A stretch of DNA of 64,000 bases from Levilactobacillus yonginensis (GTDB taxonomy: Bacteria; Bacillota; Bacilli; Lactobacillales; Lactobacillaceae), in assembly GCF_003946265.1 (NCBI RefSeq), contig NZ_RHNO01000014.1, forward strand, positions 1 through 64,000. Reading direction: 5' to 3'. Numbering within the stretch: position 1 is the first letter of the stretch; every line of letters starts with the position of its first letter. Below, in pieces: positions 1-64,000 of the stretch. The translations under genes were made by a program, and so were the position numbers. Below the pieces are notes generated by a model. That model saw only the letters and a list, made by a program, of their open reading frames with translations, was not told the DNA's origin and made no database searches.

Positions 1-23
1 AGCTCCATATACCTACTGTAATT

Positions 24-62
24 CAAAAAGCTCTGCAAAACCTAAATCGGTTTTACAGAGCT
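24..62 (-). terminator. Minus-strand hairpin terminator without an obvious gene
   Basis: Arms AGCTCTGCAAAACC (29-42) and GGTTTTACAGAGCT (49-62) pair over 14 positions with one mismatch that becomes a G-U pair on the minus strand. A run of five Ts follows on the minus strand (25-29). The next gene to the right, pcrA, is on the other strand. Confidence 0.6.
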
Positions 63-330
63 AATCTTAGTATGTTTATTTGGTTAGTGTTCGCTGCCAG
101 CGGTAGTCAAAAATTTTGTCCACTGTGGGGATTGGGTAAAGCCACATAGCAGGGTGGTTGAAGGGATGTTAATGAAACCATCCTAAGCATTGTTTTTGTC
201 TGAAATAACAGGTGTTAGCAGTGATTAAGTCACCAATTGTTTACGCTGGATGACAAGTCAATTTATCGCAGGTACAAGGTAAATAAATTTGAAAGAATCA
301 GCCCGACAACCAGCGGAACGTATGTTTTTT

Positions 331-339
331 TGGTATACT
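331..339 (+). promoter_or_regulatory. Extended -10 promoter of pcrA
   Basis: TGGTATACT is an extended -10 box; no good -35 box is visible. Transcription would begin near 346, which excludes the far-upstream in-frame TTG at 237 as the pcrA start. Confidence 0.55.
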
Positions 340-374
340 ATTCAAGACTAATTACAGAGAGGATTGTGTTCACG

Positions 375-2627
375 GTGGCAGGAGAAGAATTGTTAACTGG
401 CATGAACGATAAGCAAACGGAGGCCGTCCTTCAAACGGAGGGACCACTGTTAGTATTGGCGGGTGCCGGTAGTGGAAAGACCCGGGTCTTAACGCACCGG
501 GTAGCTTACTTGATTGAACACGAAAATGTGATGCCGTGGCGGATCTTGGCCATTACCTTTACCAACAAGGCGGCCAAAGAAATGCGTGAACGGGTCATCA
601 AGCTTTTAGGGCCTGATGGCAGTGACGTGTGGGTCTCCACGTTCCATGCGTTGTGTGTCCGAATCTTACGGCGAGATGCCGATAAGTTGGGCTACAACCG
701 GGCTTTCACCATTGCGGATACAGGTGAACAACGGACGCTGATCAAGCGGGTCTTGCAACAACTCAATTTGGACGTTAAGAAGTTCGACCCCCGTTCGGTC
801 TTAGGGGCTATTTCCAACGCAAAGAACGCTCTTCAGACGCCGGCAATGATGCGTGAGGCCGCTGGCAATCCGTTTGAGGAAACGGTGTCCAACGTTTATG
901 AAAACTATCAACGGGAGCTTCAAGCGAACCAAGCAATGGACTTTGATGATTTGATCATGCTGACAATCAAACTGTTTAAGCAGGATCAAGAAGTCTTGGG
1001 CTACTATCAGGATAAATTCCGTTACATTCACGTTGATGAATACCAAGATACCAACGATGCTCAGTACATGTTGGTCAACATGTTAGCTAAAAAACACGGC
1101 AACCTTTGTGTTGTTGGGGATGGTGACCAGAGTATTTATGGTTGGCGGGGTGCCAACATGGAAAATATTTTGAACTTTGAGCACGACTATCCAGATGCTC
1201 ACGTGACGTTACTGGAGCAGAATTACCGGTCAACCAAGACGATTTTGCAGGCAGCTAACGATGTGATTCAGCAAAATGTAAACCGGAAGAAGAAGGATCT
1301 TTGGACGGAAAATCCTGAAGGAGATAAAATCTCCTATTACCGTGGACAAAATGAAAACGATGAGGCCCATTACGTGGTGGCCAAGATTCAGGAAGAACGC
1401 GAGCAGAACCACCATGATTATGGGGACTTTGCGATTCTGTATCGGACCAACGCGCAATCCCGGGTCATTGAAGAAACGCTGGTCAAGGCCAACATTCCTT
1501 ATACCATGGTTGGCGGTCATAAGTTCTACGACCGTAAGGAAATTCGGGACGTTTTGGCTTACCTGACGTTAATTGCCAACCCAGCTGATTCCATGAGTTT
1601 GGAACGAATTATCAACGAACCTAAGCGGGGAATTGGGGCAACTAGCCTCGAAAAGTTACGTGACTTTGCGGAAATGAACGACTGGACCGAGTTGGAAGCT
1701 ACGCGTAACGTCAGCCTGGCCAATAATCTCGGTGCGCGTATTCGGAATGCCATGGAGAAATTTGGCCTGACTATCAAAGCGATTCAAGATGATGCGGCGA
1801 CGATGAGTGTGTCCGACATCACCAACGCTATTTTGGATCAGACCGGGTATATGGCGGCTTTAAAGGCCTCGAAGAACTTGGAAGCTGAGACGCGTATCGA
1901 AAACATCGAAGAATTTCTGTCCGTGACGCAAAAATTTGATACGGATTGGGATCAGGCAGATCACGATGAAGACGAAGAGCGGTTGGTCGAATTCCTGGCT
2001 GATTTGGCCCTGGTATCCGCGCAGGACGATGTTGAGGAAGAACCCGCTGAAGTTACCCTGATGACGCTCCATGCAGCTAAGGGCCTGGAATTTCCCGTTA
2101 TTTTCTTAATGGGGTTGGAAGAGGGAATCTTCCCGTTGTCCCGAGCATTGTTAGAGGACGACGAACTGGAAGAAGAACGGCGGCTGGCGTACGTGGGAAT
2201 CACGCGGGCTCAGGAGAAGCTCTATCTGACCAACGCTTACTCACGGATGTTGTATGGTCGGCGGCAAAACAACCCGCAGTCCCGGTTTATTACGGAAATT
2301 GCGCCAGAACTGCTACACTTGGATTACAGTGAAACCAAGTCAGGGCTCGCGCCGAGCCGGCAAGATGTGCCATTTGCTCGGCGGACGGCCAGTGCTGTTG
2401 CGACCCCTTATCACGGGAAGACCGGTCGAGTCAGTGAACCGGCTGGTACCGGTGCGGGCAAGCTCAGCTGGTCCGTGGGTGACAAGGCGAGCCACAAGAA
2501 GTGGGGCATTGGGACCGTGGTTAAGGTGAACGGTACCGGTGAAGATGCCGAGCTCGATATTGCCTTTCCAGAACAAGGTGTGAAGCGGCTATTAGCGGCA
2601 TTTGCACCAATCAAACGAGTTGAATAA
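375..2627 (+). CDS. pcrA: ATP-dependent DNA helicase PcrA (UvrD/Rep family)
   Basis: Superfamily 1A 3'-5' helicase used in DNA repair, rolling-circle replication and removal of RecA filaments. Visible motifs are Walker A AGAGSGKT (residues ~29-36), the DEYQDT Walker B at about residue 221, the QNYRST region, and the late motif VGITRAQEKL near residue 605. The C-terminal ~55 residues look like the Tudor-like RNA-polymerase-binding domain of PcrA. I chose the GTG at 375 (product about 750 residues, usual for the family) because the frame continues upstream to a TTG at 237 but the promoter at 331-339 lies inside that extension; GTG 366 is the alternative. First gene of a pcrA-ligA-camS operon, 23 bases before ligA. 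Confidence 0.96.
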   Translation: MAGEELLTGMNDKQTEAVLQTEGPLLVLAGAGSGKTRVLTHRVAYLIEHENVMPWRILAITFTNKAAKEMRERVIKLLGPDGSDVWVSTFHALCVRILRRDADKLGYNRAFTIADTGEQRTLIKRVLQQLNLDVKKFDPRSVLGAISNAKNALQTPAMMREAAGNPFEETVSNVYENYQRELQANQAMDFDDLIMLTIKLFKQDQEVLGYYQDKFRYIHVDEYQDTNDAQYMLVNMLAKKHGNLCVVGDGDQSIYGWRGANMENILNFEHDYPDAHVTLLEQNYRSTKTILQAANDVIQQNVNRKKKDLWTENPEGDKISYYRGQNENDEAHYVVAKIQEEREQNHHDYGDFAILYRTNAQSRVIEETLVKANIPYTMVGGHKFYDRKEIRDVLAYLTLIANPADSMSLERIINEPKRGIGATSLEKLRDFAEMNDWTELEATRNVSLANNLGARIRNAMEKFGLTIKAIQDDAATMSVSDITNAILDQTGYMAALKASKNLEAETRIENIEEFLSVTQKFDTDWDQADHDEDEERLVEFLADLALVSAQDDVEEEPAEVTLMTLHAAKGLEFPVIFLMGLEEGIFPLSRALLEDDELEEERRLAYVGITRAQEKLYLTNAYSRMLYGRRQNNPQSRFITEIAPELLHLDYSETKSGLAPSRQDVPFARRTASAVATPYHGKTGRVSEPAGTGAGKLSWSVGDKASHKKWGIGTVVKVNGTGEDAELDIAFPEQGVKRLLAAFAPIKRVE

Positions 2628-2635
2628 TAAGTTAA

Positions 2636-4684
<2,049 letters not shown>

Positions 4685-4706
4685 TGACTTTAGGAGGAAA
4701 CAAGTC

Positions 4707-5852
4707 GTGAAACGGTTACGAACATTTATTGCATTGGCGGCAGTTCCATTATTTTTAGCCGCGTGTGGTAATTTAAGTAGTTCCAGTATGTCGGGAACTT
4801 CCGGAGGTAGTAAGTCCGGTGGTACCCAACTGACGGGGCAAAGCAACGATGGGGATTACGAAGGGGTCATTAAGAGTGGCCACTATCAGACGAGTAAGTC
4901 GCGGGGTGTGACGAATAGTCAAGATTCCGGGAACACTTACAACCTGAAGAGCTTTGAAAACGGGATGTTGACGGTCTCAAAGAAGACCTTCTCAACGAAG
5001 AAATACGTCTTTGAAGAAGGCCAACACCTAAGTACCTCGACCGTTCAGAATTGGCTGGATCGGCAGTCTAAGTCGAACACCACGGGCTTGAACCCTAAGA
5101 GCAACGGGTCGACTTCACCAACTAAGCGGAATCCAATCTACATTCAGGCACTTGAAGAACAAGATTACATGACGCAAAAGAATAGCAAATTGACGTTGAG
5201 CGGGATGACCATCGGGATTGCCGTGAACTCCGTTGATTACTACAAGAAGACCCAGTACGGGGCTACATTTGAGACGAAGATCACCAAGGCTGAAGGTGAA
5301 GCTTATGCCAAGAAAGCGGCGGATACGGTCTTAGCGCGGATGCGTAAAAAGTCTGGCTTGAAGAATATTCCAATCGTAATTGCCATTTACCGTCAGGCTT
5401 CTAACGATAGCCTGGTTGGGGGGAACTTCATTTCCTATTCCGAAAACAAGGCTGGCACCACCAAGGTCAGCAAGTGGAACGCTTTGGGTGAGAAGAGCGT
5501 AACCTTCCCAGTTGAAAGTGGTTCTAGCAGCCCGAACAGTAACGATGCTAGTTCGTTCTCCAACTTTAAGAGTGAGGTTGAAAACTTCTTCCCTAACTTG
5601 AGTGGTGTGACTGCTCAGGCGCATTATAGTGGGAACACGTTGACTGGCATGCACGTCAATATTACGACGCAATTCTACAGTCAAACGGAAATCATCAGCT
5701 TCACGCAGTACTTGCAGACTACTGCACAAAAGTATCTGCCATCGAGTGTGCCAATCGACATTACGGTTTCTTCCACCGATGGGGTGCAAAGCTTCTTGAA
5801 CCGTGCCAGTGGCGAAAAGAAATTTAGTAGTCACGTATTTAACAGTTATTAA
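4707..5852 (+). CDS. camS: CamS family sex-pheromone-type lipoprotein
   Basis: Membrane-anchored lipoprotein of the CamS family, named for the S. aureus protein whose signal peptide yields the cAM373-like peptide; the mature function is poorly known. The N-terminus is a basic stretch, a hydrophobic core and a lipobox FLAAC (Cys ~21), followed by a Ser/Gly-rich linker and the CamS domain. GTG at 4707 is preceded by TAGGAGGA at 4691-4698, so I reject the earlier in-frame ATG inside ligA (4629). Product 381 residues. Third gene of the pcrA-ligA operon; a strong terminator follows. Confidence 0.93.
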   Translation: MKRLRTFIALAAVPLFLAACGNLSSSSMSGTSGGSKSGGTQLTGQSNDGDYEGVIKSGHYQTSKSRGVTNSQDSGNTYNLKSFENGMLTVSKKTFSTKKYVFEEGQHLSTSTVQNWLDRQSKSNTTGLNPKSNGSTSPTKRNPIYIQALEEQDYMTQKNSKLTLSGMTIGIAVNSVDYYKKTQYGATFETKITKAEGEAYAKKAADTVLARMRKKSGLKNIPIVIAIYRQASNDSLVGGNFISYSENKAGTTKVSKWNALGEKSVTFPVESGSSSPNSNDASSFSNFKSEVENFFPNLSGVTAQAHYSGNTLTGMHVNITTQFYSQTEIISFTQYLQTTAQKYLPSSVPIDITVSSTDGVQSFLNRASGEKKFSSHVFNSY

Positions 5853-5892
5853 ACTTTAGGAAAGTGAAAACGCGTGGTTTTTGCTTGCTAAA

Positions 5893-5927
5893 GGGGAGTC
5901 GGGGGCGCTTGCTCCGGGCTCCTTTTC
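5893..5927 (+). terminator. Rho-independent terminator after camS
   Basis: GC-rich stem between 5895 and 5922 with a GCTT loop, one mismatch and some G-U pairs, followed by TTTTCTGTT. It separates the pcrA-ligA-camS operon from gatCAB. Confidence 0.8.
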
Positions 5928-6023
5928 TGTTCTAACTAGCTAGTTGGTCGAAGAAAAGAGAAAGTGGCACGAGTAGTCACCACGTCAGGGCTAAAATGCC
6001 GGTAGCTTATTTTGTCAGAATCT

Positions 6024-6051
6024 TTGGCCTGACACGGATATATGGTAAAAT
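6024..6051 (+). promoter_or_regulatory. Promoter of the gatCAB operon
   Basis: -35 TTGGCC (6024-6029), 16-base spacer, -10 TAAAAT (6046-6051). It lies about 75 bases before gatC. No T-box or other riboswitch is visible in the short leader. Confidence 0.55.
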
Positions 6052-6125
6052 GGCAATGTATGTTTATTCTGCAATACGTGTGGAATAAATCGAGAATCGC
6101 GGATAAATCAGAAAGAGGGATATTG

Positions 6126-6434
6126 ATGGCTAATCGAATTAATCGAGAACAAGTTCAACACGTTGCCGGTCTGGCAAAACTTGAATTTACGGATGCCCAG
6201 TTGGACGCTTTTACGCCCCAACTTGACGACATTATTGGCCTGTTTGAAACGTTGAGTGAAGTGGATACAGAGGGCGTTGAAGCAACTAGTAGCGTCTCTG
6301 ATCAACTGAACGTCATGCGTGAAGACGTAGCGGATAACTGGGGGCAGAGTCAAGCATTACTGAAGAACGCTCCGGATGCCGCACGTGGCTTTATCAAAGT
6401 GCCGGCCATCATTGATGAAAGCGAGGACAACTAA
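6126..6434 (+). CDS. gatC: Asp-tRNA(Asn)/Glu-tRNA(Gln) amidotransferase subunit C
   Basis: Small subunit that stabilises GatA-GatB in the amidotransferase that converts mischarged Glu-tRNA(Gln) (and Asp-tRNA(Asn)) to the correct amide. Product 102 residues, typical for GatC, starting MANRINREQVQHVAGLAKLE. I chose ATG 6126 because AGAAAGAGGG lies directly before it; the in-frame codons from 6042 fall inside the promoter. gatA begins three bases after its stop codon. Confidence 0.96.
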   Translation: MANRINREQVQHVAGLAKLEFTDAQLDAFTPQLDDIIGLFETLSEVDTEGVEATSSVSDQLNVMREDVADNWGQSQALLKNAPDAARGFIKVPAIIDESEDN

Positions 6435-6437
6435 CAG

Positions 6438-7907
6438 ATGAATTATTTCAAAACAGATCTCGCCAGTCTCCACGCCGACTTGGTGGCCAAGAAGATCAGC
6501 TCTAAGGAACTGACGCAAGCCACTCTCGACAACATTAAGGCGACCGACCCTAAGGTCGATGCCTTCTTAAATCTTAACGAAGAAGCTGCCCTCAAACAGG
6601 CGGCTGAAATTGATGCCCAAGGAATTTCCGCTGACCAACCCTTGGCTGGGATTCCAGTGGCTTTAAAGGACAACATTGTCACCAAAGGTATGAAGACGAC
6701 GGCCGCTTCCAAAATGCTGGAAAACTTTACGCCAGTCTATGATGCTACGGTGACTGAAAAATTAGCCCAAGCACAGATGATTACGGTTGGGAAGACCAAC
6801 ATGGATGAATTTGCCATGGGTGGTTCAACCGAAAACTCTGCGTTCAAAACGACTAAGAACGCTTGGGACCAAACCAAGGTTCCTGGTGGCTCTTCAGGTG
6901 GTTCCGCCACTGCTGTTGCCTCTGGTCAAGTGCCCGCAGCTTTGGGTTCTGATACCGGTGGTTCCATTCGGCAACCGGCTTCCTTTAACGGTATCGTTGG
7001 GATCAAGCCAACGTACGGCCGAGTTTCTCGGTGGGGTCTGATTGCCTTTGGGTCTAGCTTGGATCAAATTGGTCCGTTGACTCACGGCGTGAAGGATAAT
7101 GCCTCAGTACTGAGCGCAATTTCTGGTCACGATGACCATGACTTAACGAGTTCAACGCAGGCCGTTCCGGACTTTGCTGCTGAATTGAACGAAGCAACTA
7201 GCGTTAAGGGTATGCGTATTGGGCTGCCTAAGGAATTCTTGGCTGAAGGGGTCAGTGACGACGTTAAGGCGGCTATCTTAGCCGCTGCCGACACTTACCG
7301 GAAGCTGGGCGCTACGGTGGACGAAGTTTCCTTGCCACATAACAAGTATGGGGTAGCAGCTTACTACATCATCGCTTCCTCCGAAGCTTCATCTAACCTG
7401 CAACGGTTCGATGGTATTCGCTACGGTTACCGGGCACAGGACGTACAAAACTTGGAAGATGTTTACGTGAAGTCCCGTTCTGAAGGCTTCGGCGACGAAG
7501 TTAAGCGGCGGATCATGTTAGGGACGTTCTCCTTATCGGCTGGATTCTATGACGCTTACTTCTTGAAGGCTGCCAAGGTTCGGACCGTTATCATGAATGA
7601 CTTCAAGGCCGTTTTAAAGGATCACGACTTCATCATGGGGCCAGTTGCCCCAACACCTGCCTTTGGTATCGGTGCTGAAATTAAGGATCCACTGACCATG
7701 TACATGAACGATGTCTTGACGATTCCAGTGAACTTAGCTGGGTTACCAGGGTTATCATTGCCAGCCGGGTTCAGTAACAACCTACCAGTCGGCATGCAAC
7801 TGATTGGCCGGCCATTTGACGAAAGCACTTTGTACAAAGCAGGGTACGCCTTCGAACAAAACACTGACTTTCATTTACAAGTACCTACGTTAGGAGGCCA
7901 AAACTAA
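6438..7907 (+). CDS. gatA: Glu-tRNA(Gln) amidotransferase subunit A (amidase)
   Basis: Hydrolyses glutamine and passes ammonia to GatB. The Ser-cisSer-Lys catalytic set is visible: K77 in VALKDN, S152 in GGSSGGS and S176 in GSDTGGS. Length 489 is normal. Its TAA stop overlaps the ATG of gatB by one base, indicating translational coupling and equimolar subunits. Confidence 0.98.
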
Positions 7908-9328
7908 TGAACTTTGAAACAACCATTGGACTAGAAGTCCACGTGGAGTTGAAGACGCATTCGAAGATCTTTAGCCCATCACCCGTTGAATTCGGGGTTG
8001 ACCCTAACGCTAACACCAACGTTATCGATTGGGGATATCCTGGGGTTTTGCCAACGACCAACAAGGGCGTTGTTGCCGACGGTATTATTGCCGCTCTGGC
8101 ATTACACGCTGAGGTTGAACAACACACGCACTTTGACCGGAAGAACTACTTCTATCCCGATAATCCCAAGGCTTACCAAATCACGCAGGCTGACAAGCCC
8201 ATTGCTCATGATGGCTGGGTGGAAGTTGACGTTGACGGCGTGAAGAAAAAAATCGGTATCTCTGAAATGCATATTGAAGAAGATGCCGGGAAAAACACGC
8301 ATGAACGGGACTACTCCTACGTCGATTTGAACCGGCAAGGGACGCCGTTGATTGAAATCGTGTCTAAGCCAGACATTGCTTCGCCTGCTGAAGCATATGC
8401 CTATCTGGAAGCTCTTCGTCAACGAATCCAATTTACTGGGATCTCCGATGTGAAGATGGAAGAAGGTTCCATGCGGGTCGACGTTAACATTTCCGTTCGT
8501 CCCGTTGGCCAAGAAAAGTTTGGGACCAAGACTGAGTTGAAGAACTTGAACTCGTTCAACTACGTGCAACGTGGGTTGGAATACGAAGAAAAGCGTCAAC
8601 AACAAGTCTTGATGTCCGGCGGCTCCGTGCGTCAGGAAACGCGGCGGTTTGATGAAAAGACTGGCGAAACGATTCTGATGCGGGTCAAGGAAGGCTCAGA
8701 CGATTACCGTTACTTCCCAGAACCAGACTTACCAGCCTTAAACATCAGTGACGACTGGATCAAGGAACTCGGCGATGCCATGCCAGAAATGCCAACCAAG
8801 CGGCGTGAACGTTACGTGAACGACCTGGGGTTGACGGATTACGATGCCATGGTTATCACGCAGACCAAGGAAATGTCTGACTTCTTTGACGCAACAGTCG
8901 CGCTGAAGGCTGATCCTAAGATGGCAGCTAACTACCTGCAAGGGGACGTTAACGCCTACCTGAACGACAACCACGTGGACTTACAAGCTACGAAACTGAC
9001 GCCGGTTAATCTGGCTGGGATGATCAACCTGATTTCTGACGGGACGATTTCTAGCAAGATGGCCAAGAAGGTCTTCAAGGCCATCACGGCTGGTGAAGAA
9101 CCTAAGGCTTATGTGGAAGCTCACGGATTAGTTCAACTGTCAGACCCAGCTAAGCTGCAACCAATTATCGACGATGTTTTGCAGGCTAACCCGCAATCCA
9201 TCGAAGACTTTAACAATGGGAAAAAGCGGGCCGTTGGTTTCTTGGTTGGTCAAATCATGAAGCAGACACACGGACAAGCTAACCCGCAAGTTGTCAATAA
9301 ATTATTGATGGCTGCATTACAGCACTAG
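7907..9328 (+). CDS. gatB: Asp/Glu-tRNA amidotransferase subunit B
   Basis: Binds the mischarged tRNA and carries the kinase/transamidase site. N-terminus [18 protein letters not shown] is the family signature, and the helical tRNA-binding and YqeY-like tail follow (~320-473). Length 473 is normal. It overlaps the gatA stop and is followed 17 bases later by dagK. Confidence 0.98.
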
Positions 9329-9345
9329 GACAATGGAGGCACATC

Positions 9346-10362
9346 ATGCGTAAACGGGCACGGGTCATTTATAATCCAACTTCAGGTCGCGAGGCCTTGA
9401 AGAAGGACTTGATCGATATTCTAGCGGTGTTCGAGCAGGCGGGGTACGAAACGAGTGCTTACGCCACGACACCGGCTCCCAATTCTGCTCAAAATGAGGC
9501 GACACGGGCCGCTAAGGCTGGCTTCGAACTCATCGTGGCTGCTGGGGGCGACGGCACCATTAACCAAGTGGTTAACGGAATTGCCGGCCTACCGCATCGG
9601 CCAAAGATGGCGATCATTCCTGCCGGGACCACGAATGATTATGCCCGGGCGCTTCACATTCCCCGTGAAGACCCGTTGGCGGCGGCCAAGGTGGTTCTGA
9701 AGGATCAGACCATCAAGATGGATATTGGGGAAGCTGGGTCGACGTACTTCATCAACATTGCTGGTGGGGGACTCCTGACCGAGCTGACCTATGACGTTCC
9801 ATCTAATTTGAAATCAATTTTTGGTTACTTGGCTTACCTGATGAAGGGGGCCGAGTTGCTGCCACGTATCAAACCCATTGATATGGATCTGACTTACGAT
9901 GACGGACATTTCCGAGGAAAGGCGTCAATGTTTCTGTTGGCCCTGACCAATTCGATTGGCGGTTTTGAGCAAATCGTGCCGGATGCGGCGTTGGATGATG
10001 GGAAATTTACCATGATCATCGTCAAGACGGCCAGCATGCCGGAAATCTTACGGTTGATGGGCTTGGTCCTTAACGGGGGCAAGCATATCAACGATCCTCA
10101 TATCATTTACAAGAAGACCAGTAAGGTGATTGCTCGGCCGGTAGACGACCGGATGATGATCAATCTGGATGGGGAGTATGGTGGTGATGCACCGATGAAG
10201 TTCCGGAACCTGCGGCAACACATTGAAATGTATGCCAACCTAGACGCTATTCCAGATTCTGCGGTGACTCATGAAACCGAAGAATTTTTGGAAGCTGAGC
10301 AGAATTTCGTGAAACAGGTTGAAGAATTGCCTGAGATAGCGGATAATGCAAAGGAAGATTAA
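9346..10362 (+). CDS. dagK: Diacylglycerol kinase (DagK/DgkB, lipid kinase family)
   Basis: Phosphorylates diacylglycerol to phosphatidic acid, recycling the lipid released when glycerol phosphate is transferred to lipoteichoic acid. The nucleotide-binding motif GGDGTINQ is at residues 67-74, and PAGTTNDYAR follows. Length 338, with an acidic C-terminal tail. Start supported by TGGAGG at 9334-9339. Probably cotranscribed with gatCAB, as in other lactobacilli; a hairpin terminator separates it from rlmCD. Confidence 0.95.
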   Translation: MRKRARVIYNPTSGREALKKDLIDILAVFEQAGYETSAYATTPAPNSAQNEATRAAKAGFELIVAAGGDGTINQVVNGIAGLPHRPKMAIIPAGTTNDYARALHIPREDPLAAAKVVLKDQTIKMDIGEAGSTYFINIAGGGLLTELTYDVPSNLKSIFGYLAYLMKGAELLPRIKPIDMDLTYDDGHFRGKASMFLLALTNSIGGFEQIVPDAALDDGKFTMIIVKTASMPEILRLMGLVLNGGKHINDPHIIYKKTSKVIARPVDDRMMINLDGEYGGDAPMKFRNLRQHIEMYANLDAIPDSAVTHETEEFLEAEQNFVKQVEELPEIADNAKED

Positions 10363-10371
10363 GAAACTGGA

Positions 10372-10410
10372 GGGATTTTGCGCGAACTGATTTCGGCAAA
10401 ATCCCTTTCT
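10372..10410 (+). terminator. Terminator between dagK and rlmCD
   Basis: Arms GGGATTTTGC and GCAAAATCCC (10372-10405) close a loop of about 14 bases and are followed by TTTCT. Confidence 0.75.
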
Positions 10411-10433
10411 CATTAAAGGAAATTGAGGTAGTT

Positions 10434-11801
10434 ATGAAAATTAAAGCACCAGTAACAAAGAATGATCGCATTGACGTTACCATTACCGACCTGACTTATC
10501 AGGGGATGGGTGTGGCTAAAGTCGATGACTTCCCACTGTTCATCGAAAACGCCTTACCAGGCGAAGAGATTACGATCTTAGTAACCAAGGTTGCCAAGAG
10601 CTACGGGTTTGCCCGGGCCCTTTCATGGCAGAGCGAATCTGCTGACCGGGTTACAGACGTTGACAAGACGTACCGTCAGACCGGGATTGCGCCATTACAA
10701 CACTTGGCTTACCCAGCCCAATTGAAGTTCAAGCAACATCAAATTGCAGAGCTCTTTAAGAAGAATCATCAGGAAGTAGAAGTTGCGCCAACACTGGGGA
10801 TGGACAATCCTACGCAGTACCGGAACAAGGCACAGGTTCCCGTGCGGATGATCAAGGGGCAACTGGAAACTGGTTTTTACCGGCAACACAGTCACGACCT
10901 TATTCCATTGACGGACTTTTACATTCAGGACCCCGCTATCGATGAAGCCATCGTTAAGGTTCGTGACTTACTTCGTCAATTTGAAATTCCTGCCTACAAT
11001 GAAATTAGTGACAAGGGTGTTATCCGGAACATCATGGTTCGTCGCGGCTACTACAGCCACGAAATGATGATTGTCCTGATTAGTCGTACCCAAAAGCTGC
11101 CTAGTCAGGAACAATTGGTCGACCAAATCCAAAAGGCTTTACCTGAGGTCAAGAGTATCGTCTTAAACGTTAACGCTAAGAAGACGAACGTGATCATGGG
11201 TAACGTGACCCGGACCTTGTACGGTAAGCCAACGATTGAAGATACCTTGATGGGCTTAACGTTTGCCATTTCGGCACGTTCCTTCTACCAAGTTAATCCA
11301 CAACAGACTGAAAAGCTGTACCAGATGGCCATTGATAAGGCTGGCCTGACTGGTGAAGAGACTGTCATCGATGCTTACTGTGGTATCGGGACGATTTCCC
11401 TGGCTTTGGCTAAGCATGCCAAGCAAGTGCTGGGGGTCGATGTGGTTGCTGAAGCGATTGAAGATGCTAAGGTCAACGCCCAGAAGAATCACTTGGCTAA
11501 CGTTACCTTTGCTGTGGCTAAGGCGGAAACGCAAATGGCCCAATGGCAAGAGGATGGCGTGAAGCCGGACGTTGTCGTTGTTGACCCACCACGTAAAGGT
11601 CTGGCCGAAAGCTTGATTGATTCCACCGCTGAGATGGGACCTAAGAAGGTTGTTTACGTGAGCTGTAACCCAGCCACGCTGGTCCGCGATGTGGCACGGT
11701 TCGAAGAACTGGGCTACGCTATCGATGGTCCAATCCAACCGGTTGACCAATTCCCACAAACGCCACACGTTGAAAGTGTGACTGTTTTAGTAAAGAAATA
11801 G
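10434..11801 (+). CDS. rlmCD: 23S rRNA (uracil-5-)-methyltransferase, RlmCD/RumA type
   Basis: SAM-dependent enzyme making 5-methyluridine in 23S rRNA. An N-terminal TRAM RNA-binding domain (~1-65) precedes a Rossmann methyltransferase domain with DAYCGIGTISLALA. The catalytic cysteine is C411 in VSCNPATL. Length 455 is normal. The iron-sulfur cysteines that many RumA relatives carry before the LQH motif are absent here (GIAPLQHL). A single B. subtilis-type enzyme can modify both U747 and U1939; which is modified here cannot be told from sequence. Confidence 0.93.
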   Translation: MKIKAPVTKNDRIDVTITDLTYQGMGVAKVDDFPLFIENALPGEEITILVTKVAKSYGFARALSWQSESADRVTDVDKTYRQTGIAPLQHLAYPAQLKFKQHQIAELFKKNHQEVEVAPTLGMDNPTQYRNKAQVPVRMIKGQLETGFYRQHSHDLIPLTDFYIQDPAIDEAIVKVRDLLRQFEIPAYNEISDKGVIRNIMVRRGYYSHEMMIVLISRTQKLPSQEQLVDQIQKALPEVKSIVLNVNAKKTNVIMGNVTRTLYGKPTIEDTLMGLTFAISARSFYQVNPQQTEKLYQMAIDKAGLTGEETVIDAYCGIGTISLALAKHAKQVLGVDVVAEAIEDAKVNAQKNHLANVTFAVAKAETQMAQWQEDGVKPDVVVVDPPRKGLAESLIDSTAEMGPKKVVYVSCNPATLVRDVARFEELGYAIDGPIQPVDQFPQTPHVESVTVLVKK

Positions 11802-11816
11802 CGTCATGTTCACTGG

Positions 11817-11995
11817 AGAGTGGGACAGAAGGCGGTTAGTCAATGAGCATTAACGTCGATAGACGAATAATCCCGGTTTTGGATTGTTTGTCTATCGAGG
11901 TTAAGCGGAGTTGACTGCCTTTTGTCGCACGTTTCCGCAATATACGTTCGAAGCACACGAAGGGTCTGAGACTTTTGTCCTAGACCTTTTTTTTG
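11817..11995 (+). ncRNA. Candidate structured RNA, copy A
   Basis: First of three related elements in the window (also 31563 and 48772). From AGAGTGGGAC it has an outer helix AGTCAA (11838-11843) with TTGACT (11911-11916), enclosing the conserved GAGCATTAACGTCG. An inner hairpin CGATAGAC (11857-11864) pairs with GTCTATCG (11890-11897). Then come the conserved GGTTAAGCGGA and GCACGTTTC, and a terminator at 11963-11994 ending in eight Ts. Both helices differ from those of copy C at positions on both sides, so the fold is kept. It follows rlmCD directly with no terminator between them, so it could be a 3'-UTR product or have its own weak promoter. It may match an Rfam family I cannot name with certainty. 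Confidence 0.75.
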
Positions 11996-12063
11996 TTGCT
12001 TCGGCAAACGGGGGCCACCCCGAAAACTGAAGGTGGGTGTTTCAACCTGACAATAATTTTAGT

Positions 12064-12105
12064 AAAAAAACCTGTAGGCATCAGTAAACGATGCGTACAG
12101 GTTTT
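12064..12105. terminator. Bidirectional terminator
   Basis: AAAACCTGTAGGCATC (12067-12082) pairs with GATGCGTACAGGTTTT (12090-12105) apart from one internal mismatch. T-runs exist on both strands, stronger on the minus strand, where it ends the XRE regulator gene. Confidence 0.8.
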
Positions 12106-12463
12106 AATGGCGTTGCGTATTTTGCTCAGTCAATTGGGCTTGAGCGAATTTGAGAACGGTGGCTTGCCTAGCCGAAGAAAGCTGAATAAAAACGGCTTGA
12201 AAACAGGCATCACTATGTAAGAAGGCGTCATTGAAACGCGGGTCGATTGCGGATTTGTTGCAGTCGAGGGCGTCAGCAATGCGTTGCACGTTTCCGGGGC
12301 TAGGGGTGGAGCGCTGGGCAAAATAACCTGAAAGCGTGGAGGTTGGAATACCCGTCTTGGCGGCCAGGTCGTTTTGCGTCATTCCCTGGCTGACCTTCTT
12401 TAAGTTCTGCGCGATGATTTGGCGAAGACTTCTCTCAAATGTCGTTAATTTGTGACGGGGCAC
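12104..12463 (-). CDS. XRE-family transcriptional regulator
   Basis: 119-residue protein with a helix-turn-helix at about residues 25-65 (GMTQNDLAAKTGIPTSTLSG) and a helical C-terminus without a peptidase domain. Start: the first GTG (12472) touches the AAGGAG site, so the second GTG at 12463, eight bases after it, is preferred. It faces the + strand XRE gene at 12627 like a small repressor pair. A palindrome ATTCGT-N7-ACGAAT covers its -10 box, suggesting autorepression. No phage structural genes are nearby, so it is either an orphan of an old prophage or a stand-alone stress regulator. Confidence 0.85.
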   Translation of the reverse strand: MPRHKLTTFERSLRQIIAQNLKKVSQGMTQNDLAAKTGIPTSTLSGYFAQRSTPSPGNVQRIADALDCNKSAIDPRFNDAFLHSDACFQAVFIQLSSARQATVLKFAQAQLTEQNTQRH

Positions 12464-12504
12464 CGCAGTCACTCCTTAGTAAAATTTCTTAGTAAAAACC
12501 TTTC

Positions 12505-12540
12505 ATTCGTCATTATAACGAATACGTTGTCCACAATCAA
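12505..12540 (-). promoter_or_regulatory. Promoter and probable operator of the minus-strand XRE gene
   Basis: On the minus strand: -35 TTGATT (12535-12540), 17-base spacer, perfect -10 TATAAT (12512-12517). The inverted repeat ATTCGT (12505-12510) / ACGAAT (12518-12523) straddles the -10 box. Confidence 0.75.
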
Positions 12541-12569
12541 ACAAAAGTATTGGGTGTACCATTTGGCAA

Positions 12570-12598
12570 TTGACAAAACGAATAAAACCATTTATGAT
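12570..12598 (+). promoter_or_regulatory. Consensus promoter of the plus-strand XRE gene
   Basis: Perfect -35 TTGACA (12570-12575), 17-base spacer, -10 TATGAT (12593-12598). The spacer contains ACGAAT (12578-12583), the same half-site as at the divergent promoter, so one repressor could control both. Confidence 0.8.
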
Positions 12599-12626
12599 AT
12601 GAAAGTGTTTCTAAGGAGGGTGCGTG

Positions 12627-12872
12627 ATGGAGAACCTACAAATCACACTAGAAGCCGCCCGTCATAACGCTGGATACTCTCAGAAAGAGGCTGCGGCACA
12701 GCTGGGAGTTCACTACCAAACCTTAGCCGCTTGGGAACGAGACAGTTCGAACATGGGGATTACGACCATTGATCGTCTGTCCGACTTGTACCAGATTCCC
12801 AAGGATTACCTTTTTTTTGGAAACAAAAACGATTTTATTCGTTCTTTGCGCCAGCGCGCGGCCAAGAAGTAA
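12627..12872 (+). CDS. Small XRE/Cro-like regulator
   Basis: 81-residue helix-turn-helix protein. The motif covers roughly residues 5-60 (AGYSQKEAAAQLGVHYQTLA...WERDSSN), the usual XRE layout, with a short basic tail. ATG 12627 lies six bases after TAAGGAGGG; the preceding GTG (12624) is too close to it. A consensus promoter drives it and it is divergent from the other XRE gene. A terminator follows at 12935. Confidence 0.83.
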   Translation: MENLQITLEAARHNAGYSQKEAAAQLGVHYQTLAAWERDSSNMGITTIDRLSDLYQIPKDYLFFGNKNDFIRSLRQRAAKK

Positions 12873-12934
12873 GGCAACACTTCCGTGGGGGAGTACCGGG
12901 CTGGTCCGGTAAATAAAACAGAAGAAGTTAACCA

Positions 12935-12966
12935 ATCGTCTGAGACTGTTCTCGGACGATTTTTTC
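12935..12966 (+). terminator. Terminator after the Cro-like gene
   Basis: ATCGTCTGAGAC (12935-12946) pairs with CTCGGACGAT (12951-12960) with small internal mismatches, followed by TTTTTTC. Confidence 0.8.
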
Positions 12967-13368
12967 TTGTCATGATTTTTCGGGTGGTAATAGTTCAGGG
13001 GGACAAAGTTATAACCGCTTAGATGACCCATTCAGGGACCTTAGGGTAGTCGTTTAGGAATCCCTGGAAAAGTATGGATAAGGGTCTGTCGAGGCCTCAT
13101 AGTGGGCTTGGGGCAGGTGTCAATGAGCATATCGTGGTGACGACTAATTGTCTAAATGACTTAACGGAAAAAATATTCAAAAGAATTTTTAACAACAAAA
13201 GCGCCCACTTGAACGTCATGCCCATGAACCAAGTCAATTTTTTTTGAGTTTATGAAAGCTTGGTATCACAATGATATTTATAGTAAAACGATAAACCCAA
13301 TTTCCACTAAATGAAAGATAACTATTTCACAATATACTGTTGGGATGAACATTGGTGCAGCGGAGGGG
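12967..13368. other. Intergenic region before the deo operon
   Basis: No gene is supported. The stretch is AT-rich towards its right end. It contains TCAATGAGCAT at about 13119, shared with copy A of the structured RNA, but none of the other conserved blocks follow. Nothing else is recognised. Confidence 0.5.
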
Positions 13369-13397
13369 TTTACAAATGTGCAGGATTCCGGTATTCT
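13369..13397 (+). promoter_or_regulatory. Promoter of the deo operon
   Basis: -35 TTTACA (13369-13374), 17-base spacer, -10 TATTCT (13392-13397). The DeoR encoded in the operon is the likely regulator; no operator is certain. Confidence 0.7.
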
Positions 13398-13427
13398 ATG
13401 ATAGACAAATGAAAGGGGTTTCATACT

Positions 13428-14117
13428 ATGACATTAACGACTGAAGAACTCGCAAAGTACATGGATCACACTAACTTAAAGGCGGATGCCACTGAGGCAA
13501 GTATCAAGCAAACTTGTGACGAAGCTGCCAAATATAACACGGCTTCCGTCTGTGTTAACTCCTACTGGATTCCGTTCGTTACTGAGCAATTAAAGAACAC
13601 GGATGTAAATCCAATCGCCGTTGTTGGTTTCCCATTAGGCGCTATGGCAACACCTAGTGAAGTCTTTGAAGCAACGCAAGCTATTGAAGATGGCGCTGAA
13701 GAAATCGATATGGTAATCAACGTTGGTGAATTAAAGTCTGGCAACAACGAGGTCGTTGAAGCGGACATCAAAGCTTTGGCAACTGCCGTGCACGATAAGG
13801 GTAAGTTATTGAAGGTTATCTTAGAAACTTGCTTGTTAAACAATGAAGAAATCGTTCGTGGTTGCCAGCTGAGTGAAAAGGCTGGTGCTGACTTCGTGAA
13901 GACTTCTACTGGTTTCTCAACTGCTGGCGCTAAGCTGGAAGACGTTAAATTGATGCGGGAAACTGTTGGCGACCGCTTAGGCGTTAAGGCTTCTGGTGGG
14001 ATTCACAGTAAGGATGAAGCTTTAGCCATGATCGATGCTGGTGCTAGCCGGTTAGGGGTCAGTGCGACGGTTGCTATCTTAACGGGTGAATCAGCACAGG
14101 CAAAGTCAGGCTACTAG
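13428..14117 (+). CDS. deoC: Deoxyribose-phosphate aldolase
   Basis: Class I aldolase cleaving 2-deoxyribose-5-phosphate to acetaldehyde and glyceraldehyde-3-phosphate. Catalytic residues visible: Schiff-base K158 in VKTSTGF, K187 in GVKASGG and D94 in IDMVINVG. Length 229. First gene of the deo operon; the ribosome site GAAAGGGG precedes its ATG. It draws the pathway towards glycolysis. Confidence 0.97.
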
Positions 14118-14147
14118 AAGTTAATTTGTGAAAGCGGGGTTATCAGA

Positions 14148-15335
14148 ATGAAGTACAAACGTATTTTTGGGTTAGTCATGGACTCAGTTGGTGCGGGAGC
14201 TGCACCAGATGCCGATAAATTTGGCGATGTTGGCTCCGACACACTGGGGCACGTGGGTCATCATTTCGGTGGTAAGCTGGCCTTACCAAACTTAGCAAAA
14301 CTGGGATTGTCTAATTTGCACGAAACACCAATCGAGGGTGTTCCCGTGGCTGAAGCACCTAAGGCTTACTACGGTAAGATGCGGGAAATCTCAGCCGGCA
14401 AGGATTCCATGGATGGTCACTGGGAAATGATGGGGTTACCTGTGCGTCAGGCACTGGATACGTTCCCTAACGGATTCCCCGCTGATATCATCGAAAAATT
14501 GGAAGCGTTCTCAGGACGGAAAGTCATTGGTAATCGTCCTGAATCTGGAACGAAGATCATCGCAGAACTGGGCGAACAACAGATGGCCAAGGGTGACCTG
14601 ATTGTCTACACCTCTGGTGATTCAGTTCTCCAGATTGCGGCGCACGAGGACGTCATTCCTTTGGCTGAGCTTTACAAGATTTGTGAATACGCGCGGTCCT
14701 TGGTCAATGGTCCCGACTACTTGGTTGGGCGGATCATTGCCCGGCCATACGTTGGACCAGATGCTGATCACTTTACGCGGACTGCTAACCGGCGGGACTT
14801 TACGTTGGAACCAACTGGTGAAACGGACTTGGATCGTTTGCAAAAGGCAGGCGTTCACGTGGTGGCGGTTGGTAAGACGAATGACATCTTCTCTGGCCAT
14901 GGTATCGATGAAGGTTATCATAACGAAAGTAACATGGACGGGATGGACCACGTCGACCACGTCATGACGGAAGACTTTACTGGTTTTTGCTTCATTAACT
15001 TGGTCGACTTTGACGCTATGTATGGTCATCGGCGGAACCCAGATGGATTTGGCCAAGCATTGATGGACTTCGATGCCCGGTTAGGGACTGTCTTAGATAA
15101 CATGCATGACGACGACCTCTTGTTGATTACGGCCGACCATGGGAATGACCCAACCTTTAGAGGAACCGATCATACCCGTGAACAGGTACCACTATTGGCC
15201 TACTCACCAAGCTTCAAACAGGGTGGGAGTCTCGGTGTTCGGTCACCATTCTCTGACTTTGGGGCGACTGTGTTGGATAACTTTGGCGTGGCTGGTAATG
15301 AAGAAGGCCACAGTTTCTTAGCAGACTTGAAATAG
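14148..15335 (+). CDS. deoB: Phosphopentomutase
   Basis: Interconverts (deoxy)ribose-1-phosphate and -5-phosphate. Alkaline-phosphatase-fold enzyme with metal-binding [12 protein letters not shown] near the N-terminus, [11 protein letters not shown] in the middle, and TADHGNDPT near the C-terminus. Length 395, standard. It lies 30 bases after deoC and before deoD, linking the nucleoside phosphorylases to DeoC. Confidence 0.97.
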
Positions 15336-15365
15336 TTGCGACAACCATTTTAGGAGGAACTAATC

Positions 15366-16073
15366 ATGAGTAATCATTTGGAAGCAAAGATGGGCGAAAT
15401 TGCAGATACTGTTTTACTGCCAGGTGACCCGTTACGGGCGAAGTACATTGCTGAAACGTTCTTAGAAAATCCAGTTTGCTATAACCGGGTTCGAAACGCC
15501 TTTGGCTACACCGGGACTTACAAAGGTAAAAAAGTTTCCGTGCAGGGTACTGGGATGGGAATTCCGTCCATCTCCATCTATGCGCATGAATTAATCAACG
15601 ACTATGGTGTTAAGAAGTTGTTCCGGGTAGGTACATCTGGTGGGATGAGTCCCGATGTTCACGTTCGTGACGTGGTGCTGGCTCAGGCTGCCACGACCGA
15701 TTCTTCCATTATTCACAACACGTTTGGCGGTGGAATCTACTACGCACCAATCAGTGACTTTGGTCTGTTAGACACGGCCTATCACGCTGCTCAAGACCTG
15801 AATATTCCAGTACGGGTTGGGAACGTGTTGGCTGAAGACCGGTTCTACAACGACGAAATGGATCGTCAAAAGCTGGTGGATTATGGCGTCATTGCGACTG
15901 AAATGGAATCGGCAGCGCTCTTCATGTTAGCTGCCAAGTTCAACGTCCGGGCACTTTCCGTCCTGACTATCAGTAACCACTTGATGACGGGCGAATCAAC
16001 GTCGGCTGAAGAACGGGAAAAATCCTTCAACGACATGATCAAGGTTGCCTTGGAGGCGGCCGTTAAAGGGTAA
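15366..16073 (+). CDS. deoD: Purine nucleoside phosphorylase, DeoD type
   Basis: Hexameric-type phosphorylase splitting purine (deoxy)nucleosides into base and pentose-1-phosphate. Shows [11 protein letters not shown] near the N-terminus, RVGTSGGM in the phosphate site and TEMESAALF in the nucleoside-binding region. Length 235. AGGAGG precedes the start. Confidence 0.97.
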
Positions 16074-16094
16074 GACAGATGAGGAGGCAATCTA

Positions 16095-17075
16095 ATGACG
16101 GAGACGACGGAACAGCGATTGGCTCAAGGGCTAACTGTTGCTAAGATGTACTATCAAGCTGATCAAAGTCAAAGTCAGATTGCTGCCAAGTTAGGGATTT
16201 CCCGACCAACCGTGTCCCGCCTACTACAGTTTGCACGGGAACAGGGGTTGGTACGTATTCAAATCGTGGATCCCGTGCAGGACGTGCAAACGCTGGAACA
16301 GGCGTTGACCACGGCCTACCACGTCGACGTTCACGTCGTGCCAAGTCGTTCGACTGGTGCAGATGAACTCTTAAACGCGGTGGGACAATACGCCGCGCGA
16401 TACTTAGAAACAATTGTGAAAGAGCATGATGTGATCGGCATTGGGTGGGGCAAGACCATTTATGCAATTGGGTCAAACCTGCAACCTGATACCCTGACCG
16501 GGGTAGAAGTCATTCAACTCAAGGGAAGTGTTAGCTATTCAACGGAGCACACCTACGCTTACGAAAGCATTGACGCCTTTGCCAACGCTTTTCACGCGGT
16601 ACCCCAGTATTTGCCGCTACCAGTGATTTTTGACCACCAACAAACTAAGGAATTGGTGGAAGCGGAGCGGCATATTCAATACTTACTTGAGTTAGGACGT
16701 AAAGCCAACATCGCAATCTATTCAGTTGGTACCGTCCGTAGCAACGCATTGGTCTTTCAGTTGGGCTACCTGCACACGAATGAACAAGCGTTTTTGCAGG
16801 AGCACGCAGTGGGGGATATCTTCTCGCGCTACATCGATGAAAATGGTGAAATCGTTGCCCCAACGTTAAACCAACGGACCATTGGCATTGATCTCGATAA
16901 CCTGCGGCAAAAGGATCATTCGATTCTAGTGGCTGCTGGTGACGCGAAGGTGCCGGCGGTACGAGCGGCGCTACTAGGTGGCTATCCAAACTGCCTCATT
17001 ATTGATCAACACGCAGCAGCACAACTATTGAAGCTGGCGCCCGCTACCAATGCGGTCAAGCCGGCAGTCGATTAG
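16095..17075 (+). CDS. deoR: DeoR, SorC-family deoxynucleoside regulator
   Basis: 326 residues with an N-terminal helix-turn-helix (SQSQIAAKLGISRPTVSRLL, ~25-44) and a long SorC-type sugar-phosphate-binding domain. This is the B. subtilis DeoR type, not the E. coli type; its usual effector is deoxyribose-5-phosphate. Being inside the operon between deoD and pdp, it probably represses its own operon. AGGAGGC lies before the ATG. Confidence 0.88.
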   Translation: MTETTEQRLAQGLTVAKMYYQADQSQSQIAAKLGISRPTVSRLLQFAREQGLVRIQIVDPVQDVQTLEQALTTAYHVDVHVVPSRSTGADELLNAVGQYAARYLETIVKEHDVIGIGWGKTIYAIGSNLQPDTLTGVEVIQLKGSVSYSTEHTYAYESIDAFANAFHAVPQYLPLPVIFDHQQTKELVEAERHIQYLLELGRKANIAIYSVGTVRSNALVFQLGYLHTNEQAFLQEHAVGDIFSRYIDENGEIVAPTLNQRTIGIDLDNLRQKDHSILVAAGDAKVPAVRAALLGGYPNCLIIDQHAAAQLLKLAPATNAVKPAVD

Positions 17076-17093
17076 AAATGGAGTGGCTGAATT

Positions 17094-18392
17094 ATGAGAA
17101 TGGTAGACATTATTGATAAGAAACGTAATGGTGGCGAACTGACTAAGGAAGAAATTCAAACCTTCGTTGACGGTGTCGTTTCCGGTGAAATTCCAGATTA
17201 CCAAACCAGTGCCTTTTTAATGGCGACTTACTTCAAGGACATGACAGATGAGGAACGTTCCGAACTCACCATGGCGATGATGAAATCCGGGGACCATTTG
17301 GACTTATCTAGTATTCCTGGGATGAAGGTCGATAAGCATTCGACGGGTGGTGTTGGTGATAAGACTAGTATCCCACTGGCCCCAATCGTTGCTGCACTTG
17401 GCATTCCCGTACCCATGATCTCTGGGCGAGGACTGGGACACACCGGTGGAACCTTGGATAAATTGGAAGCGATTCCAGGATACCAAGTGGAGATCAGTGA
17501 ATCAGATTTTCTGCAACAGGTAAAGGATCAGGGGCTCGCCATCGTTGGTGCCACTGGTAATATTGCCCCAGCTGATAAGAAGATTTACGCTCTCCGTGAT
17601 GTGACGGATACAGTGGACTCAATTCCGTTGATTGCTAGCTCCATTATGAGTAAAAAGATTGCCTCCGGCACCGACGCGTTGGTCATTGATGTGAAGACGG
17701 GTGCTGGTGCTTTCATGAAGACGCTGGATGATTCTCGTGAATTGGCGAAGGCCTTGGTGGGTATTGGTAAAGGTGTAGGCATGGACTGCATGGCCATCAT
17801 TTCGGACATGAACCAACCCTTGGGAAACGCTATTGGGAATGCCTTGGAAATCAAGGAATCCATTGATCTCCTGAAGGGCGAAGCCCCAGCTGACATTACT
17901 GATTTAGTCCTGACGTTAGGGTCCCACATGGTCGTTATGTCTGGTAAGGCGAAGGACTTAGATGAAGCCCGGGCAATGTGTGAGAAGACCATTGAAGATG
18001 GGTCCGCACTGAAGAAGTTCGGCGACATGGTTGCGGCCCAGGGTGGCGACAGAAACGTGATCGATCATCCCGAAATTATGCCACAAGCGAAGTTCAAGAT
18101 TCCATTGCTTGCTAAGAGTAGTGGGGTTGTTAGCCAGGTTGAGGCTGATGAAATGGGGATTGCCAGCATGTTATTGGGTGGCGGTCGCCAGAAGGCCGAT
18201 GACCAACTCGATTACGCCGTTGGTATCATGATGAATAAGAAGGTCGGGGATGCCGTCAAAGAAGGCGACACGTTGCTGACCATTTACAGTAATCGTGAAG
18301 ACGTTGCTGATATTGAGGATCGGCTATACGCGAACATTGAAATCAGTGACAGCGCTAAGCCATTCACTTTGATTCACGAAACGGTTCGGTAA
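17094..18392 (+). CDS. pdp: Pyrimidine-nucleoside phosphorylase
   Basis: Phosphorolyses thymidine, deoxyuridine and uridine to base and pentose-1-phosphate. The signature [12 protein letters not shown] (81-92) binds phosphate and K+. Length 432 as in Firmicute Pdp. Last gene of the deo operon, followed by a terminator. Start at 17094 (GGAG ten bases upstream); ATG 17100 is an alternative. Confidence 0.96.
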
Positions 18393-18441
18393 GCGTACCA
18401 CTAGCTGTGTTACGAGACACGTTCTAGCTGAATAAGCAGGG

Positions 18442-18472
18442 GGTCTGGGGCTTAGGTTCCAGACCTTTTTTG
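18442..18472 (+). terminator. Terminator of the deo operon
   Basis: GGTCTGG (18442-18448) and CCAGACC (18459-18465) form the stem, followed by six Ts. Confidence 0.85.
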
Positions 18473-18820
18473 CCGTGTTAAATTTATGAACGAAATTCAG
18501 CGAGCAAATGTCACCCCTAAATGATAGGGTGCGTCAGAATACGTAGAATTCGCTACGAAATCTGGTTAACAGGAAGATTGGCAAGTGGTCGAACTGGCCG
18601 TGTTGGCTTAGCTGACGTAAACTTGTCAAACGGCGAGCGAAGTGAACTGGCCGTGCTCCTAGTGATTCAACCAAAGGTCCGCTAAATAACGGATGACACA
18701 GGAGTGTGAGGACCTCATATTTTTTGTAAAATATTACACAATAAGAGTGACAGGGGCATCAATATTGTTTACACTTTAGGGTAAAGTTAACCAAACTGAA
18801 GGTCAGGGGATGTTACCGCC
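18473..18820. other. Intergenic region before gshA
   Basis: No gene seen. It holds two imperfect copies of GAACTGGCCGTG about 60 bases apart. There is also a hairpin with arms AGGTCC (from 18675) and GGACCT (to about 18716), an inner ACAC/GTGT stem, and a TTTTTT run. It could be an attenuator before gshA or the terminator of a short transcript. No convincing -35/-10 pair is found. Confidence 0.45.
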
Positions 18821-20338
18821 ATGCTGGACAATTTATTAGCGGTTATTCGTGAAGAAAACTTATCGGAACAACTTTATCACAGTCTTGTCGGGTTAGAGAT
18901 TGAAGAACAGCGCATTGATAAACACGGCCGGTTAAGTCGACAGCCACATCCTAGTAAGCTGGGATCCCGGACATTTCATCCGTACATCCAAACTGACTTT
19001 ACCGAGACGCAACTTGAAATCATTACGGATCCAAACCCCAACATTGGTGGGACGCTAGACCAACTGGATACGCTCCAGACTGTTGCCTATCGCTCACTTG
19101 AGGGCCCAGACCGAATCTGGCCGTTAAGTATGCCACCGGTCATGGATCACGACGACTTGCAGTTTGTGGCAGACCACTTTGAACGGCCAGCTATGCGGCC
19201 TTACCGGGAATACCTGGTCAAAAAGTATGGGCTGCAACATGGGTGTCTCACTGGCGTTCACGTAAATTACAACCTACCAGATCCCGTTATCCATCGGCTG
19301 TACAGTCATTACACCTCGGAGTTTAGCTCGTTAGTTGCTTTCAAGAACGCGCTGTACTTCCGAATTGCCCAAAACTTTGTGCGACATCAGTGGCTGTTGA
19401 CGTATCTCTTTGGGGCTAGTCCCATTGCTGAGAAGGGGTTCTTTGACCTGAAGCCGGAAGCTCTGCATAATCCGGTACGGAGTATTCGCAACAGTCGGTA
19501 TGGCTTTGTGAACCTGCCACAGGAACAAGTAACCTACACGTCGCTGCCGGCCCATCTGACCCAGTTACAGCGGTTGATTGATGACGGCACCTACTTCTCC
19601 GCCCATGAATTCTATGGACCAGTCCGGTTGAAGGGGCAGGCCAATGAGCGGGACTTTCTGACGGGTGGTATTCAGTACCTGGAGCTGCGGGACTTTGACA
19701 ACACGCCGTTCACCGGGAATGGCGTTAGTCGTCACGCCCTATACTTCATTAAAATGTTTATGATTTACCTGCTGACGGAACAGTTGCCGGACAATCTGGC
19801 GGATGAACTGACGATTGCGCGGGCTAAGAACCAGGAAGTGGCGCTGGAAAATCCGTTAACACCAACGAAGTTTCAGGACGAGGGTGAGCGAATTTTCGCT
19901 GACCTCCGGGAAATGGCCGATCAAATTGGCGCGCATACCGAGCACTGGGGAGTCATCGATGACCTGGAAGAAGTGTTGATGCACCCTGAGTTGACACCGG
20001 CGGCTAAGATGCTGACACACATTGAGGACGATAGTTTGATGGCATTTGGGCAGTCGGTGGCGCGGCGCTGGTATCAAGAGCGGACTGCCACCAAGGACCT
20101 GTTACCGCAACTGCGGCGGCTGAATCCGCAATCTCAGCGCTTTATTCTGGCGGCCTTACAGGCGGGAATTCGGTTTTATCAAGTTCGGGATGAAGATGGT
20201 GCGGATCTCTTAATGTTTACTTTTGATGGTGTGACGCAGGTTCTCGGTGAACGCGAGACCAAAGTCGACAATCCAGTGGCGCAACTGCGGCGGTTGTTCC
20301 CAGACCTGCCACCTTTACCGGGACAGCCAGCGAAATAA
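18821..20338 (+). CDS. gshA: Glutamate-cysteine ligase (GshA), single-domain
   Basis: Makes gamma-glutamylcysteine from glutamate and cysteine with ATP. It matches the N-terminal ligase half of the bifunctional GshAB/GshF enzymes (for example LEIEEQRIDKHGRLSRQPHP and TDFTETQLEIITDP). At 505 residues it lacks the C-terminal ATP-grasp glutathione synthetase half, and no gshB is in the window. The product may therefore be gamma-glutamylcysteine, unless another locus finishes glutathione. Convergent with the permease, sharing a bidirectional terminator. Confidence 0.9.
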   Translation: MLDNLLAVIREENLSEQLYHSLVGLEIEEQRIDKHGRLSRQPHPSKLGSRTFHPYIQTDFTETQLEIITDPNPNIGGTLDQLDTLQTVAYRSLEGPDRIWPLSMPPVMDHDDLQFVADHFERPAMRPYREYLVKKYGLQHGCLTGVHVNYNLPDPVIHRLYSHYTSEFSSLVAFKNALYFRIAQNFVRHQWLLTYLFGASPIAEKGFFDLKPEALHNPVRSIRNSRYGFVNLPQEQVTYTSLPAHLTQLQRLIDDGTYFSAHEFYGPVRLKGQANERDFLTGGIQYLELRDFDNTPFTGNGVSRHALYFIKMFMIYLLTEQLPDNLADELTIARAKNQEVALENPLTPTKFQDEGERIFADLREMADQIGAHTEHWGVIDDLEEVLMHPELTPAAKMLTHIEDDSLMAFGQSVARRWYQERTATKDLLPQLRRLNPQSQRFILAALQAGIRFYQVRDEDGADLLMFTFDGVTQVLGERETKVDNPVAQLRRLFPDLPPLPGQPAK

Positions 20339-20380
20339 ACTGATTTCTGCAAAGTAAACAGCACTTTTAATTCTAAAATA

Positions 20381-20430
20381 AACGGCTACACAGGTTTTCC
20401 GCTCAGGAAAGCTTGTGTAGCCGTTTTTGA
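20381..20430. terminator. Bidirectional terminator between gshA and the APC permease
   Basis: AACGGCTACAC (20381-20391) pairs with GTGTAGCCGTT (20415-20425) around a small inner hairpin. TTTTT follows on the plus strand. Confidence 0.85.
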
Positions 20431-20450
20431 TGACACAGAGAAACGTAAAG

Positions 20451-21770
20451 CTATTTTAGTGTTTGTCGCTGGTGCCAATAGTAAACGGGCAGTCCCAGTA
20501 AGGTGAGCGCCAACCCAGTGATGGCGAGGCCTGGTTCAGTCACGAGGGTCGTGATGAGGATGAAAATCCCACCAAGTAGGGCAATCAACGGGATGACGGG
20601 ATACCAGGGGACACGATAAGGTCGTTTCAGTTCTGGTTCCCGTTTGCGCAAGCGGAAGACGGCAATGAAGATGAAACAGTTGAAGACCCACATGACAAAG
20701 ACCAACATGTCGGTCAATAGGTCAAAACTACCGAGCAGCATCATAATTAGGGCAATAGCAAACTGAACGGTACCGGCGAAGTAGGGCACGTAGGTATGAC
20801 GTGATAGACGACGGAAGTATGCTGAAAATGGCAGGCTGTCCTCTTCGGCCATGGCAAACGGCACCCGCATCCCGGTCAGCGTATAACCGTTGATAGCCCC
20901 GTAAACGGAAATCAAAATACCAATGGTCACGAGGCGACCGCCAAACTGTCCGAAGAGGCGGATGCTAGCTTCGGCCGCTGCGTTTTGATTGCCAGCAATT
21001 TGGTCAATAGGTAGGGTTTTGAGAAAGACTAAGTTGATCAACGTGTAGATGACCGTAATCAGGGTTAGCCCGAGAATGATGGCTCGTGGTAGGTCTTTTT
21101 CAGGACGTTTCATTTCACCGGCAATGTTTCCGATACCAATCCAGCCATCGTAGGCAAACATGGTGGCAACGAGGCTTGCTGAGAAGGCGTTCCCCCAGCC
21201 CAAATGATGGCCAGCTGAAATTGGCCAGAAACTGAGCGTCACATTGGCGGGGGCAAACAGGCCAACCCCGACGATGACGGCAATGGGCAGTAATTTAAAA
21301 ATTAAGGCGATCGATTGAACGGTCCCACCAACCCGAGCGCCCAGAAAGTTAAGGGCCGTAATACTGCCACCGCAGAGGATGGCTACGGGTAGTTGCCACG
21401 CGCTGCTGAGGTGGAAGAGGGCCAACCACTGCGTACTAAAAACGATGGACAAAGCGGCAATGTTAGCCGGATAGTAGACCAGTAGTTGCGCCCAACCCAT
21501 CAAGAATCCTAGTGGTTTGCCGTAAGCGTATTCCAGGTAGCGCATGGCCCCACCGGTCCGAGGAATGGCGGCAGCGAGCTCCGCACTGGTCAAACCAGCA
21601 CATAGCGTTAACAGGCCACCGACCACCCAGGCGAGGAGGGTCATATTGGCCGAATGGTTTGCCGCGACGACACTAGCCGTTTTGAAGAAGACGCCGCCCC
21701 CAATCACGGTGCCCATGACAGTCGCTAGGGCGGTAAAGGTGCCGATCTCTCGGCGTAGTTCTTTTGCCAA
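20451..21770 (-). CDS. APC-family amino acid permease (SteT-like)
   Basis: 439-residue membrane protein with about 12 predicted helices. The N-terminal MGTVIGGGVFFKT helix-1 motif and the AELAAAIPRTGGAMRYLE stretch are typical of LAT/SteT-type serine/threonine exchangers within the APC superfamily. Substrate cannot be fixed from sequence. It is transcribed alone towards gshA. A link with cysteine or glutamate supply for GshA is only a guess from proximity. The ATG follows GAGAGGAG. Confidence 0.87.
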   Translation of the reverse strand: MAKELRREIGTFTALATVMGTVIGGGVFFKTASVVAANHSANMTLLAWVVGGLLTLCAGLTSAELAAAIPRTGGAMRYLEYAYGKPLGFLMGWAQLLVYYPANIAALSIVFSTQWLALFHLSSAWQLPVAILCGGSITALNFLGARVGGTVQSIALIFKLLPIAVIVGVGLFAPANVTLSFWPISAGHHLGWGNAFSASLVATMFAYDGWIGIGNIAGEMKRPEKDLPRAIILGLTLITVIYTLINLVFLKTLPIDQIAGNQNAAAEASIRLFGQFGGRLVTIGILISVYGAINGYTLTGMRVPFAMAEEDSLPFSAYFRRLSRHTYVPYFAGTVQFAIALIMMLLGSFDLLTDMLVFVMWVFNCFIFIAVFRLRKREPELKRPYRVPWYPVIPLIALLGGIFILITTLVTEPGLAITGLALTLLGLPVYYWHQRQTLK

Positions 21771-21889
21771 GGTAAGTGAAACTCCTCTCTCTTTGTGCGT
21801 GATTTAACCATTATAGCACTTACCTTTTATTGGGTGGATGAGAATTTTACTGTAATTGGGGGTTCCAGTAGCTGGTGTTTCCAGTGGAC

Positions 21890-22050
21890 AGGCGTGAGCT
21901 AAAGAACGGGCTTATTTCTCGACTAGCAGCTTTGGAAAGTTGTTGAGACTGCTAGCTCGTCCCACGGTGTAACCAGGCTTAAAACGTCTGATAACACCGT
22001 TGAGAGGCGGTCTTCCGTCCTTGGCCGCCAGAGGCTGTATTTCGCCTGTT
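21890..22050. repeat. Degenerate palindromic intergenic element, family II
   Basis: It shares AAAGAACGGGCTT and GTCCCACGGTGTAA with family II elements: the first block is found in the reverse complement of the 36039 element, the second in that of the 42678 element. It keeps a hairpin with arms CACGGTGT and ACACCG and a CTAGCAG/CTGCTAG stem. The long closing stem is largely lost. Boundaries are approximate. Confidence 0.5.
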
Positions 22051-22242
22051 CAGTTTGTTAGTAATTCTCAAGTTGCGTGTTTGTGGATAACCTGACCTGA
22101 TTGGTTGTTTTTAAGAATAAGAATTGGTTCAATAGCAGGATTCATTCGCTATAGAAACGCATGAAAGAATGGTTGATCCTATTAAGGAGTAGAAAAATCG
22201 ATACAACATTGTTTGATAGCATGACTATTCAGAGCCGAAGGA

Positions 22243-22402
22243 TGCCAGGGGCCGCGCAGTATCGATGTTCTTAGTGGCGGGTTGGGCCGCTTAGAACATG
22301 GGACGTGTTTAGAAACTCGTGGGCTAGGCGAGGTTCTAAAACGCCCTGAAGACCCGTGGGCTCTCGGGCCTTCAGGGTTGCCCCACAGCGTGGCCCCTGG
22401 CA
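22243..22402. repeat. Palindromic intergenic element, family II
   Basis: 160-bp element closed by a perfect 11-bp stem TGCCAGGGGCC (22243-22253) / GGCCCCTGGCA (22392-22402). Internal hairpins: ATGTTCT/AGAACAT (22265-22299) and CCCTGAAG/CTTCAGGG (about 22343-22376). It shares the loop block GGGAC-TGTTT-GAA and the CCCCACAGC tail with the 42678 element. It lies between the permease start and the gntP end and encodes nothing plausible. Confidence 0.7.
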
Positions 22403-22455
22403 GCCGCAGGCGGCTAACTGTCCACCATTTGTTTTTAACATATCGATGCAGCTAA

Positions 22456-22490
22456 ACAAAAAAGGCTTCCAGGAAGATTACCCGGAAGCC
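22456..22490 (-). terminator. Terminator of gntP (gluconate operon)
   Basis: On the minus strand GGCTTCC and GGAAGCC pair (22464-22470 with 22484-22490) and are followed by TTTTTTG. Confidence 0.85.
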
Positions 22491-22535
22491 CAAAGCAGAT
22501 TAATTTGTCAGAAAAAATCAGTTAAAAATCAATTA

Positions 22536-23894
22536 TTAGTGGAAACCAAGGTTCAGAAGCAGCACAATCAACAGACCAACCACGGCAATGATTGTTTCCA
22601 GCACCGTCCAGATACTCAGCGTTTGCTTAACAGTTAAGTCGAAGTATTCGCGGAACATCCAGAACCCGGCATCGTTCACGTGAGAAGCGGCTAAGGAACC
22701 AGCACCAATGGCCAGAACCATGAGGGCAGGGTCAACACCAGATTGGGCCATCAATGGGGCCACAATTCCGGCAGCAGTCAGTGCGGAAACCGTTGCGGAA
22801 CCCAGAGCAATCCGGAGAACGACAGCGACTAACCAACCCAGAACCAATGGGGACATGTTAGAGTCGATGAACAGTTTGGCAACTTCCTTACCGACACCAC
22901 CGTCAATCAGGACTTGTTTGAAGGCACCACCACCACCGATAACTAACAGCAGCATTGCGATGGACTTTACAGCATTTTCTAGAGTGGCCATGATATCAGC
23001 GGTTTTACGCTTACGGCCCCAACCCATTGTGAACATTGCAACCATTAAGGAAATTAACATTGCAATCGCTGGGTCACCAATCAAGGCAACGATTTGGTCC
23101 AGCAGGGTGGCATTTTTGGCAGGCGTTGTCCCACCGTCGACCGTCATCTTGTAGATGGTCGTGATGGCCATCAGGATAACAGGGAAGAGGGAAGTCAGAA
23201 CGGATAAACCAAAGCTAGGTGCTTCGGAAGGCTTAAACGTCTTGATGGCACCCAATGAAGACAAGTTCCCTTTTTGCTTGAAGGCAGCTGGGGCAAACTT
23301 TTGGGCTAACTTCGTAAACATAGGACCGGCAATAATTGCACAAGGAATTGCAACAACTAAACCGAATAAGAGAACCTTACCATCGTTGGCACCTAACACT
23401 TGCGCAATGGCAACTGGTGCGGGGTGAGGTGGCAGGAATCCGTGGGTAACGGAAAGGGCAGCTGCCATAGAAATACCGAGGTAGAGAATAGGAACTTCTG
23501 CTTCAACGGCAATGGCAAAGACGATAGGAATCAAGAGGACCATTCCGACTTCGAAGAAGAGGGCAATACCGAGAATAAATGAAGCGAGCATAATGGCCAT
23601 TTGCAGCCGCTGCTTCCCGAATTTGTCGATTAAGGTCGTGGCGATAACGTAGGCCCCACCGGCGTCGGCAACTAACCGACCCAGCATGGCACCAAACCCA
23701 AAGACCAAGGAGAGTTCGCCTAATTGGCTCCCAATCCCGGACTCGATTGTCATGGCAATTTTGGTTAAGTCCATTCCTAAGAGAATCGCAGTAAGGACGG
23801 AGGTAAGAATCAGGGAAACGAAAGTATTGATCTTAAATTTAATAATGAGGACCAATAAGAAGATGACCCCGATGAGCAAAGCTATAAGTTCCAT
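22536..23894 (-). CDS. gntP: Gluconate:H+ symporter, GntP family
   Basis: 452-residue integral membrane protein with about 12-14 helices, importing gluconate with protons. Signatures are FGFGAMLGRLVADAGGAY early and SHVNDAGFWMF near the end, both typical of GntP. Last gene of the minus-strand gnd-gntK-gntP cluster. The 168-base gap before it carries its own promoter, a cre site and an 18-bp palindrome, so it can be expressed separately. A close paralogue lies at 33211 on the other strand. Confidence 0.94.
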   Translation of the reverse strand: MELIALLIGVIFLLVLIIKFKINTFVSLILTSVLTAILLGMDLTKIAMTIESGIGSQLGELSLVFGFGAMLGRLVADAGGAYVIATTLIDKFGKQRLQMAIMLASFILGIALFFEVGMVLLIPIVFAIAVEAEVPILYLGISMAAALSVTHGFLPPHPAPVAIAQVLGANDGKVLLFGLVVAIPCAIIAGPMFTKLAQKFAPAAFKQKGNLSSLGAIKTFKPSEAPSFGLSVLTSLFPVILMAITTIYKMTVDGGTTPAKNATLLDQIVALIGDPAIAMLISLMVAMFTMGWGRKRKTADIMATLENAVKSIAMLLLVIGGGGAFKQVLIDGGVGKEVAKLFIDSNMSPLVLGWLVAVVLRIALGSATVSALTAAGIVAPLMAQSGVDPALMVLAIGAGSLAASHVNDAGFWMFREYFDLTVKQTLSIWTVLETIIAVVGLLIVLLLNLGFH

Positions 23895-23912
23895 TGGAAG
23901 TAAGCCCTTTCA

Positions 23913-23930
23913 TTTTCAAAATTTTGAAAA
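23913..23930. promoter_or_regulatory. Perfect 18-bp palindrome before gntP
   Basis: TTTTCAAAATTTTGAAAA is a perfect palindrome 19 bases upstream of the gntP start, between the cre site and the ribosome site. It is an operator candidate for the neighbouring RpiR regulator; a similar TGAAAATATTTTTCA sits in the promoter of the second gntP. Confidence 0.55.
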
Positions 23931-23938
23931 GCCAACGG

Positions 23939-23952
23939 TGTAAGCGCTGGCT
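23939..23952. promoter_or_regulatory. cre site (CcpA)
   Basis: TGTAAGCGCTGGCT matches the TGWAARCGYTWNCW consensus at 13 of 14 positions. It lies just downstream of the predicted start of transcription of gntP, a position suited to roadblock repression when better sugars are present. Confidence 0.75.
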
Positions 23953-23970
23953 TCTCAATCAAGTAAACAT

Positions 23971-23999
23971 ATTGTACTTGATAAATTCTCGTTTGTACA
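23971..23999 (-). promoter_or_regulatory. Internal promoter of gntP
   Basis: Minus strand: -35 TGTACA (23994-23999), 17-base spacer, -10 TACAAT (23971-23976). An inverted repeat ATCAAGTA/TACTTGAT flanks the -10 region. Confidence 0.6.
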
Positions 24000-24062
24000 T
24001 AAGAAACTTTCAAAAAAGTTAATTAATTCAGTTGGTTTTCTGAAATTACTAAAGTCATCAAA

Positions 24063-25613
24063 CTACTTGGTGTCTGATTGGTGAACATGAGTACGTTGAT
24101 ACTCAGCGATGTTCTTGTATTCTGATTGTAATTGCCGACTAAGGCGAATGTAAATCGGAACCAAGGCACGGTAAGCATCGTAGGTTTCTGGGTTAGGGTG
24201 ATGGACGTTTGACACACCGATGAAGTTCTTTACGGCAGCCAGGTCATCAATCATGCCTAAGGCGTACATCCCTAACGTAGCAGCCCCTAAGGCCGTTCCT
24301 TCAGGACTTTCAGGAATCGTGACGTCTTGTTCAAAGATGTCGGCTAACATTTGCCGCCAGAGTTCAGAACGGGCGAAACCACCCGTAGCTTGAATACTAG
24401 AAGGCTTGCCAACGACTTCTTCCAAGGCGAGCATCACGGTGTAAAGGTTGTAAACGATTCCTTCCAGCGCAGCACGAACCATGTGAGCTCGTGAGTGCGT
24501 CCGGGTTAATCCGAAGAAGGAACCGCGGGCGTTGGCATCCCAGATAGGTGCCCGTTCCCCACCTAAGAATGGGTGGAAAATCAGCCCGTCTGAACCAGCA
24601 GGGACCTTAGCAGCAATCTCAGTTAAGAGGTCGTAAGAGTCCACGTGCATTTGTTCAGCCGTAATTTTTTCTGGTGCGAAGAGTTGATCTCTGACCCAAC
24701 GGAAGACGATTCCCCCGTTGTTTACTGGCCCACCAACGACCCAGTGGTCTTTGGATAGGTAGTAACAGAAGACCCGGCCCTTAGGGTCGATCTTCGGCTT
24801 GTCAGTGACGACCCGAACGGCACCAGAGGTTCCAATGGTCACAGCGACAACTCCAGGGTTGATTGCATCAACCCCCAGGTTAGCCAGGGGACCGTCGGAA
24901 GCGCCCATGATGAATGGGGTTTGTGGATCGATACCAATTACACCCGCATAGTCGCTCTTCATGCCGGAGATTTGGGCGGTCGTGTCAACCAACTTAGGAA
25001 GTTGATCACGCGTCACACCAGCAACTTCTAAGGCCTGGTCATCCCAGTCCATCTTGAAGATGTTGAACATCCCGGTAGCGTTAGCGATGGAGTAGTCTTC
25101 TTGTAAGACGCCAAATAACTTGTAAATGACGTATTCCTTGATACCGACGAACCAGTGAGCTTGGTTGAAGAGGTCAGGTTGTTCATTACGCAACCAAATC
25201 AATTTGCTCAGAGGGGTCATCGGGTGAATTGGTGTCCCAGTCTTTTCGTAGAGTTGTTTACCCACACCATTTTCCCGTAATTCATCCGCATACTTCACGG
25301 AACGGTTGTCGGCCCAAGTGATGGCCCGAGTTAATGGCTTGTGGTTTTCGTCTAACAAGATGAGACTGTGCATGGCAGCTGAGAAAGAAACGCCATGTAA
25401 TTGGCCGTTCTTTAAATCTGCCTTACGCAGGACGGTCGTTAAACCGTCAATGATAGCGGAGAAGATTTCTTCTGGATCTTCTTCAGCCATATCTGGAACA
25501 TCTTGATAGAGGGGATACAGGTTGTTTGAATAACCCTGCATCTTACCCGTGGTATCGTACAATACGGTCTTGACACTGGTAGTTCCAATATCGACCCCAA
25601 TCATGTAGTCCAT
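24063..25613 (-). CDS. gntK: Gluconate kinase (FGGY family)
   Basis: Phosphorylates gluconate to 6-phosphogluconate with ATP. Actin-fold sugar kinase with N-terminal MIGVDIGTTSVKTVLYD and the C-terminal ATGGFARSELWRQMLAD region. The WADNRS motif of the gluconokinase subgroup is present. Length 516, slightly over the usual ~500-513. It follows gnd by 33 bases, so it is cotranscribed with it. Confidence 0.94.
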   Translation of the reverse strand: MDYMIGVDIGTTSVKTVLYDTTGKMQGYSNNLYPLYQDVPDMAEEDPEEIFSAIIDGLTTVLRKADLKNGQLHGVSFSAAMHSLILLDENHKPLTRAITWADNRSVKYADELRENGVGKQLYEKTGTPIHPMTPLSKLIWLRNEQPDLFNQAHWFVGIKEYVIYKLFGVLQEDYSIANATGMFNIFKMDWDDQALEVAGVTRDQLPKLVDTTAQISGMKSDYAGVIGIDPQTPFIMGASDGPLANLGVDAINPGVVAVTIGTSGAVRVVTDKPKIDPKGRVFCYYLSKDHWVVGGPVNNGGIVFRWVRDQLFAPEKITAEQMHVDSYDLLTEIAAKVPAGSDGLIFHPFLGGERAPIWDANARGSFFGLTRTHSRAHMVRAALEGIVYNLYTVMLALEEVVGKPSSIQATGGFARSELWRQMLADIFEQDVTIPESPEGTALGAATLGMYALGMIDDLAAVKNFIGVSNVHHPNPETYDAYRALVPIYIRLSRQLQSEYKNIAEYQRTHVHQSDTK

Positions 25614-25646
25614 AGTGCTCTTCCTTTCGTGTTGCTAATTTAAAGC

Positions 25647-26552
25647 TTATTTGTCAGCCTTGTCCATGGCGTGACCACCGAAACCGTTACGTAAAGCTGA
25701 AACAACTTTACCAGTAAAGGTGTCATCTTGCATTGACCGGTAACGCATCATCAATGACAAAGCGATAACTGGCGTTGGGACGTGGCTGTCCAAACCTTCT
25801 TGAACAGTCCATTGGCCTTCACCAGATGCATGCATCCGACCAGCAATCTTTTCCAACTCTGGATCTTCGGAAAAGGCTTCTTCAGCAAGTTCCATGAGCC
25901 AGCCCCGGATAACAGAACCGTGGCTCCATACCTTGGCAACGGCTTCGTTGTCGTAGTCAAAGTCGGAAGCTTCGAGAACTTCGAAACCTTCGGCGATGGC
26001 TTGCATTTCACCATATTCGATTCCGTTGTGGACCATCTTCAAGTAGTGACCTGAAGCGGCACGGCCGGTGTAAAGGTAGCCGTCTTCTTCGGAAATGGAT
26101 TCGTAAAGTGGGCGGATCGTTTCAAAGGCTTCTTTGTTGTCGCCACCGATCATGAAGTTCCCGTGTGAACGAGCGCCTTCCATACCACCTGAAGTACCGC
26201 AATCGAAGAAGTCGATGCCCTTGGCCTTCAAGATGTCGTTGTGACGAAGTGAATCCTTGTAGTAGGAGTTCCCACCATCAATCAAGATGTCACCCTTGCC
26301 GAGTAACGTGCTCAATGATTCGATTGTGGAGTCCGTAGGCTTACCAGCTGGAACCATGACCCAAACGATCTTAGGTGATGGTAACTTGGCAACCATGTCT
26401 TCCAAACTGTCGGCACCTTCAGCACCAGCAGCAACAGCCTTGTCGACAAAATCCTTGTTTAAATCAAAACCAACGATTTCGTGGTTGTGATCCATTGCGT
26501 TCATAGCCAAGCTAAGACCCATCTTACCTAAACCAATTAATCCGAGTTTCAT
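25647..26552 (-). CDS. gnd: 6-phosphogluconate dehydrogenase, decarboxylating, short form
   Basis: Oxidises 6-phosphogluconate to ribulose-5-phosphate and CO2. The N-terminal Rossmann motif GLIGLGKMG is at residues 4-12 and the active-site block VHNGIEYGEMQ is clear. At 301 residues this is the short (~300) form, which usually prefers NAD+ and differs from the ~470-residue Gnd. ATG 26552 follows AAAGGAGA at nine bases; the frame extends further upstream but runs through the promoter. First gene of gnd-gntK-gntP. Confidence 0.94.
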   Translation of the reverse strand: MKLGLIGLGKMGLSLAMNAMDHNHEIVGFDLNKDFVDKAVAAGAEGADSLEDMVAKLPSPKIVWVMVPAGKPTDSTIESLSTLLGKGDILIDGGNSYYKDSLRHNDILKAKGIDFFDCGTSGGMEGARSHGNFMIGGDNKEAFETIRPLYESISEEDGYLYTGRAASGHYLKMVHNGIEYGEMQAIAEGFEVLEASDFDYDNEAVAKVWSHGSVIRGWLMELAEEAFSEDPELEKIAGRMHASGEGQWTVQEGLDSHVPTPVIALSLMMRYRSMQDDTFTGKVVSALRNGFGGHAMDKADK

Positions 26553-26598
26553 GAAATTAATCTCCTTTACAAGATACGAAATTTTTCTGACAATGAGT

Positions 26599-26627
26599 AT
26601 TATATGTAAAAAAGTTTCACATTTCAA
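26599..26627 (-). promoter_or_regulatory. Promoter of the gnd-gntK-gntP operon
   Basis: Minus strand: -35 TTGAAA (26622-26627), 17-base spacer, perfect -10 TATAAT (26599-26604). The spacer contains GTGAAACTTTTTTAC, resembling the AACTTTTTTGAAAGTTTC stretch before the gntP promoter. TGTAAAATGTTTACA, an inverted repeat, lies nearby in the divergent gap. Confidence 0.75.
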
Positions 26628-26693
26628 GAGAAATGATGTAAAATGTTTACAAAAATAAAATTAAATCAAAATTCGTAACTTTGAAAGGGGACG

Positions 26694-27557
26694 GTGACCA
26701 TCGCTCGTTCTACTATTGGCAAGATTCGGGGAACCTATGACCAATTATCTCGAACTGAAAAAAAAGTGGCACAATTGGCGTTGGACAGTCCAGCAGTCGT
26801 CAGTGAAATGACGATCAAGGAATTGTCGAGCGCCGCTGGTGTGTCTACGGCCACTATTTCCCGCTTTGTGAAGCGCATGAACTACGCCAACTACCGGGAG
26901 TTTACCATGGCGCTGATGCACACGTCTATTGAAGACACTTCGCATCCTAGTTCCTTTCCAGAACTGGCCGAGGGTGATTCACTTGCTACCATTGCAAGTA
27001 AGACGTTTCACTTTTCAATGAATTCTTTAGAGGCAACTAATGAGGCTCTGAATGAGCAGGATCTCGCGCGGGCTGTTTTAAAATTGATCAACTCGAAGAC
27101 GATTAGTTTCTTTGGGTTAGGGGGGTCCTCAATTGCCGCGCTGGATGGTTATCACAAGTTCATGCGAACCTCACTCAATGTAACGTACTATCCGGACTAT
27201 GATATTCAGCTGATGCAGGCCGCTCGGATGGGTGAGGACGACTGTGCGGTCATTATTTCCCACTCGGGGCGGAACCACGAAACGTTAAAAATCGTGGACG
27301 AACTCAAACGAAATGATGTGACCATCATCGCAATCACCAGCTACAGTGGGTCACCGTTGGCGCAACGTGCGGATGTGGCTTTTCTTTCATTAACAGACGA
27401 AGTAAACTATCGCTCTGAGGGGATGTATTCATTAATTTCTCAACTCGCGATTTTGGACAGTCTGTTTATGATGACAGTCTTGCGGATTTCCTCAAGAACC
27501 GATCATATTTTAACGAAGGTTCGCGATGTGATTGAACAGACCCGCCACGAATCCTAA
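26694..27557 (+). CDS. RpiR/MurR-family regulator with SIS domain
   Basis: 287 residues. N-terminal HTH_6 domain (1-~77, with TIKELSSAAGVSTATISRFV) and a sugar-phosphate-binding SIS domain (~110-240, with GLGGSSIAALD and ISHSGRNHET). It is divergent from gnd with a 141-base gap, so it most likely senses 6-phosphogluconate or a related sugar phosphate and controls the gluconate genes. GTG start after GAAAGGGG. Confidence 0.88.
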   Translation: MTIARSTIGKIRGTYDQLSRTEKKVAQLALDSPAVVSEMTIKELSSAAGVSTATISRFVKRMNYANYREFTMALMHTSIEDTSHPSSFPELAEGDSLATIASKTFHFSMNSLEATNEALNEQDLARAVLKLINSKTISFFGLGGSSIAALDGYHKFMRTSLNVTYYPDYDIQLMQAARMGEDDCAVIISHSGRNHETLKIVDELKRNDVTIIAITSYSGSPLAQRADVAFLSLTDEVNYRSEGMYSLISQLAILDSLFMMTVLRISSRTDHILTKVRDVIEQTRHES

Positions 27558-27614
27558 GCAACATGGTATAATAGTTAGTAATCTTTCCAGGCTATGGAGA
27601 AACGGTGACTGACG

Positions 27615-28379
27615 GTGAAACGACGAGACTATCAACCTATATACGACAACACGTTTCGCCGCCACCATCGGTTCCGGCGTTGGTTAGTCGTGCTTATCTT
27701 GCTAGTACTTGCCGGGGCTGGTTATTTTGGCTGGTATCAATGGCAGGCGCACCAGCGCGAACAACTCGCCAACTATCCGGTGCGCGGGGTGACGCTTAGT
27801 CAGGACAGCGGTTATCTGGATTTTCAGCAGCTGGCCAATCACGTGACCTTTGTCTACCTCCAGGCAACCTCTGGGGCGACTTATACCGATGATGATTTTA
27901 GCGACAATTACTCACGCTCACAGGGGGCGTCACTCAAGGTGGGGGTCATTCACACCTTCAGTTTCACTACGTCTGCCAAACGCCAGTACCACCACTTTAA
28001 AGCGACGGTTGGGAACAACTCCGGAACCTTGCCGATTATGGTGGCCGTCAATTACTATGGTAAATATAATAGTAATAGTCAGGACATGGCGCTTCAGGGC
28101 CAGAAACTGAAACATCTGGTTGAAAAGTTGCGGAGTCACTATCAACAGGGCGTTATTGTATTTGCCAATAAACAAGTGCTTACGCAATTTGTGAAGCCAG
28201 TCTTGCCCAGCCAAGATTACTGGATTGCTGGTGGTAAACTGAGCGCGAACTCGAAACAAGTTAAGTTCATCGAATATGATGCTGATGGTTCGGTCACCCA
28301 GAACGGGCAAGAACAGACCGTGGCGCGTTCCGTATTCAACGGTACTAAGCATGACTGGCAGAACTTTACCCAGGGATAA
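27615..28379 (+). CDS. Membrane-anchored GH25 lysozyme-like protein, catalytic residues not conserved
   Basis: 254 residues: a basic N-terminus, one transmembrane segment (~20-42, WLVVLILLVLAGAGYFGWY) and an extracellular domain that follows the GH25 muramidase plan (FVYLQATSGATYTDDDF, LKVGVIHTFSF). The aspartate of the usual G-[IV]-D-[VI]-S strand is Thr here (GVTLS), and the DxE strand reads AVNYYG. It is therefore probably a non-catalytic wall-binding relative. GTG start; the ribosome site (GGAGA at ~27596) is somewhat far. The gene sits between rpiR and a bidirectional terminator. Confidence 0.75.
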   Translation: MKRRDYQPIYDNTFRRHHRFRRWLVVLILLVLAGAGYFGWYQWQAHQREQLANYPVRGVTLSQDSGYLDFQQLANHVTFVYLQATSGATYTDDDFSDNYSRSQGASLKVGVIHTFSFTTSAKRQYHHFKATVGNNSGTLPIMVAVNYYGKYNSNSQDMALQGQKLKHLVEKLRSHYQQGVIVFANKQVLTQFVKPVLPSQDYWIAGGKLSANSKQVKFIEYDADGSVTQNGQEQTVARSVFNGTKHDWQNFTQG

Positions 28380-28401
28380 ACGTTTAAATTTAAACAAAGA
28401 C

Positions 28402-28452
28402 AAAAAGACTCACCCGTTAGCTTTGATTGTGTCAAAGTTAGCGGGTGAGTTC
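28402..28452. terminator. Bidirectional terminator
   Basis: 18-bp stem (28408-28425 with 28433-28450) with one mismatch. A T-run on the minus strand (28402-28406) serves the DUF4828 gene; it also stops the lysozyme-like gene. Confidence 0.85.
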
Positions 28453-28469
28453 GTTAGTCTGTCTGAATT

Positions 28470-28838
28470 TTAGGCGTCGCCATCAAGCGGGTGCATGGCG
28501 TAAGTACAATCGTCAGCTTCATCGAAGAATGAGATGGGTTGACGCTCATTGGCGTGAATCGTTAAGTGATAGCCAAACTTGTCCTGAAAAGTGAGCTGTT
28601 GCTCGTTAAGGTCCTTGACCCGGACTTGAAGCTGGTGATTATCAATTTGCACGTCAAGATTAGGACTAATTTCTAACCGGTGTTGTCGTTGGTTATGGGG
28701 GTCAACAAACTGCCAGGTGCCAACGTAAAACAACGGTGAGTCACTGGGTTGCGTCTGTTGTTTCTTACGCAACGAAAAGCCACCGGTTAATCCGGCAACT
28801 AGTGAAATACCAAAAAGTGCGATCTCACGACCCTTCAC
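28470..28838 (-). CDS. DUF4828-like small secreted or anchored protein
   Basis: 122 residues: short hydrophobic N-terminus (LFGISLVAGLTGGFSL, ~8-23) followed by a soluble beta-rich domain (YVGTWQFVDPHNQRQHRLEI). This resembles a lactobacillus-restricted DUF4828 family; no function is known. GTG start after GGGAGGGAT. Single-gene unit on the minus strand. Confidence 0.7.
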   Translation of the reverse strand: MKGREIALFGISLVAGLTGGFSLRKKQQTQPSDSPLFYVGTWQFVDPHNQRQHRLEISPNLDVQIDNHQLQVRVKDLNEQQLTFQDKFGYHLTIHANERQPISFFDEADDCTYAMHPLDGDA

Positions 28839-29053
28839 CGGTAATCCCTCCCTTGAATGAATTTACGAAAAGCTTGAAAGCCGATTGCTAAGGTGCTTTC
28901 AATACCGTATTTGATTACCTCTTAAATATAACATTTTTGACTGAGAATGCCGCAACAATTCCCTCCTTTTTGGGGAAAATTAATCCTTATGCTATCGCAG
29001 AGAGAGTCCGACTGTTAGAATGAGTTTATCAACTAAAACATGCTGGAGGGATC

Positions 29054-30058
29054 ATGATGATTCGAATGGGAACGGTAGGTACTAACTGGATTACACAGCA
29101 GCTAGTCGAGGCGCTGGCGTTGAGCAAGTCTTACGAATTAGCGGCTGTTTATTCTCGCCACGCTGATACGGGGGCGGCCTTTGCTGCCAAGAACCACGCC
29201 CAGGCGAGCTACACGGATTACGAGGAAATGTTGACGCAGGCTAATTTGGACGCCGTTTACATTGCTTCACCTAACAGTTTGCACTTTGAGCAGGCCATGA
29301 CGGCCATTCAACACGATGTCTCAATCGTTGTGGAAAAGCCAGCCTTCAGTAACCGCCAGGAAATGACGGCCATTCTTGCGGCCCTCAAACAGCACCCACA
29401 GGTCAAGTTCTTCGAGGCCGCTCGGCACGTGCATACGCCAAACTTCCAACAGATTGAGCAGGCCATGACCGGGTTACCTACGGTTCAGGGGGCAGCTCTG
29501 ACCTTTATGAAGTATTCGTCTCGGTATGATCAAGTCCTTGATGGGGAGGCGCCTAACGTCTTTACCAAAGAATTCTCCGCCGGCGCTTTACAAGACCTCG
29601 GCGTTTATCCCGTTTACTTGGCTATCGCTTTGTTTGGCCAACCCGAGAACGTCTCCCTGTTTCCGACATTGATTGCGACCGGTGGGGATGGCAAAGGGCT
29701 AGCGGTCTTACGGTACACGGACTATGACGTGACCGTTGCCTATGGCAAGACCAGCAACTCCTATGCTTCTTCCGAAATCTACGGTCTCAAGGAAACAATT
29801 GAAATCGATAGTGCTGGTGAACTGACAAAAGTTGGTCTACGGGATGATCACGGGGCATTGACGGACCTAAGTCAACCTGCGTTGGAAAACCCCATGTTGC
29901 CAGAAGTTATCGATTTTGCTCGCGTCCTATTGGCACCAGAAGAAATGCAAAATGAAAAAGATTATCAACGGTGGCTCAAATGGAGTATCACCGTTAACGA
30001 CGTGCTTTACAGCTTACGGGTAGCGGGGAACCTTCGCTTTCCAGCTGACGAGCACTAG
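29054..30058 (+). CDS. Gfo/Idh/MocA-family oxidoreductase
   Basis: 334 residues. N-terminal NAD(P)-binding fold (MGTVGTNWITQQL) with the EKPAFS motif (VVEKP, ~94-98) where the family keeps its catalytic lysine, then the C-terminal dimer/substrate domain. Substrate unknown; likely a sugar or polyol derivative. ATG 29057 has better spacing to GGAGG (29045-29049) than ATG 29054; they differ by one residue. The helicase gene begins 15 bases downstream. Confidence 0.87.
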   Translation: MMIRMGTVGTNWITQQLVEALALSKSYELAAVYSRHADTGAAFAAKNHAQASYTDYEEMLTQANLDAVYIASPNSLHFEQAMTAIQHDVSIVVEKPAFSNRQEMTAILAALKQHPQVKFFEAARHVHTPNFQQIEQAMTGLPTVQGAALTFMKYSSRYDQVLDGEAPNVFTKEFSAGALQDLGVYPVYLAIALFGQPENVSLFPTLIATGGDGKGLAVLRYTDYDVTVAYGKTSNSYASSEIYGLKETIEIDSAGELTKVGLRDDHGALTDLSQPALENPMLPEVIDFARVLLAPEEMQNEKDYQRWLKWSITVNDVLYSLRVAGNLRFPADEH

Positions 30059-30073
30059 CAGAAAGGAAACAGT

Positions 30074-31429
30074 ATGTTAAAACAATTTGAGGCGCATTTT
30101 AAAGATTTAGGATATACAGAACCCACCGCTATCCAGACGGCCGTCTATGATGCAATGGTCGGGGATAAGAATGTGTTGGGGCTTGCGCCAACCGGTTCGG
30201 GGAAGACGGTGGCGTTTACGTTGCCAGCCCTGGCTAACCTGTTACCGGGAGATGGGATTCAGCTGATTGTCTTAGAACCTTCTCAAGAGTTGGCTATCCA
30301 GACCAGCCGCGTTATTCGGGACTGGGCTAAACTATTGGATTTGAAGGTCGCAGCCTTAACGGGTGGCGCTAATGTGAAACGGCAAACGGAACGGTTGAAG
30401 AAACGGCCAGAAATCATTGTGGGGACTCCTGGTCGGGTGTTGAACCTGGTCAGTGACCGGAAACTGAAGTTACATTTGGTTTCCCTCATGATTGTTGATG
30501 AAGCGGATGACTTGTTAACGGGTGATACGTTGGATACGGTCCGTTCAATTGCTCAGGCTGCGCCAGCGGACGTTCAACTTGGCTTCTTCTCCGCAACCGA
30601 TACACCAATTCTTCACGAACTGGACCAATGGTTTGGCCAGACCGTTGAACGAATTGATGTGCGGGACCAAGACGATACACAGGGACAAGTTCACCATGGC
30701 ATGTTAGAAGTGGGAATGGGCAAGCGTGATCAGATGCTCAAGCGGCTGTTGGCAATGCCTAATTTCCGGGCGCTGGTCTTCTTCAAACAGGCGAACACTT
30801 TACGGAAAACGGCAACGCGGTTTTACCATGACCACGTGTCTGCAGCCAGTCTGACGAGTGATTTACGTCAGGTCCAACGGGAAAAAGCCTTACAGGACTT
30901 TCGACTGGGGCGTATCAAGTTGTTGTTGACGACCGATGTGGCGGCACGGGGATTAGACATTCCGAAACTGCCAGCCGTTATTAACTACGATCTCCCAACT
31001 TCGGTCAACGAATACGTCCACCGAGTCGGCCGGACTGGCCGGATGGGTGAACCAGGCCAAGTAATTAGTCTGGGGGATGACCATGATTTACGGGATTTAA
31101 AGAAGCTCTTGAAAGAAACTGATTATGAGTTAGAACCCGTTTACTTCAGTGGGCGGACATTGACCACTGAACGCCCAGTAGCAACGGCGAAACCGGTGGA
31201 AGAAACCCCAGTAGCGACAACTTCTACGGAGGCTAAGCAGGCAACCACGGTTGAGACGACAGCGACGACAACTGGTCAAGCACAGCCGGCCAAGCGAAAA
31301 CCCCGTAAGGCAGCTGCGGCCAAGGTGGAAACACCGAACCCAACTAAGAAAAAGAAACACAAGAACCGGCATACCAAGAACAAAGGGATGCGGAAAAAGT
31401 GGCGTGATCAAGACGCCCAAGATAAGTAG
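30074..31429 (+). CDS. cshB: DEAD-box RNA helicase (CshB-like)
   Basis: 451 residues. Motif I APTGSGKT (~36-43), motif II given as DEAD (VDEADDLL), SAT as FSATD and motif VI HRVGRTGRMG are all present. After ~370 comes a Thr/Ala/Pro-rich linker and a very basic Lys/Arg tail, typical for RNA-anchoring ends of CshB-type helicases. Probably helps ribosome assembly or RNA decay, especially in the cold. The symbol is by similarity of layout, so subtype is not certain. Confidence 0.87.
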   Translation: MLKQFEAHFKDLGYTEPTAIQTAVYDAMVGDKNVLGLAPTGSGKTVAFTLPALANLLPGDGIQLIVLEPSQELAIQTSRVIRDWAKLLDLKVAALTGGANVKRQTERLKKRPEIIVGTPGRVLNLVSDRKLKLHLVSLMIVDEADDLLTGDTLDTVRSIAQAAPADVQLGFFSATDTPILHELDQWFGQTVERIDVRDQDDTQGQVHHGMLEVGMGKRDQMLKRLLAMPNFRALVFFKQANTLRKTATRFYHDHVSAASLTSDLRQVQREKALQDFRLGRIKLLLTTDVAARGLDIPKLPAVINYDLPTSVNEYVHRVGRTGRMGEPGQVISLGDDHDLRDLKKLLKETDYELEPVYFSGRTLTTERPVATAKPVEETPVATTSTEAKQATTVETTATTTGQAQPAKRKPRKAAAAKVETPNPTKKKKHKNRHTKNKGMRKKWRDQDAQDK

Positions 31430-31432
31430 TCC

Positions 31433-31461
31433 TTTACAATTAAAAAGATCCGTGTCAGAAT
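31433..31461 (+). promoter_or_regulatory. Possible tRNA-Arg promoter inside the helicase terminator
   Basis: -35 TTTACA (31433-31438), 17-base spacer, -10 CAGAAT (31456-31461). It begins just after the helicase stop codon and overlaps the terminator hairpin, placing the start ~12 bases before the tRNA. Confidence 0.45.
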
Positions 31462-31478
31462 AAATTACGGATCTTTTA
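31442..31478 (+). terminator. Terminator of the helicase gene
   Basis: AGATCCGT (31446-31453) pairs with ACGGATCT (31467-31474), then TTTTAT. An A-run precedes it, so it also resembles a bidirectional terminator. It ends one base before the tRNA. Confidence 0.7.
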
Positions 31479-31479
31479 T

Positions 31480-31552
31480 GGCCCTATAGCACAACTGGAT
31501 AGGGCACTCGCCTCCTAAGCGAATGATCCCGGTTCGAGTCCGGGTGGGGCCA
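31480..31552 (+). tRNA. tRNA-Arg (anticodon CCT)
   Basis: 73-base cloverleaf. Acceptor stem GGCCCTA with TGGGGCC, anticodon loop CTCCTAA (anticodon CCT, reading AGG), T stem CCCGG/CCGGG with loop TTCGAGT, discriminator A. CCA is not encoded. The D stem (GCAC/GGGC) has one mismatch and the top anticodon-stem pair is C-A. The third structured RNA begins 10 bases downstream and may be cotranscribed. Confidence 0.93.
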
Positions 31553-31562
31553 ATTAATATAC

Positions 31563-31718
31563 AGAGTGCGACTGCGGGCGGTTAGCTGGCGAGCATTAAC
31601 GTCGTTAGCGTAGCGACCCCGAACTTGGGTCGTTGGGCTAACGGGGTTAAGCGGAACCAGCTGCCCACAGGTGCACGTTTCAGCAACGGTCACGGGAAAA
31701 TTCCCGTGACCGTTTTTG
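31563..31718 (+). ncRNA. Candidate structured RNA, copy C
   Basis: Same plan as the elements at 11817 and 48772 but diverged in its helices while keeping pairing. Outer helix AGCTGG (31584-31589) with CCAGCT (31657-31662); inner hairpin CGTTAGC (31603-31609) with GCTAACG (31637-31643), extended by CGACCC/GGGTCG. Conserved single-stranded blocks GAGCATTAACGTCG, GGTTAAGCGGA and GCACGTTTC are intact. It ends in a strong terminator (ACGGTCACGGGAA with its complement, 31686-31713, then TTTTT). It starts 10 bases after tRNA-Arg. Confidence 0.8.
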
Positions 31719-31813
31719 CATACCGCCAATTAACAACCCCACCACCGGTTTACCAACATAATAAGTTGGAACCTATTGTGAGATTATTATTAATAGGAAG
31801 AGATTTACCAAAT

Positions 31814-31913
31814 AGGTGACTTACGCAAGGTTGTGAATAGTCTGAGATTGCTATTTAAGGAGAATTTTCTTCATAAATTCAATCACTCACAAGAGTAGCT
31901 TGGCAAGTCACCT
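31814..31913. repeat. MITE-like element with terminal inverted repeats
   Basis: 100 bp flanked by TAGGTGACTT and AAGTCACCTA (10-bp perfect inverted ends when the outer T/A is counted), with further interrupted pairing inwards (TTGTGA with TCACAA). AAT stands at both outer ends and could be a target duplication. The AT-rich centre codes for nothing. It could alternatively be a long regulatory hairpin before the small membrane protein gene. Confidence 0.5.
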
Positions 31914-31949
31914 AATCTCCCGTATCCTAGACTTAGAGGAGGGGAGCTA

Positions 31950-32213
31950 ATGTTTCGAAAATCGATGCGGGATGCCTGGGGATTGTTTGGCCTGGGTATC
32001 GGACTTGAAATTGTCTTCTTACCGCTAACACTCTTGTTTCACCGTAAGATTCAGGCCTGGGAGTTACTTAAAGATTGGTGGCAGGGGCCGGATAAACTGG
32101 CAACGTTGGCCTTGATAGTGGCAGTCGTTTTGGGGTGCTGGTTAGTCACAACGCTGGTAATTTATGGATTTCGCTGGTTGAACGCTAAGTTACGTGAACA
32201 TGATGTTTATTAA
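31950..32213 (+). CDS. Small two-helix membrane protein
   Basis: 87 residues with two hydrophobic segments (~12-31, LFGLGIGLEIVFLPLTLLF; ~51-73, LATLALIVAVVLGCWLVTTL) and charged ends. The strong AGAGGAGGGG site before the ATG supports a real gene. I do not recognise a family. It stands alone between the MITE-like element and a family I palindromic element. Confidence 0.7.
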   Translation: MFRKSMRDAWGLFGLGIGLEIVFLPLTLLFHRKIQAWELLKDWWQGPDKLATLALIVAVVLGCWLVTTLVIYGFRWLNAKLREHDVY

Positions 32214-32336
32214 CAGGTACCAGTACAGGTAAGTTGGCCTCCTCCGGCCTTGATTATGTTTAATATTGTAATCACTGCAGGGGTCCTATGAACATATTTT
32301 TAGGGCATCTAAGTTAGCGTTGGAAAGATATATAAG

Positions 32337-32497
32337 CCGAGAGGTCGCCAGCTATGGGCTCAGGCGCGTCGTTCTGCTTAGTCAGTAGGGGGGTTCCCTA
32401 CTGGCTTAGCAGAAGACCAAGCTTGTAGACTCGAGCCTTTCGAGGCTTCAAGTTGCGTCCGCACCGTTCCAGCCCATAGCTGGCGACCGGTAAGGCG
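32337..32497. repeat. Palindromic intergenic element, family I (inverted orientation)
   Basis: Closed by a perfect 18-bp stem GGTCGCCAGCTATGGGCT (32343-32360) / AGCCCATAGCTGGCGACC (32471-32488). Inside are a hairpin TTCTGC-CAGTAGGG / CCCTACTG-GCAGAA (32371-32413) and a second one around CGAGCCTTTCGAGGCTT. Its reverse complement aligns with the 42082 and 57025 elements almost throughout, including the flanks CGCCTTACCGG and CTCGGCTTA. It lies between the small membrane protein and usp. Confidence 0.8.
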
Positions 32498-32599
32498 AAA
32501 AGATAGGCCAATGTTTAAAAGCTTTCAGCCGCTCAGACTCCCCATAGGGACCGTTTTCATCTATAATGGAGGTAGTCAAACAAGGAGGATGATTTTTCG

Positions 32600-33052
32600 A
32601 TGGATAACGTTGAATCAATGAACCCTAAGAAATTTACGCGCATCTTGGTCGGGGTCGATGACTCTCCTGATGCGCAGTTGGCTTTCCGGTACGCAATGAA
32701 CCGAGCCAAGTTTGATGATGCTGAACTGGTCATTTGTTCTGTGTTGGAATCGGATAACATGAATATCTACCAGGCATTGAGCAAGGATTACGTTCACGGT
32801 CAACGTTCGGATTTACAAAAGCATTTACAACAGTATCAAAACTTGGCAGAACGCTTTGGTATCACCAAGGTAAAATTTGTGATCGGTGAAGGGGACCCCG
32901 GTGAAACCATTGTTAAAAAGATCATTCCCGAGGTACAACCAGACCTGTTAGTCATTGGGTCGCTGTCCCAATCCGGCGTTCGCAAGTACTTTGGGAGTCA
33001 GGCTGCCTACATGGCAAAATATTCTCCAATCTCCGTGATGATTGTCAGATAG
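32600..33052 (+). CDS. Universal stress protein (UspA family)
   Basis: 150-residue cytoplasmic UspA-fold protein. Starts FTRILVGVDDSPDAQLAFRYA and ends with LVIGSLSQSGVRK...SPISVMIVR, the usual nucleotide-binding loop region, although the glycine spacing is not the classic one. Usually induced by stress or growth arrest. A TATAAT (32561-32566) and AAGGAGG (32582-32588) precede it. Second gntP follows with its own promoter. Confidence 0.9.
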   Translation: MDNVESMNPKKFTRILVGVDDSPDAQLAFRYAMNRAKFDDAELVICSVLESDNMNIYQALSKDYVHGQRSDLQKHLQQYQNLAERFGITKVKFVIGEGDPGETIVKKIIPEVQPDLLVIGSLSQSGVRKYFGSQAAYMAKYSPISVMIVR

Positions 33053-33105
33053 CGTTTTCACGACTGTTTTCACGCATGAATTGTAAATAACATTCAATTG
33101 CCCCC

Positions 33106-33134
33106 TTGCAAGTTGAAAATATTTTTCATACAAT
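33106..33134 (+). promoter_or_regulatory. Promoter with palindrome, second gntP
   Basis: -35 TTGCAA (33106-33111), 17-base spacer, -10 TACAAT (33129-33134). The spacer holds TGAAAATATTTTTCA, close in form to the palindrome before the first gntP. A short CGAC/GTCG hairpin follows in the leader. Confidence 0.7.
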
Positions 33135-33210
33135 GGTTCTTATGCGAAAGAGTTGAAGCGACTGCGGCAGGTCGTTCATCAGAAATAAGCATAAGAAAAG
33201 AGAGAGAAAA

Positions 33211-34566
33211 ATGCAGTTCGTGATTTTGTTATTAGGTATTTTACTGTTACTCTTCTTGATTATTCGAGTAAAGTTAAACACCTTCGTATCACTGATCGTT
33301 ACCTCAATTTTGGTAGCGCTTGGATTAGGCATGAACCCCGCAAATATTGCGGAGTCAATCAAAAACGGTATTGGGAGCTCCATGGGCGAACTGATTATCG
33401 TTTTTGGTTTTGGTGCCATGATTGGTCGGTTGGTGTCCGATGCTGGTGGATCTTACCGGATTGCCCGGACACTGATTAAGATTTTTGGGAAGCGTCGTCT
33501 CCAAGTTGCCATTGTGGTGGCTTCCTTCCTGATTGGGATTTCCCTGCTATTTGAAGTTGGGCTGGTACTGGTTACGCCAATCGTCTTTGCGGTTGCGCTA
33601 GAAGCTGACGTACCGTTCCTTTATCTAGGGATTTCAATGGCCGCCGCGTTATCCGCTACCCAAGGTTTCTTACCACCACAACCATCACCAACTGCCGTTG
33701 CGACCGCTTTGGGCGCCAACGTTGGTGAAATGTTGATGGTCGGGGTCATCGTGGCTATTCCGTGTGTGATTGTCGCTGGTCCTATTTGGACACGTGTCAT
33801 TCGTCGGTTCAATCCCGGTTTGTTCGTCGTTAAGAAGTCCTTACCCGCCTTTGGTGAAGTGAAGGAATTTGATTTGAAGGAAACACCAGGCTTTGGTCTG
33901 TCCGTCTTCACGTCACTGTTCCCAGTTGTCTTCATGATTTTGGCAACGATTTATCAAATGGTTGTTAACGGGGGGGCTGCGCCGAAAAATCCGCACGGCC
34001 TAGACGCTGTCATCACGATGCTTGGGAATCCAGTGATCGCCATGGTGATTGCATTACTCTTTGCTATTTGGTCCATGGGTTTCCATCGTGGTCGTACCAT
34101 GAAGGAAATCAGCGGGACCTTGGAAGACGCCATCAAGTCGATTGCCATGTTACTGATGGTTATCGCCGGTGGGTCTGCCTTTAAGCAAGTCCTAATCGAC
34201 GGTGGTGTGGGGAAGGCTGTGCAACAGCTAATGATGCACTCCAGCTTCTCACCAATCCTATTAGCCTGGTTAATTACCGTTATCTTACGGATCTCATTGG
34301 GTTCTGCTACGGTATCTGGGATGACGGCCTCTGGGTTGATCACGCCACTGATGCACACGTTGGGTGCTGACCCCGTCATGATTGCCTTGGCAATCGGTGC
34401 CGGTTCGTTAGCTGCTTCTCACGTGAACGATGCTGGTTTCTGGATGTTCTCTGAATACTTTGACCTGAGCGTTAAGCAAACGTTCCAGGTTTGGACAACC
34501 TTGGAAACGGTCATCTCTGTGGTTGGACTGTTGATGGTCTTACTGATGAATCTCATTATTCACTAA
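33211..34566 (+). CDS. GntP-family gluconate permease, second copy
   Basis: 451 residues with the same layout as the 22536 protein; long identical stretches include VFGFGAM, FKQVLIDGGVGK and AASHVNDAGFWMF. About 12-14 helices. It stands alone next to usp, not with kinase or dehydrogenase genes, so it may serve another sugar acid or gluconate at another concentration range. Its promoter palindrome suggests control by the same RpiR regulator. Confidence 0.92.
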   Translation: MQFVILLLGILLLLFLIIRVKLNTFVSLIVTSILVALGLGMNPANIAESIKNGIGSSMGELIIVFGFGAMIGRLVSDAGGSYRIARTLIKIFGKRRLQVAIVVASFLIGISLLFEVGLVLVTPIVFAVALEADVPFLYLGISMAAALSATQGFLPPQPSPTAVATALGANVGEMLMVGVIVAIPCVIVAGPIWTRVIRRFNPGLFVVKKSLPAFGEVKEFDLKETPGFGLSVFTSLFPVVFMILATIYQMVVNGGAAPKNPHGLDAVITMLGNPVIAMVIALLFAIWSMGFHRGRTMKEISGTLEDAIKSIAMLLMVIAGGSAFKQVLIDGGVGKAVQQLMMHSSFSPILLAWLITVILRISLGSATVSGMTASGLITPLMHTLGADPVMIALAIGAGSLAASHVNDAGFWMFSEYFDLSVKQTFQVWTTLETVISVVGLLMVLLMNLIIH

Positions 34567-34582
34567 ATCATTTAAATCACGG

Positions 34583-34610
34583 GTTCGAGACAATTGTCTC
34601 GGACTTTTTT
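34583..34610 (+). terminator. Terminator of the second gntP
   Basis: GTTCGAGAC (34583-34591) pairs with GTCTCGGAC (34596-34604), with one G-U pair, over an AATT loop, followed by TTTTTT. Confidence 0.85.
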
Positions 34611-34663
34611 ATTTGGATTATGTGCCAGTGGCATAAGATTTATTTGACCACCGATTTCGAAAT

Positions 34664-34701
34664 AAAAAAGGACCCGCAACGCTCTGTGAGCATTCGGGTC
34701 C
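34664..34701 (-). terminator. Terminator of the GT2 gene
   Basis: Minus strand: GGACCCG pairs with CGGGTCC (34695-34701 with 34670-34676), with a further TGCTC/GAGCG-type inner pairing, followed by TTTTTT. Confidence 0.8.
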
Positions 34702-34710
34702 AAGTGAGTC

Positions 34711-35652
34711 TTATTTTTCTTCGCGAACAATGTATTGTGGGCGGTGTTTTGTTTCTAGGTAAATTTTACTGATGTATTGGCCTAATATCCCCAGGCAGAA
34801 TAATTGAATCCCACCGACTAATAAGAGGATAACGACGAGTGATGGCCAGCCAGCGACTGAACCCCCAACGGTGAGGGCGCGGACAATGACAAAAATTAAG
34901 CCAATGATCGACAAGATAAATGAAATACTGCCGACCCAGGTGGCCAAGCGAAGAGGCGCATTAGAAAAATCAATGATCCCTTCAATTGAGTATGAGAATA
35001 ATTGCTTCAAACTCCAATGAGTCGTCCCAGCGGCACGTGGTTGGCTTTCATAGGCCAAATAAGTCGTCTTGTAGCCGACCCAGCTGAAGATTCCTTTTGA
35101 GAAACGATTGAACTCGGGCAATGAGAGCACCGTGTCGACAAATTGGCGGGTCATCAAGCGGTAGTCTCGGGCGTTTGGTTCGATCCGTACGTCTGAAATC
35201 TTGTTGATGACACTGTAGAAACTTGTGGACAGGAAGGCCCGTAGCTTACTTTGACCACGACGTTCCTTTTGAATGGTTCCAACACAGTCGTACCCATCGT
35301 TTTCAATTAACGCGAGCATCTTTGGCAATAACTCAGGTGGATCTTGTAAGTCGACATCCATGACTGCCACCACGTCCCCGGTCGTGGCTTGAAGTCCGGC
35401 AGCGAGAGCCGACTCTTTCCCAAAGTTGCGAGAGAACGATCGAAAGTGGACCGTCTCAGGATACTTTTGGTGTAACTCTTTCATTTCGTTTAAGGTGTGG
35501 TCACTCGACCCATCATCCACAAAAATGTATTCCGGCGTTACCGTCGGTGTAGGGGTGTTCATTGAATCGATCACCTTGCTAACGGTTCGGTAAAATAAGG
35601 GAATTGACTCCTCCTCGTTATAGCAAGGAACGACCAGACTAAGCTTTTTCAT
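34711..35652 (-). CDS. Membrane-bound GT2 glycosyltransferase (GtrB/DPM1-like)
   Basis: 313 residues. N-terminal GT-A domain with VVPCYNEEESIP (8-19), DDGSSDHT and the metal motif DVDLQDPPE. Two C-terminal membrane segments (~230-255 and ~265-292). Such enzymes load a sugar onto undecaprenyl phosphate for later modification of teichoic acid or polysaccharide. No GtrA-type flippase is adjacent. ATG 35652 follows AAAGGAATG; the in-frame codons further up lack a ribosome site. Confidence 0.9.
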   Translation of the reverse strand: MKKLSLVVPCYNEEESIPLFYRTVSKVIDSMNTPTPTVTPEYIFVDDGSSDHTLNEMKELHQKYPETVHFRSFSRNFGKESALAAGLQATTGDVVAVMDVDLQDPPELLPKMLALIENDGYDCVGTIQKERRGQSKLRAFLSTSFYSVINKISDVRIEPNARDYRLMTRQFVDTVLSLPEFNRFSKGIFSWVGYKTTYLAYESQPRAAGTTHWSLKQLFSYSIEGIIDFSNAPLRLATWVGSISFILSIIGLIFVIVRALTVGGSVAGWPSLVVILLLVGGIQLFCLGILGQYISKIYLETKHRPQYIVREEK

Positions 35653-36038
35653 CACAGACATTCCTTTCACACAACGTTACTATCTTACCTCAATTATGGG
35701 GGGCTTACCATGACAATTCCTTTAAATTTATGCGACGATTAGCTGCATGCCTAACCAGCTGAAAGCATTGATACCAATAGCGGCGGCCTTGTAAGCGGAA
35801 ACGTCCTACCCGGCAAATTACTCGCGCTGCGAATAAATATTTGGACTTCGCAAATGGTTGCGGAATTAAAGCGATGATGAAGCGATGGTTGTCTCGATTT
35901 ACTGGTTAGCAGACTGCGGGTTAGTTTATGAATATTGCTACGGTACTGGAAAAATAGTGTAATTATTATCCGATTGGTTGACTTACAGTTGATACTAGTT
36001 GTTAGGAAGCGTCGTAAGAGGTTGTACTTTAGGCTAGA
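35653..36038. other. Intergenic region with a family I fragment
   Basis: No gene is supported. GGCGGCCTTGTAAGCGG around 35781-35797 resembles the reversed end of a family I element (GGCGGCCGGTAAGGCGG at the 57025 copy), so this is probably a decayed fragment. The rest is AT-rich and unremarkable. Confidence 0.4.
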
Positions 36039-36204
36039 GGCGGTCAAGGGTGGGGCCAGCCGTGAAAATAGCGTTAGCTAGCGTTCCTTGCTAGCTTAGG
36101 GTATGGGCGAATTTGAAGACACATGATTTTTGTGGCTTCAAATTGAGCGAGAAGCCCGTTCTTTGGCTGAAGCGTCCCCACGGCAGGCCCCACCCTTGAC
36201 CGCC
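36039..36204. repeat. Palindromic intergenic element, family II
   Basis: 166-bp element with a perfect 19-bp closing stem GGCGGTCAAGGGTGGGGCC (36039-36057) / GGCCCCACCCTTGACCGCC (36186-36204), continued by GCCGTG/CACGGC. Internal hairpins: GCTAGC-CCTT-GCTAGC type (~36076-36095) and ATTTGAAG/CTTCAAAT (36110-36143). It shares AAAGAACGGGCTT (reverse strand) with the 21890 element. It lies between two divergent genes, so it cannot act merely as a terminator for both. Confidence 0.8.
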
Positions 36205-36315
36205 GTAACACGAGTAACCTAAACAATTAGCCGCTTGTATTAAAGCTAAAAATTTTCTTCAGTTTAGCACATTTGCCAGCAAAATTCGTATTTAATATCA
36301 TGAAGGCAGGGCTTC

Positions 36316-36324
36316 TGCTATAAT
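36316..36324 (+). promoter_or_regulatory. Extended -10 promoter of mnaA
   Basis: TGCTATAAT fits the extended -10 consensus; the -35 region (TATCAT at 17 bases) is weak. Confidence 0.55.
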
Positions 36325-36355
36325 TGACCTAATCAACACCACTGGAGGAAGAATT

Positions 36356-37489
36356 GTGACGAAACCAATTAAAGTTATGACGGTGTTTGGTACCCGTCCG
36401 GAAGCCATTAAGATGGCACCAATCATCCTAGAAATGCAACAACGTCCCGCCGATTTCACCCCGATTACGGCCGTTACGGCGCAACACCGGGAGATGCTGG
36501 ACCAGGTGCTTGATATCTTTAAAATTAAACCGGATTATGATTTAAATATCATGCGGCCTAAGCAGTCGTTGAGCCAAATCACGACGCGGGTACTCACCAA
36601 GTTGGATGCGATCATCGAGGACGCACAACCTGATATCGTCTTAGTCCACGGGGACACGACAACGACCTTTGCGGCCAGTGTTAGTGCCTTCTACCATCAA
36701 ACCATGTTAGGCCACGTTGAGGCGGGATTACGGACTTGGGATAAGTATTCACCGTATCCTGAAGAAATGAACCGGCAACTAACGGATGTGTTGAGTGATC
36801 TGTACTTTGCACCCACCCAGCTGTCCCGGCAGAACCTGTTAAAACAGGCCCACGCTGACGATCACATCTTTGTCACGGGGAATACTGCCATTGACGCGCT
36901 CAAACAGACGGTCGATGCGGACTATCACCATGCCGTTTTGGATCAAGTCGATCCTAACCGCCGGCTGATTTTATTGACGATGCATCGACGGGAAAATCAA
37001 GGGGCACCTATGCACGCGGTGCTAAAGGCTGTTCGCCGCGTGGTCGAGGCGCATCCTGACGTTGAAGTGATTTATCCAGTTCACTTGAGTCCTGCCGTTC
37101 AGAGCGTGGCCCACGAGGAACTGGACGGGATGGATCGAATTCATTTGATTGATCCGCTGGACGTGATTGATTTCCACAACATTGCCGCCCGGAGTTTCCT
37201 GATTATGACCGATTCAGGTGGGGTTCAGGAAGAAGCGCCTTCCTTGAATAAACCGGTATTGGTCCTTAGAGACAGTACGGAACGGCCAGAGGGCGTTGAG
37301 AACGGGACATTGAAGTTGGTAGGTACCGACCCAGAACGGGTCACAACGGCTATGGAAAGTCTGTTGTCCGACCAAGCAGCTTATGATCGAATGGCCAAAG
37401 CCGAGAATCCATACGGCGACGGTCACGCTTCAGAACGGATTTTGGCAGCCATCCAAGCTGCCATCAATGGAGGCAATGCGAATGGCTGA
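36356..37489 (+). CDS. mnaA: UDP-N-acetylglucosamine 2-epimerase (non-hydrolysing)
   Basis: Interconverts UDP-GlcNAc and UDP-ManNAc, giving the ManNAc of the teichoic acid linkage unit or of polysaccharides. 377 residues, with MTVFGTRPEAIKMAP at 8-22, VHGDTTTTFA, HVEAGLRTWD and the TDSGGVQEEAP motif near 285. GTG start after CTGGAGGAAG. Overlaps the next gene by eight bases, so translation is coupled. Confidence 0.95.
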   Translation: MTKPIKVMTVFGTRPEAIKMAPIILEMQQRPADFTPITAVTAQHREMLDQVLDIFKIKPDYDLNIMRPKQSLSQITTRVLTKLDAIIEDAQPDIVLVHGDTTTTFAASVSAFYHQTMLGHVEAGLRTWDKYSPYPEEMNRQLTDVLSDLYFAPTQLSRQNLLKQAHADDHIFVTGNTAIDALKQTVDADYHHAVLDQVDPNRRLILLTMHRRENQGAPMHAVLKAVRRVVEAHPDVEVIYPVHLSPAVQSVAHEELDGMDRIHLIDPLDVIDFHNIAARSFLIMTDSGGVQEEAPSLNKPVLVLRDSTERPEGVENGTLKLVGTDPERVTTAMESLLSDQAAYDRMAKAENPYGDGHASERILAAIQAAINGGNANG

Positions 37490-38339
37490 GACGGCGTACG
37501 ACCGGGCCGAAATTAAGACCACTGAGCAATTATCTGAAATTATGCGGGATATTCATCAGGCCGCAAAAAAGAAGAATGAACGCTTTGACTACAAAATTTT
37601 AAGAAACGTTCACTTTGCCAATAAGGTCAAAAATCCTGTAACGCAGGAAATGAACGAGGGTGATTCCTGGCGGGTCATGCAGATCGATAATTTGCTGGTG
37701 ACGTCTTTTGGGGTCATTAACGTGGAAAGCAAGTATTGGCGCGGCATGATTTTCCATGACTTGTCGGAAGAAATCTTTTCGTCCAGTCTGGATGATTTTT
37801 CGGCGGTCAATTTATCCAGTCGCGAAAAGGAAAAAGAGACAACGAAGATGTTGACTGGTCGACTCGACCGGTTCTTCTTGCCTAATTTGTCGGAAGAAAA
37901 TGAATCCCTGACGCAGGGCTACACGATGAGTCTGGAGCAGGAGGGACGAGGGCAACGGTCTATTACGTTGCATACGGGAATCAGTAACCCAGCTACCCAA
38001 TCAGAACTTTCTTCAAAGCTGTTGGTGCGCTATATTAACAGTGAAATCACGATGCATAAGAAACTGGAAAACAAGAATGAACGAATTATCGACTTTGTTA
38101 AGCCATTAGTGTATTACAACTACTACGACCGGTATGATCACAGCAACTCACTGGTCGTCGGCAATAAGACGAAGCTCAATCCCAATGATGCGTACAATTG
38201 TACGGCCGTCGGTAACTATCAAGACCTGGCGACCTTCATCGAATCTTTCCGGCAGGCCAAGCGTGTTCGCTTTAGTCGCAAGACGCTGGAAAAAATGATC
38301 AGCACACTTAAGTTCGCTGAGGATTACGGGTCATTCTAA
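37482..38339 (+). CDS. NERD-domain-like protein
   Basis: 285 residues. The segment DNLLVTSFGVINVESKYWRG (~63-83) is like the NERD (nuclease-related) core, in which an aspartate and an E-x-K form the presumed active site; here D, E and K are retained. The rest is not recognised. ATG 37482 is chosen (GGAGG at 37469, eight bases away), giving an overlap with the end of mnaA. Function unknown; coupling to mnaA and YihY may be only positional. Confidence 0.65.
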   Translation: MAETAYDRAEIKTTEQLSEIMRDIHQAAKKKNERFDYKILRNVHFANKVKNPVTQEMNEGDSWRVMQIDNLLVTSFGVINVESKYWRGMIFHDLSEEIFSSSLDDFSAVNLSSREKEKETTKMLTGRLDRFFLPNLSEENESLTQGYTMSLEQEGRGQRSITLHTGISNPATQSELSSKLLVRYINSEITMHKKLENKNERIIDFVKPLVYYNYYDRYDHSNSLVVGNKTKLNPNDAYNCTAVGNYQDLATFIESFRQAKRVRFSRKTLEKMISTLKFAEDYGSF

Positions 38340-38360
38340 AGCGAAAGGGGGCCGAAAACA

Positions 38361-39299
38361 GTGGCCATTCAATGGCGCAAGCGCGCGACACAAGTTACGC
38401 ACGTGATTAAAACCATCAGCAAGCACTACACAATGGCTAACGTTTCCGACTCAGCTGTCGTGTTGGCTTACTATACCCTCTTGTCGTTGTTCCCAGCGTT
38501 ACTGGTCTTAGCGAGCCTGCTGCCGTACCTCAATATTCAGACGGATACGGTCCTAAATAGTATTGAACCACTGATGCCGGAGAGAATCTTCGACATGATG
38601 GAACCGATTATTCACTCCTTCCTCAACAATCGAAGTGGTGGAGTGTTGTCCATTGGGGTGATCATCTCTATTTGGTCCTCCTCACGGGCAGTAGCAGCGT
38701 TTCAACGAACAGTTAACAGTGCCTACGGAGTCGCCAAAAATCAAAACGGAATCGTTAATCGAATCGTGGCGTTTTTCTGGATGGTTGTTTTGATTGCGTT
38801 AATGTTTGTGTTAATGATCTTCTTTAGTTTTGGCCAGATTGTTTTGGAACAATTGACGCCATTACTACACTTGCCAACGGCAATCTTAGATTACGTCAAC
38901 GGCTTGAAGTGGCCACTGACCTTTTTCGTGGTGTTTGTGGTCCTCATGATTTTATTTTACTTTGTGCCTAGTGCTAAATTAAAGTGGCGGTTCGTGTGGC
39001 CGGGAGCCTTAGTGGCGACGGTGGGTTGGTTATTGCTATCGCAAGCCTTCTCACTTTACGTTAAGTACTTCGTCCATAATATTGATAGCTACAAAACGAT
39101 TGGAACGTTTATTTTCTTGATGTTTTGGCTGGATTTTACGGGCCTGATTTTGATGTTCGGGGCGGTATTGAATGCTGCCATTCAAGAACTCATCGTTGGG
39201 GCGATTCAGGAACAAAAGGCGTTAGCATTGCCCAATCTACTTAAGTATCGGCGGTACCGGTTGAAGAAGAATGGCGTGCGACCCAAGGTTAAAAAATAG
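38361..39299 (+). CDS. YihY/BrkB-family membrane protein
   Basis: 312 residues with six transmembrane helices and a short basic C-terminus. The family was once called ribonuclease BN by mistake; its function is still unclear. Typical features: SAVVLAYYTLLSLFPALLVL, WSSSRAVAAFQRTVNSAYGV, and FLMFWLDFTGLILMFGAVLNA. GTG start after AAAGGGGG. Last gene of the mnaA transcription unit. Confidence 0.9.
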   Translation: MAIQWRKRATQVTHVIKTISKHYTMANVSDSAVVLAYYTLLSLFPALLVLASLLPYLNIQTDTVLNSIEPLMPERIFDMMEPIIHSFLNNRSGGVLSIGVIISIWSSSRAVAAFQRTVNSAYGVAKNQNGIVNRIVAFFWMVVLIALMFVLMIFFSFGQIVLEQLTPLLHLPTAILDYVNGLKWPLTFFVVFVVLMILFYFVPSAKLKWRFVWPGALVATVGWLLLSQAFSLYVKYFVHNIDSYKTIGTFIFLMFWLDFTGLILMFGAVLNAAIQELIVGAIQEQKALALPNLLKYRRYRLKKNGVRPKVKK

Positions 39300-39320
39300 G
39301 AACTTTAAACGACTTAAATA

Positions 39321-39370
39321 AAACGACTCACAGTGTCCTGTATTAAAGCAGGCCGCTGTGAGTCGTTTTG
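39321..39370. terminator. Bidirectional terminator
   Basis: AAACGACTCACAG and CTGTGAGTCGTTT (39321-39333 with 39355-39367) around an inner TCCTG/CAGGC hairpin. It serves yihY on the plus strand and flavodoxin on the minus strand. Confidence 0.85.
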
Positions 39371-39383
39371 TGGGTTAGGTGAT

Positions 39384-39845
39384 TTAATCCGGGTGACCCT
39401 GCCGGTAGGTGTTGACCAGCTGGGTTGCAAATAGATCGAGTTGATCAATGGCTGCCTGATCAGGTTCCAGGTTGATTTTGACGCCGGTGGCACCGCTACT
39501 GGCATGGGTCTGTTGAAAGGCCGCTTCAAAGTGGTCAACAGTGGTGTTGTAGTATTTGCCATAGAAAGTATCCCCTGACCCAGCAACGCCGTAAATTTTG
39601 CCCTTGAGGTCTAACGTTTGCAGGTCCTCATAGAAGTCGACCCCTTCATCGGGCAGGGAGCCCTCGTCGTAGGTGTAGGCACAAACGACACAGATGTCAG
39701 CTTGTTTGAACTCTGCGGCATCAGTCTGAGAGATTTCGGTTTCTTTGACCTGACAGCCGAGGTCCTCTAACTTTTCCGTGACGATGTCTGCCACGTCTTC
39801 ATTGTTTCCGGTGATGGTGGCAAAGACCACGTGTGCTGTTACCAA
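39384..39845 (-). CDS. Flavodoxin
   Basis: About 153 residues. FMN-phosphate loop appears as FATITGNNEDVAD near the N-terminus; later CAYTYDEGSLPDEG and AGSGDTFYG follow the flavodoxin plan. Low-potential electron carrier, possibly for reductive activation enzymes. The frame opens further upstream, but AAGGAG lies inside that part and TTG 39845 is nine bases after it, so I prefer the TTG start. Confidence 0.87.
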   Translation of the reverse strand: MVTAHVVFATITGNNEDVADIVTEKLEDLGCQVKETEISQTDAAEFKQADICVVCAYTYDEGSLPDEGVDFYEDLQTLDLKGKIYGVAGSGDTFYGKYYNTTVDHFEAAFQQTHASSGATGVKINLEPDQAAIDQLDLFATQLVNTYRQGHPD

Positions 39846-40025
39846 ATCAGACCACTCCTTCAAGTTGCTTAGTTGTGCTAATTATAGCAGGACATCGTCA
39901 ACGCGAAAAGTTAATTGGCTAACTAATCTGGCTGTTCGCTTTCCCCGAGCACCTGAGAACTGGTAAAATAATTGCAAGAACAGCCACAAGTTGTTCGGCG
40001 AAATTTCTAAAAGGATGTGACATTA

Positions 40026-40826
40026 ATGGCCGTCATTACCATGATTGAAGCTCAAAAACGTAGCGGCCGTTATAACGTCTACGTTGACGGAGAATATGCT
40101 TTTCCAGTGAGTGAGAGCGTATTGATTGATTTCAGTCTATTTAAAGGCATGGAAGTCGATAAGGATTTAGAAGCACAACTAGTTGATGCTGATAACGTTG
40201 CGAAGGCCTACAATCGGGCGTTAGATTACCTCTCAAAACAGTTACGGACGGAAAAGGAGGTCAGGGATAAGCTGGCCGATTTGGAAGTGCCACCAGAAAC
40301 GATTGATTTAACCCTGCAGAAGTTACGGGAATTGGTTTTGGTCGATGATGCCCATTACGCCGCTAGCTACGTGCGGACCGTGATGAACACCGGAGACAAG
40401 GGCCCACGGGTGATTCGCCAGCATCTACGTCAAAAAGGGGTGGGTGAAAAAGGCATTGACGATGCGTTGACCCTTTATACGCCAGAAGAACGCCTTGCCG
40501 TGGGGACGGTAGTGGCTGAGAAGCTGGCCAAACGGTATCATCGTCAGGCATTTGGCACCCAGCAACAAAAGATTCGTCAGGGATTGCTGACGCGAGGGTT
40601 TGACAACGATGATGCCAGCAAAATGCTGGCCACGTTAGACTTGACACCCGACGTTGATCAGCAACACGATCTACTGGTGAAGCAGGGAGAAAAATTGTGG
40701 CATCGTTACCGCACATTGAGTCATTCTGAACGTCAATATAAGACCAAGCAGGCACTGTACCGAAAGGGATTCAACCTGGATGACATTAGCGCTTGGCTTG
40801 CTGATTTAGGGGAATCGGCTGACTAG
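40026..40826 (+). CDS. recX: Regulatory protein RecX
   Basis: Limits RecA filaments. 266 residues, the long three-repeat form seen in lactobacilli. The helical RecX repeats are visible: YNRALDYLSKQLRTEKEVRD, the VIRQHLRQKGV stretch, and RYRTLSHSERQYKTKQALYR. ATG 40026 is ten bases after AAAGGA; GTG 40017 is too close to it. recA is not in this window, the usual situation in this group. Confidence 0.92.
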   Translation: MAVITMIEAQKRSGRYNVYVDGEYAFPVSESVLIDFSLFKGMEVDKDLEAQLVDADNVAKAYNRALDYLSKQLRTEKEVRDKLADLEVPPETIDLTLQKLRELVLVDDAHYAASYVRTVMNTGDKGPRVIRQHLRQKGVGEKGIDDALTLYTPEERLAVGTVVAEKLAKRYHRQAFGTQQQKIRQGLLTRGFDNDDASKMLATLDLTPDVDQQHDLLVKQGEKLWHRYRTLSHSERQYKTKQALYRKGFNLDDISAWLADLGESAD

Positions 40827-40855
40827 TTGAGAATAAGAGTAAGGGGGAGCTTGCA

Positions 40856-42037
40856 ATGAGGAGACAAACGATGGGGGCAGTTATCGCGTTGGGGCTGGTG
40901 TTAGGACTTGGTGGGGGCCTCGCATGGTGGTTTAGTGGTCAAACCAATTCGGATGCACAGCCAGAGTCATCTAGTAGCTCGATCGTGCAACCGGTCAAGC
41001 CTAAACCACAACCGAAGAAGGTCGTTCCTCAAAAGAAAGTCGCGCCTAAGCAGACGGCGGCAAGTCGGGAAATTGACACTATCTTGCGTGCTAATCGATT
41101 TGTGGGGACGGCGTTGGTGATGCACCAGAACAAGGTGATTTATCAAAAAGGATTTGGCTATGCTGACGCCAATCAGCGAAAGAAAAATGGTGTTAACAGC
41201 ATTTATCAGTTGGCCTCCGTACAGAAATCCTTCACGGCTGGGTTGATCATGAAGTTGGCCGCTGCCAACAAATTGTCACTTAATGATAATTTGGCCAAAT
41301 ACTACCCACAAATTAGGGGCGCCAATCTGATTACGCTACGGGATATGTTGGATATGAAGAGTGGCCTGACGTTGACTGCCTTTCCAGACAGTTTGAACTC
41401 AGAACGGGGGATGGTCCGCTTTATCCTCCGAAACGTTCTCAGCAATCCTAAAGCAATCGGCAAGTGGGACTACTCACCGGTCAACTTCATGCTGTTGGCA
41501 GGGATTATTGAAAAGGTCACCGGGCAGAGCTACCGGCAATACTTCACGGAAAACATCATTCAGCCGTGGCATCTGACCCATACGGGATTTGTTTTTCAGA
41601 TGGACCAACGGCGGACATATTCACAGGGGTATCAGAATAACAATGCAGCGGACGTGGGGACCAACTACGACTCAGCTTATCCAGAATCGCGGGCGTCCAT
41701 GTTCTATCAGTTTGGGACTGGGCAGGTCTACATGTCGGCCCATGACTTATTTGTTGGCGAACGGAATATGTTGCTAGGTAAGCTATATCCCCAAAATGAT
41801 GTCAGCACGCTGCTGGCACCGGGGTCTTCCTCTATGTATGGTGGTGGGGCTTACGTGTACCCCAACTATATTCGGGTGCACGGGTTGGCTTACGGGTATG
41901 AAGCGGCCGGGTTGGTCAGCAAGGATGGACAGGACGGTGTGATTCTTCTGACTAATTACTACCGGGCCAACCAACTGGCCCAAACGTCTGCTATTTCCAT
42001 CTGGAACCTGCTTGAAGCGGGACAATTGAACAGTTAA
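40856..42037 (+). CDS. Serine hydrolase (beta-lactamase class C/PBP-like), exported
   Basis: 393 residues: a signal anchor (~8-26), a Ser-rich then Pro/Lys-rich linker to about 65, and a class C beta-lactamase-like domain. The active-site SxxK is SVQK (S121, K124). The second motif reads YSP (Y206) rather than the common YSN. Likely a surface D,D-peptidase or esterase related to wall metabolism, not a true beta-lactamase. The nearest terminator lies almost 400 bases downstream, beyond a palindromic element. Confidence 0.86.
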   Translation: MRRQTMGAVIALGLVLGLGGGLAWWFSGQTNSDAQPESSSSSIVQPVKPKPQPKKVVPQKKVAPKQTAASREIDTILRANRFVGTALVMHQNKVIYQKGFGYADANQRKKNGVNSIYQLASVQKSFTAGLIMKLAAANKLSLNDNLAKYYPQIRGANLITLRDMLDMKSGLTLTAFPDSLNSERGMVRFILRNVLSNPKAIGKWDYSPVNFMLLAGIIEKVTGQSYRQYFTENIIQPWHLTHTGFVFQMDQRRTYSQGYQNNNAADVGTNYDSAYPESRASMFYQFGTGQVYMSAHDLFVGERNMLLGKLYPQNDVSTLLAPGSSSMYGGGAYVYPNYIRVHGLAYGYEAAGLVSKDGQDGVILLTNYYRANQLAQTSAISIWNLLEAGQLNS

Positions 42038-42081
42038 CGGTTGATATAACAATGATATTCGCATGCAATCTGGTGTGGTTT

Positions 42082-42247
42082 TCCGCCTTACCGGTCGCCA
42101 GATATGGGCTGGAACGGTGCGGGCACAACTTGAAGCCTCGAAAAGGCCGAGTCTCCAAGCTTGGCCTTCTGCTAAGCTAGCGGGGGAATCACCCACTAAC
42201 TAAGCAGAACGACGCGCCTGAGCCCATATCTGGCGACTTCTCGGCTG
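42082..42247. repeat. Palindromic intergenic element, family I
   Basis: Closing stem GGTCGCCAGATATGGGCT (42093-42110) with AGCCCATATCTGGCGAC (42221-42237). Compared with the 32337 copy, one stem position changed from C to A on the left and from G to T on the right, so pairing is kept. Shared internal blocks: GGAACGGTGC, ACTTGAAGCCTCGAAA, CCAAGCTTGG and AGCAGAACGACGCGCCTG. It sits between the serine hydrolase stop and the strong terminator at 42425. Confidence 0.8.
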
Positions 42248-42329
42248 ACACAATATCTTACCCAACTAGACTGTTACCAGTTAGTCATTATTGGTGGCGC
42301 GTGTAAGGCATTTAGCGGTTATTATGTTA

Positions 42330-42390
42330 AACATGGCCAGAACCGCAGGCGGAATCTTTGGCCTCTGGGGTCCGACTGGTTTATATTAGG
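42330..42390. repeat. Solo end fragment of a family II element
   Basis: CAGGCGGAATCTTTGGCC (from about 42346) copies the terminal part of the 42678 element (CAGGCGGAATCTCTGACC). GGCCAGA and TCTGGGG flank it so that a short stem remains. It looks like a collapsed element. Confidence 0.45.
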
Positions 42391-42424
42391 TTTTTTTCCA
42401 AGTTTCAAAAAATAATGAACACAA

Positions 42425-42472
42425 AAAGCCTCGCCGGTTAGCTAGTGATTTGCTAACCGGCGAGGTTTTTGA
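42425..42472. terminator. Strong bidirectional terminator
   Basis: CCTCGCCGGTTAGC (42429-42442) pairs perfectly with GCTAACCGGCGAGG (42452-42465), with A- and T-runs on both sides. Probably the original terminator of the serine hydrolase gene, now separated from it by the palindromic element. Confidence 0.85.
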
Positions 42473-42547
42473 GCGTTACCTAAAGGTTGAAAGTACTGAA
42501 ACACCCACTGTGTTTGATAAAACCTGAAGTGGGTCAGACATAGTGAA

Positions 42548-42590
42548 AAATTGCCGCCTTACCGTTCGCCAAATTTAGACTCGCGCTCGG
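42548..42590. repeat. Solo end fragment of a family I element
   Basis: GCCGCCTTACCGTTCGCCA matches the left end of the family I elements (CCGCCTTACCGGTCGCCAG), but the body and right end are missing. Confidence 0.45.
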
Positions 42591-42677
42591 CTACCAAGTG
42601 GCGCGTCAATAATATTGAGTAACTGTCTCATCCAGGTATTTAAATTAGCTTAGTTTCCAAGAACCCGTTTAACCGGA

Positions 42678-42845
42678 GGGGGTCAGAGGTGGAGCTTGCT
42701 GTGTCGACGGTGTTAGCCGATTTTCGGCTTACACCGTGGGACATGTTTGAAGACTGGTGACTTTCCCAGGTTTCAAACCGAACCGAAGGACCGCTTTTCA
42801 GGCCGTAGGCTTTCCCCACAGCAGGCGGAATCTCTGACCGCCGCA
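42678..42845. repeat. Palindromic intergenic element, family II
   Basis: Closing pairs GGTCAGAG (42681-42688) / CTCTGACC (42832-42839), then GCTGTG (42698-42703) / CACAGC (42816-42821). A strong inner hairpin CGGTGT-AGCCGA / TCGGCT-ACACCG spans 42708-42736 and a second uses GTTTGAA/TTCAAAC. It shares GGGACATGTTTGAAGAC-type and CCCCACAGC blocks with the 22243 element. Confidence 0.7.
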
Positions 42846-42941
42846 GGTGGCTGGGTGAGACTAGCTTTAAGCCTATAACGCCTGACTATTCTTGGTTTGA
42901 TAACAGTTTTCAACCTTTAGGCGTTAATCCGAAGGTATTCC

Positions 42942-43187
42942 TTATTTATTTGGTCGACTGCCGTAAGCCCGTTTTGACTTATAACCGGCAGTCAAAATCA
43001 GCCGCATGTCAGCGATGTGGCGTTGCTGGGTAGCTGCTGCCTTAGCACTAAATACGTAGCGGGCCCATTCACGTTGGTAGCCAGTCGTGAGGCTATTGAA
43101 GAAGGCGGTTAACTGATCATCATCCGCTAAAAGTTTGGCAACCTGGGGGATCATTGGTTCAAAACTACTGAGTGGTGCTTGTGCCAT
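42942..43187 (-). CDS. Short OmdA/YdeI-family protein
   Basis: 81 residues matching the C-terminal helical part of the YdeI/OmpD-associated family (SLTTGYQREWARYVFSAKAA...). The domain has been linked to bacteriocin protection in some species, but function is not established. It ends with a basic tail. AGGTG lies before the ATG. No terminator is obvious; a palindromic element lies at its 3' side. Confidence 0.75.
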   Translation of the reverse strand: MAQAPLSSFEPMIPQVAKLLADDDQLTAFFNSLTTGYQREWARYVFSAKAAATQQRHIADMRLILTAGYKSKRAYGSRPNK

Positions 43188-43295
43188 GATTGATTCACCT
43201 CATTTGATTCGCTTAAGTTTACCGTAAGTTCGGTTATTCCCCAAGGAATTTGTCTGTCAGAATCGGTCTGAACCTATTCAAAGGGGCCTGAATCT

Positions 43296-43303
43296 GGTAT
43301 AAT
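43296..43303 (+). promoter_or_regulatory. Extended -10 promoter of ntdP
   Basis: TGGTATAAT (43295-43303), an extended -10 with a perfect TATAAT; no clear -35. Confidence 0.6.
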
Positions 43304-43353
43304 GTTGAGTGAATTTTTATAGTTACCCGTTACTTAGAAAGTAGGGTTTATAC

Positions 43354-43911
43354 ATGACGCGCGAAGCTAGAGGACCTAAGGAAGGCGACTTCATTACGAT
43401 CAAAAGCTACAAGCACGACGGAAGTTTGCATCGAACTTGGCGCGACACTATGGTACTCAAAACAAGCGAGAACGCCCTCATCGGCGTCAACGACCACACG
43501 TTGGTCACTGAAGACGATGGTCGGCGGTGGGTGACACGTGAGCCCGCAATCGTTTATTTTCATAAGCATTATTGGTTCAACATTGTTGCGATGATTCGAG
43601 ACAATGGGGTGTCTTATTACTGCAATTTGGCTTCCCCGTATGTTTTGGATAAAGAGGCACTTAAATACATTGATTATGATCTCGACGTGAAGGTCTTTCC
43701 AGATGGTGAAAAACGCCTGCTCGACGTTGACGAGTATGAGGATTTTAGCCAACGGTGGAACTACGGTGAAGAGACGGACCGCATCTTAAAGTCCAATGTC
43801 TTGACGCTTGTCGATTGGATTAATCATCATAAGGGGCCTTTTTCTCAAGCCTACGTCGACCTCTGGTATCAACGGTATCAGGAGCTTCTACGGCGCTCGA
43901 ATGATCAGTAA
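43354..43911 (+). CDS. ntdP: Nucleoside tri-/diphosphate phosphatase, DUF402 family
   Basis: 185 residues. Very like B. subtilis YgaC and S. aureus Ntd[58 protein letters not shown] and [10 protein letters not shown]. The acidic residues DYDLDVKV form the metal site of the FomD-like fold. Family members hydrolyse nucleoside tri- and diphosphates. ATG preceded by AGAAAGTAGGG. Single gene followed by a terminator. Confidence 0.93.
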
Positions 43912-43931
43912 GAGTTGTCTTCCGTACCACC

Positions 43932-43967
43932 AGGAGCAAGTCCATTCGTGGCTCGCTCCTTTTTTTA
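43932..43967 (+). terminator. Terminator of ntdP
   Basis: AGGAGC (43932-43937) with GCTCCT (43955-43960), followed by TTTTTTT. Confidence 0.8.
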
Positions 43968-44078
43968 AAAATAATGCCAGTGTTGGTCAGTGACCACACT
44001 GCTAAATACCATGATTGATACATAAGAAATAGCCTAGCTGTTTGACCGTTAGCATCTATGCCTGAAAGGACTTTGCCC

Positions 44079-45221
44079 ATGAAGTGGTTTGCCAACTCGC
44101 GTTTAATGTTTTGGTCCGTTGAATTACTGATTGTCGCGGCATTGATTTGGGTCTGTACCCAAATCAGTTTTCTCTTTTCACCAATTGGGGTCTTTCTCTC
44201 AACGATTTTTGCACCAATGCTGTTATCCGGCGTGTTGTTCTATCTCCTGAATCCAATCGTTCGGCTCCTGGAGAAAGTTCGCTGGCGGCGATTTCACATT
44301 AATCGAACCGGTGCGGTAGCCATCGTCTTTTTACTATTAGTGGCGGTACTCGTTGCGGGTGGGATGTGGATTGTACCCCGTTTGGTTAATCAGGTAACTA
44401 ACCTGATTGGCAACATTCCTGACTTTGCCAAATCTAGCGAGGCGGTTTTCTCAAATTTGATGAAACAACCGCTATTCAAGGATGTTGATTTCTCCAAATA
44501 CTTGACCCAGTTGCAGAGCGCGTTGTCTAAGTACGCTGAGAGCTTCATGAGCGGCTTAACGACTGGTATTGGGACAATCATTGGAACTGTGACGACAGTG
44601 ACCGTCACGGCCGTTACAGTGCCCGTGATGCTGTTCTACATGTTGAAGGATGGTGAACGGTTCATGCCAGCGGTTCGCCGGTGGCTGCCAGCCAAACACG
44701 CGGATCAGACGGCAGAGCTATTGAGCCGGATGAATGCGACGATTGCCCGGTACGTGGGTGGGCAGATCCTTGAATGCCTATTCGTCGGGACCTTTACGGC
44801 GATTGGCTATATGTTGATCGGTGAACGGTACGCTCTGTTGTTGGGCGTATTCGGCGGACTCTGTAACTTGATTCCGTACGTGGGACCATACATTGGCATC
44901 CTACCGGCACTCATCGTGGCTTTTACAATCAGTACGAACATGGTTCTGTACGTGATCATTGTGGTGATTGTGGTGCAACAGATCGATGGCAATCTGGTTT
45001 ATCCGAACATTATTGGTCGGTCCCTCCAGATTCACCCACTAACCATTATTATCATCTTGCTAGCGGCTGGGAACATCGCTGGGTTGCTAGGAATGATTCT
45101 AGCGGTGCCACTGTATGCGGTAGTTAAGACGGTCGTTCAGTACATTTACAGTATTTGGCGGTTGGAACATCCCGATAAACCAGCGGCAGAATTACCGGTC
45201 AACTTCTCAAGAAAAGACTAA
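44079..45221 (+). CDS. AI-2E-family membrane permease
   Basis: 380 residues with about eight helices in the AI-2E (PerM/TqsA) pattern: paired N-terminal helices, a soluble middle region (~110-150, NIPDFAKSSEAVF...), then VPVMLFYMLKDGE, GLCNLIPYVGPYIGILPALI and PNIIGRSLQIHPLTIII. Some relatives are Na+(Li+)/H+ antiporters and others export signals; the substrate here is unknown. ATG 44079 is nine bases after AAAGGA. Confidence 0.9.
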   Translation: MKWFANSRLMFWSVELLIVAALIWVCTQISFLFSPIGVFLSTIFAPMLLSGVLFYLLNPIVRLLEKVRWRRFHINRTGAVAIVFLLLVAVLVAGGMWIVPRLVNQVTNLIGNIPDFAKSSEAVFSNLMKQPLFKDVDFSKYLTQLQSALSKYAESFMSGLTTGIGTIIGTVTTVTVTAVTVPVMLFYMLKDGERFMPAVRRWLPAKHADQTAELLSRMNATIARYVGGQILECLFVGTFTAIGYMLIGERYALLLGVFGGLCNLIPYVGPYIGILPALIVAFTISTNMVLYVIIVVIVVQQIDGNLVYPNIIGRSLQIHPLTIIIILLAAGNIAGLLGMILAVPLYAVVKTVVQYIYSIWRLEHPDKPAAELPVNFSRKD

Positions 45222-45237
45222 CGTTTGTGGTTTGAAG

Positions 45238-45265
45238 TTGACGTCACGGCTCAATATGCTACTAT
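45238..45265 (+). promoter_or_regulatory. Promoter of tagD
   Basis: -35 TTGACG (45238-45243), 16-base spacer, -10 TACTAT (45260-45265). A CTCCGA/TCGGAG hairpin (45297-45317) lies in the leader. Confidence 0.65.
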
Positions 45266-45346
45266 TTAGTTTGTTATTGGAATTTTAGCGAAAACCTCCG
45301 ACGAGAGCGTTCGGAGAGATTAACCAGATAAAGTAGGAGATTCTAC

Positions 45347-45763
45347 ATGAAAAAAGTAATTACTTATGGAACGTTCGACTTATTACACAAAGGTCATATC
45401 CGGCTGCTCAAACGGGCCAAAGCCTTAGGTGACGACTTAACCGTTTGCGTTTCTTCCGACGAGTTCAACGCCGAGAAGGGTAAGCGCGCTTACACGTCTT
45501 ACGAAGACCGTAAGTATATCTTGGAAGCCATCAAGTACGTTGACCACGTGATTCCTGAAACCACGTGGGACCAAAAGATTCGCGACGTGCAAGAAAATGA
45601 TATTGATATCTTCGTCATGGGTGACGACTGGAAAGGGAAGTTCGACTTCTTGAAGGATTACTGTGAAGTTGTTTACTTACCACGGACGGAAGGCATCTCC
45701 ACGACTAAAATTAAGCACGACCTTGGCCTGACAGAAGAAGAAGACTGGCAGGAAAAGGAATAG
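45347..45763 (+). CDS. tagD: Glycerol-3-phosphate cytidylyltransferase
   Basis: Makes CDP-glycerol, the donor for poly(glycerol phosphate) teichoic acid. 138 residues; HKGH (14-17) and RTEGISTT (113-120) are the two nucleotide-binding signatures. Length is normal. Followed by a terminator and then by two more teichoic acid genes, so donor supply and polymerase are neighbours. The ATG follows GTAGGAGA. Confidence 0.97.
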   Translation: MKKVITYGTFDLLHKGHIRLLKRAKALGDDLTVCVSSDEFNAEKGKRAYTSYEDRKYILEAIKYVDHVIPETTWDQKIRDVQENDIDIFVMGDDWKGKFDFLKDYCEVVYLPRTEGISTTKIKHDLGLTEEEDWQEKE

Positions 45764-45773
45764 TGTTGGTGAT

Positions 45774-45802
45774 AATCCTTAGTCGTAGACTAGGGATTTT
45801 TT
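45774..45802 (+). terminator. Terminator of tagD
   Basis: AATCCTTAGTC (45774-45784) pairs with GACTAGGGATT (45788-45798) except one position, then TTTTTTC. Read-through into the next gene is possible as only 28 bases remain. Confidence 0.75.
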
Positions 45803-45829
45803 CTTGGAGCGCGTAATGGAGGCAAACGA

Positions 45830-46714
45830 ATGCAACAGATTATTTTTCTAGTGACGTCCTTGAACGGGATGCACAAACCTAATTTCTCAAAGCAACTTTT
45901 GCAGGCCTTAGCTCGCGGAGCGCGGGTGAGTGTGCTGGTCGCGTTGATTGATTTTGACGCTTCCTGGTTGGTTCGCGAATACTTGAATCGGTTGGCCAAG
46001 AAGCATCGGCAGGTGGCGGACGTTGAATTGGTGACGTTAGCAGATATGTTCCGTCAAGAATCGGGCCTCAAGCTGACCAGCGATGAACGGAACGCACCTG
46101 ATTTAACCAGTTTCGATGAACGCCTATTTGCGGATGATCAACAACAGGTCAAACGTTACTTAAATGAAGGGCACTTGGTTGCCGAGCTTCGTCAACTGGA
46201 TGATGAGACCCCAATGGTTTTGCGTCAGTATAAGGCCGATCAGTTAGTTCAGACGGATACATATGGTTTGGACGGTCAAGTTGTGGCCATCGAAAAAATC
46301 GTTGACGAGGTTGCTCAGACGAGTTACGTCCTGAATGAACAGGGAGAAGCAGTCCTGCGTTTTGTACGTCACGAACGGCCAGTTGAACAGGTTTATAATT
46401 TGAGTACGAACTCCGTCATGACGGCCGTTGAATTTTCTGGCGCCAAGCAGAACGCGGAACAGGCTAACATGACGCAACGCCAGAAGGAAAAAGCGGCGGC
46501 TGAAGCCATCGATCACACGTCGATCATCAGTACGACTGAAACGTACTACGGTGTCTTGGCTTACTCCAACTATCGTCGATTTGATGACGTTTATGCCTTT
46601 TACCAGGCGGTCTTGAGTCGTTTGTTGACGTCAGACACGCAATTGTACGTGGACCTTGCTGCCAACGCAGCGTTCTCTCCACAGATGCCGAACCAGTTGA
46701 TTTTTAATTACTAA
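45830..46714 (+). CDS. Probable teichoic acid biosynthesis accessory protein
   Basis: 294 residues. It resembles the N-terminal half of TagE/TarM-like poly(glycerol phosphate) glycosyltransferases (RQYKADQLVQTDTYGLDGQV, ETYYGVLAYSNYRR) but stops before the nucleotide-sugar-binding Rossmann half. It could be a scaffold or the remnant of a split glycosyltransferase. Start supported by AATGGAGGC before the ATG; tagF follows 14 bases later, suggesting cotranslation. Confidence 0.6.
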   Translation: MQQIIFLVTSLNGMHKPNFSKQLLQALARGARVSVLVALIDFDASWLVREYLNRLAKKHRQVADVELVTLADMFRQESGLKLTSDERNAPDLTSFDERLFADDQQQVKRYLNEGHLVAELRQLDDETPMVLRQYKADQLVQTDTYGLDGQVVAIEKIVDEVAQTSYVLNEQGEAVLRFVRHERPVEQVYNLSTNSVMTAVEFSGAKQNAEQANMTQRQKEKAAAEAIDHTSIISTTETYYGVLAYSNYRRFDDVYAFYQAVLSRLLTSDTQLYVDLAANAAFSPQMPNQLIFNY

Positions 46715-46728
46715 GGAGTTTTTCCATC

Positions 46729-48753
46729 GTGCGTGCGATTTTATCTGGATTACATCATAAGAAAAATAAACAAGAACTCGAACTTGAATTGATCGACGTC
46801 CCAGAACCATTCGATGACTTAGCGGTCACCTTCTTAGAAAAGCAGACACAGGCTTCCATCACGTTCCCCATCAGCAAGGTCGTCAGTGCTGAAGTGGTTC
46901 GAATTCGCGTGGATGCCAACGACTTGCAGTTTTCCCAGGAAGGCCAAAGTGAGTTTAGCTGGGAGTTGTACCTTAATCTACAGCAACAACATACTCGGGG
47001 CCTTATTCAGGTGGAAAGTGAATACCTGAGTGACCGTCATCAACTATCCTTGACGAGTTTCTATCAAGTGAACAGTGATGCCAACGGGATGGCGTTATTC
47101 AACATGCACACGCAACAGGCCAAATCTGACTTCACCATCAATGCAATCAACTTGCAAAATGATCAGTTGCAGGTCATTGGCCGCAGTCGCTTGAACAACC
47201 AACCCATTGAAAATCAACGGTTGGTTTTGAAGAATACGCAGCAGGATAGTTCCGCAGAGTGGCCCATCACGAAGATGGGGATTCATGGACTGTTCACTGC
47301 TGCTATTCCGTTATCTGATTTAGCGGCAAACACGACGCAGCAACTGTTTATCCGGTCGACCGTTGACGGTGAGGACTTGGAACAGCGGGTCGTATTGGCT
47401 AAGTCACTTGCTGGTCAGGTCACGCAAGCCATTACGGGCAGTCACCGCTTAGTAATCTTAGAGAAGCGGTATGACAACGGGATTCGGGTGCAGGAAACAG
47501 CTGCCCCTACGTTACCACAGCGTTTGGCTAACATCCCCGGTAAAGTGGGGGGCGCTACTCGGCTGTTGTCGATGTTGATGGATAAGGTGAACTTATTCCG
47601 GATGCGGCGGCTGTTCAAGCGTGGTCACCGACCATACGACCAACCAACGATTATCTTTGAAAGTTTTGGTGGGCGTCAGGTCAGTGACTCACCATACGCA
47701 ATCTACCAATTGTTTACGCAACTCTATCCTGGATTTAACTTTGTCTGGTCGATCGACCGGGTGCAGAAGAAATTCTGTAAGGAAAATGGGATTCCGTTCG
47801 TTATTCGTCGGACCTCGAAGTGGGTAAGAACGCTGGAAAAGTCCAGTTTTTGGATTAGTAATGCCCGTTTTCCATCCTGGGTACGGAAGCCCAATTATGT
47901 GACGTACATTCAGACTTGGCACGGAACGCCGTTGAAAAAATTGGGACTGGATATTGAGAACGTGTCGATGCCTGGAACCACCACGGCCAAGTATCACGCC
48001 AACTTTGTACGTGAGGCCAACCGGTGGGATGCCTTGGTCTCGCCTAACGACTATTCCACGAAGATCTTTCGGTCGGCCTTTGGATTCAACAACCAGATTC
48101 TTAAGGTTGGTTATCCACGGAACGACGAACTGATCAACAGTACGCCAGACGATGTGGTGGCTTTGAAGGAGCAACTGGGAATTCCACTGGATAAGAAGGT
48201 CGTGCTCTACGCACCAACTTATCGGGATAACCAGTTTGCTGAGAAGGGGAAATACACGTTTGAACTGCCATTCTCCTTGGATGAATTCCGGGAACGATTT
48301 GGTCAGGATGCGGTCTTGGTTCTGCGGATGCACTACTTGATCAGTAATGCGTTGGATATCAGTGGGTACGAAGGGGTCGTCTTTGACTTCTCCAACCATC
48401 CCAACATTTCTGACCTTTACTTAGTCAGTGACATGTTGATCACCGACTACTCGTCCGTGTTCTTCGACTTCGCTTACCTCAAGCGACCAATCCTGTTCTA
48501 CCCGTACGACTATCACATGTACAAAGATGAACTGCGGGGCTTCTACCTCGACTACGAGAAGGACTTGCCGGGTGAAATTGCACACGACGAAAACCAGTTG
48601 CTCGACTTGGTAGCTGCCAAGCTGCAGACACCAGACATGAGTGGGGATACCAAATTCATGGACTTCTACCGTCGTTTCTGTGCTATCGATGATGGGTTAA
48701 GTTCCTTGAAGATTGTGAACTACGTAGTTCAACAGATTGAAAAGAATAGCTAA
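46729..48753 (+). CDS. tagF: CDP-glycerol glycerophosphotransferase (TagF/TarF-like)
   Basis: Membrane-associated enzyme adding glycerol phosphate from CDP-glycerol to the wall teichoic acid chain. 674 residues: the catalytic domain occupies ~300-674, with the family blocks YIQTWHGTPLKKLG (His of HGT), VGYPRNDELI, LYAPTYRDNQ and ITDYSSVFFDFAY. The N-terminal ~290 residues are beta-rich, an extension found in long TagF proteins. GTG start after TAAGGAG. Its end carries the promoter of structured RNA copy B. Confidence 0.92.
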   Translation: MRAILSGLHHKKNKQELELELIDVPEPFDDLAVTFLEKQTQASITFPISKVVSAEVVRIRVDANDLQFSQEGQSEFSWELYLNLQQQHTRGLIQVESEYLSDRHQLSLTSFYQVNSDANGMALFNMHTQQAKSDFTINAINLQNDQLQVIGRSRLNNQPIENQRLVLKNTQQDSSAEWPITKMGIHGLFTAAIPLSDLAANTTQQLFIRSTVDGEDLEQRVVLAKSLAGQVTQAITGSHRLVILEKRYDNGIRVQETAAPTLPQRLANIPGKVGGATRLLSMLMDKVNLFRMRRLFKRGHRPYDQPTIIFESFGGRQVSDSPYAIYQLFTQLYPGFNFVWSIDRVQKKFCKENGIPFVIRRTSKWVRTLEKSSFWISNARFPSWVRKPNYVTYIQTWHGTPLKKLGLDIENVSMPGTTTAKYHANFVREANRWDALVSPNDYSTKIFRSAFGFNNQILKVGYPRNDELINSTPDDVVALKEQLGIPLDKKVVLYAPTYRDNQFAEKGKYTFELPFSLDEFRERFGQDAVLVLRMHYLISNALDISGYEGVVFDFSNHPNISDLYLVSDMLITDYSSVFFDFAYLKRPILFYPYDYHMYKDELRGFYLDYEKDLPGEIAHDENQLLDLVAAKLQTPDMSGDTKFMDFYRRFCAIDDGLSSLKIVNYVVQQIEKNS

Positions 48754-48766
48754 ACTTGTTTATACG
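48737..48766 (+). promoter_or_regulatory. Promoter of structured RNA copy B
   Basis: -35 TTGAAA (48737-48742), 18-base spacer, -10 TATACG (48761-48766). The predicted start at ~48773 coincides with the AGAGTGGGAC block that begins all three RNA copies. Confidence 0.5.
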
Positions 48767-48771
48767 AAATG

Positions 48772-48948
48772 AGAGTGGGACCAAAGGCGATTAGTCAGTG
48801 AGCATTAACGTCGATAGGCGAATAATCCTGGTCTTGGATTGTTTGTCTATCGGGGTTAAGCGGAGCTGACTGCCTTTGGTCGCACGTTTCAGCTATATAC
48901 GTTCGGAGCGCAAAATGGGTCAAGGACTTTTGTCCTTGACCCATTTCT
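48772..48948 (+). ncRNA. Candidate structured RNA, copy B
   Basis: Close to copy A: outer helix AGTCAG (48793-48798) with CTGACT, and inner hairpin CGATAGGC with GTCTATCG (G-U instead of the A-U of copy A). Conserved blocks GAGCATTAACGTCG, GGTTAAGCGGA and GGTCGCACGTTTC. The terminator AATGGGTCAAGGAC-TTTT-GTCCTTGACCCATT (48914-48945) differs wholly from those of copies A and C. It has a fair promoter of its own. Confidence 0.78.
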
Positions 48949-49038
48949 TATCTTTCGGTTTACTTTGCTGAAGAGGTGCTTACTGGTTGATTGTCTTTAG
49001 TCTCACGCTACTTCTTCAGATGCCATTGGTCGCAGACC

Positions 49039-49590
49039 TTAGTGGTAGGTTACAACTTTATCGTAGGCGTGCTTAGTGAGCCGTTGTTGGGTGCTGGCGG
49101 AATCCGTCAATTGCGCAAAATAGTGGTGCAAAATCTGCCGATAATTGTGACGAACGAGCTGGACGTCAGGGTGCTTGTCCTGCGTCAGTTGCTGCTGGGC
49201 AGTTTCGGCTAGTTTGACGGAAGACTTGGGTTGCTTTAAATTTTTGATCAGGTAGGTCACATTTTTGCTGGCCTTCTTGGCTTGGGGACTGACCGGTTGG
49301 TTGGTCGTCCGGCTGCTGGCCAAGGAAGCGTGCATGTTATTGGTCAGGCTGGTAATCTCGTAGTATTGATCCTTCTTGACCTGAAAGTTGTCATAGCTCT
49401 TGAAGAGGAGTGTGCTGAGCAGTGCGGCAATGACCACTAATCCCGCACCACAGAGAATAACACTCATCATTGGTCGCAGGGGCTTTCGTTGGCTTCTAGC
49501 AACTAGGAGTCCAATCAGGGCACCCACCACTACGATGGCGCCTAGAATAAAGAGTGCTTGTATTAAAAAGGCTTCGGTACTCGCCGACAT
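49039..49590 (-). CDS. Two-helix membrane protein, unknown function
   Basis: 183 residues. Two transmembrane segments (~9-29 and ~40-62), then a ~120-residue soluble, Gln/Lys-rich, probably helical domain outside the membrane. No family recognised. Minus strand, with no obvious terminator within 90 bases downstream; a single-gene unit between RNA copy B and prfC. The ATG follows CGGGTGAAAC. Confidence 0.65.
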   Translation of the reverse strand: MSASTEAFLIQALFILGAIVVVGALIGLLVARSQRKPLRPMMSVILCGAGLVVIAALLSTLLFKSYDNFQVKKDQYYEITSLTNNMHASLASSRTTNQPVSPQAKKASKNVTYLIKNLKQPKSSVKLAETAQQQLTQDKHPDVQLVRHNYRQILHHYFAQLTDSASTQQRLTKHAYDKVVTYH

Positions 49591-49761
49591 AGTTTCACCC
49601 GTTTCTAAATAAACTTCATTGTATTATCATACCACGAAAAGTGGCTCGGCCCAACAAACAGTGAATTGTGCCGCTAAATGTGTTAAAATCAAAGCGCTGT
49701 GTAAATTTGAAAATCACTGGATAAACTTAAAAACGAAAATAAAATTTTGTGAGGAAAAAAT

Positions 49762-51339
49762 ATGAACGAAAAAGAATTAGCATCAGCGGTCGATAAGCGC
49801 CGAACTTTTGCCATCATCTCTCACCCCGATGCCGGGAAGACGACGATTACTGAACAACTCCTGCTGTTCGGGGGTGTTGTTCGTGAAGCCGGTACCGTTA
49901 AGGCCCGGAAGAGTGGGAACTTCGCCAAGTCTGACTGGATGGAAATTGAACAGAAGCGGGGAATCTCTGTGACGAGTTCCGTGATGCAGTTCAACTACCA
50001 AGGCAAGCGTATTAACATTTTGGACACCCCAGGACATGAGGATTTTTCTGAAGATACGTACCGGACGTTGATGGCGGTTGACTCCGCCGTCATGGTGATT
50101 GACTCCGCTAAAGGGATCGAACCACAGACTAAGAAACTGTTCCAAATCTGTAAGATGCGGGGCATTCCGATTTTTACTTTCATGAACAAGCTGGACCGGG
50201 ATGGTCGGGATCCAATGGACCTGATTGCTGAACTGGAAGATGTCTTGGGCATTGAAGGGTATCCCATGAACTGGCCAATCGGAATGGGGCGTGAATTGAA
50301 GGGTCTCTATGACCGTTACCACCAACGTGTGGCTTTATTCCGTCCGGACGATGAGGACCATCAATACTTGCCATTAAATGACGAGGGCGACCTCGTTGAA
50401 CCAAATGACTTACAGGATGACGGGTGGTACCAAGATGCGCGTGATAACATGGAATTGATCGGTGAAGCTGGCAATCAATTCGATGAAGCCAAAATTGCCA
50501 GTGGGGATCAAACCCCCGTCTTCTTTGGTTCAGCGTTGGCTAACTTTGGGGTTAAGACGTTCCTAGAAACTTATCTCCAGTACGCGCCACAACCAGCTTC
50601 CCACCACACGGAAGAGGATACGGATGTTGCACCAACGGATTCAGAGTTCTCTGGGTTTGTCTTCAAGATTCAAGCGAACATGAACCCGAATCACCGTGAC
50701 CGGATTGCTTTCGTCCGGGTATGTTCCGGAGAATTTGACCGTGGTATGGACGTTATGCAAGAACGAACTGGAAAAAAGTTGCGGCTTTCCAACGTGACCG
50801 AGTTTATGGCGGATACCCGTGAAAACGTGGAGAAGGCCGTTGCCGGGGATATCATTGGCCTCTACGATACGGGGAATTTCCAAATTGGGGACGCTATTTA
50901 TACTGGTAAGAATAAGATCAAGTTTGAAAAACTGCCACAGTTTACGCCTGAACTCTTCGTGCGGGTTGCAGCTAAGAACGTGATGAAGCAGAAGTCCTTC
51001 CACAAGGGAATCAATCAACTGGTGCAAGAGGGGGCCGTACAACTGTACACGTCTTACTCAACCGGTGATTATATCTTGGGTGCCGTGGGTCAGCTGCAGT
51101 TTGAAGTCTTCCAATTCCGGATGCAAAATGAGTACAACTCAGAAGTTATCATGGAACCAATGGGCAAGAAGACGGCCCGGTGGATCAACCCTGACCAACT
51201 GGATGAACGGATGTCTTCATCCCGGAACCTGTTGGTGAAGGATAACAATGGTGAGCCACTGTTCCTCTTTGAAAACCAATTTGCTGAACGTTGGTTCAAG
51301 GATAAGTATCCTGACGTTGAATTGACAGCTAAGCTTTAA
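49762..51339 (+). CDS. prfC: Peptide chain release factor 3
   Basis: GTPase that recycles RF1/RF2 from the ribosome. 525 residues, with P-loop HPDAGKTT (21-28), switch [10 protein letters not shown], and [11 protein letters not shown] as the guanine motif. The remaining domains II and III follow the RF3 plan rather than EF-G. GTGAGGAAA precedes the ATG. Single gene with its own terminator. Confidence 0.97.
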
Positions 51340-51387
51340 TTAGGACTTAAGCGTCTAAAATGACGCAATTTAAAAGAATGTCACCTA

Positions 51388-51432
51388 AAATGGTTCTGGA
51401 AATCTGATGAAGATTTCCGGAACCATTTTTGG
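51388..51432 (+). terminator. Terminator of prfC
   Basis: AAATGGTTC-GGAAATC pairs with GATTTCC-GAACCATTT around TGATGAA, followed by TTT. Confidence 0.88.
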
Positions 51433-51658
51433 ATATTGTGGCGAAGCTGCTCAAGTGACCGCGTTGGAAGGGGAAGTTACTTTTTCTCGACAAGGGCGTT
51501 ACGAATTATTTACCTAGCAGGTCAAATTTCGAATAGCCGTCTACGAAATTTGGCAAAAAAGCTTGCTATAAATAAAATCGTGCTAAACTATTTGCAGAAT
51601 CATTATGGGGGCACACCATTGGCGCCCACAACTTCAGGGGTAGAGAGGAGCGATGACG
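51433..51658. other. Upstream region of the WxL gene
   Basis: Contains a 9-bp inverted repeat (51523-51552, listed separately) and TGCTATAAA/TGCTAAACT stretches that could be extended -10 boxes. No gene. Confidence 0.4.
51523..51552. promoter_or_regulatory. Inverted repeat, operator candidate before the WxL gene
   Basis: CAAATTTCG (51523-51531) and CGAAATTTG (51544-51552) are perfect 9-bp arms separated by 12 bases, so arm centres lie 21 bases (two helical turns) apart. It sits just upstream of the presumed promoter. Confidence 0.5.
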
Positions 51659-53785
51659 ATGGCAGTCAAGAAATGGTGGGGACTGTTAATTGGTATTGGG
51701 GTACTGGCAACTATGGGTGTGGTGGCACAAGCGGATGCAGATTATGATCAAGCGCTACGAAGCGCCCCTCAGGGAATCTCTTTAGATAATATCTTCACAC
51801 CGGGGACGACCAGCAATAATCAGGCCGCGGTGGTGGGAACCACTAACCCGGCGATTACTGGAACCCAAGCGGCCAAGGTCACGAACGGCAAGAAGCAATT
51901 TGGGGCCCTCTGGTCGACCGCGGATAATTTCTTCCAGCTAGATAAAAATCAATCGGCCTCAATGTGGCTCTACTTCGGAAATACTGGGAAGAAGGCAGCC
52001 GATGGGATGGCGCTGGTCTTTCAAAATGATAGCCGCGACTTAGCCGCGACACCCAGCTTTGGTAAGACGGTCTCCGGGGAAACACTGGGTGTTTGGGGCG
52101 TTGATACGGATAAAAGGCAAACAACCTCAGAGAAGGTAGCCCAGTCAGCCATTCAAAATAGCTGGGCGTTGGAGTTTGATACCCATTTGAACACGTCGAC
52201 CAATTACGGCAACGCTGGGGATGCTGATTCATTTGACGTTGGGCTGAAGGGGCCCCACATTGCCAGCAACTATCCGGGTGATCAGGATACCTATGAGATG
52301 CAACGGACTTCGACACTGTTGCCGTTTTATAGTGTTGGTTATTACGCCACTCAGACTCATAATGGCGTGATCAACGGTGATTACACGTTGTTGGCCAACG
52401 GTTCTTGGCATCATTTAAGCTTGGACTGGCGGGCAAACACGCAGCAGATGACCTACACGTTCGACGACAAGAATCCCATTACCGGGACGGACCAAGTCGG
52501 TCATTCCGCCACCGTGCAACTGGATCGTAAAAAGATTGATCCTGACGACAGCGGTCAGATTCGTTGGGGATTTACCGGTGCCACGGGAGACAGTTATGAG
52601 AATAACCTGGTGGTGTTTGAAGAGGTTCCTGGACTCGTTGATGCCGAAGCAACGGCCACCCTAACGAATATGACAACTGGTAAAACACTGACGGATGGTG
52701 ATGTCTTAAAGAGTCGGGATGCATTCAAACTGGCGTATCAGTTATCCTACGTTGCGGGTAAACAGTCCTGGAAGGATGTTATTGCAGAGCTGAATTTACC
52801 GCAAAACCTCACGTATGAGCGGGCGACTATCACCTATGCTGACGGTTCTAGTAATCAGATTTCATTGGCCGGGCTGAACGAGCAGGCACTCAGCTATCAA
52901 TTAACGAAAGCCTTGTCAGATGAAAATGCAACCGCTACCATTTCTCTGACCGGGGTGGCAGCGGATGTTGATACACCGACGCCTGTACCGGCTGTTAGCA
53001 GTGCCTTTAAAGCAGTCAACGGTGTCGTTACGACGGCTACACCAGCGGTAACTGTTAATCCAAAATTCGACCTGCATTTGCTATCGCTCTCTGGTAATAC
53101 CCAGACGGTGAAACCAGGGGTTGACGGTCTGGTAAAGGCACAGGTGGTCATCCCGGATGGCGCTCACTTGGAGAACACAGATATTACGGTTCATCCGCAA
53201 CTTAACGGAACTGCGCTACCAGACTTTCAGATGCCTGCTGGCGCGGACAATTCAAGCGGTCAGTTTACGATGACGGTCCCAGCCAAATTGTTAAAGGCAG
53301 GAGACAATCAGCTGACTCTCACGGTAGAGGATCCTTATGGCAATGTCTCTAACGCGTTGACCCATACCCTGACAGTGTCTCGTCAGCTGGTCTTTCGGTC
53401 CGTTGCGGAAGCCAGCACTTTTCGCAACGTCACGCTGACGGGTGAAAGTCAACGGGTCAAGCGGTCCGGAGACTGGCGGGTTCAGGTCTTGGATACCCGC
53501 GAAGCTGGTGCTAAGTGGACGGTCCAGGTGACGAGTACACCATTTCAAACGGCCAGGGGTAGGCGTTTGGCTGGGACGCTGTCCTACTACGATGCCAATG
53601 GACCAACTGTCATCAATGAGGTGCCAGTCACCGTGGGTCAAGGAACGGCAGCCGATACGGACGTGGTGACTGACGTTGCTGCTGATTGGAATGAAGATCA
53701 GGGCCTGTTACTAGAAATCAATAGCGGGGCAGCAGAGGGAACTTATGAGGGAACCATGACGTGGACGTTAAATGATGTCCCGTAG
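51659..53785 (+). CDS. WxL-domain surface protein with L-type lectin domain
   Basis: 708 residues, exported and held on the wall non-covalently. Signal peptide ~1-25 (WWGLLIGIGVLATMGVVAQADA). An L-type lectin-like domain covers ~60-320 (FFQLDKNQSASMWLYF, GMALVFQNDSRD, WALEFDTHLNT). Two or three Ig-like segments follow, and the C-terminal WxL domain ends with GTMTWTLNDVP. The first WxL motif reads WTV rather than WxL. ATG 51659 has better spacing to AGAGAGGAG than ATG 51653. Unusually, no DUF916 or other WxL genes are adjacent. Confidence 0.83.
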   Translation: MAVKKWWGLLIGIGVLATMGVVAQADADYDQALRSAPQGISLDNIFTPGTTSNNQAAVVGTTNPAITGTQAAKVTNGKKQFGALWSTADNFFQLDKNQSASMWLYFGNTGKKAADGMALVFQNDSRDLAATPSFGKTVSGETLGVWGVDTDKRQTTSEKVAQSAIQNSWALEFDTHLNTSTNYGNAGDADSFDVGLKGPHIASNYPGDQDTYEMQRTSTLLPFYSVGYYATQTHNGVINGDYTLLANGSWHHLSLDWRANTQQMTYTFDDKNPITGTDQVGHSATVQLDRKKIDPDDSGQIRWGFTGATGDSYENNLVVFEEVPGLVDAEATATLTNMTTGKTLTDGDVLKSRDAFKLAYQLSYVAGKQSWKDVIAELNLPQNLTYERATITYADGSSNQISLAGLNEQALSYQLTKALSDENATATISLTGVAADVDTPTPVPAVSSAFKAVNGVVTTATPAVTVNPKFDLHLLSLSGNTQTVKPGVDGLVKAQVVIPDGAHLENTDITVHPQLNGTALPDFQMPAGADNSSGQFTMTVPAKLLKAGDNQLTLTVEDPYGNVSNALTHTLTVSRQLVFRSVAEASTFRNVTLTGESQRVKRSGDWRVQVLDTREAGAKWTVQVTSTPFQTARGRRLAGTLSYYDANGPTVINEVPVTVGQGTAADTDVVTDVAADWNEDQGLLLEINSGAAEGTYEGTMTWTLNDVP

Positions 53786-53820
53786 ACTAGGGCAAACGAA
53801 GTGATCGGCTAAAATCAAGT

Positions 53821-53862
53821 AAAAATGGCGCCACCCTTAACGTTGGGTGGCGCCATTTTTGT
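53821..53862. terminator. Bidirectional terminator after the WxL gene
   Basis: AAAAATGGCGCCACCC (53821-53836) pairs perfectly with GGGTGGCGCCATTTTT (53845-53860). It serves both the WxL gene and nox. Confidence 0.92.
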
Positions 53863-53869
53863 TTAATTA

Positions 53870-55225
53870 TTATTTAGCGGTTGCGAGTTCAGCAACCTTC
53901 GCCTGGGCAGCTTGCGCCAGGATATTCAGGTAGTTGAACGGCCGGTCAAAGTTTGGCTGGAACAGCATGTCGACCATGGCCAGGTCATCAATCGTATTTT
54001 CGTTTTGGATGCAGACGGAGAGGGTGTTAGCAGACTGTGAAACGTCGTACTTACTCATCAAGGCACCGCCGAGAATCCGCTTGGAATCTGGATCAAATAC
54101 CAGTGACATCATAACTGGTTCGGTCGTTGGCATGAACTCTGGCCGGTAGTTATCGGTAATCAGGACTTGCTCCGCGTTGATACCTTGCATCTTAGCAGCG
54201 GCTAAGGTCAACCCCGTCGAGACAATTGTCCGACCGTAAAGGGCTAGGCCAGATGAGGATTGGGTGCCCATGTACTTCACCGTTGGCTTCACTAAGTTTT
54301 TCCCGACCAAAATTCCTTGCCGAACTGCGTTGGTGGCCAATGGGATGTAGGCGTTTTGGTGGGTTGGATTGTAGTGAACAGCGGCACTGTCACCGGCTGC
54401 GAAAATATCTGGGTTGGATGACCGCATGTAGTCATCGGTAATAATGGCGCCATTCTTGGCCATGTCGACCTTGCCCTTTAGGAGACCTGTGTTTGGCCGG
54501 AAACCAATGCAGAGGATAGCCAGGTTGGTGTCGTAGCTGCCTTTATCGGTCTTGATAGTCACAGTATCCCCATTGTCCGTGAAACTTTGCACGGTTTCAC
54601 CCATGGCAAGTTGGACGCCGTTATCTTGGTAATCTTTTTCAATAACATCAGTGAATTCTTGATCGAAATATTTAGGCATAACGCGGTCCATGGCATCGAT
54701 CAGGGTGACGTCGTGACCAGTGGTCGAGTATGCTTCAGCCAGTTCGGCACCAATGTAGCCGGCACCAATAACGGTGATGTGCTTAGCACTCTTGGCGTCT
54801 TCGATTAATTGTTGTGCGTGGCCCCAGTTCTTGCAAAGCTTGACCTTGTCGCTGTCAATGCCGGGAATCTTAGGGATGATGGGCCATGAACCAGAGGTCA
54901 TGACTAATTTGTCGTAATTTTCAGTGGTTTGTTCGTGTGAAGTTAAGTCTTCAACCGTTACCGTCTTTTGGTTAGGGTCGACGTCTAAGACGTTATGGTT
55001 CATTTGAACGTTGGCGCCTAAGCTCTTCAGTTCTTCAGGACTGGAGTAGAATAAGCCTTGTGGATCGGCGACCTGGCCGCCCAAGTAAAGGGCGATACCG
55101 CAGGACAAGAAGGAGATGTTATCGTTTCTTTCGTACACGGTAACTTCTGCGTCTGGATGTTCTGCTAAAATCTGCTTGATGGCAAAGGTACCCGCATGTG
55201 TACAACCTACAACTGTAACTTTCAT
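53870..55225 (-). CDS. nox: NADH oxidase, water-forming
   Basis: FAD-dependent enzyme of the CoA-disulfide reductase/NADH peroxidase family that reduces O2 with NADH, restoring NAD+. 451 residues; FAD motif VVGCTHAGTFA, redox cysteine C42 in FLSCGIALYLGG, and NAD motif VIGAGYIGAELAEAY. It could be an H2O2-linked NADH peroxidase instead, as the two are hard to tell apart. ATG 55225 follows GGGAGGCAAC. Promoter and a Rex-like site lie upstream. Confidence 0.93.
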   Translation of the reverse strand: MKVTVVGCTHAGTFAIKQILAEHPDAEVTVYERNDNISFLSCGIALYLGGQVADPQGLFYSSPEELKSLGANVQMNHNVLDVDPNQKTVTVEDLTSHEQTTENYDKLVMTSGSWPIIPKIPGIDSDKVKLCKNWGHAQQLIEDAKSAKHITVIGAGYIGAELAEAYSTTGHDVTLIDAMDRVMPKYFDQEFTDVIEKDYQDNGVQLAMGETVQSFTDNGDTVTIKTDKGSYDTNLAILCIGFRPNTGLLKGKVDMAKNGAIITDDYMRSSNPDIFAAGDSAAVHYNPTHQNAYIPLATNAVRQGILVGKNLVKPTVKYMGTQSSSGLALYGRTIVSTGLTLAAAKMQGINAEQVLITDNYRPEFMPTTEPVMMSLVFDPDSKRILGGALMSKYDVSQSANTLSVCIQNENTIDDLAMVDMLFQPNFDRPFNYLNILAQAAQAKVAELATAK

Positions 55226-55283
55226 GAATGTTGCCTCCCAAAACAAGTTTTTCCCAATTGAGACGGTCTTCACAAGTGATTGA

Positions 55284-55301
55284 TTGTGAAATGAATCTCA
55301 A
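55284..55301. promoter_or_regulatory. Rex-like operator before nox
   Basis: TTGTGAAATGAATCTCAA fits the TTGTGA-N6-TCACAA Rex pattern with one mismatch in the right half. It lies just downstream of the predicted nox transcription start. Rex senses the NADH/NAD+ ratio and controls nox in related bacteria. Confidence 0.6.
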
Positions 55302-55315
55302 TTGATTACAACTCT

Positions 55316-55343
55316 ATTTTAGACAACTTATCGGCAATGTCAA
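55316..55343 (-). promoter_or_regulatory. Promoter of nox
   Basis: Minus strand: perfect -35 TTGACA (55338-55343), 16-base spacer, -10 TAAAAT (55316-55321). Confidence 0.75.
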
Positions 55344-55463
55344 CACTTTTTTGAAAGTGTTACCATTTCGGTGATACCTGGACAAAAAGGGGAAGCTAGT
55401 CTTGCTGCCAGAAAAGGGGTACACTATTGCTTGTAGAACTTTTAAAGGAGTTGGATATTTAAC

Positions 55464-56897
55464 ATGAAAGCAGCAAAGCATCTTTCCGCATGTACAACAG
55501 TGTTGGTGGGGAAGCTCGCCACGGTGGATGGGTCAACGATGATCGCCCGGAACGACGACACCTTCCTACCACTGACACCACAACGATTCTATGTTCACCC
55601 GGCCGAACATGACCAACCAGAACGGACCTGGGTCTCGAACCAAAATGGGTTCACCGCCCCAATTCCTAGCGATGGTTACCGGTATTTGGCAACGCCAAAC
55701 GTTGAGGTCGATAAAGAAGGGGTTTACGCCGAAAGCGGGTTTAACGAGAAGAACGTGGCCATGAGTGCCACTGAAAGTGTGTACGGTAATCCACAAGCAC
55801 TAGCCTTCGATCCACTCGTTGCCGATGGACTTGCCGAAGATTCCTTGCAGACGATGGTTCTTCCTTACATCAACTCTGCGCGGGATGGCGTGCGTTACCT
55901 GGGTAACTTGATCAAGCAGTATGGTTCACCTGAAGGTAATGGGGTGTTATTCTCTGATCACGATGAAGTTTGGTACATGGAAATCGTTACCGGGCATCAC
56001 TGGGTTGCGCAACGGATTCCCGACGATGCGTACGCTGTGGCCGCCAACCAGGTTGCTATTCAACAAGTTACGTTTGATGATCCCGATAACTTCATGTTCT
56101 CCGACGGAATTCAGGAATTTGTCACAACGAACCACCTGAACCCGGACCAAAGTGGCTGGAACTTCCGGCATATCTTTGGGACGAGTACGGAAAAGGATCG
56201 ACACTACAACACACCACGGGTCTGGTTTGGCCAACACGTGTTGAATCCAGAAATTGAACAGGATCCAGAATCCAGCGAATTACCATTTATTTGCCGGACC
56301 AGTCACAAAATCAGTGTAGAAGACGTGGAATACATTTTGAGTTCGCACTACAACGAAACCAAGTATGATCCACTGGGTCAGGGACCAGAAGCTGATCGGA
56401 AGAAGTTCCGGCCAATTTCTATGAACCGGACGCAAAATTCTCACGTTCTACAACTGAGAAATGACGTTCCAGCTGAAAGTTCAGCCATCTTCTGGTTGTG
56501 CTTTGGGGTGCCCGCTTTCAGCCCTTACGTGCCATTCTTTGCGAACGCTACTGATACGGATCCTTCCTACAGTGAGACACCAGTTCATCTGGACGACCAG
56601 AGTGCCTACTGGATGTACCGGAAGTTGTCGATGATCGTTGAATCACACTACCGGAACTTCATTGAACAAGACACGGATTACGTTACGGCAGCCAAGCAGG
56701 ACTTGCGGACGCACGTGGCGAACACTTTGGCCGGCAGTCAGAACTTGAGCGGAGACGAACTTACCGCTTACTTGACTGAACAAAACCACCAGGTGGTCGC
56801 AGCGATGCGCGCAACTACGACGAAGTTTACCAATGATTTAATTGAAAAGGGACTGACCCTGTCGAAGCTGACCTTCAACATGGACAAGAACCTATAG
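55464..56897 (+). CDS. pepD: Dipeptidase, C69 family (PepD)
   Basis: Ntn-hydrolase dipeptidase important for peptide use by lactobacilli. 477 residues; the catalytic cysteine is C10 in SACTTVLVGK, exposed after removal of the first nine residues. RNDD and the ANQVAI region match PepDA/PepDB proteins. AAAGGAG precedes the ATG. Several pepD paralogues are usual in this group. Divergent from nox and terminated separately. Confidence 0.93.
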   Translation: MKAAKHLSACTTVLVGKLATVDGSTMIARNDDTFLPLTPQRFYVHPAEHDQPERTWVSNQNGFTAPIPSDGYRYLATPNVEVDKEGVYAESGFNEKNVAMSATESVYGNPQALAFDPLVADGLAEDSLQTMVLPYINSARDGVRYLGNLIKQYGSPEGNGVLFSDHDEVWYMEIVTGHHWVAQRIPDDAYAVAANQVAIQQVTFDDPDNFMFSDGIQEFVTTNHLNPDQSGWNFRHIFGTSTEKDRHYNTPRVWFGQHVLNPEIEQDPESSELPFICRTSHKISVEDVEYILSSHYNETKYDPLGQGPEADRKKFRPISMNRTQNSHVLQLRNDVPAESSAIFWLCFGVPAFSPYVPFFANATDTDPSYSETPVHLDDQSAYWMYRKLSMIVESHYRNFIEQDTDYVTAAKQDLRTHVANTLAGSQNLSGDELTAYLTEQNHQVVAAMRATTTKFTNDLIEKGLTLSKLTFNMDKNL

Positions 56898-56915
56898 GAT
56901 TCAGCGATAGCATAG

Positions 56916-56946
56916 AGGACTGGCAGCTTGCCAGTCCTTTTTTTAT
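56916..56946 (+). terminator. Terminator of pepD
   Basis: AGGACTGGC (56916-56924) pairs perfectly with GCCAGTCCT (56930-56938), followed by a run of Ts to 56945. Confidence 0.9.
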
Positions 56947-57024
56947 CTACCGAAGCGTTGAATACTGTGAATGATACTTAAAGTGTGCGACATCAATGAT
57001 ATTAGCGTGTAATTTAGTGTGGCT

Positions 57025-57169
57025 TTCCGCCTTACCGGCCGCCAGATATGGGCTGGAACGGTGCGGACGCAACTTGAAGCCTCGAAAGACCCGAGTCTCC
57101 AAGCTTGGTCTTACCTACTGACCAAGCAGAACGACGCGCCTGAGCCCATATCTGGCTGCCTCTCGGCTT
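57025..57169. repeat. Palindromic intergenic element, family I, with internal deletion
   Basis: Closing stem GGCCGCCAGATATGGGCT (57037-57054) / AGCCCATATCTGGCTGCC (57143-57160), one mismatch. It follows the 42082 element closely (GGAACGGTGCGGACGCAACT, AAGCCTCGAAA, CCAAGCTTGG, AGCAGAACGACGCGCCTG) but has lost about 20 bases of the second hairpin. About 45 bases to its left are also similar to the left flank of the 42082 copy. Confidence 0.8.
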
Positions 57170-57516
57170 ACATGGAATTTTGTTGCCAACCAAAGACTAT
57201 GAGCTCCGTTATAAATAGCTCGTTAGAATGGTTCAAGAAAGACCTTCAGCAGCCTACTACGCTAAAACGTAATCCCTGGCTTCCGGAGTGCGACCAGCGT
57301 ACGCCAATTTATCTTTCAACCGATTGGTTAGCGAATAGCCAGGTGAGCGCGTAGGTTAGTAGCGACGTTATCATGAAATTGACGCGTGGTTTCACAGGCT
57401 TTTTTCGAATTTCTAGGAATCTTCACAATTCGTCCATACTGTATACAAAACTTTTCGTTTTAATAAGTATATAGTAATTAACCGGATAATCCATTTATAT
57501 AACGGAGGAAAATGGT
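57170..57516. other. Intergenic region before the P-type ATPase
   Basis: No gene supported. AT-rich near the right end, with a GTATAC motif and TATATAG; the promoter is not clear. Nothing matches the other repeats. Confidence 0.4.
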
Positions 57517-60123
57517 ATGAAGAGAAAAGAGATGAACAACGTAGAATTGACGGGCCAAGATGGGCTGACAACGCAACAAGCACAGACGCAATTGGCTCAG
57601 GTTGGCGCTAACGAATTGGTGGCAGCACGGAAACCCCACTGGTGGCAACAGGTCGCCCACCATTTAAGTGATGTCTCCTCCCTAGTCTTACTGTTTGCGG
57701 TGGGACTGGCAACGTACATGGCCGTAGCTCAGGGTGGGGGCTGGACGAAGCCGCTCGTTATCGGTGCCATTCTGGTCATCAACGTGGTGATTGGGATGTA
57801 TCAGGAAGCTTCGGCTGAAAAAGCGTTGGCGGCACTGCAATCTATGAGCTTACCGACCACGACTGTGCGGCGGGAAGGGATTGCCCAGTCTTCGCCGGCA
57901 AAGGAGGTCGTGCCAGGCGATCTGGTGTTGCTAAAAGCAGGGGACCAAGTTCCGGCGGACGGTATCGTCCTATCCAGTACCAACTTGGCCGTAGATGAAG
58001 CCGTATTGACTGGGGAAAGTGTCCCAGTTACGAAGGAGACGTTGACGGACATCACTGCCTTGCGCGACGCCCATCAGGTTTTTTTCGGAACGGCCGTGAC
58101 TGCGGGAACAGCAGTTGTTCAGGTGGTCACTACGGGAATGGCAACTGAATTGGGGCAAATTGCCGGTCTATTGAACAAGACGAAGAAGCGGGCTACTCCG
58201 CTGCAGGGACGTTTGAACCGGCTTTCCGGCTGGTTGACTAGTTTTGCTATTATTGGGGGCTTCATCATTTTTGCCTTGAGTATCTGGATGCAAAATCAGG
58301 GGATGGCGGACAGCTTAATGATTGGTATTTCGCTGGCCGTGGCGGCCGTTCCCGAAACGTTACCGATTATCGTGACCATCAGCCTAGCCCATGGGGTCAA
58401 ACGGATGGCAAAGCGTAACGCCATCATGCGGCGGGTCAATGCCGTTGAAACGATTGGGGGCGTTGATGTGATTGCCGCTGATAAGACGGGGACGCTGACA
58501 CAAAATCAGATGACCATTACCCAATACTGGACACCGAATACCCAGAACCCGATGGCCGCAGAGCACTTGTCACCAGCAGGGGCCGACCTGATGAAATACT
58601 TAGGCTTGGCAACGAACGCTGAGATTCAGGTCGTGGCCGGTGAGGAAAAGACGACCGGTGATCCCACCGAATTAGCAATCGTGCGGTGGTTAGCGCGTCA
58701 TGATCACAGTCGGCAGGCCTTTGAACACGCCGCACCACGGGTCGCTGAAGACCCGTTTGATTCGACTAAGAAAACAATGGCGACGGTCCATCGGCTGTCA
58801 GCTGATGAACAACTGGTTATTGTGAAGGGTGCTTTTGACCGGTTACCAGTAGCTTGGCGCCAGGGTGAGCAGGCTCAAGCTAAGCGGATTCATGATGAGT
58901 TTGGGCAGAATGCCCTTCGCGTTCTGTCAGTGGGCTACAAAGTCGTGCCAACGACCACCAAAGTAGAGTGGGCGAGCCTGGCAACTGATTTGACGTTTGC
59001 TGGCCTGGTGGGAATCATTGATCCGCCTCGGCCAGAAGTCATTCCCGCCATTCGGGAAGCTAAGCGGGCGGGGATCAAGCCCGTAATGATTACTGGGGAC
59101 CACATGGTGACTGCGGAGGCGATTGCCAGAGAAATTGGTCTATTGACGCCTGGTCAACTGGTAATGTCGGGCGATGAACTGCGAACGCTAACGGATGCTG
59201 AGTTGGCAGCAAAGATTCAGAACGTTGCAGTCTATGCACGAGTGTCGCCAACCGATAAGATTCGCATCGTTCAGGCCTGGCAGCAGGCTGGCAAGACGGT
59301 TGCAATGACGGGGGATGGTGTCAACGATGCCCCGGCACTGAAGGCGGCCGATGTTGGTATCGCCATGGGAATTACGGGGACCGAAGTTTCCAAAGGTGCT
59401 GCGGATATGGTTTTAACTGACGATAACTTTGCGACGATTATCGCAGCAGTCAAGGAAGGTCGAACGGTCTACCAAAATATTTTGAAGGCCGTCGAATTTC
59501 TGGTGGGCGTGAACTTTGCTCAGATTTTCTTGATGGTTGGGGCGGTCCTGATGGGTTGGGGTGCCCCGCTGTTAGCGGAACAGCTCTTACTGATCAACGT
59601 GTTGGCTGATGGGATTCCAGGATTCTACATTAGTCGGGAGCCAGGTGAAAAGGAAGCCATGGAACAACCACCGGTGGCAAACGAAGAAAGTCTCTTCGCC
59701 CGCGGGTTAGGGAGCCGGTTGGCCATCCGGGCAACGACATTTACCTTCTTGACACTTGGGGTGTATGCGCTGGGTCGCTTCGTCTTGACCAACAATCAAG
59801 CAACGGTTGGGATGACCATGATCTTCCTGGTGTTAGCTGTTGGGTCCATGATCGATATTTACGCTATCAAAGATCGTCAGCCGCTGACGCTAGGGAGTCT
59901 GCGCCGCAATCCGGTGCTCAATTGGTCCCTCCTGTTGGCAGTAGCGTTGGTGATCCTGATTGCTACGGTACCAGGGATACAAGCAATGTTCGGTCTCGTC
60001 TCCTTGCCAGCAGTTGCTTGGCTAGTGGTGATTCCGGGAATGTTCTTACCAACGCTGGTGTTAGAGTTAGCGAAACGGGTCCAGCAGCAACGCCCAGCGC
60101 AATTGCGGGCTGAACTGGATTAG
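57517..60123 (+). CDS. Cation-transporting P-type ATPase (P2 type)
   Basis: 868 residues with about ten helices. N-terminal cation ATPase domain; phosphorylation motif DKTGTLT with D322; the helix-4 motif reads VPETLP (P2 Ca2+ pumps often have PEGLP); TGESVP actuator loop and GDGVNDAPALK hinge. A Ca2+ or other divalent/monovalent export role is likely; substrate not fixed. GGAGGA site at 57503-57508. Alternative start ATG 57532. Convergent with the next gene. Confidence 0.92.
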   Translation: MKRKEMNNVELTGQDGLTTQQAQTQLAQVGANELVAARKPHWWQQVAHHLSDVSSLVLLFAVGLATYMAVAQGGGWTKPLVIGAILVINVVIGMYQEASAEKALAALQSMSLPTTTVRREGIAQSSPAKEVVPGDLVLLKAGDQVPADGIVLSSTNLAVDEAVLTGESVPVTKETLTDITALRDAHQVFFGTAVTAGTAVVQVVTTGMATELGQIAGLLNKTKKRATPLQGRLNRLSGWLTSFAIIGGFIIFALSIWMQNQGMADSLMIGISLAVAAVPETLPIIVTISLAHGVKRMAKRNAIMRRVNAVETIGGVDVIAADKTGTLTQNQMTITQYWTPNTQNPMAAEHLSPAGADLMKYLGLATNAEIQVVAGEEKTTGDPTELAIVRWLARHDHSRQAFEHAAPRVAEDPFDSTKKTMATVHRLSADEQLVIVKGAFDRLPVAWRQGEQAQAKRIHDEFGQNALRVLSVGYKVVPTTTKVEWASLATDLTFAGLVGIIDPPRPEVIPAIREAKRAGIKPVMITGDHMVTAEAIAREIGLLTPGQLVMSGDELRTLTDAELAAKIQNVAVYARVSPTDKIRIVQAWQQAGKTVAMTGDGVNDAPALKAADVGIAMGITGTEVSKGAADMVLTDDNFATIIAAVKEGRTVYQNILKAVEFLVGVNFAQIFLMVGAVLMGWGAPLLAEQLLLINVLADGIPGFYISREPGEKEAMEQPPVANEESLFARGLGSRLAIRATTFTFLTLGVYALGRFVLTNNQATVGMTMIFLVLAVGSMIDIYAIKDRQPLTLGSLRRNPVLNWSLLLAVALVILIATVPGIQAMFGLVSLPAVAWLVVIPGMFLPTLVLELAKRVQQQRPAQLRAELD

Positions 60124-60173
60124 GAGGCTTGGGGAAATCATCACCGCAACGGTGTTTTCCTGCCGGTAAATCA

Positions 60174-60219
60174 AAAGGAACCGTCAAATTCTATTGAAGA
60201 ATCTGACGGTTCCTTTTTC
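60174..60219. terminator. Bidirectional terminator after the P-type ATPase
   Basis: AAGGAACCGTCA (60176-60187) pairs with TGACGGTTCCTT (60204-60215), with an inner ATTC/GAAT stem, followed by TTTT. Confidence 0.88.
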
Positions 60220-60227
60220 GTTCAAGT

Positions 60228-61334
60228 TTAGATAGTTTTGGTGGGTGCTAGTTTCACATAACGGGCGTTGATATAAGCATCTGGCCCAATTTGGAACCAG
60301 ACCAGTTGTTGGTCATCAACGATGCGGACGCGAATGTCCAGGTCGGTGCCATGCTTAAGTTGACCAGCCACTTCACCGTAGGGTTCTTGGTAGTACGAGA
60401 CAGCTTTGCCCGGCACGTAATCAACGGTCCCCATCTGACTGAATGGTTGGGGCTGCCAGTTGCGGCGGTGCGGCAATTCTAGTGTGGTTTGCCGGTGGTC
60501 CTGGGTTGTCGTTTCAGCCGCGTTTAACCACTGCTCACCGCCCAGGTTGTACCAGACGCTCCCATCGGTTAGCGTGATGATCCCAAATAGGCGCCATAAC
60601 GAGGTTGCCGGGAACTGATAATCGTAGAGCTGTCCAGCTGGTTCGTCGAAGACGTCGTGGTCGATGGTCAAGCGGACAAATTGATGAACGCGTTGTACCG
60701 TTTGCCAGGATTTCCGTCGGTAAAAGTAAACCACTTGTTGGCTCTGGTCCGTGAAGGTTCCCCGTTGATGACCCTGGGCCTGAAAGATATGATAGTCAGC
60801 TAGGTCAGGAGGGGTCAGGGCGAAACCTTCGTCTAACCGCCCACGGTGAATCACGGGAAGCTGTAACAGCTTCCCGGAATCGAAGTCGACCAAGTAGCTG
60901 ATAACCGGTTGGCCCCAGCAACGATCATAGATTAAGGTCGTCAGGCCGTAAGGTGAGATGAAGTCTTGCGTGAACCCGTGAATGTCCCAGAGAGCGTATC
61001 CCGGGATTTCAGGGAAGTGAAAATGAACCGAGCTACCCAGGTCACCAGTCAGCACAAGGGCCGGTTGGAGAGCCTGGTCGTGAATATCCACCAAGCGAAT
61101 GACTAACGTTGCTTGTGGTAAGGCTTGCGGTTGCTCAGAGATGTAAAAGTCAGGGTTCTGAGTCAACTGAATGGGTGGGGTAACGGGCGTGGCACTTGGC
61201 GCTGGGGTTACCGTCGGTTCATGTGGAGCAGAATCCAGTGACCGTTGTGGTCGTTGAATAGCGTGTCGCGGTCGCCGAGCCGGACGCTTCTGATTGGGTT
61301 CAATCAGATTGCGTAGCCAGTCAAAAAATGCCAT
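60228..61334 (-). CDS. MucBP- and SH3-like domain protein without signal peptide
   Basis: 368 residues. N-terminal amphipathic start, then a basic and Pro/Thr-rich linker (~15-55), a MucBP-like region (~130-220, with VVYFYRRKSW), and two repeated SH3-like segments (~240-290, SVWYNLGGEQWLNA; ~320-365, VWFQIGPDAYINARYVKL). No signal peptide is visible in this reading, odd for such wall-binding domains. AGGTGAAC lies before the ATG. Exact domain identity is inferred by eye. Confidence 0.6.
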   Translation of the reverse strand: MAFFDWLRNLIEPNQKRPARRPRHAIQRPQRSLDSAPHEPTVTPAPSATPVTPPIQLTQNPDFYISEQPQALPQATLVIRLVDIHDQALQPALVLTGDLGSSVHFHFPEIPGYALWDIHGFTQDFISPYGLTTLIYDRCWGQPVISYLVDFDSGKLLQLPVIHRGRLDEGFALTPPDLADYHIFQAQGHQRGTFTDQSQQVVYFYRRKSWQTVQRVHQFVRLTIDHDVFDEPAGQLYDYQFPATSLWRLFGIITLTDGSVWYNLGGEQWLNAAETTTQDHRQTTLELPHRRNWQPQPFSQMGTVDYVPGKAVSYYQEPYGEVAGQLKHGTDLDIRVRIVDDQQLVWFQIGPDAYINARYVKLAPTKTI

Positions 61335-61685
61335 GTCAGTTCACCTCCAGAAGTTTCCTTTAAAATACAGTATACCGCATTCCAACGGTTGGCGGCAGGC
61401 CTTTTTCCAACGGCAGTTGGGTTGGCGACTTGTTCTGGGGTCTGGTGCCAGTCAGGACGCGTTTTTTTGTTTAGACTGGTAGCCTTGCAAGTCCCATGAA
61501 GCACTTAAGCCAACCACGATAGCTACCATAATATTTAGTCGTTAGCAGCGAACTTGGGCGGTGAGCGTTTAGATCGATTGAAATTTAGCTGAATTTACCA
61601 GCCGAGACAAAATATGAGGATATTTTGCGTAGATTATAAGTATGCAGTGATGTTGGGAGGGGAGATGAGACATAATTGGCGGCAA
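61335..61685. other. Intergenic region between clpE and the MucBP-like gene
   Basis: No gene or RNA is supported. It includes GGCGGTGAGCGTTTAGATCGAT (~61559), a loose echo of the structured RNA, without the other blocks. A clpE terminator follows at 61686. Confidence 0.4.
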
Positions 61686-61720
61686 TAAAAAAACGGTAGC
61701 GTCACAGCACTACCGTTTCT
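61686..61720 (-). terminator. Terminator of clpE
   Basis: Minus strand: AAACGGTAGTG and CGCTACCGTTT form the stem, followed by TTTTTTA. Stem spans 61691-61718 on the plus strand. Confidence 0.88.
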
Positions 61721-61731
61721 TTAAAAATCAT

Positions 61732-63975
61732 TTATTTGGAAGGTGAAGCATCGTTACTAGTTTCGGCAGAAGGCTTTGGGGCGTCATTATCGGCGGCCAG
61801 AGTAATCTTACCGTCCTCAATCTTGGCGACTAAGTTCTTAACGTCACTGTGGTCGAGGTAGAAGTCAGCGATACGGTCTTCAATTTCTTCTTGAATCACT
61901 CGCCGTAGTGGTCGAGCACCCATGGCTGGGTTATAGCCCTTAGCCACCAGTTGCTCTTCAACGGGTTCCGTCACATGGATGTGGAGGCCTTGGCCAGCCA
62001 ACATCTGGTTAACGTCACCAATCATCAAATCAACAATGTTCATCAAGTTTTCCTTGCTGAGTGAGTTGAATTCAATAATATCGTCAAAACGGTTCAAAAA
62101 TTCTGGCTTGAAGTAGTTGGTTAAGTTGCCCAGGACAGAGTGGGTGGTTCCCTCAGCGGCGGCACCAAAACCAACGTTGGCTTCAGCATCCCCGGTACCG
62201 GCGTTACTGGTCATAATGATCAGCGTATCCTTGAAGGAAACGGTCCGTCCTTGTGAGTCGGTCAAGCGGCCGTCGTCAAGAATCTGTAAGAACATGTTCA
62301 TGACGTCGGGGTGAGCTTTCTCAATTTCATCCAACAGAATCAACGTGTACGGGTGGCGCCGAACTTGTTCGGTCAATTGGCCCGCTTCTTCATAGCCAAC
62401 ATAGCCAGGTGGGGACCCGATCAACTTAGAAATGGAGTGCGGCTCCATGTACTCAGACATGTCGAAGCGCACCATTGCATCTGCTGAACCAAAGAGCTCA
62501 TCAGCTAATTGCTTAGCTAATTCCGTCTTCCCAACACCAGTTGGCCCAACGAACAGGAAGGAACCAATTGGACGACCCGTTCCGTTTAGCCCAATACGGT
62601 TACGACGGATAGCCCGGGCAACCTTGTCGACAGCTTCGTTTTGACCAATGACGTGTTTCTCCAGGTCAGGGGCCAAACTCTGCAGTTGATGTTGTTCCTT
62701 AGCTTGTAACTCACCAACCGGGATGGACGTCTTTTCTTCAACGATGTCCTGCATATCCTTGACGGTGACCTCAGCGGACTGGTTGTCAGACGCGTTCGTT
62801 GCGGATTCCTTGGATTTCTCTAATTTGGTGACTTGGTCACGGTAGTAAGCAGCCTTTTCGTAGTCTTCCTGTTTCAAAGCCGCTTGCTTTTGATCTTCAG
62901 CTGACTTGATCTTTTCATCAATCGCTTTTGGATCAGCCACGTTGATTGTCAGGTTTTTCCGAGAACCAGCCTCGTCCAACAGGTCAATGGCCTTGTCGGG
63001 CAGGTAACGGTCTTGGATGTACCGATCGGACAAACGAACGGCAGCGTCAATGGCGTCATCCGTGTAATGAACGTGGTGGTAGTCCTCATACTTCTTCTGA
63101 ATACCCTTTAAGATTTCAACCGCTTCGTCAGCGCTAGGTTCGTCTACCGTTACGGGTTGGAACCGCCGTGCTAAGGCTTGGTCTTTTTCAATGTCGCGGT
63201 ATTCATTTAACGTCGTGGCCCCAATTAATTGGAAATCGCCACGGGCGAGGGCGGGCTTCAAAACATTGCCGGCGTCCATGCCGCCTTCGGCATTCCCAGC
63301 ACCCATAATTTCATGAATTTCATCAATGAACAGGATGATGTCAGGACTAGACTGAACTTCTTTCATCAATTGCTGCATCCGTTGTTCAAACTGACCTCGA
63401 ATCCCGGTTCCTTGAACCAGTGAAACGACATCTAAACGGATAATTTGTTTATTGGCAAGCTTTTCGGGAACGTTGCCTTCGACAATGCGTTCCGCAAGAC
63501 CTTCGATGACCGCAGTCTTCCCAACACCGGCTTCCCCAATTAAAACAGGGTTATTCTTAGTCCGGCGGTTGAGAATTTCGATGACTTGAGCCGTCTCTTT
63601 GTCCCGACCAATGACGGGGTCAATCTTACCATCCTTAGCGAGTTGCGTCAGGTTTAAGCCGTACTGACTGAGTAGGCCCTTCCCGCCGGAACCTTGACCG
63701 CCGGATGGTTGGGTTGGCTGACCGTTTTGTGCGGAAGATTGCCGGTAATCTGCTTGGTTATTGTTTCCGCCTTGCATGGCCCGGAAAATATCATCCAGGT
63801 TACCAAAGCCGAATGGATCTTGTGCCATACGGCCACCTCCATTTCCAGAATCGTTTTGTTGCTGCTTAAGCAGTTGGTAACAATTTTGGCATAGGTCAAC
63901 TTGTTGCCGCTGCCCGTTCACACTCATATAGAGGTGAATTGTTGCTTCATTGCGGTGGCAATTTTGACATAGCAT
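61732..63975 (-). CDS. clpE: ATP-dependent Clp protease ATP-binding subunit ClpE
   Basis: Hsp100 unfoldase that feeds ClpP or disaggregates proteins. 747 residues. N-terminal zinc finger with C3, C6, C29 and C32 (the mark of ClpE), Gly/Gln-rich linker (~40-100), first AAA+ (GEAGVGKT), a UVR-like coiled middle (~355-400), and second AAA+ (GPTGVGKT). Pro/Ala/Ser/Asp-rich tail. AAAGGAGA precedes the ATG. The promoter, where a CtsR site would be expected, lies outside the window. Confidence 0.97.
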
Positions 63976-64000
63976 CTTGTCGTCTCCTTTCTTGCCTGGA

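Follow-up and report, generated by a model that had tools for sequence, protein, structure and literature searches.

A folded, terminator-bearing repeat often placed directly behind stop codons in Lactobacillaceae and other Bacilli, and its possible role as a portable 3′-UTR cassette

The window (the whole 64,000-nt stretch of DNA that was analysed) was found to carry three sense copies of a folded element, each made up of a 123-nt long-hairpin core followed by an intrinsic terminator. Judged from comparisons of sequence, the fold is clearly kept by selection. The copies may represent class-wide dispersed 3′-end RNA cassettes that act in cis as a generic, portable 3′-UTR, a reading to which we give about an even chance. 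Such a cassette would shield the end of the mRNA and, with its terminator, close the transcript; it would act in cis as RNA, not as a gene-specific switch, and it would multiply within chromosomes and decay there.

The sequence-only reading had described three plus-strand elements sharing conserved blocks. Exact matches to GAGCATTAACGTCG were found at 11845, 31591 and 48800 and to GGTTAAGCGGA at 11899, 31645 and 48854, and the third block, GCACGTTTC, is present in copies A, B and C, all on the plus strand, as claimed. When three mismatches were permitted, GAGCATTAACGTCG gave seven matches against a chance expectation of 4.4, the exact ones being those three only. The outer and inner helices quoted for the three copies were verified in the sequence, and the extent given for copy A (11817-11995) agrees with the repeated unit, which spans 11816-11996 in the alignment of other copies and runs from just 5′ of AGAGTG into the T run of the terminator. 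A search of the window with a covariance model (E<=1e-4) detected A, B and C as sense copies and no further one; the core of copy A scores 134.2 bits with model R1 (see below). The copies and their neighbours are arranged as follows:

10434..11801, plus strand: host gene of copy A, TRAM + uracil-5-methyltransferase of the RlmD/TrmA type (Pfam)
11817..11935, plus strand: structured core of copy A (AGAGTG...CACGTTTC), 15 nt 3′ of the stop codon of 10434-11801
11936..11960, plus strand: linker of copy A, common to recent copies (alignment of copies)
11961..11995, plus strand: intrinsic terminator of copy A (GGTCTGAGACTTTTGTCCTAGACC + T run), belonging to the repeated unit
30074..31429, plus strand: DEAD-box helicase, preceding the tRNA gene and copy B (Pfam)
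31563..31681, plus strand: structured core of copy B, 10 nt 3′ of the tRNA gene 31480-31552
31687..31717, plus strand: terminator of copy B, unlike those of A and C in sequence (by-eye reading)
46729..48753, plus strand: host gene of copy C, CDP-glycerol:poly(glycerophosphate) glycerophosphotransferase (Pfam)
48772..48890, plus strand: structured core of copy C, 18 nt 3′ of the stop codon of 46729-48753
48914..48949, plus strand: terminator of copy C (sequence reading)

The folding energies of copies A, B and C lie far below those of shuffled sequences (z -11.0, -6.7 and -8.4, respectively). The outer helix of the hairpin (AGAGUG.GAC..GGC / GCC..GUC.CAC) is longer than had been recognised, reaching GGGAC..GUC and GUG/CAC, and a 5′ bulge, GGUU (GAUU in copy C), lies between helices. 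The mid helix, AGUCAA/UUGACU in copy A, is followed by an internal loop. The UUAAC and GUUAA blocks were found to pair with each other in a helix, GC-A-UUAAC / GUUAA-GC, that the earlier reading had missed, and the inner hairpin at the tip varies among copies. The outer, mid and inner helices thus vary between copies yet remain paired, and the letters of the internal loops are almost constant; this constancy is partly by choice in the 19 copies collected from the source genome, because those letters had selected them.

It had been claimed that paired changes show selection on the fold, a claim meant to stand or fall with the alignment of more copies. When 70 Lactobacillaceae copies were aligned, standard pairs filled 93.2% of paired cells, compared with 67.7% in shuffled and at most 43.9% in slid controls, and double-sided changes number 796, against 226.5 in shuffles, and are seen in 45 of 48 pairs, including 14 of the 16 pairs of the outer helix. 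When copies from other Bacilli were included (62 rows, 59 of them distinct and 21 from other families), 88.9% of cells were paired (slid controls, at most 43.2%), with 865 double changes versus 252.5 in controls. Fitting to a model biases both alignments towards its structure; a model-free MAFFT alignment of the 19 copies from the source genome showed the same trend, with double changes in 23 of 48 pairs. At pairs with a Watson-Crick consensus, G·U outnumbers A·C by 150 to 35 (p 3.7e-18), and by 25 to 8 in the MAFFT alignment. Selection therefore sees the sense strand as a single strand, and the covariation and this strand bias together uphold the earlier claim. RNA is the simplest reading of the bias, with single-stranded DNA as the alternative; when DNA is single-stranded, G·T is likewise milder than A·C, so that strand bias alone cannot separate the two.

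Several letters were conserved across families; a column was counted when one letter filled at least 75% of the 41 lactobacillus rows and also of the 21 rows from other families, the copies having been selected by model and not by letters. The conserved columns are C, G, TAG, AGC, A, a loop T, G, C, GA and CTG, with a further G close to the 3′ end, and the pattern in the internal loops can be written C-G..TAG ... AGC..A ... G-C.GA ... CTG. Of the 27 unpaired columns 8 are conserved, and of the 96 paired columns 10; the majority of the conserved letters lie in or beside internal loops, and one T of the terminal loop is conserved also. Such loops would be the seat of a protein or of a fixed 3D motif, and a common protein probably binds the conserved ones.

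The genome from which the window comes (G000; 2,693,691 bases, or 2.69 Mb, in 63 contigs) contains 19 matches to an exact two-block pattern and none to a reversed control pattern. A covariance model, R1, built from those 19 copies gave 72 matches in the same genome (E<=0.001), of which 27 represent the opposite strand of the near-palindrome, leaving 45 sense copies. The nearest other copy shows 97% identity to the unit of copy A over 11816-11992. A terminator core is common to 15 of the 45 copies of this genome and to 10 of the 30 copies of a second genome, G007. The terminator loop reads GAC-TTTT-GTC in 13 source-genome and eight G007 copies and GAC-AAAA-GTC in two and one, respectively, in units otherwise alike; the letters of the terminator outer stem vary from site to site in both genomes, with complementarity kept.

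Two further sequences were seen around the copies. A sub-family carries a conserved tail, AGAAGCTGCCAGG... (L208, L211 and L045; contigs C1, C19 and C56 of the source genome, downstream of copies), in which the tail and the 3′ half of the element stand in tandem, without the 5′ half. A foreign sequence, CCTACGTTTAGTCAAGCTCTG..., lies directly 3′ of the terminator hairpin in three source-genome copies (L003, L008 and L017), all at contig ends (the starts of C2, C13 and C62), and also behind the terminator hairpin in the G007 copies L256 and L260, altered in one of them; it is perhaps an IS, or an IS remnant, targeting these terminators.

Model R1 matched 32 of 34 other species of the genus, and none of 23 genomes from other families of the order. 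The covariance search of the Lactobacillaceae that had been proposed revealed the element in 143 of 301 genomes, the source genome included, and in 23 of 40 genera, counts that are a lower bound under strict filters and with few candidates scored per genome. At least 110 stretches carried the element in a name-labelled scan, and the matches listed include Levilactobacillus, Lactiplantibacillus, Furfurilactobacillus, Lacticaseibacillus, Ligilactobacillus, Paucilactobacillus and three Lactobacillus sp. assemblies. This range suggests that the window comes from Levilactobacillus and so from the class Bacilli. In a sample of the class Bacilli, R1 matched three of 398 genomes, again with the source genome counted; R2, trained on 70 Lactobacillaceae copies only, matched 12, from four families besides its own; and R3, which added copies from nine of those genomes to the R2 training set, matched 46 genomes, in 18 of 146 genera. 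A phylum sample yielded the element in three of 388 genomes, all three in the class Bacilli. In the other families the element is again multi-copy, often head-to-tail at a spacing of ~123 nt (G538, G630, G487 and G568), and head-to-tail tandem copies also occur in some lactobacilli (L107, L136, L143 and L166).

Within the genus, two near-complete genomes, G015 and G021, gave no R1 match; most others have dozens. Elsewhere in the class, copies L308, L309 and L318 (G527 and G709) have in common a longer, almost identical downstream stretch, TTGATTCCCAGCGCACCCATTC..., and several near-equal scores within one genome mark it as a larger dispersed repeat. In L310 (G717 C1:485729, from another family), and less clearly in L330, the element was seen by eye between the arms of one apparent terminator, AAAAGAGGTCGGGACA ... 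TGTCTCAACCTCTTTT, in L310 as if placed in its loop. The AAAGCGGAA..GGAGCTGGACA form of the element resembles what we take to be a repeat common in Bacillaceae.

Of the copies examined, more than half abut a stop codon. The stop codon of an ORF of >=100 codons lies within 30 nt upstream of 25 of 45 source-genome, 19 of 30 G007 and 54 of 102 named copies, compared with 2 of 42, 0 of 29 and 2 of 102 in a mirrored control, and many copies start at the stop itself (taa followed by GAGTG, tag by AGTG). Within 120 nt the proportions are 28/45 versus 13/42, 20/30 versus 18/29 and 62/102 versus 37/102, a smaller contrast, perhaps because many downstream genes converge. At other-family loci, which are partly orthologous or from one genome and so not all independent, a stop (ORFs of >=80 codons) was present within 30 nt at 12 of 34 against 0 of 34 control positions, and within 120 nt at 16 against 6. 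The placement has exceptions: no ORF of >=100 codons ends in the 120 nt before 17 of the 45 source-genome copies, 10 of the 45 have a left neighbour on the opposite strand, and copy B follows a tRNA gene, not a stop codon. A terminator-like hairpin occurs within 110 nt downstream of 28/45 source-genome, 17/30 G007 and 49/104 named copies (controls 4/45, 4/30 and 18/105), leaving 17/45, 13/30 and 55/104 without a recognised terminator. Copies facing each other exist (G007 C1; L100); such pairs were discarded as proof that each gene has a copy of its own, as in each of the two pairs checked only one copy abuts an ORF. The host proteins are unrelated, as judged from Pfam for the window genes and from C-terminal sequences for others, and a gene-specific regulon was rejected on this ground.

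Comparison of related species revealed that the sites turn over. No element was found behind the methyltransferase gene of copy A in any of 20 related species; a plain terminator-like hairpin (by eye) occupies the site instead, the model detecting no element in the loci examined, so that copy A is most simply a gain in its own lineage. Of 18 G007 sites sought in the related species G009, 17 were located and their states, whether from gain or from loss, were read by eye. The element is absent from eight, with a plain hairpin or terminator in its place at L053, L256, L258, L260, L261, L265 and L269 and less clearly at L253; it is shortened or a remnant at five (L254, L262, L264, L266 and L267), and full length or nearly so at four (L255, L259, L263 and L268). 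Copies decay through internal deletion. No obvious target-site duplication was seen by eye at the 17 sites, in species that differ by ~8% in the gene compared. At the four full-length sites, the changed pairs comprise 13 that are double-changed and paired, 8 wobbles and 22 that are broken or gapped, L259 alone accounting for 14 of these. The double changes at kept sites could also have come from replacement by another copy; the evidence from shared sites is mixed, and selection on the fold after insertion is not proven by it.

Unrelated hosts and changing sites fit a generic effect better than gene-specific control. They are also what would be expected of a selfish, non-autonomous miniature mobile DNA of REPIN-like or MITE-like type, whose fold would serve mobilisation as single-stranded DNA and whose 3′ position would be a harmless place to insert. 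This is the most serious rival, possible although less probable than the cassette, and the high copy number, the 97% identity of the nearest copy over the unit, the differing sites with internal-deletion decay, the head-to-tail tandems and the mixed evidence for selection after insertion all speak for it. However, the stop codons are abutted more tightly than harmless insertion would lead one to expect, and the sites resemble terminator replacement, with no target duplication noticed by eye. The outer arms vary with compensation (the 14 of 16 double-changed pairs above), so the fixed terminal inverted repeats of a MITE are lacking. The Y1 (HUH) transposase domain PF01797 is missing in 7 of 20 genomes and present in 13, the source genome among them, RAYT and IS200/IS605 types being counted together; four Y1-free genomes (G002, G005, G016 and G032) hold 43-61 model matches, antisense echoes included, and a RAYT/Y1 mobiliser as a requirement was therefore rejected. 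Nor were copies found on mobile DNA: the window unit gave no match among the plasmids or phages searched, the exact two-block pattern none in viral contigs, two other forms of the element none in plasmids and one other form none in phages.

A class-wide retroposon-like element was also considered, in which a folded 3′-UTR with its terminator, running from the stop codon to where the transcript ends, would be copied via RNA into the 3′ ends of other genes, replacing their terminators, as a bacterial counterpart of SINEs whose loops bind a common protein. This reading fits a unit that ends in a T run, abuts stops, is under sense-strand selection and replaces terminators; we nevertheless regard it as unlikely. 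The earlier proposal was of a trans-acting small RNA or 3′-UTR regulator with several genomic copies. Its structured RNA, its multiple copies and its frequent 3′-UTR position have stood. Small RNAs processed out of 3′-UTRs to act in trans would account for a discrete folded RNA that carries a terminator of its own and has many copies per genome, but appear very improbable: no common sequence was seen by eye in the 60 nt upstream of the 45 copies, the hosts are unrelated, the sites turn over between species, Rfam gave no match, and the cross-family letters lie mostly in or beside internal loops within a long duplex. We hold it equally improbable that ordinary terminators were homogenised by gene conversion or reshuffled by recombination between repeats; the shared terminator core (15/45 and 10/30 copies) is in keeping with this, but a plain terminator needs no 123-nt duplex with cross-family loop letters, and the sites differ by an entire core. 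The cis-acting cassette remains the reading that we prefer.

Other candidate functions were set aside. An anti-terminator switch was suggested by the ability of the 5′ arm GGGACAAAAG to pair with CUUUUGUCCC of recent terminators; by eye, no such pairing was found with other outer arms (L034 and L026). Three-frame stops (TTAG..TGA..TAA) were dropped, as copy B loses one frame (CGA) and the pattern is missing in Bacillus-type copies. K-turn and integron attC were compared with the element by eye; the one likeness to attC is that of GTTAAGC to the attC core GTTRRRY.

Should the element protect mRNA ends or close them, part of the 3′-UTRs of a lactobacillus would be set by one cassette passing from gene to gene; related species would differ by which genes bear it, and lactobacilli would offer a test of how 3′-UTRs evolve by repeated RNA modules. 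Should it be no more than a selfish repeat, the machinery that copies it would be worth finding. In either case, a strongly covarying fold with matches in 46 of 398 class genomes, and dozens in many lactobacilli, has yet no match in Rfam 15. The Rfam search that the sequence-only reading had proposed returned, at gathering score, only a tRNA for the window and nothing for 11 further loci, and copy A at E<=10 gave only matches far under the cut-off.

Dispersed folded repeats are known as a kind (PMC2267715, PMC3446304, as described in the parts covered here), and the element, being multi-copy, mainly intergenic and of common fold, falls among dispersed stem-loop repeats of SLS type. The stem-loop families of Petrillo et al. 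2008, including Efa-1 (163 bp), Sta-1, Bhal-1 and Bcr1, are likewise repeated, with a predicted common fold and many intergenic members in several Firmicutes; they were catalogued per species, with L. johnsonii the sole Lactobacillus in the text covered (PMC2267715). What appears to be new, with Efa-1, Sta-1 and Bhal-1 compared by description only, is a core shared between families, together with placement against stop codons and a unit that carries its own terminator. The bcr1-bcr18 repeats of B. cereus are described as multi-copy and intergenic, about half of them transcribed and often in UTRs, with bcr1-3 termed MITE-like and bcr10 and bcr18 predicted to be RNA elements (excerpts of PMC3446304); bcr1, specific to the B. 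cereus group by the title of a paper cited there, is likened to the element by description only. REP sequences of 20-40 bp (PMC3733652), with GTAG or CGTC tags and a RAYT transposase (PMC3116915, PMC3733652), are, like REPINs, dispersed palindromic extragenic repeats in the sections covered. The element differs from them in its 123-nt core and its other conserved letters, with no 20-40 bp GTAG/CGTC palindrome, and in occurring in genomes without any Y1 transposase.

BOX and RUP of S. pneumoniae are likewise small interspersed repeats, of a Lactobacillales genome (PMC3049150, in part). As a 3′-UTR module, the element also resembles the ftnA 3′-UTR of S. aureus, which alters mRNA half-life jointly with RNase III but belongs to one gene, the expression of which is lowered (PMC9093591, passages covered). 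The string GAGTGGGACAGAA is counted once in that paper, with no occurrence at a word start in the main text, and GGTTAAGCGGA lies within a primer for Listeria 23S rRNA (PMC8289798, excerpt).
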